The notes below the pieces were generated by a model. The model was not told where the DNA came from. It saw only the letters and a list, made by a program, of their open reading frames with translations, and searched no databases. A stretch of 64,000 bases of DNA from Dromaius novaehollandiae (taxonomy: Eukaryota > Chordata > Aves > Casuariiformes > Dromaiidae), in the NCBI RefSeq assembly GCF_036370855.1, contig NC_088113.1, positions 21,596,501 through 21,660,500 on the forward strand. Direction: 5' to 3'. Below, one piece after another: positions 1 to 64,000 of this stretch (positions are counted from its first letter, which is position 1; the number at the start of each line of letters is the position of its first letter). The position numbers were made by a program, and so were the translations under genes.

Positions 1-23125
<23,125 letters not shown>

Positions 23126-24541
23126 GACGCGGCGTGCCAGAGAGGTTTGTCGGCACCCCGATCGCCCCGCCGCCCTTGCACCGTGCTCCCGGAGGGAGGA
23201 GGGAAGGCCCGATGGCAGGCGGTGCGCAGACACGTCACCCGGCTTTAGCTGTGCCCCTGGTCTCTCCATTCGAACTGCAGCACCAGATACTCCGGGAGCA
23301 TCCAGCACCAGAGCAGCTGTTCCTCATTGCGACATCACAGCACTGCTGTCCTTGTTTATATATAAATATATACAGTGTACCGTGGACTGAGCGCCGGAGC
23401 CAGCGCTGCCACGCCGCCCAGCCACGGCAGGGCTGCACCGGGAGCCCGGGCGCTGCCGCCCGCGTGGGACGGGCGCTCGGCCCCGCTCGCTCTGCCGCGA
23501 CGAGCCCGCCCGGACGCCGTCGTGCCCTGCTGCCGCCCGAAGCTTGCGTCCTGCCTCCCGCAGAGGTGCTGGGAGAAGAGAGCGGCCACCAGCATGCTTT
23601 CCTCGCCGACGCTCCTCTCCCCACCTCGGCAGCGCCCGGCCCGGGGAGGGCGCTGGGGCCGCGTCGCTCCGGGAGGGGCCCCGCGTCGCTGCTGCCCGCG
23701 CCGGGCCGTGCTCGCCGAGACGCTGCCACGCCGGTTTGCAGGGGCCGAGGGGGCGGGAGGCTGGAGGGCCGCGGGCCCCCGGCCGGGGTGGGGGGAGCGC
23801 TCCTCGTCCCCCTCCCCATTGCCTCCGGGCTGGCTCTGCCCTGCTGCGGTCCCTGCTTGGAGCTGGGGTGTCCGGACCGGAGCAGGGTCCCCCCGGCCCC
23901 CGCAATGCGCAGTGCGAGTCTGAACCTCTCCCTGGGCGCGGGGAGCCGCGGGGGGGCCGCCAGCCCCCTGCCCGCCCCGGCGCCAGTGCTTGCTCGCGGC
24001 CTGGGCGCAGCAAAGTTGCCTCCCCTGCAGTGCAAACCGCCCGTGCGCTCCCTGGTCCCGGCCCCCGCGCGTGCGTCCAGCCCTGACCCCGCCGCGCTCC
24101 CCTCGCCCCGCTGCTTCGCTGCTCCCCCAGCCCGGCGCTCGCGGCAGTGCCCTGGGGCTGCCAGGACAGGCCGGACGCGCGGACAGGTTCAGCATACGCA
24201 AAGTCCCGTGGGCGGTCGTGCAGCCCTGCTCGGGGGTCCGGCAGGGCCCTGCGGCGGGGCGGCTGCGGGGGGGCTCACCCCCAGCCCTGCACCTCCTGCT
24301 CCCCGCGGTGCCGCGCGGGCAGAGCCGAGGCCCTCCGCTCCCCGGGCTGGCGGAGCCCCGGCGGCAGCCGCCACGCACGCCCTACCCTCGGCAGCGGCTG
24401 CAGACCCCCCCCCCCCCCCCCGAGCATCTCTCACTTTAGAGAAACCGAGGAGCTTTTAACAAATGTGAATGGTTCTAGGAACCACGCAGGAAGCGGTGCT
24501 GAGGGCAGCCAGGGAGCCCCCGGCACCCTGCCCCGGCCCCA

Positions 24542-24558
24542 TGTACATAGTGTACATA
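24542..24558 (+). promoter_or_regulatory. Tandem Pumilio response elements in SLC12A5 3' UTR
   Basis: Two exact TGTACATA copies (24542-24549 and 24551-24558) matching the PUF consensus TGTANATA, separated by one base, in an AT-rich block unlike the GC-rich flanks. Confidence 0.5.
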
Positions 24559-27322
24559 ATACAGTACGTGTATTTTTAAAGTGATCATATTTATGTTAAT
24601 AGAACCAGATGAAGTCTATATATAGAGATCTATATCTATCCTGAGAGATGCAGGGCTTTGCTAGCACCAGGCCGTGGGACGGCGAGGCGACGGCGGCTCC
24701 TCCGCGCCGAGGGTGCCCGTCCGTCGGCACTGCGGCGCTGGGAGCGGTGCGAGGGCTGCAGCCTCCCCGGCCACCGGCAGCCCCCGGGGAAGGGCCAGAT
24801 CGCCGGTTCATTCTCTTCTCAATTTAGCTTCTTAAGAGTTTTCAGGGAAAAGAAGTTACAGACTTTTCTGAACTTGTTTCACAGCAGATTTGAGCTTCCA
24901 CTCGAAGTGCAGCCTGCTAAGAGTTGCCCTCTCCTGGCAGCGCTGGCTCCTGCGCGCCAGCCTGGCCCGAAGCGGCAGCGGTTTGTCCCCCGCAGCGTCT
25001 GCCACAGCAGAGCTGGCCCGGCAGAGCTCAGGTTTGTCCCCTGCAGCGTCTGCCGCAGCAGAGCTGGCCCCGCGACTGGGGCGCTTGCCCCTCCTGCTCC
25101 TTTCCAAGCCCCCCGAGGCCGCTCCTCGCCCCACCCGCAGCCGGCACTGAGGGAGCCGATGCTGGGGCATCCCCGTGGCAGCAGCTGGCACCGGCTCCGG
25201 CAGCCCTCGCTGGGCTGCTTTGCTGGGAGAGGGTTCAGCACCCGGCCCCTTGCTCGCCCACCCTCCCGCAAGCTAAGGCCCTCGGCAGCGCTCTGCCTCT
25301 GCGCAGGACAACGCTGACCCTCGCGCTCACGCCACGCTCTGACAGAGCTCTATGGGGCGGCTTGGGTAAAAGGCAGCAGGTTTTGCCGGGGGGGATTGTT
25401 TTTTTGCTTTAAGATACTACTTGGACACACTCCGAGACCAAAACCAAGCCCCTTTTGTGCCTGCTTGTACCTTGCTCCCCCGTTCCCATCACTCCCAAAG
25501 TGCCTCCCCTCTCTCCAGCAGCCCTAAGCAGAGCCGGGCTGTCTGCCGCGGCAGCTCAGCTCTCTCCGGGGATGCATCAGCCTGTACCGCAGACTTTAGC
25601 ATGGGAGACAGTCCCAAGGGACTGGTCTCTCTCTGCCAGGGAGCTCAGCGTTAGCAGGAGGTGAGTGTCAAGGTGAGCTGAGACAGTTTCAGCACAGGCG
25701 CTCTGGGCTGATTAATGGAGCAGATGGGCAGAGCAGCGCTCTGCGGTCATGCCTCAGCCACTTGGAAGCCGTTAAAAGAGCAGGCAGGCATCTGCAAGTG
25801 AAAAGTCCTTTGGCTTTGGGCAAAGGCAGCCCCACAGGAGCCAGGATTTGCTAGTATTCAGCTGCTCTGCCCCTTGCAGCTGGTCCTGCACCACCACTCC
25901 CCCCCCCCCCCCCCACGCTCATACGCTGTTTGCAGCTTCCCAAAATTATCTGTGAAGCACTGCTGAGGGAACGGGGGAGGCATGCACACTAAACTGCCCA
26001 CTCATCTCACGCGCTGGCATCGCATTTGTTTGGCCTGGAACGGCTGCCAACTGCTCTGCCTCTTCTAAAGATGCCATCCACTCCCCGCAGTCACCCTTTA
26101 ATTACAACGCGGCTATTGCCTTGCCGCTGCTCTGATCCTGCAGCCGTGGAAGGCTGCCCCGCAGGCAGCAAGCCCGAGCCCCTTCTCCCCTGCCGCAGGG
26201 AGCAGACCAGCACTGAGCTTGACCGCAGAAGCGGGTTACCCAAAGCAGCAGCAGCAGCCGCCAGTGGCCTGTCTCTGCTGAGACAGCATCCATCCTAGCC
26301 AGCGCCAGAGCAAGGCAAAAAGCTCTTCCTTTAACGGCACGTGCAGGTTACCAGGGGACAAATCCATGTACCCAGCAGTGCTGAGACGCCAGGCCAGAGT
26401 CTGCCCCTCTGCTGAGATAGGGCTGCTTCACCAGTTCCCCAGCGTCTGCAAGACCGATCCCATTCCTCCTCAGCACCGTCCGACCTCCCACCGTTCCCGA
26501 GCAGGAGCAGGGGTGCAGCTCCAGGCACAGGCAGGGCTGCCCCAACGCCCCTGCCAGGCAGATTTGGCTGTGGCAAGAAGGGTGCTGGTTTCCACAGCAA
26601 GTTCTCAGTTGCCTTTGGTCTGGAGAGGGCCAGTTTTAGCCGACGGCACTGCATGTTAGTTTACAACCCAGCCCTGCCCCTGCACGCTTGGCCTCTGTGC
26701 GTTTGGTTTCCCCGTGGAGCACCCTTCTGCTGTTCCACCTCGGTGAAGACAGTGTCCTCCTGTGGTAGAAATGCAAGTTCCTTTTCGGCACATGCGCAGA
26801 CACGTCCAGGTTTTTGTTTCAGACAGGAAGGTCTTGACCCCCCAGGTTTGTTCTCCAGGCAGAGCTGCTGCCAGGAGCAGCGCTGAGTAGACGCTGTCGC
26901 CAGGAAGGTGGAACAGCAGCACGACCCCGCACAGTCAGAAAGCAGGCGCAGCCCCAGCCACGTCTGGTGAGCACGCTGGCACCGGGCAGGCAATCAGCAC
27001 CGGCACCTATCAGCCGAGAAGCTGAGAGGGGGGCTGCTCTGTTCCTCCTTCCAGCCGGACAGTTACAGGGCTCCATGTCCGCTCCAGCCACTCTGCGGTA
27101 CAGGTAACAAACCACAGCACAGCACTTGCAGGGGACGCGGGCAGAGTCCAGACCGGGTCGGTGTCGTTCAGTGGCTGGAACTAGAGGAAGGACTGGATAC
27201 TGCGGAGGGCACGTGAGTTGCACTAGACGAGTCAAGACCCTCCTCTGCGTAGCAGGACTAACGACTAGCAGAAAGACCAACAGGTCTGAGATTTGCTGGT
27301 TACAACACTTTCTGTGCTACAT

Positions 27323-27330
27323 GTGCAATA
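27323..27330 (+). promoter_or_regulatory. miR-25/92/363-type 8-mer site
   Basis: GTGCAATA is an exact 8-mer complement for the AUUGCAC seed family. Present within 200 nt of the distal polyadenylation signal. Confidence 0.45.
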
Positions 27331-27427
27331 TATTTGTTATGAATGTTATCACAAAGTCAATTCATTCACTAATCTTTTAATCACTGTAGCTAGATGTTCT
27401 ACGTCCATTCAAGTGACTTTTATTCGA

Positions 27428-27435
27428 GTGCAATA
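27428..27435 (+). promoter_or_regulatory. Second miR-25/92/363-type 8-mer site
   Basis: A second GTGCAATA, 105 nt after the first. From memory, miR-92 repression of KCC2 has been reported in rodent neurons, which supports assigning this block to the SLC12A5 3' UTR. Confidence 0.45.
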
Positions 27436-27521
27436 TTTCAATAGACATGTAGTGACCTAGTATGCTTTGTGTTTTAGAGAATCTGTGTGCAGAGCAATGC
27501 AATTAAGTTTAAAACCTTGTA

Positions 27522-27527
27522 AATAAA
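27522..27527 (+). terminator. Distal SLC12A5 polyadenylation signal AATAAA
   Basis: AATAAA within CCTTGTAAATAAAACAGG, overlapping a TGTAAATA Pumilio motif (27518-27525). A further AATAAA on the same strand lies at 27740-27745 and could serve as an alternative. Confidence 0.55.
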
Positions 27528-27545
27528 ACAGGTTGCAAACCAAAA

Positions 27546-28284
27546 AAAAAGAGTATTAGGCTTGCATTTAATTTTTGTGAGTGTTTCAGTATCGGGCATT
27601 AGGCCGCCTCAATACAGACCCTGTGTTCTCTGTGCAGGTATTAATGGAGGAGTGGCTCCTCAGTTGTTGAATGCTCCCTGTTAATGCTTTATTGCTTTAA
27701 CTGTATTAATTTTTTTAGACTCCTGTCTGCACAAAATGCAATAAATGATTTTACTACACCCTTCACTATTTGCACGGGGAGTTTTCACTTGTTTCTAGGG
27801 TCTCCATAACGTTTTTTCACTTGGCTGGTATTTCCCTAACAAGGAGCAGGCAATGACCGGGAGCAGCAGATTGCAGAGGAGGTGAAACATCAAGGATGGA
27901 ACAGCTTCTCACAAGTGCCACAGGTCCCATGTTTAAAGCTAATAGAAATTTCTGACCACTTCAGAAAAGATGCTTTACCTGTTTGCAGTAGTGCAGCTTC
28001 CTGTAAGGGCACATGGGCTGCTCTGCTTGATACTGTCTGAATTGTCTTAATTCACTGCATGGGAATAAGTATCTATGAAGTGCTTTAAAACTAAAGGAGT
28101 ATAAACTGAGACAGACTACAATATCCTTACAGCTGGGCACAGTAAAATTTGTGTGCTTTCCCCTTAGTATCCAGCACCAGGCAGGGTCTGAAGCAGCTCA
28201 CCTGGAAGAAGAGAATAATGGCAAATGCAATGGGATAATGTATTCCAATAGTACTCAAACTGTTAAGTGTCAAAAACACAACAA
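27546..28284. other. Intergenic gap between convergent SLC12A5 and NCOA5 3' ends
   Basis: AT-rich and non-coding. Besides the extra plus-strand AATAAA (27740) and a minus-strand AATAAA (plus-strand TTTATT at 27688-27693), I see no feature. Confidence 0.5.
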
Positions 28285-29644
28285 AACATTTTTCCTGCCT
28301 TTTTATTAAAAAGTAATGTCCTCTTGTTAACAGCACAGAGAAAAAAAAATGCTACAACACAAACCACCTGGGACAAAAAAAATCTTTGCTCCATGAACTT
28401 TGCATTTTAGTTTCTTCCAATCCTCTGCAGGAAGCCTACAGACTGCAAGAAAGGCTGTGCAAAGGAGGACCACATAGAGATGTTTTGTGTTCTGGTATCA
28501 AAGTATGTCACTGTTTAAAAACATGGTGAAGAATCTGCCTGATTTTCCACTCAACTGTTTGCTGCAGCTACCAAAGTGTTGAAAAAATGTATAAAACCAT
28601 ACTATTGCATCTTGGCACTGCCCCTCACACTTTAGATGGATAAAACATCAGTCAACAGCAAGATGAAGTTTCAGAGGACAGACATTCACCACGCGGTAAC
28701 CGGCTGCAGTTACTTCCAAGAGAGAGCCAGCAACACACCACCGTGGCTGTGGCTGGGCTGTTGGGTGACAGTAGCCAACTGCCCCAAAGCAGTATCATAA
28801 GAAAAGGAAACTGATATGCCAGATTTAACAGACTGTTCTTAAATTTGACTACTTGAGTGCAGGAAAATTGACAGAATATTTGAAATCTCTGCCTTGGCTG
28901 GAAGTTCTCATGTTTCAGGCATACCACAGTGCTCAGACCAAAGCTGCCAATTTCCATAAGCTGGGCCAGGTAAGGACTACTTATGTTTGCCTCACTCTGC
29001 CAGGGAATGACAGTCCGAGCTCTGGAAGGATCAAACTGCACTGTACTCGTTACTGAGTGGTAGTCAGGCATGCGCTTCATGAGTTCAGTTGCTAGCGCTA
29101 CCACCGTACTTTCTTTTAAACCGGCTTTTATGCCGTTTAAAAAAAACTGAAAATCAAAGAAAAATAGTGCCTGTTTCAAAAAGGTGTCTCTCCAAGAAGG
29201 CCCAGTCAGGGTACCACTCTGCTCAGACCCATCTCGTTTGCTCAAAACCACTGACCCAAAACTATAGTAAGACCATTCAGTGACGTCAGACTGCACTGCG
29301 ATGTGAAGGTGCACCAGCTACCGGGAGAGAGGAAAACGCAGAAGGACTGTCACTGCAGCAACTTCTGGCTTGGACGAAACAACTGAATACCCACAGCAGC
29401 TCTCAGCACATCCTGTCACCGAGAAAACAGAGCACAGTTCCCCAGACGTTGCTAACCAGACCAAGGTGAGGAAGAGCAGCGCTAGCAACACTCAGCAGCA
29501 ATGCCGCTGGGGGTAAACTCTCGCCAAAGTGGAGAGGACATGCATATCCAGGAGCATTTGTCCTGTGTCAAGAACAGGAGACTCTTTAAACAGCTATAAG
29601 TATGGAATGGCAAAGGGAAGGGGAAAGGGCTCGACAGCGCGGCT
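28285..29644 (-). other. NCOA5: NCOA5 3' UTR
   Basis: AT-rich stretch following the NCOA5 stop codon on the minus strand, ending about 20 nt beyond the polyadenylation signal at 28302-28307. Length (about 1.35 kb) is plausible for the gene; cleavage position is inferred. Confidence 0.6.
28302..28307 (-). terminator. NCOA5 polyadenylation signal AATAAA
   Basis: TTTATT on the plus strand, i.e. AATAAA reading with NCOA5, about 1.34 kb after the stop codon. Confidence 0.55.
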
Positions 29645-30303
29645 TTAATAGTGTCGCTGGTAGGAACCCATAGGTTGCTGGGCTGAGGATCCTGCTCGCC
29701 CCTGGGCCACTGTTTGGCTCACTAGGTGGGAGAGCGCAGGACCACTCTGGATAAGGGTGTCCAAAGCTTTCTGTACACTAGGGTTGTCAAAGTTGATACC
29801 AGAAGATACTGGCCTTTGAGTAGGTACACTGCCAGGAGCAGGCAGGCGATTTTGGTGCTGACCGTAGAGTGACTGAGCTGGTGGAGGTGCTCCGGGTCTT
29901 GGACCTGCATTCCTTGAAGGGCCCTGGAGAGCTGGAAGCTGTGTGCTTGGAGTCTGCAATCTCTGCTGAGCTTGGTTTAAGTTTGCAGCACTTATCTGTG
30001 CTGACCGGGCCTGGCTGCTGGCCATGTTAGCAAAGTTTTGATTCGGAGTGCCACCCGAAGTACCTGCAGAGGCTGCAGAACTGCTGTTTGCTACAGCAGC
30101 TGCTGCTGCTGCCGCTGCCCCACTGTTGAAGAGACTGAGGATTTTTGCCTGAAGCTCCTGCTGAGGATTAGCAGAGGATACCGGAACAGAAGGAGCAGAG
30201 ACCAGAGGCTGCGAACCCTGATGAGCCTGGGAGCTTGGAAGGCTGGACTGACTGCCCAGGGATGATCCTGAAGGTGCCCCCAAAGACTGCCTTGACATGG
30301 GTG
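29645..30303 (-). CDS. NCOA5: NCOA5 coding exon 9, Ser/Gln/Ala-rich tail
   Basis: Encodes PMSRQSLGAPSGSS through QQELQAKILSLFNSG, a run of eight Ala, Asn/Gln-rich sequence, then INFDNPSVQKALDTLIQSGP and MGSYQRHY before TAA. The C-terminal 60 residues match human closely; the middle is divergent and low complexity. Confidence 0.96.
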
Positions 30304-33300
30304 CTGTGAAAGAAAGGGAAGAGGGTTAAAGCTCTGCAAATGCCTTTGAAGAGGCACCTAAAGGAACCAAGTAAGACACCTACTGAAGACACGATTGTCA
30401 GTGACTACCCACACTCTAAACAGGAGAGCTGCACAGCTCTGGGGAACCCAAACCACTTAACAGAATTATTGCCCTCTATGCAGCAGCCAAACCAGTTACA
30501 GGAGCTCTGTGGTTTCCCTGAGAGATTCCAATATGAAAGCTGTGTCACATGAAAGATAAGAGCAGTCTGAGGACTCCTGAGGATACTTCTATCTCAGTAA
30601 GATAAGGCACTGTGTGAGAAAGTTACAGCGCTTGTACTCCCCCGTAACCCCACCATTGTGTTCCTGTCCCAGTCCAGACAGCCCACAGACCATATGATTA
30701 ATAATGCTGAGAAACTTACCCTGCAGAGAATCAGTGCTTCCCCTCAGTAACCTTTCCTTCCGGTCTCTCAAGTAATTAATTACTTTATCAGTCTCCTCAG
30801 CAGTTAGATAGCGATTGTCTGCCAGCAGGTTCAAGAGAGTCTGAATCCCCGGAGGGTGACCTCCTCTGACACCCTCCTCCATGGGCGGTGGGCGCTCTCG
30901 CTCTTGTAGAACAGCTTCATCTGCCATCTTGGCAGCCTGCCTGGCGATCTCCTCACGCTCCTTCTCCCGTGATTCTGTCTTGTAGCGCTCATAATTTCTT
31001 GCCACCAGCACCATGGCATCAGCTTGGGGCATGTTGCGGTGTTCTGCACAAGGAAAAGGAACACTTCAAGTAAACCAAAGTGACGTTAACAGGAGGTCCT
31101 TTGCCTCACTCACCCCAGCACATCTCATTCAACAGACAGTTACCTCTTCGGAATCGCAAGCATAGACTTGGAAATCTCCCTAGGCACACAGTAAAAAGAC
31201 AGTTCAATTTTGTAATTGCTTCAAAAGCCAACAGAAGGCTCAAGACTATCACCCAACAAGTCCATCCTCTGTTCCTTCAATAGTTGAGGGCTCCAAGAAG
31301 ACACCATACCAGCCTAACAAATGTCTTTCTTGCCTCTCTCCCAGTTAAAAGAGAAAGGAACTCCCTCTTCCTCTCTCACAAATTCTCCTTGCTTACACCA
31401 GGAGACTGTTCCAGCTGTACTATTGCTAAATTCTTGGACAGATCCAAAACTTACCCTACGAAGGATGCTAAGGCTTCTCAGAGCAGAGTAAAAAGTGACG
31501 TAAATCTTTTTTTTGGTTCCGTACTGTCAAAGCCTTAATATACTGTGTGTGCATGCAGAAGATGGGGAGGAAGGAAGCACTGGCTGAATTTCATAGTGCT
31601 CATTCTGCTCATTCTCTGGGGGAAATAAGCAGCAATAAAGTTCCTTTATGATAAAGCAAATAATAGTTAATTCCGACTTCTTCTTTTTTTTGCAGCTACA
31701 TTTTAAAAGGTTTTGTGGCCATTATTTCCACCTCACAAAGCACATATGCAAACAGTCCCTAGAACAGAGTTTAAGCTGGCGAATTATATAAAAGACTTTA
31801 TCTTCCAAAAAGGGCGCAAAGCTCTGGGCACTTCTGAAGCCTACAGAGCTACAAATCTTGCCATCCCTCTTCCTCATGACAGGAAACTAAAGTTCATTTT
31901 ACTATCTTGCTTTACACAAGTTGTGCTAGATCTCCCTAAAACTAGCATGCATGAAAAGATGTCCATGTGCGATTCAGCTACAGCATATTTAATTTCTATG
32001 AAGGGCTATGCATGAGTTAATGACTGGGCTTCTGATGAGATCTGATATAATGTTAGATCCAGCGAAGGAAGTTTTTCTTTTTTTTTTTTTTTAAGTAAAG
32101 GTGTTGAGAGTCAAAAACAAGGGCAGTAGAAAGTCCGAGGAAAATGTGGTTGGGCTGTGTTTCTGCAGGAAAAGGAGAGACCCATCCCAACCGCACCATA
32201 TGTTAAAAGAAACTGGACTTCTTCAGTCAGTAAGCAAGCAAAAGGAGTGAATCTGCATTCAGAAGTTAGCTCTCCCAGGTGAATCTGACAAAACCTTACT
32301 TGAGAACACAGTAAGGGAGAAATAACCTTTGAAAGCTCAACTGCAGTCAACAACCCATGTCTGTAAATGGAACGTGAACGGGCCAAAGATCAGAGCAAGA
32401 GGCCGGCTTTCCAAAACCACATTCTGATAAGATGCTTGTTTAAACCTACCCTCAAGCTCACAACAGCCAAGTCACACCCTGTGATGGAAAATGATACGGC
32501 AAGTGTACATGGCGCTAGAGAAGGGGAGCACATATACCCAAACACTTTACAGCTGTATCTTTTTATAACTGTTTCCAGTTTCACAGTCAGATCTTTACCT
32601 TGACAGAATAAGCTATCCCTTTTTTCCTTAAATCTCATTTGGTTATAAAATCTGTCCTGTGATTTGTCACATTGCAAGCACTCTGGCTTTGAGAAAAACA
32701 AGTGATAAACAAAGGTTGGAGTGGTAATACTCAGAAGTCTATCAAAGTAGTTCTATCATTTCTAGAGCTATAGCTCATGACCTGCCCTAAGATGCAAGGG
32801 CTGGTGATGGCAGGTGCTAAAAATACAGCTGAGATTTTCTCTTGGCAGTAATTAAACAGTCCTTTTGGTAAGAGATGATAAAATATTAAAGAAACTTGTA
32901 ATTAATGCTATTCACATTTATGACACAGTGTCAATTCATTAATAACCAGTTCTGTCACGGCCAGGATGAACTTCATCCTGCGTGACTCTGCTTGAAAGAA
33001 AATGTTCTAGAGCAGCACTTTGGGAAGTTCAGAGTGACCACATAGCTGCACAGCCCATTGAGACCTCAGTACCTTGTGGGGTGCCAAACATGATGTTAAC
33101 AGTGCAAGAACGGTGAACTTGATGCTGCTGGGTGATGACAATGGCAAAAGGAGACCCTCCTCTGCTCACGTCGTCCAGGGCTTGCGTCAGTGACATCTCT
33201 GTGTTGAGGAAGATCAGGTCCACTACCATGCCCAGGTCCCGCACTTTTCGCCCCACTGACTCTGCGTACTCCCTACCACAAAGCAAAGTCAGCAGTGGTC

Positions 33301-36300
33301 AGTAAGTCAGTACATACAGAAACAGAAACCCTGGCACATTCATTCTCTCCAGCTCAGATTCACTTTTCTAATGGCTTCATAAAGTTTAACAGAAGGGTAA
33401 TATTAAACCAATCTCATTAGAATAATATAAAAGCCCATACTCTACCCTTATTTTGGTGTGAATCGGTCATTTCAGCTTAACTGAAATAGGTTACAAACAA
33501 GCCTCAGCTCAGCTAAGAAAGTGTCTGAAAAGAGATTTTCACTATTATAAATTTGCTTAAATATAAATGTGTTTAAACTGAACTCATATTAAGTGAGGTT
33601 AGTTATGCCTGCAGAAATCTAACGGGCATAAAACAAAGCAACTAACTTCTATAGGTCAGTTACTTGTTCAGTATCCTAACTGTTCAAGTGTACCTTATTC
33701 CAATTCACTGCAGCATAGACCAACTTCTGGACTTGAAGACGAATTTTCAGAGAATAAGTACCAGTACACATCCACTTGAGTTCTAAATATATTTGTTCTG
33801 CTAGTTGCTTTTTGCTCCTTCCTCAGTTTTTCCCGTATCTACTGTCCTGCACGCTTCCCAAACACAAACCATAGCTCAGATGGCCCCAGCTTAAAGTCTT
33901 CAAACCTTTTGTTAGGATACAGTACTCAGTATCAAAACTGCGATACTAACTGTATATACATTCTGACAAATTTATTGTATGCGCATTCTCAGCTTTTGAA
34001 AAAGGTCCAATTTATCATCTTTGAATGCAAGCATTGTATGTTGCTATTCCCCAACATATACTGGTGATGAAACTGTTTTTCCCCTCTTCCCCAACACTGT
34101 TATTTCAAGGATTTTTAAGTCACACTGATTATACCTCGAAGTCATCCAGGAATCACCTCTGAACAGTTCTATAGCAGGTGACACCAGTGCTTCGAAATCC
34201 ACAATTTATCAACATACTCCAGCTCTTAAGGTCTGTGGCTGTTATAGACCAAAAAGATCCATAGAACCTCGTACTGACCCCTCTGTACAAAAGACTGCAC
34301 AAAATTCTCCTTGTATACAATGTGCTCTATTAAAATATCTTCCAAACACTTTTAGTCACCAAGAGATAAAGAATCTAACATTCCCTTTAAAAATCTGCTC
34401 CAATAGGTAATCAGCTCCATTAAAAGCAAACCACAAAAAAATTATTTCTAATTTCACTTTGTTGCCAGCACTCATTTCCTGTTCTGTCTTCAAACACCAG
34501 ATCAGGCAAGCACCAACTATCCCCTTCTGCCTCACTGATATGGCAGTGTTAAGTTCAACTCTTGATCTTTTTTCAGAAGGGCTAAAGAGACAGAGCTTTA
34601 AGCTTCCCCTCGGTAAACATTTTCTTCAGACCTCAAACCAGATTTATGACTATCTACATCTTTGCTATGCTTCTATATATATATTTTTAAAGATATAGAC
34701 ACCACCAGACTGGTGTTATCACTATGGCACTCCTCTCTTTATACCATATACAGGCATATCTCCCTGCTCCCGACACAGTCTACTCTCCAAACCAAAGACA
34801 CGTTAGCATTTTTGCCACAGCAAGTCCTTTGACTCCTAAAATCCTTTTAAGTCATTGCATTTCAAGAGAAATACGACCTTTCTACAGGCACGGCCTGCAT
34901 TTTTGCTTCAAGATGAAGGACCTCGCATTTAGCTGTAATAAATAAAACACATTTTGTTTGAATGAGGACACTTTAGCAAGAGTTCAGACTGCACCACGAG
35001 AGTCTTTGTTATTTAACATATACTTTTGGTATCATTCATGACTATCTTCAGCAGTGATTTTGTATTTCTTGCGCATTGTATTAATAATGGTATTGAATGA
35101 TGCCTGACTTAGTAACCAATTTGAAAGGAGATCTGAAATGAATACCCCCATCACTCCACACTGGCAACTGCTTTGCACTATGTATTGATGAGCACATATC
35201 AACAAGGTGCATGTCATTCAATCCATGAATAACAAGCACAGGCCACTGTAACCTGCTGTGAAAATGGGTACCTAAGTTTTCAAGAGATGGCGTGGTGGTA
35301 GGTGAGAAGAGGAAAACAAAAGTAAAGCACAAGGTACAAAGGTATTTCTCCATCCCACAATAAATATTCCTAGAACAGCACCAGAAGCACCAGCTTTCTC
35401 AGGGTCCTAAAGCCACTCTCCTCAAAAGCAGCTAGCTGCAAGGCAAACAGCCCAAAAGCAGAAGTAAATTTAATTCTGTTTTCTTCTACTACCAATAATA
35501 AACACAGTCACAACTATTTTCTTACTTTGTCTGCTTATTCACCACTATCACGGAACAATCCACAGGTCTCTCTGCATCAAAACGTCTCTTGATTTCCTCG
35601 TAGTACTGACGGTATAGCTCCTCTCGACGTCGCTCCTCACGCTTCAGACGGTCTGAAAGCAAACCACAGAAACGGACAGAACAAATAATGTCCTTTGGAT
35701 CTGCTTAGAGCAATTAGCTGTAGTGGCCAGTCTGTCTCTAAATCTCAGAACAACCCAGTGTCACAGAACTTAATGTACTGTAGAGATGTTTGCAACCTTC
35801 AGTACTGAAGGAATCTCCCATATCCTTCCAGAGGGAGAATGTGAATCTGCCCATTAAAATGTTAATGTTAACTCTTCAAGGCACTAACCTTCTGAATTCA
35901 CCGGTGCTCTATCAAAATGCTCTTTGTAACGGTCATAGTAAGAGTCATCCTTCCTCCGATAGTAGTCTTCAAGGCGAAGATAACGGTCATATGCTTCATC
36001 TCGCCTGCAACAGACATTTACAGAAGCAGCAGGGGTTCCCATACGTCAATATGATCTCATGCAATAACTTCTGCCAATGCATCACATGCAGGCCTTCCTC
36101 AAGTTTAATTACTGAAGTGTCCACCTGCTCCCCCCATGACATAAAGCAGGTACCCAACTGTCCCCAACCAGAGGAATTATCTGAAATTACCTGAAATTAT
36201 CTGAATTACCTGAAAGCCTAACACCACTCAAACCAGTATAACCATGGAGGCAGGAACTCCAAAAAATCGTGTTGGCAAATACGATCCTGTGTAGATTACC

Positions 36301-39300
36301 TATACAGAGGATCCCGCGGATCCCTCACATCCCGCGGATCCCTGATGTCACGTGGATCCCTCATATCTCGTGGATTCCTCACATCGCGCGGATCCCTGTA
36401 TCGATCATACAGTGGCTCCCGTGGGTCACGAAGATCTCTAACATCACGAGGGTCCCGCAAGTCTCTTGGATCCCTGATATCTCGGGGGTCTCGAAGATCT
36501 CGGGGGTCTCGCAGGTCCCGTGGGTCCCTGTGGTCTCTGGCATCACGCATATCTCTAGCTCGAATATCTCGAGCATCTCTGGAATCTCGCCCGTTTCTAC
36601 CATCTCTGCCGTCTCTCGGGTCTCTTCGTGGGCTCCCCCGAAGAGGGGAGCGATCGCGTCTGGCATCTCGGCCATCCCCATAGGCATATTGCTCTCTGAG
36701 AAAAATACCAGGGAAATTCTATTAGAGCACATGAATATCGTTACCACTAGATCTCTTACCTGAGGTGCCAGAGTGACCCTTCTCTCAGCTGCTGAATCCT
36801 CCCTCCTATCCCACAACAGCAAGAATTGCCCAAAAACATTTGTCAAAGCACCCTGGAGAAGCTTCTTAATTCAAATGTTTATCATAACCAAACAAGTCCC
36901 AGAAAGTTCTGTACTGAAGCATCACTAAAAATGCAGGACACCTGCAGAAGAAGTGAACAGGCACTTAAGAAACCATCCAAGATCATTCCAAGGCCTCCGG
37001 CCTCTAAAGGCAGCAACAGATTATCTATCAGATGTGTTTTTGTGCATCCTTTGAGAGAATTCAAGGTGCTGTAGCCTAACAGGTGAGTATGGCATAACTA
37101 GCAGCATTCAAAGGACCCATTAAATTCACTACTTGATGACAGCAGAATTCCTGAAATAATTTGTTATTGGCATGTGACTAAAAAAAGAGCTTGTTGCGAT
37201 CCAAGAAACAGTCGTTTCCATGTTAATGTTGGTTTTGTACTGCCAGCAGAGAGCAATGGTAGCTACTGAACGTGTCCTGACTTTGAAGAGATGGTTCCTG
37301 CAGAAAGTCAGTCTTATCTCTACGATGCCCCATATTAAGAGGGCACTAAACGCAACCAGCACTGTATCACCACCAGCAGAATTGTGTCAAATCTGAATGA
37401 TCCATTTCATTCAGACTTTGCACTGTACCATCTTCAGAGGCAAGGAAGAGTGATACTCCATTCTTCATCTTTTCCAAAAGGTAGATTTTTTTTCCAGGTA
37501 GTACTTTGTTTTCCAGAGAAAACATAACTCTCACTCTAGCCTAAGTTGAACATACAAAAAAGTCTTGTGAAGAAACTACTGAGTTTCACATGCTTAGAAC
37601 ATCCTTTCCCCAGGATATTGACAAGTATTGAAAACAAGGTTTTTTTAATTTTTTTTATTTCCAAAACCTGACAGACATCTAACGTCCTCTAGCTGACACT
37701 AATCTAGTTTCTGAAAGACATACAGAACATAGGTTTGTTTCTACTATAGCACATTCACTTAGTAGCCAGTTGGAGACAACAGCAGCGAGTCAGCTAATCA
37801 AGTTTAAATATCAGGTAGAGCAAAGAGTAAATTAGAAGGATGTACAGATCCTCTGCATGGATTTTGGCAGTTTAGGCACCCCCTCATCCTGGGGGGATAC
37901 ATAGAATTGTGGCGTTCTCTGTTTTTATGTCAGATAGAAACACAGGATTGTGGCATTCTCTGTTTTTATGTCAGATAGAAACACATCTTGCAACAAACTA
38001 CAGCATTGCCCCTGAGAGCGTACATAATCTTCTCCTGTAAAAGAAGCACTGTAATTGCACACACATTTGCTTCAAGTGTGAACTGCCTCTGTATCTCAGG
38101 CCCACAAATCAGCCTCATGTTTCTGCCTGTGATCTGTGGTGTAACTACACACCATATGCGATGCACACTGTCTCCCCTTGCCCCCTCTCCCCAACCTAAA
38201 GTGAATGATAGCAGCAGCTCAGGAGAAGCTTTAACCAGCTGTGATGAATACTCCGTATCCAATCTTCCTGTAGCTGTAAGATTATATAGCACAACAGCCA
38301 GATGCAGCATAATTGTTTTGCATATGACATTTATTCCTTTTTTTTTTCTGCTGTAACAGGCCATATTCATTATCTGCAATGACAGAAAGACCCAGAATGA
38401 ACAACACATTTACGATTCTTGCAACAGAACTACAGACGTGGTATTGGTGCCTCTGGTCTGGCAACTTGCACCACTGCCCTGCTGCTTGCAGAGCTACAGC
38501 AGCATTAAGGCCCAACAGCCTTCTGTTCCTGTGTCTCCATCGCCAGGGCCCAGCTCCTGCAGTGTCAGCACCATTGCCTGCATCTGCTGTCGCTTGGGAC
38601 TCGGTACCGCTGGTGCGGCACCATCGCCTGGGCCTGCTGCGTGGCTTGGGACTCGGTGCCCTGGCATCAGCAGTGGCTCACATGCCTCAGTATGATCCCG
38701 AGTCCAGTGTCCGTTGCCTGCGCACCTGCAGCGTCGCCCAGGACCCCATCATCACCGTTTGCGCCTGTGGTCTTGGTTGGGACCCAGAGCCCCTGACATC
38801 AAACCATCGTTGCATCTGCAGCACCAGTCACAGCCAAATGACTGTGGCAGCAGCACCTACTGCTTCAGCAGCTGGGGCGGTGGTCCAGTCCACAGTCCAA
38901 CGCCCAGAGCATCGGTGCCCACAGCTCACACGCCTGCAGTGCTCCTCAGGGCCCAAGGCCTGTGGCCCACAGCACAAGCATCTGCTGCTTGCACACACGC
39001 AGTGTCAGACAGGCCCCAATGCCCGTGGCATCAGTGCCTGCTGCTTGTCCTTCTGCAGTACTGTCTGTGGCCCAACACCCGTGGCACAGGCACCCACCAC
39101 TCGCAACTGCGGTGCTGCTCAATGCCTACAGCATTAGGCAACTGCAGTGCCGCTCGGGCCCAAGACGTGGCAGTGGCTGCTGCTTGTTCACTTGCAGTGT
39201 TCCTGGGGGGCCCTGCCAGCAATATCAGCACATCCGACACTGCCCAGACCCAATGCTTGCAGCATTACGCCAGCTACTCTCGTGTTTGCAGGATCTGCAA

Positions 39301-42300
39301 CATGAACCCCAGCTGCATGCCTGAAGCATTTCCAGGGCCCGATGTGCATTCACTGGTCTTTGCAAATGCATTTGGCGCTATGCCGGATAAGTGCAGCATA
39401 CACAAGAGATCTAATTGCAATTCTTGGCATCTACTCCTTCCATTTTTGGTAGTACGTGTCTTTTTAGCTGCACATATTTTTCTCCAGTTTTTGATAATTT
39501 AATGAGCCAAATTAATACAGCATATCAGACACTTGAGAGCTTGATGACCTTCAAGTTCAATACTTAACTCCTTTTTGTGTGCAGAGCCATAAAAGATGCA
39601 TGGCTTATGCCAAATGCAACCACAGCGCGTCTTCTTTTTCCATATCGCACTAGGGAGCGCAAGAAATAGAAGTCTTCTTCCTGTGGCAGGAAGATCCATG
39701 TCTTCTCCACCTGCTTGTGACTTCACACGTACAGGATGTGCTGGAGTTGAACACACTGTACCTACTGAAGGGTGGGAAACAGGAGAAGCAGGCAGACTCG
39801 CATCTTCCATATACTGGCAATGCAAGTGCACATGTACAGTACAATAAAGAGACATTTACTCTGTTCTGTGCTTTGCTCACACACTCCTTTTCCAGTCTCA
39901 TTTCAGCACAGGAAGCTTTTGACATCAAGATGCAAAATCCTGAAGTCCTCTGCAGCACAGAGAATGCTACAGTCACTTGGCATTCTCTATAGATGCCTTG
40001 GCTTCTCCAACACTTGAGAATCGGGAGCAAACATCAAGTTTATTCTTCCTTACAGGTCTTGTACAACCTGTGCTGCAAAACAACACTTAGTTGTAGTAAC
40101 AGCAACAAACACAAAGTTTCCCTTGTGCCTCCTGAGGTGTTAGAGACAGCAAGGCCGTTAGAGGTGGAGCTGCCACATCCTGCTTGTTTCACTTGAGCGT
40201 CTCCATTTGACTGGGGAGGTGGCGGTAGGGAAGAGACAGACATTTAGCACTGACAAGTGGGCTCATGCCCTAAAAGCCTGACCTTCCTAGTATAACGCAT
40301 CGCTTCCAGGTACTTTACCTTCGTGCTGGACTGGACCTTGATGAAGCCTTATTCATATTTCTTCTTTCCGCTGCTTTATTAATATCTGTAAAGAATAATC
40401 AACCCATCTGTTCAATGCTATGGAACAAAAAAAAAGAGCATCAGCACAATTCAAATGAAAGCAACTTAAGTTCAGCGACATCCAGATGGTGCAAGAAAAT
40501 CCATTCAGCAGAGAGACATTGTCACTTTGACAATTTTTATTAAGTTTAGAAAGTACAATGCAATAAAATTTTCATGGATTTTTCTGACTTCAAAATAGGG
40601 TGGACAGCTTGGGTGAAACTTTAACCCCTCATGTTCAGGCCTACATCCAGACTCTTCATTCCATAAGAGAATCTCTTTCTTCTGCAGTCTATGAGCAAGC
40701 AGAATGCAACTCATGGACTCTAGGAGAAAAAGCAGAGTCTGAAAACCTTTGCAAATGGAAGTTGTTGGCCAGCACAGTCTTAAATTCACAGCCAGTCCTG
40801 TTCAATGGAGCATGCTGCTACCCTTGTTGAAAAAACTCCAAGGGTTCTCAAATGGCACATTCAACTGCCTTCCAAGGGACTGCTGGAGCAAACTGTACAA
40901 CCTCCGCCACTGAGGAAAGTAGATCCAAGGAGCCCGGAGCAAGAGCTCCTTATGAAGTCAACATGGTGCACTCAAAACACCACTGTCAGCAAGGCAAACT
41001 GATGCAACAGATTAGAAATTTGAAAATTGGTTGCTTCTGAGTATCTCCATGAACAACACCCTAAGGTGAAATAGAAGAAAGTAAAGGAAAGCTGAAGAAA
41101 GAGTCTTGTCCTCAACCAGAAAATAAAAAGTTGCCCAAAACTAATAAGGCCAACAGTGCTCTATTGTGAAATAAAAAGCCTTCTCTAACAGCTGACTGAA
41201 GGCAAAGTAGTGTACTTGAGTGGGGGCAAGAACAAACAGAAATGATTTCTGACATTTTACTCTGAGCCTTTTAAGGAAAAAAGGCAAAAAAACAAGAAAA
41301 ACAAAAACCAAGAAAACAAACCTAGGTCCTATCCACTCTGACAATCTATCAATAGCTAAAAATACTAGTTATTTACATTACACACTTTCAAAGCTCTTCA
41401 AGTGAATGAACACGTTATAAGGCCTGTAAGCAGACTCAGTCTTAATATCTTCCATAACTTCCCAAACTATCCTTGATGACTTTCAAGACTAAAATTACAA
41501 TTAATCACTTAATTCCAATCTTTGCTCTTGTTGTAAATCAAGAAATAGCGTGTTTCTTTTCACAGTAAGAGAGGCAAGTGCAATGTGAACTTTAACTAGG
41601 AATCCAGCATGGTAACATTCACAGGACTATAACAACACTCCTCCGGATTATAAAAATCGCATTGTCCACTATCAGAAGTTAAATTGATGGACATTTACTG
41701 CCTACATAGTTTTCCTCATTGAAGATATGAAGACACATATATGGAAGTATTAGAGTGTAATGCAAAACTGGAGTTACTCGCCCAAAGTTTGACCTTTGTG
41801 TTCTAACAATTACATTTAACACTCAAACTGTGTACCTGAAGTAATTGTACTCCTTGCATTTCTTTTTTAGTGGAGATTTTTTCTTCTCCCCCCTTCAAGT
41901 CAAATTTTCTCTTTAAGCAAGACACTATCTGCTTCCTTGGTTTAAGATTTTTATTTTCTGTTTTAAGATGCCATTGCAGAAAGCTAGATTATGATTTTTT
42001 TAAAAAACATTCAGTATCATACATTTATTTCAAGATTAAAAAATCAGCTGCATTTAAATCTTAACAAAATATTTTACTGAAAGAAAAAACACCTTTCACA
42101 GGGATTCTTTTCTTGTGCAAAAGGAACAGATTTAATAACATTTTATTTAATGCCAACAGCATTTACACATTAAATATTTGAACATTAACAAAATGACTTC
42201 TGAGAAAAAAATGAAAGTCTATCTTGTAGGATTTTGAGATGACAGGGTCACTGTAATCATACAGTGCAACCTTTTGAATAACACAAGTGACAAGACTTTC

Positions 42301-45300
42301 TTGAATTACATTCCTATCAAGTCCAACAGTTGCATTGAACTAGAGCTTATCTTTTAGCAAGACATCCAATTCTGATTTAAAAATTGCCAGAGACACAAAA
42401 TCCACCAAAGCTCCAATAAATTGTTCCAAATGTAAATTATTTCACTGTTAAAGAAAACTAATTATTTCCATTTAAGGACTTGTCATACCTATGCCTACTA
42501 GATTAAAATGCAATTTTATCTCCAGGACAATATTTAACATACAGATCACATCACCTCTTTATCCTGAGGCTTTCACTATGGCTTGTTCTTCAGTTTGTTA
42601 AGCTCCTGATCTTTCTGATGCTTCTGCAGTTTAGCATTATCCTTTTTGAATTATGCATACCAGAACCAAACAAAGTATTCCAGCAGCAAAAACCCACAGG
42701 TACTATAACTTCTTACTTAGAAATCTTTTTTTTTTTTTGTACAGCTAAGGATCACAAAAGCAATCCTGCTAAGAGCAGCATATTAGCTTCCTGGATTCAA
42801 GTAATTATTACCTACCAATAGCTCCTTTCAGGAACTATTTTTGAGGACAAAGTCCTCCACACTAAGCACACTCCGCATTCTATTTCACTAGACGCAGAAC
42901 TTCGCATTTGGCTTTACTGAAAGCTCAGTTTTGTTTGCATCCAGCTTAGGAAGAGACCCAGGTCATTTCACTATCAGTGACTCAACATTCATTATTCTAT
43001 TCTCTTTAAAACATGATTGTGTGTTTTCTTCCCAAGTCGCTTATGAAAAAAAAAAAAAAAACACTACTGCATGGCCAGGAACCAGTCCTTCTAGAACACC
43101 ACCCAAAACACTGAGTAACTCCATCTACATTACTTTGAGATATGTTTTAAATTCATTTAACACTATGCTGCTTCCAATTGCTTTAGTTTCTTAATCATAG
43201 AGTATCTTGCAGAAATCTTCTACATGGACACTGCTACTTTTACCCATAAAACTTGTAACATCATAAGAACAAATGAGTTTGACGAGATTTATTTTGACTG
43301 ACATTAATTGCATTCACTTCTTATTGAGCGTCAGATAAAAGAATCCATTATGTTATCAAGGACTGATGCCAGGCTGACAGCTTATAGTCTGCTCAGTCCA
43401 TTTACACTGCCTCGTTGACGCAACTGCAGTATTTTTCCCGGTCCTTGGAAATTCCCTCATTTTCCAAGGTTTAGGGAAAAACAATATTAATAGCCTAGGG
43501 AGATCTTCATATAGTTTAACCTCACAGATGCAAGTTAGATGTAATATTTTGGAAAGGTCTAGTTTTGGTAGTTGCTGCTTTCTCTTTTTCCATTTACTTA
43601 CTACTGAAGTGGAAGCTGCATGAAAAACAAAGTGTTCTGCCTCTTCAAAAACAGAGAGCAGACACATTAACTGAGGGCCAGGTGGTCTTCTCCAATAAGA
43701 AGTCTTATAATTTCCAAATGATCACACATTAACATCTGAGACACCTGTAGTTTTTCCTATTTAAGCTTACTGTCTTACAACAGTGCCCATAATCTCTTGC
43801 ATCTTTCTACCCTCCTTGTCCCTTTGCCACCCTTTCCCTCTTCAGGTTTATACTTGTCACTGTACACAAACCTTCCCCTAATTTATTTATTGCGCCTTTT
43901 ATTCCCTTCTAAGTCAAATATTTTCTTTTATGTTACCATAGGCTTACTTTGGAACTAAATTTTTGGTTATGTTTAACAGATTACTCTTAAATAGATTTCT
44001 AACCATTCATTTCTGTTTAAGTTTGCTCCCAGCAAGTTTAGCAAAATTTTCATCTTTATGAAAAGAGATTTTTTTAAACACCTAGTATTTGTAGTGCTAC
44101 TTAAAAACTAATTTCACATGTGCAAAAAAAATTCCAAGTTAGGAACACATATCTAACAAACCCCTAAGTTCCGTGACCAGTTCCTCTGAACCCGTCAAGA
44201 TGAAGTGTTTTTAAAATAAGGGCATGAAGTTTCAGTGAACACTTTGTAGGGCTTACATGTTGAACAACTTCTTACATAGGATTATAGATTTATTAAAATA
44301 TTAATACATTAAAATAACATCAGAGAAAGACTGAGGTAGCAAGAGAAAACACTGCAGATGGATCACACAGCACTTAGAGCAAATAACTCAGAAGGAAAAT
44401 ACATACCTAGTAAAAATGATTTTAGAGTAATGCTAGGCAGGTTTCACACAATGATCCTTCTAGAGAGCTTTAAAACAAAAGCACTCTTTCTACCAGAATA
44501 CATGCTAGGGTCAGTAGGAGAGCATGGATCAGTTTTCCTTACCTAATCTATACCCTTTAAAAAGGCGACCCTTCTCACCGTCCAGAGCGGCCTGGACGTC
44601 TTCTAGACGTTCATACTGGACGAACCCATAGCCATGGAACATGCTGAGGGCTGGAAAAATTAACAGCAGGGCAAGACCAGTTACAACTAAGGGACAGTAC
44701 TATTCCACCCCGGTCATTACATAACCCCATTAGATAGAACAAGCAAAGGGGCATTACGCAGAAACATCTACTCAAGTTCCTTGGGAAAACCAAGTCTAAG
44801 ATCAAAATGCAAAGTTTAAGAAATTTAAAATATTAGGCAATATTACAAAATAGGTCAAGTTCCTTCTGACAAGACAGTGACCAAAAGAAGCCCATGAAGT
44901 GACCAAAATTTGGTTAAGAGACTCCGAAATCACTTGAAAAAATAGATTTGCTTGGTGTAACACCACAGCTCAACCCCAAAAGACAAAACATAGCTCATAT
45001 ATGCATTAGGTTTCAGTTATACTGAAGGAATTATAGTTTCAGAGAAAATGCAAGTAGAGAAAGTTATCTTTAAAAGGTCACATTTTAGGGAAAATATTAG
45101 CCATTCCTCTCAACACCATCAGACAGCATTTGACAGGCACGAATGTTATACTTCTGACTGAATTCCCAGCCACAAAAAGGCATAAGATAAAATACTAACC
45201 CCTTATTTTGCCATATTTTGAAAATATCTCTTCCATTTCTTCACGAGTCATGTGGTCTGTGGGCAAATTGCCGACAAAAAGTCTTCTCTCTAAATCCTGT

Positions 45301-45362
45301 GGATTGGTGCTGTTAGTGAAGTCGCTCTGTTTGATGCTATTGCTCTTGCGTCCTCGAGCCAT
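29645..45362 (-). CDS. NCOA5: NCOA5 nuclear receptor coactivator 5, long form with N-terminal RRM, 9 coding exons
   Basis: NCOA5 (CIA) is a nuclear co-regulator of oestrogen receptors and other nuclear receptors. Nine phase-matched coding exons (listed separately) total 2160 nt, 719 residues. Domain order: RRM (about 27-97; RNP2 LFVGNL 28-33, RNP1 GYGFVQY 61-67); Arg-Asp-Pro repeat region (about 113-245); charged KREERRREELYRQY helix; class II tRNA-synthetase anticodon-binding-like domain (about 308-415); LxxLL receptor box LLNLL (462-466); Ser/Gln/Ala-rich tail ending GSYQRHY. Human NCOA5 (579 residues, from memory) starts at the equivalent of M101, so the RRM is extra relative to it. The start at 45362 has Kozak A at -3 and G at +4 and no upstream ATG in its exon. 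Confidence 0.95.
30720..31043 (-). CDS. NCOA5: NCOA5 coding exon 8, LxxLL motif
   Basis: Encodes EHRNMPQADAMVLVARNYER, the acidic/basic helix EKEREEIARQAAKMADEAV and IQTLLNLLADNRYLTAEETD. LLNLL (462-466) is the nuclear-receptor interaction motif. A Pro triplet (residues 444-446) replaces human Gly-Gly-Pro. Confidence 0.97.
31044..33072 (-). other. NCOA5: NCOA5 intron between coding exons 7 and 8
   Basis: AT-rich, non-coding. Contains a T-run near 32080. No exon, RNA gene or recognisable transposon. Confidence 0.7.
33073..33272 (-). CDS. NCOA5: NCOA5 coding exon 7, anticodon-binding-like domain
   Basis: Encodes KEYAESVGRKVRDLGMVVDL through SCTVNIMFGTPQ (residues 326-392), almost identical to human NCOA5. 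Confidence 0.97.
34330..35010 (-). mobile_element. Ancient CR1/L3-type LINE relic in NCOA5 intron
   Basis: Diverged antisense CR1 phrases on the plus strand, notably GACCTCGCATTTAGCTGTAA followed by AAATAAAACACATTTTGTTT. No reading frame survives. Lies in the intron between coding exons 6 and 7. Confidence 0.45.
35526..35652 (-). CDS. NCOA5: NCOA5 coding exon 6
   Basis: Encodes DRLKREERRREELYRQYYEE, IKRRFDAERPVDCSVIVVNK and QT. Charged helix leading into the anticodon-binding-like fold. Confidence 0.96.
35889..36004 (-). CDS. NCOA5: NCOA5 coding exon 5
   Basis: Encodes RDEAYDRYLRLEDYYRRKDD and SYYDRYKEHFDRAPVNSE, matching the human EGSYDRYLRMDDYCRRKDDS region. Confidence 0.95.
36300..36695 (-). 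CDS. NCOA5: NCOA5 coding exon 4, Arg-Asp repeat region
   Basis: 132 residues dominated by RDPRD, RDLRD, RDIRD and RDVRD units, opening EQYAYGDGRDARRDRSPLRG and ending RDPLYR. Low-complexity mixed-charge tract typical of splicing and RNA-associated proteins. The opposite strand is also open here but is only an antisense shadow. Confidence 0.95.
37906..37985 (+). repeat. 41-bp tandem duplication
   Basis: Two copies of ATTGTGGC(G/A)TTCTCTG... through AGATAGAAACACA, beginning at 37906 and 37947, one mismatch seen in the core. Confidence 0.9.
38440..39330. repeat. GC-rich degenerate tandem repeat of unknown family
   Basis: An 0.9-kb island of higher GC inside the AT-rich NCOA5 intron. It contains recurring but diverged phrases (GCCTGCTGCTTG, CATCTGCAGCACC, GGCCCA...GTGGC) at roughly 50-70 bp spacing. 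Reading frames of about 250 codons cross it on the plus strand but encode only Cys/His/Ala/Gln-rich low-complexity peptide. Family not recognised. Confidence 0.5.
40319..40385 (-). CDS. NCOA5: NCOA5 coding exon 3, RRM end and human-type start Met
   Basis: 67 nt encoding DINKAAERRNMNKASSRSSP and AR. MNKASSRSSPARR aligns with the human N-terminus MNTAPSRPSPTRR, so the ATG at 40356-40354 is the counterpart of the human start codon. Confidence 0.94.
40386..44542 (-). other. NCOA5: NCOA5 intron between coding exons 2 and 3
   Basis: 4.2 kb, AT-rich; largely occupied by the CR1 relic at 42220-43900. The rest (40386-42219) holds nothing recognisable. Confidence 0.7.
42220..43900 (-). mobile_element. 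Long, decayed CR1-type LINE relic in NCOA5 intron
   Basis: About 1.5 kb of antisense CR1-like sequence. Landmarks are GAACTTCGCATTTGGCTTTA (about 42898), GGACTGATGCCAGGCTGACA (about 43360) and GATGCAAGTTAGATGTAATA (about 43527), in the order expected in the reverse transcriptase part of CR1. Many indels, no open frame. Same orientation as NCOA5, between coding exons 2 and 3. Confidence 0.55.
44543..44650 (-). CDS. NCOA5: NCOA5 coding exon 2, second half of RRM
   Basis: Encodes ALSMFHGYGFVQYERLEDVQ and AALDGEKGRLFKGYRL. RNP1 is HGYGFVQY. Resembles the hnRNPC/RALY RRM, whose sequence also runs on to LDIN at the next exon. Acceptor TTCCAG, donor GTAAGG. Confidence 0.93.
45200..45362 (-). CDS. 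NCOA5: NCOA5 coding exon 1, N-terminus and first half of RRM
   Basis: Encodes MARGRKSNSIKQSDF, then RRLFVGNLPTDHMTREEMEE and IFSKYGKIR. The exon probably begins at 45386, after a pyrimidine-rich acceptor. Donor G|GTTAGT, phase 1. Confidence 0.92.
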
Positions 45363-46680
45363 TTTGCTTTCGTTCCAAATCCAAGTCTTCGCAAAAAAGA
45401 AAAACGGCCATGCATATCATTTCAATCCATGACATTAAAATTAAACTGGAACAAGATTAAACTTAACAGCTTTGCAGACTAGAAGCCAACTGGGTCTGCT
45501 TGACGCAAGCTTCACTCCAGAGAAATCTTTATACAAGGGAGATGGGAATCTGGCAAAAATGTATACTGCACCACTTAGGTTCAGTTTTTCTGTATTGTTG
45601 AAAGGTAGTAAACCTAATCTATTTTCAGAATGCTTTAAAGATTTAACTCCAAACTGAAACACAAATAAAACTTATTTTCTACTAAAACTTCTTAATTCAA
45701 GCTTTTCAATACATCCATTACTGTCATATCTATTCCCTCAGTTCACTGGTAAGAAGTGTTGGAATTCATGTAATATTTTAATAAGCAGAAAGAAAACAGT
45801 TATCTTAACAGCACATAATAGGACCCAAAATACTTCAGTATAGGCTTTGAATGAGATAAAGGAGCATTTTCTAAAGGCTCTGAAGTGACCATACTTGGAT
45901 CACTTCACCAAATGTGAAGTCTTAGCTTTACAGTACCAGAAAACACAATTTCTCATTCACACCAATACTAAACAGCATATCTTTGTGCCCATCAAGATGT
46001 CAACTCCTACTGAAGTCGGGTCCACAACTGGGAATTTAGCCACACCCACATAAATTCAGTGCTGCTAACTCATTTCCACTAGGACTATGAAAGTGCAACT
46101 TTGCTCCAGCTTTGTCTGCAATAATATAGGTTAACAATCAGCAACATTCACTGCATAAACTTACTGAAATAGTCATAGCTAAAATACTCAGGATTCATAC
46201 TTTCTGCTTTAAAAGTCACTATAAGAAAACTTAGAAAAAGTAAAAAACACTGAAACTTGCAAGGGGAACTTGCAAGATTGAAAGTTTTTTAATACAATAG
46301 TCATCACCCTTCCCACACATTCATCTACAGGAGTGCAGGGTTGGGATTTTCTGTTTATAGGGATAGAAGTAACCTGAAAAAAAGCTCATGAAATTAATTT
46401 GAGTACATCAATAGAAGCTTCTACTGTTAATCATGAGATACCCTATAGCCAGCACACTACGCAGCAATAAACTATGTTGACTACAATTTAGAAGTAGCTT
46501 CTAAACAAGCATATCAGATTTCCTAAATTATAAGATGATTTTACATAGGTATTTCTACAACACTAATTAGCATGAGAAATAAAACACTCTAGGATGTGAA
46601 AAAAGATCATCAACTCTATATTCCTATCACTTTTCTCCTTCTTTTAGGAGGCCTTGTGGAAAAGCAGGAGAGAGGACACC

Positions 46681-46747
46681 TCCTAGTCTAATCATCTTCC
46701 TAGTGAGCTGAACTCCTAGTCTAATCATCTTCCTAGTGAGCTGAACT
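46681..46747 (+). repeat. 33-bp tandem duplication
   Basis: TCCTAGTCTAATCATCTTCC...GAGCTGAAC occurs twice, starting at 46681 and 46714, with no mismatch seen. In the NCOA5 5' UTR intron. Confidence 0.9.
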
Positions 46748-46974
46748 GCGAGAACAGGGTGGAGGTTAAAACAAACAAACAGCTCTTATACCACAGCTGC
46801 TTCAACATCTTCCTGTAAGGCAAGTTTGTTCTCCTCCTCTCCCCCCACCATTTTTACCTTCCCCCTCAGAAGTCTCAAATCTTGACCCCCTTTTCTTTGC
46901 AGGAGCACTACACAGTTCTCCTCTATTCTGCTATTGCAGTTTAAGTTTGCATGAGTTGAGGGGAAGATAGTTTT

Positions 46975-47140
46975 CATATAATGAGTTAGAAGAGACCTCT
47001 GGAGGTCATCTAGTCCAACTCCTGCTCTAAGCAGGACTAACTTCTAAGCCAGATCAGCTGCTCAGGACTTTGCTGAGCTGAGCTCGGAACATTTTCAAGG
47101 ATGGAGATTCCACAGCCTCTGTGAGCACCTGGTCACAAAA
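46975..47140 (-). mobile_element. CR1 LINE 3' fragment
   Basis: Plus strand reads GAGACCTCTGGAGGTCATCT AGTCCAACTCCTGCTC ... AAGGATGGAGATTCCACAGC CTCTGTGAGCACCTG, the well-known antisense of avian CR1 3' ends. Much less decayed than the other CR1 relics here. Confidence 0.85.
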
Positions 47141-48391
47141 CATCACTCATGTTCGCAATCTTCAGACACTACATTTACCCCATGCAGCCACCATCAACAA
47201 GACCTGCAATGTCCTGATGGCAGGACATTTTAATTCAGTGTCAAAAGCAGTAAGAAATTCTCTCATCTTTTCCTTGGTGGGAATGGGGGGTGGGGGAGTC
47301 GCTGGAGGAAGAAAGAACAAGAACTTTCTATGTGATGAAAAGCTGGAATATCTTCCGACTTGCAGGTTGCTTAGAAAATAAAGCAATAAATCCCAAATGC
47401 TAATCCAGAGTGAATTAATAGAGGGCTTTCACATAAGGGCATTTACTGCTGCTCACCATTTTCCACTCGGTGGAACACACAGCTAAGGGCCATTTAATAA
47501 TCACGAGACCAGAAGTGGATGCCACCTCAGCTTTAGGCATGCTATACCAGGTGAGCTAGTAACCTCACTAGCAAGTCTCTTTCTGGGAATTTAATCAGGG
47601 AAGCTGAACACGTGGCTAGACAGTTTAAAGGTGATAACATCTCAGTGCAAAAAAGGGACAACCGGGCTCGGCAGGTTACTACAGAAGAACAGCTAACGGC
47701 AGCTCACCTGCCAGTAAACCCTCCACAAGTTAACCAAAATCATCTCTCTCACTAAAGCTGTAAATTTAAAAACAAAGTTTTATTTTACTAAAAGTGCTAC
47801 AACTTCAGAAGGCAACACACCGTTGAAGTAGGACACCAAAACCAACGTGGCGCAACGGAAACATCATGCACGAGTCTGCAAGGAGCTCCCGGCCGCGGAG
47901 GGGAAAACAAAACGAAAACAACCCCCCAAACAAAACCCAGACCGGAACGCCACCACCGGGACACCAGCGCTGCTGGGACAAGCGGCACCCCCGACGCCGG
48001 CCGGCGGCTCAGCCCGCGGGGCGAGGCCTGACGGGCCCCGCCGGGGCCCCAGCGCGCCCAGCGGCCGCTCCCGGGCAGCGCCGCCGCCCCGAGCCAGGCC
48101 GCTGCCCCAGGGCCGCCCCGGCCCTCCCGGGAGAGGGCGCGCGCCCCGCGGCCCGCAGCGCTCCCACGCCGAGCCGCGGCGCCTGCCCCGCGCTGCCGGA
48201 CGGAACGGCGGAGCCGCCGCTCGCAGTCCGCGGCCTCGGCCCGGCCCGGGCGGCGCCGAGAAGGACGCAGACGCGCCGCGAGGTTTGCTGTGGTACGTCT
48301 TTATTCGAGCATGCCGCGCCCCTCGCAAGGCCGAGGCCGAGGCCGAGGCCGCGCCCGCCGCCGGCAGCCCCCGGCCCCGCCGCGCACTTAC

Positions 48392-48560
48392 CGCCGCGCC
48401 GGGCCCGCTCCGCCGCCCGCCGCCGCCCGCCAGGACAAAGGCGCCAACCGCCGCTGCCGCGCGGCGCTGTCGCAAGGAACGGGAGGAAACGCCGCCGCCG
48501 GAAGGGCGCCGCCCCGCGCTTTACGGCGCGGCGCGCTGACGTACCGCCGCCCCCCGGCTC
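48392..48560 (-). other. NCOA5: Probable NCOA5 non-coding first exon
   Basis: A consensus donor GCG|GTAAGT on the minus strand (GT at 48391-48390) lies in a CpG island upstream of the start-codon exon. The 3' border of the exon is therefore well supported; the transcription start (upper border) is only inferred from promoter motifs. Confidence 0.5.
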
Positions 48561-48596
48561 CCGGCAGGCTCCGCGGCCGCGCCGCCGCGAGGCTCC

Positions 48597-48610
48597 ATGG
48601 GACTTGTAGT
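48597..48610 (-). promoter_or_regulatory. ZNF143/THAP11 (SBS) promoter motif
   Basis: Minus strand reads ACTACAAGTCCCAT, close to the SBS consensus ACTACAATTCCCA, a common element just upstream of housekeeping transcription starts. Confidence 0.6.
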
Positions 48611-48734
48611 CCCACCACTGCCGCCCGCCGCCGCCAGGGGGCGCCGCGAGACCCGCCGCCGCCTCGGGCGGGCGGGGCCGGGGCCGGGGCCGGTGTGGGG
48701 CGGCCCCGCGGCCCCCTGTCCCCATCGGGCCGGT

Positions 48735-49310
48735 GTGGGGCGGCCCCGTGCCCCCGTCGGGGTGGCGGCGGGGCTGCCCGCACGTCCCCATGCCCCCGCC
48801 CCGTGTGGGGCCTCCCCGTGTCCCCGTGCTCTGGTCTGGGGGTCCCGCACCCGCATGTCCCCGTCGGGGTGGCCGTGGGGTGTCCCCGTGCCCCGTGTCC
48901 CTGTGCCCCAGCCCCACATCCCGGTGCCCCGTGCCCCGGTCACGGAGGTCCCGCACCCCTGTGCCCCTGTTGGGGTGGCCGTGGGGTGTCCTCGAGCCCC
49001 AGCCCCACATCCCGGTGCCCCGTGCCCCGGTCACGGAGGTCCCGCACCCCTGTGCCCCTGTTGGGGTGGCCGTGGGGTGTCCTCGAGCCCCAGCCCCACA
49101 TCCCAGTGCCCCGTGCCCCGGTCACGGAGGTCCCGCACCCCTGTGCCCCTGTTGGGGTGGCCGTGGGGTGTCCTCGAGCCCCAGCCCCACATCCCGGTGC
49201 CCCACGCCCTGGTCAGGCGGCACTGCATCCCTGTGTCCCCACTGGGGTGGCCGTGGGGTGTCCCCATGCCCCACATCCCGGTGCCCCGTGCCCGGTCAGG
49301 GAGTCCCGCG
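48735..49310 (+). repeat. 91-bp minisatellite, about 5 copies
   Basis: CACGGAGGTCCCGCACCCCT recurs at 48941, 49032 and 49123 (period 91), each with GGGGTGGCCGTGGGGTGTCC. Outer copies diverge. Intergenic, NCOA5-CD40. Confidence 0.9.
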
Positions 49311-50084
49311 CCCCGTGCCCTGTCCCCCGCCGGGGCGGGCAGGGTCTCCTGCGGCAGCCCCTCGCCGCGCGGGGCCAATGTTGCTCCTCACGCAGTAGCC
49401 CCGGCTCCTCGCACCCCTTCCGCGGAGCGGCGCCCACGGCCCCACGGCGCCCGGGCCCCACGGCGGCACCCACGGGGCCAGGCGGGCGCCGGGCTGGCGG
49501 GGGTGACGCGGCCACGGGCCCGTCCGCACCGTGCCCCACCGTGCTGTGTCCCTTGGGGAGCGAGGTGCGTCCCGCGTGCCGCCAGCGCCCGGGCACGGGG
49601 GACTTCCCGGGCCGCCCTCCGCGAGCCGGGCCCAGAAATCCCCTCCCCACCTTGGCCGCCGCTCTGTGCCCCGAGCCTCCCCTGGGGCCGCGCGCGCTTT
49701 CGAGCCGCTCGGTTTTGGGAAGTGACGGCGGCGTGGGGAATCCAGCGCGTGGTTCCCGCCGCGGGGGGGGGCGCAGCGTCCCGTCCCCGCTGGGATCCGC
49801 GGCGGCGGCAGGCTGCGGCGCGCTGCCCCTCGCCCATCCCGGCGTCGGCCTCGCCGTGGGGCCGTCGCGCCCGGCAGTGGGGGCTCGGTGTGGTCGTGGC
49901 ACCCGGCGAGGACCCGGCACCCGGGCAGCGTGCGGTGGCGGGGGCGGCGGGCTGCGGCACGGCCACGGTGCGGGGTCCACGCAGGGCGACCATGGGCCAG
50001 GGCGGCTGTGTCACCGCGGGGCAACTACGTGGGACATGACGGCTGCGTGGCTGCAGCCCGGCGGTGGGACGGGACGTGGCCACG

Positions 50085-50360
50085 GCCCGGCGATGGGATG
50101 GGATGGGGTGGGACGAGATGAGATGGGACGGGACAGGATGCGATGTGCCCGCAGCCTGGCAACAGGACGTGGCCGTGGCGTGGTGATGGGATGGGAGTGG
50201 GATGGGATGGGGTGGGCTGGGCTGGGATGGGATGGGATGGGATGGGGTGGGATGGGATGAGGTGGGATGTGCCCGCAGCCTGGCGATGGGATGTGGCTGC
50301 GGCGTGGCGATGGGGTGGGATGAGGTGGGATGTGCCCACAGCCTGGCAATGGGATGTGGC
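50085..50360 (+). repeat. GGGAT-type pentanucleotide array upstream of CD40
   Basis: Runs of GGGATGGGAT/GGGGTGGGAT interspersed with longer units containing GTGCCCGCAGCCTGGCGATG. Same simple-sequence family as the array in CD40 intron 7. Confidence 0.9.
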
Positions 50361-50459
50361 CGCGGCGTGGCTCCGTGTGACGGCACACGGGGCGCAGACG
50401 GATTCCGAGAAAGCCCGTTTCCTGCCGGCTGCGCGCCGTGATCTGGAAACAGGAACTCC

Positions 50460-50469
50460 GGGAAATCCT
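50460..50469 (+). promoter_or_regulatory. NF-kB-like site upstream of CD40
   Basis: GGGAAATCCT matches GGGRNWYYCC at 9 of 10 positions, 2.4 kb before the CD40 start codon. Confidence 0.35.
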
Positions 50470-50685
50470 CCAAAGCGAGGTGCGGCGCCTGGAAGGTCCC
50501 CGGGGATTGCTCTGGGGACTCCTCGGCCGCGCGGAGCCGAGGGCCGGCCGGCGGCAGCTCCGGGCCCTGCGGTGCTGCCGCCTCTGCCACACTCAGTGCT
50601 GAGGTGTTTCTGGGGCCTGCGTGTGGACGCCGGCCGCGTGGGGAGGGATGGGGGCTCCCGGACCACAGACCTGAATTACCGTTGG

Positions 50686-50702
50686 GAAAGTGAAGTGAAA
50701 CC
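50686..50702 (+). promoter_or_regulatory. ISRE/IRF element upstream of CD40
   Basis: GAAAGTGAAGTGAAACC contains overlapping IRF half-sites (AANNGAAA class) like positive regulatory domains of interferon-induced genes. CD40 is interferon-inducible in mammals. Confidence 0.5.
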
Positions 50703-51477
50703 TTGCACTTCTGCTTCCAGAGTGAGCTGGCAGGGCCAGTGCCAACGCTCTGCTCCGCGAGGTCCCCGGGGGTCCTGCCCTCGGCCCTGTGCCCGGGAGG
50801 CGCAGGCAGCGTGGAGGGCATGCGGCATGGGCAGGGAGCCGGTCACCCATCCCGTCCCCCGGCACGCGCGCGGAGCCATGCGCGAGGACACGGCGGCTCC
50901 AACCCCGGCTGCTCCCTGATGCCCGGGCAGAGCTGCGGCAGGGCCGGCGCCGAGGCCTGGGAGCTGCCGGGCTGCCGGCGCCCAGGGAGGGCTGCAGGGT
51001 GACGGGCTCCGGGATGGGCGCATGCCCTGCTGCCCCGGTGCCGCCATGCACCGGCCATGCAGCTTGCTGCACCGGGGCTGCACCGGCAGCGCGGCCTCCC
51101 CCGGCGCGGGGCAGCCAGGCACGGCGAGCCCTGCGGGGTCTGCGCCGGTGGGATTCCCCCGTCCGGGACTCCCCGGCCGCTCTTCCACCCCGCCGTGCTG
51201 CTGGTGCGGCCCGGTGCCGGGCGCCCGGCCGTGGTGCCGCTCGCCGAGCATCACCGGGCAGAGAGGGCCCGGAGGACCGGCACCGCGGGGTGCGGGTGGG
51301 CAGGGGCAGGAGGGCTCCCGCGGCCCAGCGCGGCAGGCTCTGCAGAGCTGCTCCGGCTGCCCCTGCCCGTGAGACCGGGGGGGACAGACCCATCCTGGGG
51401 CTGAACCCCCCTCGCCCTCTGCTCTCCGCCCTACGCCCCCCGGGCAAGCTGGCATCCCCAGGGGCTGGGGGTCCTGA

Positions 51478-52600
51478 GTCCCATAGGACCATCCCCAGGG
51501 GCCGGGGCTCGTGAACCTGGGGGTCCATTCCCAGGGGCCGGGGCTCGTGAACCCATGGGACCATCCCCAGGGGCCGGGGCTCATGAACCTGGGGGTCCAT
51601 TCCCAGGGGCCGGGGCTCGTGAGCCCCATAGGACCATCCCCAGGGGCCGGGGCTCATGAACCTGGGGGTCCATTCCCAGGGGCCGGGGCTCGTGAGCCCC
51701 ATAGGACCATCCCCAGGGGTCCATCCCCAGGGGCCGGGGCTCGTGAGCCCCATAGGACCATCCCCAGGGGTCCATCCCCGGGGGCCGGGGCTCGTGAGCC
51801 CTATAGGACCATCCCCAGGGGTCCATCCCCGGGGGCCGGGGCTCGTGAGCCCCATAGGACCATCCCCAGGGGTCCATCCCCGGGGGCCGGGGCTCGTGAG
51901 CCCCATAGGACCATCCCCAGGGGTCCATCCCCGGGGGCCGGGGCTCGTGAGCCCCATAGGACCATCCCCAGGGGTCCATCCCCAGGGGCCGGGGCTCGTG
52001 AGCCCCATAGGACCATCCCCAGGGGCCGGGGCTCATGAACCTAGGGGTCCATTCCCAGGGGCCGGGGCTCGTGAGCCCCATAGGACCATCCCCAGGGGTC
52101 CATCCCCGGGGGCCGGGGCTCGTGAGCCCCATAGGACCATCCCCAGGGGTCCATCCCCGGGGGCCGGGGCTCGTGAGCCCCATAGGACCATCCCCAGGGG
52201 TCCATCCCCAGGGGCCGGGGCTCGTGAGCCCCATAGGACCATCCCCAGGGGTCCATCCCCAGGGGCCGGGGCTCGTGAGCCCCATAGGACCATCCCCAGG
52301 GGTCCATCCCCGGGGGCCGGGGCTCGTGAGCCCCATAGGACCATCCCCAGGGGTCCATCCCCGGGGGCCGGGGCTCGTGAGCCCCATAGGACCATCTCCA
52401 GGGGTCCATCCCCGGGGGCCGGGGCTCGTGAGCCCCATAGGACCATCCCCAGGGGTCCATCCCCGGGGGCCGGGGCTCGTGAGCCCCATAGGACCATCTC
52501 CAGGGGTCCATCCCCGGGGGCCGGGGCTCGTGAGCCCCATAGGACCATCCCCAGGGGTCCATCCCCGGGGGCCGGGGCTCATGAGTCCGGGGGACCACCC
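51478..52600 (+). repeat. 51-bp minisatellite, about 22 copies, abutting the CD40 promoter
   Basis: Unit includes CATAGGACCATCCCCAGGGG, TCCATCCCCGGGGGCCGGGG and CTCGTGAGCCC. CATAGGACC starts at 51700 and 51751. A few shorter copies with ATGAACCTGGG break the phase at the 5' end and near 52030. 51 = 17 codons, so frames stay open on both strands. Confidence 0.97.
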
Positions 52601-52642
52601 CGGCGGAGGGTGCGGGGTCCGGCCCCTCGGCGGCCCACGCCT

Positions 52643-52654
52643 GGGGAAGTCCCC
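52643..52654. promoter_or_regulatory. Palindromic kB-like site in the CD40 promoter
   Basis: GGGGAAGTCCCC resembles the p50-type GGGGATTCCCC site and lies 181 bp before the CD40 start codon. No TATA box is visible between it and the start. Confidence 0.45.
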
Positions 52655-52834
52655 GCGGCGAGCGGCTGCTGCCTGAGCACGCCCGCCGCCAGCTCGCCGC
52701 AGCCTGCGCCAAGCAGCGCGAGCCGAGCATGGGCGGCCCTACGTCCCCTTCCTGGGCGGAAGCGGGCCGAGGCGTTATTACAGACTGCCCCCCGCCCCCG
52801 CGGCGCCGCGGGACGCGCCGTGCCGTGCCGCGCC

Positions 52835-52882
52835 ATGAAGCTGCTCGGGCTCCCGGGGCTCCTCTGCGCGCTGCTCCTGGGC
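52835..52882 (+). CDS. CD40: CD40 exon 1, signal peptide
   Basis: MKLLGLPGLLCALLLG, 16 codons ending at donor GTAAGT, phase 0. ATG context GCGCCATGA; it is the only start that yields a signal peptide in frame with exon 2. Confidence 0.93.
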
Positions 52883-55800
52883 GTAAGTGCTGCTTCCCGC
52901 CGAGGCGGTGCCGCAGCCGGCGGCCCCTTCCCACCGCGGCCCCGGGGTGACGCCGGGCAGGGCCGCGCTGGGGACAACGCCGGCTGCCCCCGCTCCCCGT
53001 GGCAGGGCAGGGCGCGGGGCGGTGGGACCCACGGCACGGCGTGACGTCCCGTCCCCGTCCCCGTCCCCGTCCCCGGCTGGCCGGACGGCCCGGCCCCACG
53101 GGGCTTTCCAGGAAGGGAGCGCCCAGCGCGATGCCCCCGGCCCGCCGTCCGTGGGAACGCCGATGGGGACAGGGACGGGGACGGGGACACCGGGGCCTGG
53201 GTTGGGCCGGGCGCCCCGGCCTGGGAGCGACGGCCCGAGGCCGCCGGCACCGCCGCGCAGGGCTGGGAAAGCTGGGAAGGAAATCCTGGCCGGGTGCCCC
53301 GCGCTCCCGCTGGGCGACGCAAGGGTTTCGCTGTTCCTCATTTTTGTGGCTGGGAATTTCCCGGCAAGCGCTCGGCTCCGCGGTGCCTCCGCGCGCCCCG
53401 GCCTCGCTGTGCCCCCCGGACCCCCGATGGCCGTGTCCGGGCCGGGGCAGGGCGCGGGGCGGCGGGACGGGCGGCGCGGGGGCCCCCGCGGGGGAGCGGG
53501 CAGGCCCGGGCGCGCAGAGCCCCTTTCAGTTCCCCTTCCTGCGACGCGGGAGAAACGCCGGGTGCCGGCTCCCGGCTCCCCTCCGCCGGCCGGGCGCCAG
53601 GTCCGAGCCCCGAGGCCGAGGCTGCTCCTGCCTCCCTGCCCCCTTCCCCTGCAGCAGCCCCTGCTCGAGGGCAGCGACGCCGGGCTCTGGCTTCGTGCGG
53701 ATGAGGCGCCGGCCCGGGGTTTTCCAGCCCCTGGGAGCCAGAGCGGCCGTGCCGGGAAGGGCTGGCGGAGCTGCCGGGCGGGGGGCACGGTTAGCGCAGG
53801 TGTCGCTGGCCCCGCCGCCCGGCCCGGGGTGCAGAGCTGTTTGCAGCGACGGGGCTCGGAGCGATGTGCAATCGCCACCTGTTAGGAAACGTGGGGAAAC
53901 ATCGCACCGGAATTGCTGCCATCCCACTTCAAACGGCGCTGGCAGCAGCGCGGCGCAGCCTACGCGGCTGCGGTCTGTGGTTAGGGCAGCCGGGGAGAGC
54001 GGAGCAGGAGCGGCTCGCCCGGGACGCGGGGCTGGCTGGCGCATGCCGCGGGCAGAGCCCGGCGGCCGGGGGCACCGGCGCATCCCCACGCCTCCCCTTT
54101 TCCAGTGCTGGGAGCCCGGCGATGCCGCCACATGCTCGGAGAAGCAGTACGAGCACAAGGACAAGTGCTGCAACCGGTGCCCGCCAGGTAGGGAGACCTG
54201 CCACCCTCCCGGAGCCCCCCCGCCCAGGCTGCGGCTGCCTGGTCCCTCCCGGAGCATCACCTACACGAGCCCCTGCTCCGGGGAGGCCAGGGCCGCCTCA
54301 CCCGCCGCCCGCCGCGGCCCAGAGCTTCGCTGGCGGGTCCCCTTCCTGCGGGAGCTCCGGGGAGCTCGCAGACCCCGGCCCTGCCCCGTCGCCCGGGGTG
54401 CCGCGGGGTGCCAGGATGCCGCGGGCCGGGCGGCTGCAGGCAGGGCGCTGCTGCCGGCGCTGCGCCTGCTGCCGGGTGCCTTCCCGGGACATCCCCCGGC
54501 TCCCCCGGCTCTCCCGCCGCAGCCCCCCCAGCCGAGCCCGCGGCCAGGCGAGCCGCCCCCCGGCCCCTCCTCACCAGCCCCGCTTGCAGGGGAAAAGCTG
54601 GTCTCGGACTGCGACGGCGCGGCGGGGTCGGTCTGCGCCGCCTGCGAGCGCGGGCACTACCAGCAGAGCTGGACCCGGGAGAGGCACTGCACCCCCCACG
54701 ACGTCTGCGAGGACAGTGAGTGTCTCCGCGGCCCCGCGGCCCCCCGCGGCCCCCGTCCCTCCCGGGCTCGCACACCTGCGGCGGCTCACCTCCCTCTCGC
54801 CCCCGCCCAGATGCCGGTCTCGCGGTGAAGGCGGAGGGCAACGCCACGCACAACACGGTGTGCCAGTGCCGCGCCGGCATGCACTGCTCCGACGGCAGCT
54901 GCCAGACCTGCGTGGAGAACCCGCCCTGCGAGCGGGGCGCTGGCTTCGTCGCAGGTGAGGGACCCGCTCCGCCCCTCCGCGGGGCCCGGGGCGCGGGGCG
55001 GCATCAGCCCCAGCCCCCCGGCGCGGGGTCCCGGTGCTCCCGGCGGAGCTCCCGGAGAGCTGCTGGTGGCGGCAGCGCCCGTGGCCCCGCTCGCCCCGGC
55101 CCGCGGCCCCCACCGCCCCGCTGCAACCCCTGCTCCCCCCCAGCCAAGGCCGCGGCCCGGACGTCGTCCCCCTGCGAGCCCTGCGCCGAAGGCACCTTCT
55201 CCAACGTCTCGTCCAAAACCGAGCCCTGCTACCCCTGGTCGAGGTACGGCCCCCGAGCGCGTCCCCGCTGCCGGCGGCTTCCCGGGCCGCGGGGGCCCGA
55301 CGGCGCGAAATCCCAGCAGAGGCACCGGCCCTCTCCGCGGGGACCCCGGCGCTGAGGATGCCGCGGGCTGGCAGCACTCCCCCGCCTTTAGGAAGCTGCT
55401 CAGGGTTAATTGCGCTCCCTGATAGAAGCGTGAGCCTTGTTTCCAGGCTGAATTAGTCTCGCTTCGGCTGCCAGCCATTGGATTTCACTTTGCTTTTATC
55501 TGCGCCCAGAAATTGCCTCCCCATGGAGCCACTTGTAGCCTGTCATCAAGTCGTCTCTGAACCGCTCTGGAATAGCTAAAGCGCCCGAGCCCCAGGGCCT
55601 CCCCGAGAGGGCAGGCCTCGACCCCGCTCCCTCCTCCGCCCCGTCCCTGAGCGCGTCCCTGTCCCCGTCTGCAGCAGCTCCTGCCCCGTCCCTGAGTGTG
55701 TCCCCGTCCCTGTCTGCAGCAGCTCCTGCCCCGTCCCTGAGTGTGTCCCCGTCCCTGTCTGCAGCAGCTCCTGCCCCATCCCTAAGCGTGTCCCCGTCCC

Positions 55801-58022
55801 CATCCACAGCAGCTCCTGCCCCGTCCCTGAGTGTGTCCCCGTCCCTGTCTGCAGCAGCTCCTGCCCCGTCCCTGAGCGTGTCCCCGTCCCCATCCACAGC
55901 AGCTCCTGCCCCATCCCTGAGCGCGTCCCCGTCCCCATCCACAGCAGCTCCCACGTCCCCAAGTGGCACCGGGGGGTGGAACCCGCCGGAGCCCCCGGCT
56001 GCATCCCGGGACGCTTTCCTGCGTGCCCCGGTGCTCCGCCACCCCCAGCCTGGTCCGGGGCTCCCCCCGCGCGCGGGCTCCCGCCGCGGTCACAGGGTCT
56101 CATTCTTGCCTGCAGCTGCGAGGAGAAAGGGCTGGTGGTGAAGGTGAAGGGGACGAACACCTCGGACGTGCTCTGCGGTGAGTGCGCGGTGCCCGGGCGG
56201 GCGGCGGCGAATGCTCCCTGTCGCACCCCGCGGTGCAGCCGGCGCGGGACCCGGCCGGCCCCGGCTGCTTCTGGGAGACGAGGGCCTGGCGTCACCGCCG
56301 GTGTCACCTCGTGCTGCTCCTCCACGTCCGCGTGCGGCGCTGGGCCCGGAGCCGGGTGCTCGGGGCGCGGGGGCCGGGAGCGCCTCGCGCCGGGGCCCCG
56401 GCAGCTCGCTCACCTCTCGCCCTCGCAGAGCCGAGCAGGCGCTCCTCGCTGTCGGCGCTGATCCCCGTCACGGCTGCCACCGTGGCCTGCCTCGCGGGCA
56501 TCTCCATCTACTGCCTGCTCCACCGAGGTGAGAGCCGGACGCGGCCGGGCCCCGCGGGGGTGTCGGCGGCGCTGCCGAGGCCGGGCAGCCCGTCCGGGGA
56601 CCCGCTGGGGCGTGGCCGCCCCGAGCCCGGTGCCCTGCCCGTGCGGGGGTGCCGGCCTCGCGCTCGCGGCCCCCCCGGCAGCAGGCGTTGGCATTGCTGC
56701 GGCCCGGGGCTCGAGGCGCCCGTGCTCGGCGCCTGCGGTGCCCAGCAGCTCCTTCCGGCATGCGGGCGGCAGCACTGGGATGGGCTGGGATGGGCTGGGG
56801 TGGGGTGGGATGGGCTGGGATGGGATGGGGTGGGCTGGGATGGGATGGGGTGGGATGGGGTGGGGTGGGATGGGATGGGGTGGGCTGGGATGGGATGGGG
56901 TGGGATGGGGTGGGGTGGGATGGGATGGGATGGGATGGGATGGGGGGGGGATGGGATGGGCTGGGGGGGGGATGGGATGGGCTGGGCTGGGATGGGGTGG
57001 GGTGGGATGGGATGGGGGGGGATGGGGGGGGATGGGATGGGATGGGGTGGGATGGGATGGGATGGGGGGGATGGGATGGGGTGGGGTGGGATGGGGTGGG
57101 CTGGGATGGGATGGGGTGGGATGGGATGGGATGGGGGGGGATGGGATGGGCTGGGATGGGATGGGGTGGGGTGGGATGGGATGGGGGGGATGGGGGGGGA
57201 TGGGGTGGGATGGGGTGGGATGGGATGGGGTGGGATGGGATGGGGGGGATGGGGTGGGATGGGGTGGGCTGGGATGGGATGGGGTGGGGTGGGGTGGGAT
57301 GGGATGGGATGGGATGGGGTGGGGGGGGATGGGATGGGATGGGGTGGGATGGGATGGGATGGGGTGGGGTGGGATGGGATGGGATGGGATGGGATGGGGG
57401 GGATGGGGTGGGATGGGGTGGGATGGGATGGGATAGGGGGGATGGGCTGGGCTGGGCTGGGCTGGGCTGGGCTGGGATGCTCCCTGACCGTTACCTTCTC
57501 CCTCCTCTTTCCGTGCAGATCCCAGGCGGCGGGTGCGGGAGCAGGTGAGTCAGCGCAGGGAGCTCCCCTGGCAGCGGGAGGGGGGTCCCTCCCCCCGGGA
57601 AGGGCCGGGGCCGGGCCGGCAGCGGAGCGACCGCGCAGGGAGGGCGGCTCTGCAGCGGGCAGGGGGGCGGCAGGGCCGGGCTGTCCTGGCCTGCCCGGCT
57701 GGCAGGAGACGAGGGCTGGAGCCGCCCGGCGACGCAGCTGGGGCAGGAGGGGAGCGGGCAGGGTGAGGCCCTGCCCTGCCGCGGGTGCGTCAGGGGCCTC
57801 TGCATCTGCGGCCACAGAGGTGAGTCTCGCCTGCCTGTCCCCGTCCCCGTCCCCGTCCCCGTCCCTGCACAGATAAAGGCCGGGAAGCTCGGGGCGGAGG
57901 TCAGGGAACCCGTGGAGACGTGTGAGGAGGCCTTCCCCGTGCAGGAGACCCTGCTGGGGGGCCAGCCCGTGGCCCAGGAGGATGGCAAGGAGAGCCGCAT
58001 CTCGGAGCAGGAGAGGCTGTGA
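52835..58022 (+). CDS. CD40: CD40 (TNFRSF5) receptor, 9 exons
   Basis: CD40 is the type I membrane co-stimulatory receptor of B cells and antigen-presenting cells; CD40L binding recruits TRAFs to activate NF-kB. Nine phase-matched exons give 278 residues (human 277). Layout: signal peptide (1 to about 16-20), four cysteine-rich domains (about 26-187) with sequons NAT, NVS and NTS, membrane span (about 198-219) and a 60-residue tail. The tail keeps the TRAF2/3 site PVQET (251-255) and QEDGKESRIS near the C-terminus, both as in mammals. The human TRAF6 motif PQEINF is not recognisable; PVETCE (242-247) is a loose candidate. Cys spacing and the EKQYEH and ATHNTVC phrases match chicken CD40 as I remember it. 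Confidence 0.96.
52883..54105 (+). other. CD40: CD40 intron 1
   Basis: 1.2 kb of GC-rich sequence with short GTCCCC and GGGGAC simple repeats near 53050 and 53165; no exon or other element recognised. Confidence 0.7.
54106..54187 (+). CDS. CD40: CD40 exon 2, start of CRD1
   Basis: Encodes CWEPGDAATCSEKQYEHKDK and CCNRCPP plus one base. Acceptor TTTCCAG, donor GTAGGG. Confidence 0.95.
54590..54715 (+). CDS. CD40: CD40 exon 3, CRD1-CRD2
   Basis: Encodes GEKLVSDCDGAAGSVCAACE, RGHYQQSWTRERHCTPHD and VCED. Donor A|GTGAGT, phase 1. Confidence 0.95.
54811..54954 (+). CDS. CD40: CD40 exon 4, CRD2-CRD3
   Basis: Encodes NAGLAVKAEGNATHNTVCQC, RAGMHCSDGSCQTC and VENPPCERGAGFVA. Carries an N-glycosylation sequon NAT. 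Confidence 0.96.
55144..55243 (+). CDS. CD40: CD40 exon 5, CRD3-CRD4
   Basis: Encodes AKAAARTSSPCEPCAEGTFS, NVSSKTEPCYPWS plus two bases. Contains the conserved CEPC...GTFSNVSS signature. Confidence 0.95.
55635..55960 (+). repeat. 45-bp minisatellite, about 7 copies, CD40 intron 5
   Basis: GCAGCAGCTCCTGCCCCGTC recurs every 45 bp (55671, 55716 ...), with CTGAG(T/C)GTGTCCCCGTCC between. Confidence 0.95.
56116..56177 (+). CDS. CD40: CD40 exon 6, CRD4 end
   Basis: 62 nt encoding SCEEKGLVVKVKGTNTSDVL and C, equivalent to human [20 protein letters not shown]. Confidence 0.95.
56429..56527 (+). CDS. CD40: CD40 exon 7, transmembrane segment
   Basis: Encodes EPSRRSSLSALIPVTAATVA then CLAGISIYCLLHR. 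Hydrophobic span with stop-transfer His-Arg. Confidence 0.95.
56776..57476 (+). repeat. G-rich pentanucleotide array, 0.7 kb, CD40 intron 7
   Basis: Almost pure mixture of GGGAT, GGGGT, GGGCT and G-run variants on the coding strand, i.e. back-to-back runs of three or more G with strong G-quadruplex potential. Confidence 0.97.
57519..57544 (+). CDS. CD40: CD40 exon 8, 26-nt cytoplasmic exon
   Basis: Encodes DPRRRVREQ across the junction. Acceptor CCGTGCAG, donor GTGAGT, phase 1 to phase 0. It lies about 40 nt after the G-rich pentanucleotide array of intron 7. Skipping would shift the frame. Confidence 0.88.
57873..58022 (+). CDS. CD40: CD40 exon 9, signalling tail
   Basis: 49 codons plus TGA: IKAGKLGAEVREPVETCEEA, FPVQETLLGGQPVAQEDG, KESRISEQERL. 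Contains the TRAF2/3 motif PVQET. Confidence 0.95.
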   Translation: MKAGKLGAEVREPVETCEEAFPVQETLLGGQPVAQEDGKESRISEQERL

Positions 58023-59290
58023 GGGCGCAGCCGGGGCCTCCCCCAGGAGCACAGGCCGGGGCCAGCTCCGTCCTCGGTCCCTTCTCCGGCCAGGGAGGAA
58101 GGCCAGCGCCTGGCCTGGCTGCGGATGACGTGACGCCGCAGCGGACCACGTCGTGACCACCCACACGGCGATGCCATCGCAGAGCCTGGTCCGGCCGCCC
58201 CCCCGGGGGTCCCGCGGCAGAGCAAAGCTCAGCTGCCGGCACGGGGATGCCATCGCAGAGCCTGGTCCAGCTCCCTGCCTGAGGATGCCACGGCAGAGCA
58301 CAGCACGGCCGTTTGCACAGAGACCCCGTGGCAGAGCCTGGCCTACCTGACCCCGTGGGCACGCCGCGGCCGAGAACGCTTGGCTGCCTGGGCAGAAACG
58401 ACCCGCAGAGCCCAGCTCGGCTGCCTGCAGGGCGATGGCACGGCAGAGCCGGTCCCGTGTGGGGATGCCACGGCAGAGCTCAGCTCAGCTGCCTGCAGGG
58501 CGATGCCACGGCAGAGCCGGTCCCGTGTGGGGATGCCACGGCAGAGCTCAGCTCGGCTGCCTGCAGGGCGATGCCACGGCAGAGCCGGTCCCGTGTGGGG
58601 ATGCCACGGCAGAGCTCAGCTCGGCTGCCTGCAGGGCGATGCCACGGCAGAGCCGGTCCCACACGGGGATGCCACGGCAGAGCTCAGCTCGGCTGCCTGC
58701 AGGGCGATGCCACGGCAGAGCTGGTCCCACACGGGGATGCCACGGCAGAGCTCAGCTCGGCTGCCTGCAGGGCGATGCCACGGCAGAGCCGGTCCCACAC
58801 GGGGATGCCACGGCAGAGCTCAGCTCGGCTGCCTGCAGGGCGATGCCACGGCAGAGCCGGTCCCACACGGGGATGCCACGGCAGAGCCCAGCTCGGCTGC
58901 CTGCAGGGCGATGCCACGGCAGAGCCGGTCCCGCGTGGGGATGCCACGGCAGAGCCCAGCTCGGCTGCCTGCAGGGCGATGCCACGGCAGAGCCGGTCCC
59001 ACACGGGGATGCCACAGCAGAGCCCAGCTCGGCTGCCTGCAGGGCGATGCCACGGCAGAGCCGGTCCCGCGTGGGGATGCCATGGCAGAGCCCAGCTCGG
59101 CCGCCTTGTGCAGGGACCTGTGCTGGAGCTCGGCCCCGGGGCCGCGGGCGGGTGGTGGAGAAGGGTCCGGCCCCGCAGCGGCTGCTGCAGCCCGGGGCAG
59201 CGTGCCTGCCGGGTGCCGGGCGTGCTGTGCTGCCCCAGCACAGACAGGGCGGCTAGGGGAGAAATACAGGACTTGCTGTCCCACACCCGT
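58023..59290 (+). other. CD40: Probable CD40 3' UTR
   Basis: No canonical AATAAA follows the stop codon within the next kilobase. The best candidate is the variant hexamer AATACA at 59263-59268 followed by a GT-rich stretch. If used, the whole 68-bp minisatellite would be transcribed in the 3' UTR. Confidence 0.35.
58228..59100 (+). repeat. 68-bp minisatellite with internal half-repeat, about 10 copies, next to CD40 stop
   Basis: GGGGATGCCA recurs at 58461 and 58529 (period 68). Each unit holds GATGCCACGGCAGAGC twice, separated by CTCGGCTGCCTGCAGGGC and CGGTCCCGTGTGGG, so it is a doubled ancestral unit. Diverged copies start near 58165. Confidence 0.95.
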
Positions 59291-60119
59291 CCTGCAGACT
59301 GTCTTTTCTCGCGGTGGTGAAGGCTGGGACGGTCTGGCAGGGAGGAGGCGCGGGGTGCCCGCGGAGGCAGGGACAGGCGCCCCTCGCTGCAGCCGCCTTT
59401 GCCCCCCGCGCAGCCCGGGGTGGCAGCGTGCAGCGGGGTCGCAGCCGGGCTGAACCCCGCGGGGTGCCGGGCAGGCCGGAGCCGCCGCAGGAGCGGACGC
59501 CCCTTCCCGCATCCCGCCGGGGCTTCCCGCATCCCGCCGGGGCTGCCGCGTCTCTCCAGGAGATGGTGCTGCCACCACGCCGCAGCGCCCGGCTCGTCCC
59601 TGCGCCGCGCGGTGCCAGCGGGCCCGGCGGAGCCCTTCCCGCCTGGGCCGCGCAGGGAGGCACCGTCCCCGCCCGCTCCCGCGGGGCTGGGAAGCGCGGC
59701 GCGGCCGGTGTGGGCCCGGGCGTCTCGGGGCAGAGCCGTGCGCGGGCGCCGTGAGCCCCGGTGCGCTGCCCGCCGTGCCGGGAGCTCGGGGGCTCGGGGG
59801 CTCGGGGCTGCCGTGCTGCATCCTGCTCCCCCTCCCCATCCCCAGCCTTCGAACGAGTGGGAGCCGGGGCGGACGCACCCCGATTTCAGCACCCTCCCTT
59901 GTTCGGGACCCCCTGCCCGCCCGGTCCCAGCTCACCAGCTGCCGTGTCCCGAAGGGCTCCGGCCCGGCCCCTGCACCGAGCCCCCCCCATCCCCAGAGCC
60001 CAGGAGCCTCCCCAGCCCGGTGGCACGGCGGGGGCTGCGGCGCCCACGCGCTCCCCCCACGCACGCGGCAGCACGTGTGCCGGCAAGGGGCCCGTGCCGC
60101 TCACCCACACACCCGCCCA
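59291..60119. other. GC-rich intergenic segment
   Basis: No gene or clear element. Contains a short direct repeat of CTTCCCGCATCCCGCCGGGG near 59505-59540. Long reading frames are compositional. Confidence 0.5.
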
Positions 60120-60800
60120 GCCCACGCCCCGTGCAGCGCTCCTGTGCACCGTGCTCCCATGCACCGCGCTCCCATGCAGCGCTCCCGTGTACTGCACTCC
60201 CGTGCACTGCGCCCCGTGCACCGCGCTCCCATGCAGTGCTCCCATGCAGCGCTCCCGTGCACTGCGCCCTGTGCACCGCGCTCCCATGCAGTGCTCCCAT
60301 GCAGCGCTCCTGTGCACCGCGCTCCCATGCAGTGCTCCCATGCAGCGCTCCCGTGCACCGCGCTCCTGTGCACCGCACTCCCATGCAGCGCTCCTGTGCA
60401 CCGCGCCCCGTGCACCGCGCTCCCATGCAGTGCTCCCATGCAGCGCTCCTGTGCACCGCGCTCCCGTGCACCGCGCTCCCATGCAGTGCTCCCATGCAGC
60501 GCTCCTGTGCACTGCGCCCTGTGCACCGCGCTCCCGTGCAGCGCTCCCGTGTACCGCACTCCCATGCACCGCGCCCCGTGCACCGCGCTCCCATGCAGTG
60601 CTCCCATGCAGTGCTCCTGTGCACCGCGCTCCCATGCAGTGCTCCCATGCAGCGCTCCTGTGCACTGCGCCCTGTGCACCGCGCTCCCATGCAGTGCTCC
60701 CATGCAGCGTTCCCGTGCACCGCGCTCCCATGCAGTGCTCCCGTGCAGCGCTCCTGTGCACCGTGCCCCGTGCACCGCGCTCCCGTGCAGCGCTGCCGGC
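60120..60800 (+). repeat. Degenerate minisatellite of GCTCC(C/T)(A/G)TGCA units
   Basis: About 680 bp built from GCTCCCATGCAG, GCTCCTGTGCACCGC and GCCCCGTGCACC submotifs of 11-15 bp in higher-order mixtures. Confidence 0.93.
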
Positions 60801-60859
60801 CCCCGGCCCCTCACCTCCGCGCGGCTGCTCCCGGCCTGCGCCCAGCCAACCCGCGGGAG

Positions 60860-61035
60860 GAGCTGGCATATTTACTGCCGGCAGGCTGACATTTCCACAT
60901 CCATTACTCCTCTCCTCCTGCTCTGCCATCGCCGCTACAATGGGAACAATTATGCTCAATTATTCTCCACCACACCGTTGACAAAAAGCTGGTATTTAAA
61001 CTTTAATTATTCTCCCAACGTGCATGAGCAGCATG
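60860..61035. other. AT-rich island, candidate conserved non-coding element
   Basis: Sharp drop in GC with non-repetitive sequence (e.g. TTAAACTTTAATTATTCTCC) between GC-rich arrays. No reading frame. Function inferred only from composition. Confidence 0.3.
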
Positions 61036-61099
61036 GCCTGCAGCCCATGCCAGCCCCTGCTCAGCCCCCGCTCCCGCCATGCCTACCGCCTCTCCCAGG

Positions 61100-61280
61100 A
61101 CCAGCGCTCCCAGCACGGATGCTCCCGGGATGGAGGCTCCGGAGACAGACGCTCTGGGGACTTGGGCTCCCACGACCGATGTTCCAGGGACTGAGACCTG
61201 GGGAAGGATGCTCCGGGGACTGACACCCCAGGGAAGGATGCTCCGGGGACTGACACCCCGGGGAAGGACGCTCCCAACAG
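61100..61280 (+). repeat. Short 30-bp tandem repeat
   Basis: GGGAAGGATGCTCCGGGGAC TGACACCCC(A/G) occurs at 61201 and 61231, with diverged copies on both sides. Confidence 0.8.
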
Positions 61281-61559
61281 AGGAGGGCAGGGAAGAGATG
61301 CCCTAATCTCTGCTTGAGCCCGCCACGGCCCCGGACCCCTCCACGGTCCCGTCAGCAGGCTCCGGGCCTGGGCTCGCTGCCCGGCAGCCCCGTCCCCGTC
61401 CCGCCGGTGCGGGGCAGCCCGGTGCAGCCGCGGGAGCTGGGCGCAGCGGTGCCAAGGCCAGGGCAGGCTCTGGGTGCCGGGAAGCAGCTGGAGCCCCGAC
61501 CTGCCCGCGCACGAGCGCACGCAGTGTGGCATAAGAAAGGCCGTAAATCCCAGAGCCGG

Positions 61560-61680
61560 GAGCAGCTGCAACACGGAGCGGCTTTTACTGTAAAGGCAGC
61601 GGCACATTATTTAAGGCTCCTCTTAAAACCTAATGTTAGGTTTAATAAGGGAGATAAAAGCATGTCAGCGGCTCTCCCTC
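61560..61680. other. AT-rich island, candidate conserved non-coding element
   Basis: Non-repetitive block with CACATTATTTAAGG and TAATGTTAGGTTTAATAAGG, within GC-rich surroundings. Confidence 0.3.
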
Positions 61681-61969
61681 TCGCGGCTTGGTGCTGCCGG
61701 CAGCCCTGCCAGGACAGTCTCGGCACCGGGCAGCGTCCCCAGCGCCAGCCCCGGGGACAGACGTGGCCCCATCAGCGGGGAGGGCTGGTGTCACCCCAGT
61801 CCCCGGGACGCAGCCCCAGCGCGGCGTGGGAGGGGGCTGCGGGATCGGCGCCCCGCGGGCGGGAGCAGCCCCCGACGGCGGCGGGACGGTGCTGGTGCCG
61901 GTGCCCCCGCTGCCCCCGCCCACGCGGTGCTGCCCTCTCCCCGCCGGCACGTGCGGTTGGTGCCTGCTC

Positions 61970-62285
61970 CCGCATGTCAGACATGTGCCATCTCATTAGC
62001 ACCTCTGTCCCCCAAAGTGAGAAGGGAGAACACGTGAGACCTAATTGAATGTAACTAATTATTCACGCCGCAAATGCTCTGTTTAACTGGGATTGCGAGG
62101 GACAGAATTACTCATTCTGAAAAGGGAAGAGAAAGGGAGAAAGATGGAGAGAAAACAAATAGAGGCGGATGCTGGAGCTGCAGCTCCCTCTCTCCCCAGA
62201 ATACCAATTACCGGATGAAGTGATTGTATAAATCTTTACCGAGTGAACGAACTGTACTAGTCACTTACTTCTGTCCTCTTATTAC
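61970..62285. other. AT-rich island, candidate conserved non-coding element
   Basis: About 300 bp of mixed composition with homeodomain-type TAATT cores (CTAATTGAATG, ACTAATTATTC, CCAATTACC) and no reading frame. Confidence 0.35.
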
Positions 62286-62689
62286 GAGGCAGCAATGAAA
62301 AATCGCCCTGCTCTCCAGTCCGGCCGCGGGCTCTGCAGCCGGGAGCTCGTCCCGGTGCTCCCCGAGGGCGGCGGTCCCGAGGACACGGGGCAGAGGGCTC
62401 GGCAGCGATGCTCGCCCGGTGCCGGGACCGCTGACCGGGGAGCGGCGGCACCAGGGCGCTGCCCGGCCGCCGCGCTGGGACAGAGCTGGGCAGAGCTGGG
62501 GCTGGGCGACCCCAGCACCCGGCACAGCGCGTCCCGGACACCCCGTGTCGAACCCGCCCGGCACCGCGGCTACGCCAGGGCCACGCGCACAGCACGGCCC
62601 CGCGCGCTCCAGGGCTGCGGCACCCCGATGCTCACGGGCCAGTGGGTTCCTCCACCAGCGTTTATCACTGCCCGGCATTGCCGCTCTGT

Positions 62690-62765
62690 AGGCTGGAGAA
62701 ACGCGCTAATTAGCAGTGATCTCCATCACTTTTCCCTGACGCATCATCTAATCCCACGTTCCCTC
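62690..62765. other. AT-rich island with palindromic CTAATTAG
   Basis: GCGCTAATTAGCAGTGATC carries a perfect CTAATTAG homeodomain palindrome in a short non-GC-rich block. Confidence 0.3.
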
Positions 62766-63099
62766 ACGCAGCTTCTTGCAGGCGCCAGCTCCCGCCCTCG
62801 GCCGCGTCGCGGGGTGGGGTAGGAAGGGCAGCTCCCGCACCCGGGCCGTCCCTGCAGCGGGAAGCGCTCGGCCATCCTGGGATTTGTGCTGGGTGCACCG
62901 GAGCTGCTCCCCGGAGCTGCCAGCTGCTCCCCACGGGGCCCCCGTGACGCCCCACACCCCGGCGTCGGGGCTGCGTGGCGGCTCCCGGAGACCCTCCCGC
63001 CACCACCATCCCGTGGGACGCATCTCGAGCACGTCGGTGAGGAGAGGGCGGCCGTGTTTCGGGGTAGCGAAATCTGCAGCTCGTTCTCGGAGGGGATTT

Positions 63100-63400
63100 G
63101 GCTGCTGCCAGCAGTGAGTGATACCGCGCTCTGGAGACGCGTGCGTGGGTGTGAGGGAGATAACATCATCATCATCACAACAAATGCAGCCGTGCAGCTC
63201 CATTCGCTGCTTATTGGCGTTCTTCTGTTTATCTATAAATAATTGCAGGGACACAATAGGCTTTTAAGACTGCCAAAGAGTTTGTCTCCCTAAAGGAACC
63301 GTATTGCCACAGTGCTGCCACCTTATCTGCCTGCAGAAAGATGAGGGTAGGAAAAATATTTACTGCCGGGGATATTCGTCATCTGCAAATTACCTTTGCC
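63100..63400. other. AT-rich island, candidate conserved non-coding element
   Basis: 300-bp low-GC block including a (CAT)n tract and TTTATCTATAAATAATTGCA; ends where the 30-bp minisatellite region begins. Confidence 0.3.
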
Positions 63401-63535
63401 TACAGTCCGCAGCGGGGGCAGGACTGACGAGGCGGATCTGTACGGCAGGCGTGGGGGTGCCGGGATTCCCCCCGCTGCCCCCGACCCACCTGCGCCTCCT
63501 CCCCTGTGCTGGTGCGGTGGGCAGGGATGAGCACG

Positions 63536-64000
63536 CACGGCCGGCCCGCGGCAGCACCGCGCACGCACAGCCGGCCCTCGGGAGCACGGTGCACGCACAG
63601 CCGGCCCTCGGGAGCACCGTGCACGCACGGCCGGCCCTCGGGAGCACGGTGCACGCACAGCCGGCCCGCGGGAGCACGGTGCACGCACAGCCGGCCCTCG
63701 GCAGCACCGCGCACGCACAGCCGGCCCGCGGGAGCACCGTGCACACACAGCCGGCCCGCGGCAGCACCGTGCACGCACAGCCGGCCCTCGGGAGCACCGC
63801 GCACGCACAGCCGGCCCTCGGCAGCACTGTGCATGCACAGCCGGCCCTCGGCAGCACCGCGCACGCACAGCCGGCCCTCGGCAGCACCACGCACGCACAG
63901 CCGGCCCTCGGGAGCACCGCACACGCACAGCCGGCCCGCGGGAGCACCGTGCATGCACAGCCGGCCCTCGGCAGCACCGCGCACGCACAGCCGGCCCTCG
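63536..64000 (+). repeat. 30-bp minisatellite, at least 15 copies, runs off window end
   Basis: CACGCACAGCCGGCCCTCGG plus (G/C)AGCACCG(C/T)G repeats every 30 bp with single-base variants. Both strands are open in several frames because 30 is a multiple of 3. Confidence 0.97.

Follow-up and report, generated by a model that had tools for sequence, protein, structure and literature searches.

The first coding exons of the emu (Dromaius novaehollandiae) NCOA5 gene encode a complete RNA recognition motif (RRM) of the hnRNPC/RALY type, located upstream of the Met codon equivalent to the human start and in phase with the rest of the protein. The gene lies on the minus strand of a 64,000-nucleotide stretch of DNA (the window, to whose positions all coordinates refer). 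A preliminary description of this DNA had proposed such a domain; the exon coordinates given there were exact, the splice phases agree at both junctions, and the reality of the N-terminal RRM is confirmed. The locus is very probably an NCOA5 orthologue that begins with an ancestral HNRNPC/RALY-type RRM, starts from a CpG island, has its RRM exons spliced to the exon with the human-equivalent Met, and specifies a 719-residue nuclear co-regulator.

In the spliced reading NCOA5 was the sole gene on the minus strand between 29.6 and 48.6 kb. Its nine coding exons form a frame of 720 codons with a lone stop at the end, giving 719 residues, and all eight introns have GT-AG borders. The first RRM exon (exon A, 45386-45200, coding part 45362-45200) probably starts at 45386 behind the acceptor gcgaag|ACTTGG, and encodes the N-terminal arm, the RNP2 motif LFVGNL and helix 1. 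Exon B (44650-44543) carries the RNP1 motif HGYGFVQY and extends as far as GYRL. Exon C (40385-40319) supplies the last strand of the RRM and the tail DINKAAERRN, as judged from alignment to the hnRNP C sequence DINLAAEPKVNRGK, then the human-equivalent Met (ATG at 40356) and NKASSRSSPARR. The RD-repeat region is encoded by the exon at 36695-36300, which is followed by an exon at 36004-35889. The anticodon-binding-like domain, delimited with the help of structure 1v95, begins in exon 35652-35526, continues in 33272-33073 and ends in 31043-30720; the last coding exon (30303-29645) terminates with ...GSYQRHY*.

Residues 311-430 matched structure 1v95 (nuclear receptor coactivator 5) with E 7.6e-69. 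1v95 is the domain structure of human NCOA5 (CIA), which has its anticodon-binding-like domain in common with the emu protein. By-eye reading of the translation located an LXXLL-type motif, LLNLL, in TLLNLLADNRYL within exon 31043-30720; the excerpts of PMC5746116 attribute an LxxLL motif to NCOA5. The only Pfam family detected in the 719 residues at E up to 1 was RRM_1. On the left and on the plus strand, C-terminal exons of an SLC12-type gene (20513-20695 and 20889-21008) lie tail to tail with NCOA5. The neighbours of human NCOA5 are SLC12A5, likewise placed tail to tail, and CD40; when CD40 was sought as the right-hand neighbour, no TNFR_c6 match was found anywhere in the window. A 23-base word of a repeat resembling CR1 had 79 exact copies, against 0 for the reversed control, which suggests a bird genome.

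The RRM peptide reads MARGRKSNSIKQSDFTNSTNPQDLERRLFVGNLPTDHMTREEMEEIFSKYGKIR/ALSMFHGYGFVQYERLEDVQAALDGEKGRLFKGYRL/DINKAAERRN, where the slashes mark the splice places. Exon A ends with GGG|gttagt, exon B is bordered by ccag|CCCTC and TTAG|gtaagg, and exon C starts with ttacag|ATATT. Both splice places are in phase 1, the codons for A55 and D91 having their first base in the preceding exon. All motifs claimed for the domain were present: LFVGNL at residues 28-33, HGYGFVQY at 60-67, and LDIN at 90-93, the last spanning the 44543/40385 junction. The joined peptide, read in a single frame, scored 55.4 bits against Pfam RRM_1 (E 5.6e-15; cut-off 20.7 bits), and the single exons scored 26.5 and 25.7 bits, each above the cut-off. 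The stacking aromatics F29, Y62 and F64 are all in place. A profile was built without NCOA5 from the emu RALY, HNRNPC and RALYL RRMs and run against the stop-to-stop ORFs of at least 20 amino acids in the window (n=1341). It matched two of them, the two NCOA5 RRM exons, which occupy consecutive positions of the profile (1-43 and 45-76). The RRM_1 score and the selection of exactly these exons rule out a chance resemblance. A genome-wide RRM_1 scan, in which 150 of 363 candidates were scored, did not list the NCOA5 locus, where the domain is split in halves between the two exons. The first residue of RNP1 is usually K or R; in NCOA5 it is H (H60), a substitution that may lessen RNA binding.

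The nearest solved structures were those of hnRNP C (2mxy, E 2.6e-20; 1wf2, 2.6e-18) and RALY (1wf1, 1.1e-19). The next ones, Msx2-interacting protein (E 1.2e-10) and the RRM of yeast Nab3 (2xnq, 2l41; 3.7e-10), were far weaker matches. RRM domains have a beta-alpha-beta-beta-alpha-beta fold and bind RNA; both 2mxy and 1wf1 align through the whole RRM with no gaps. The gapless hnRNP C alignment runs from residue 13, in the arm S..TN...P, across the 44543/40385 junction to R99, so that DINKAAE of exon C pairs with DINLAAEPK of hnRNP C in the structure-sequence alignment. When the RRM peptide was compared with the emu genome, 18 matches were obtained at E up to 1, three of which were the NCOA5 exons themselves. 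Among the other 15, three HNRNPC-type loci stood out with 61.4, 61.1 and 55.6 bits, the rest scoring at most 30.8. By-eye comparison with the solved sequences identified one of the three as HNRNPC (C38, identical over SNVTN...GQVL) and another, near 1.93 Mb, as RALY (C16, few differences); the third (C2) is presumed to be RALYL, by elimination. Across 78-80 aligned columns with no gap, the NCOA5 RRM shares 40-44 % identity with these paralogues, whereas the three are 79-80 % identical among themselves.

NCOA5 is homologous without gaps to the HNRNPC, RALY and RALYL domains, and it has the short loop between beta2 and beta3 and the arm S..TN...P in common with them. It differs from them in that its RRM is interrupted by one extra intron, located after KIR, and in the body that follows. 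In the HNRNPC/RALY group a leucine-zipper-like body comes behind the RRM; the sequence found here at that place is NCOA5's own. The best tree of 12 short RRM rows (L003, L004 and L006 left out; L017, L018 and the second L015 domain included) grouped NCOA5 with RALY/HNRNPC/RALYL at 58/4.8, values that amount to no support.

The RRM exons of HNRNPC, RALY and RALYL close on a Leu codon and a single G, after which the introns open with GTGAGC, GTAAGT and GTAAGT, respectively. Exon B of NCOA5 has an identical kind of ending (TTA G|GTAAGG), and (D)INKAAE comes from exon C. For HNRNPC the continuation (D)INLAAEPK was found further along the locus; in RALY and RALYL the intron was read from the donor side. 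A phase-1 intron behind the Leu that corresponds to L90 was present in 4/4 of these genes, NCOA5 included, and in 0/8 of the other RRM loci checked: in L001-L007 and L015 the frame runs on uninterrupted at the L/D place (8/8). As L002, L003, L004 and L006 are near-copies of each other, the controls amount to fewer than eight independent cases. The remaining fetched loci were NCOA5 exons (L009, L010, L014), the L015 gene or a near-copy of it (L008, L016, L019), matches to the earlier part of the domain only (L017, L018), and L020, which lay outside the intron comparison. Since the intron is at the same place, the RRM is tied to exon C of NCOA5 independently of RNA. The intron in common also suggests joint descent of the NCOA5 RRM with that of HNRNPC.

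Between 40001 and 50000, three of the 20 bins of 500 bases combined GC above 75 % with CpG above 0.8 of expectation; they lie in 48001-49000 and 49501-50000. The two bins of 48001-49000 had GC of 83 and 81 % and CpG observed/expected ratios of 1.12 and 0.83, compared with 29-50 % and at most 0.72 in the bins from 40001 up to 48000. The sole CpG island of this interval starts upstream of the RRM exons. It contains a probable non-coding first exon on the minus strand (48620-48392, where 48620 is the edge of the stretch inspected and not the 5' end), which was deduced from the sequence and is followed by the consensus donor GCG|GTAAGT at 48391. When the stretch from 48620 was joined via this donor to the RRM exons, it contained just two ATGs, the start of MARGRK and an in-frame one close to the upper edge, which runs into a stop; no out-of-frame ATG occurred between 48620 and 45362. 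The RRM form starts in a good context, aaaATGG at 45362. The context at Met101 is aatATGA, which is poorer by the Kozak rule. Skipping both RRM exons in the spliced reading removed the first start codon and left the Met101 frame intact.

It was considered whether the RRM exons constitute a separate gene, or a short RRM-only transcript, ahead of NCOA5. Left unspliced, the frame of exon B soon stops (GKEN*), and an intron-retained RRM-only peptide could be made. Against this, the last strand of the RRM is encoded by NCOA5 exon C, which begins at 40385, and agrees with DINLAAEPK of hnRNP C, the intron before it is placed as in HNRNPC, RALY and RALYL, and no bin of 500 bases in 40001-45000 exceeds a CpG ratio of 0.41. 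On account of the homology that crosses the junction, the HNRNPC-type intron and the position of the sole CpG island upstream of the RRM exons, a separate gene is very improbable, and this reading was rejected on the first two grounds. Even less credible is that the exons are a decayed relic whose translation has ceased. The start of human NCOA5 lies downstream of the RRM exons, in agreement with such decay, but the exons are free of stops and frameshifts, have GT-AG splice sites and complete RNP1 and RNP2 motifs, and keep the ungapped identity to the three paralogues described above.

A more serious alternative, although still an unlikely one, is that the RRM exons are real while the main product is the short form from Met101, with the RRM form scarce or limited to germ-line cells. 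Standard human NCOA5 starts at the counterpart of Met101 and is not known to have an RRM; the emu short form would open with MNKASSRSSPARR, close to the human start. Both RRM exons can be skipped with the Met101 frame remaining whole, and in zebrafish, according to the excerpts of PMC9501657, testes make mainly an RRM-less form and the long form is ovary-biased. However, the intron ahead of 40385 has no CpG island, and the start of the RRM form is in the better context by the Kozak rule. The intact frame with all RNP aromatics likewise suggests that the RRM is in use or has only recently become idle.

The preferred reading, an NCOA5 protein that begins with the RRM, implies the following mode of action. 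The CpG island, at about 48.4-48.6 kb, is the most likely place for transcription to begin; transcripts from there would pass the RRM exons ahead of 40385, and both would be spliced onto the exon with the human-equivalent Met. Translation from MARGRK would give the 719-residue nuclear co-regulator. In the alignment, NCOA5 residues F29, Y62 and F64 correspond to F19, F52 and F54 in hnRNP C (hnRNP C numbering), and hnRNP C prefers U-rich RNA. Because these aromatics line up and the arm is conserved, the best guess is that the RRM sheet binds short single-stranded nuclear RNA that is probably U-rich. The RD-repeat and anticodon-binding-like parts may add contacts and recruit nuclear receptors. 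In this model the RRM would hold the co-regulator on nuclear RNA, either nascent or structural, and the body with the LXXLL motif would contact the receptors. An RRM-less form from Met101 could arise either by skipping of both RRM exons or from a downstream promoter, as in zebrafish.

An RRM in NCOA5 has been described in fish. According to the excerpts of PMC9501657, zebrafish ncoa5 contains one RRM, which was aligned across ten fish species. The ovary makes the long form (ncoa5-L) and the testis mainly the N-terminally truncated RRM-less form, which comes from a proximal start site; among the tissues examined, exon retention was seen solely in the ovary. Salmon NCOA5 was named as RRM-containing and was pulled down with CpG oligonucleotides (PMC3598971, in part); as none of the three NCOA5 peptides listed there lies inside the RRM, that assignment rests on sequence and not on peptides. 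Judged by these published descriptions, the long forms of zebrafish, nine other fish and salmon have an N-terminal RRM as in emu; the RRM-less short form has been reported for zebrafish. In the open-licence literature, judged by titles and the beginnings of abstracts, no report of an RRM in a bird NCOA5 was found. A text search of the gibel carp NCOA5 paper (PMC9275722) for RRM and RNA-binding terms gave no occurrence, and in PMC4736624 as in PMC4825013 NCOA5 is mentioned a single time, within a reference. A literature search for neosin in Drosophila, the name of a fly relative, returned no papers.

Titles and abstracts present mammalian NCOA5 as a nuclear-receptor co-regulator and a cancer gene. 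In the excerpts of PMC12533644 it was enriched on RNA probes and occurs in a published RNA-binding-region dataset; the authors caution that the enrichment could be indirect. The portions seen of two other papers report that NCOA5 binds SAFB1 independently of RNA (PMC10901741) and that TBX18 is bound by NCOA5 (PMC6071992, in whose excerpted text the term RNA-binding is absent).

Against this background the interpretation offered in the preliminary description is partly supported. Its suggestion of an overlooked long form is right in that NCOA5 encodes the RRM, but as a discovery it was anticipated for fish, since the excerpts of PMC9501657 and PMC3598971 place the RRM there. Nor is it a fresh thought that NCOA5 should be seen, in view of the domain, as a co-regulator that binds RNA, the possibly indirect RNA enrichment of PMC12533644 being in print. 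With the basic fact already published for fish, the gain therefore concerns the extent and the origin of the domain. What is new is the HNRNPC-type ancestry suggested by the common intron, and the finding that the human-equivalent start codon is inside the exon encoding the last strand of the RRM.

These two points allow a scenario whose chances we consider evenly balanced. NCOA5 may have begun as a sister of HNRNPC/RALY/RALYL, or may have captured the RRM exons of these genes, intron included; the domain would have been kept in fish and in the emu lineage, and mammals would have silenced it through a translation start within the last-strand exon, with the human 5' UTR still spelling the tail of the RRM. 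If the mammalian silencing is true, work on mammalian NCOA5 has dealt with a protein that is truncated and derived. If NCOA5 of the vertebrate ancestor began with an hnRNP C-type domain, RNA binding would be part of what the protein first did, and human NCOA5 would be a shortened version. The intron in common offers a clear test of the source of the RRM.

The first intron of NCOA5 contains, on the minus strand at 46990-47140, the end of a repeat that resembles CR1. A 23-base word taken from this repeat was found in 79 exact copies in the genome, and the reversed control word in none. Twelve of the 79 copies lie on a single strand of contig C22 of the emu assembly (G000), within 0.56 Mb (4.64-5.19 Mb) and at intervals of about 30-90 kb. 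The presence of twelve same-strand copies at this spacing suggests that the region is a large tandem segmental array. On contigs C33 and C35 of the same assembly RRM and SLC12 matches recur two by two; the members of a pair score the same or almost the same and are offset by roughly 13.7-13.8 Mb. The pattern looks like that of a single large chromosome represented twice, or of two very similar sex chromosomes.

In the window, SLC12 matches identified C-terminal exons of an SLC12-family transporter on the plus strand (20513-20695 and 20889-21008), arranged tail to tail with NCOA5. This gene is probably SLC12A5. At about 52.8 kb, the position at which CD40 is expected as a neighbour of NCOA5, the plus strand carries an ORF with a signal-peptide-like start (MKLLGLPGLLCALLLGVSAAS). 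No TNFR repeat, the domain sought as a sign of CD40, was found across the whole window.

A GC-rich minisatellite with mainly a 51-base unit occupies 51453-52585. Several of its frames are open, and the long ORFs within it look like repeat artefacts. Further long GC-rich tandem arrays are located at 18758-19332 (69-base unit), 56776-57479 (5-base unit, TGGGA), 58405-59106 (68-base unit) and 63531-64000 (30-base unit).
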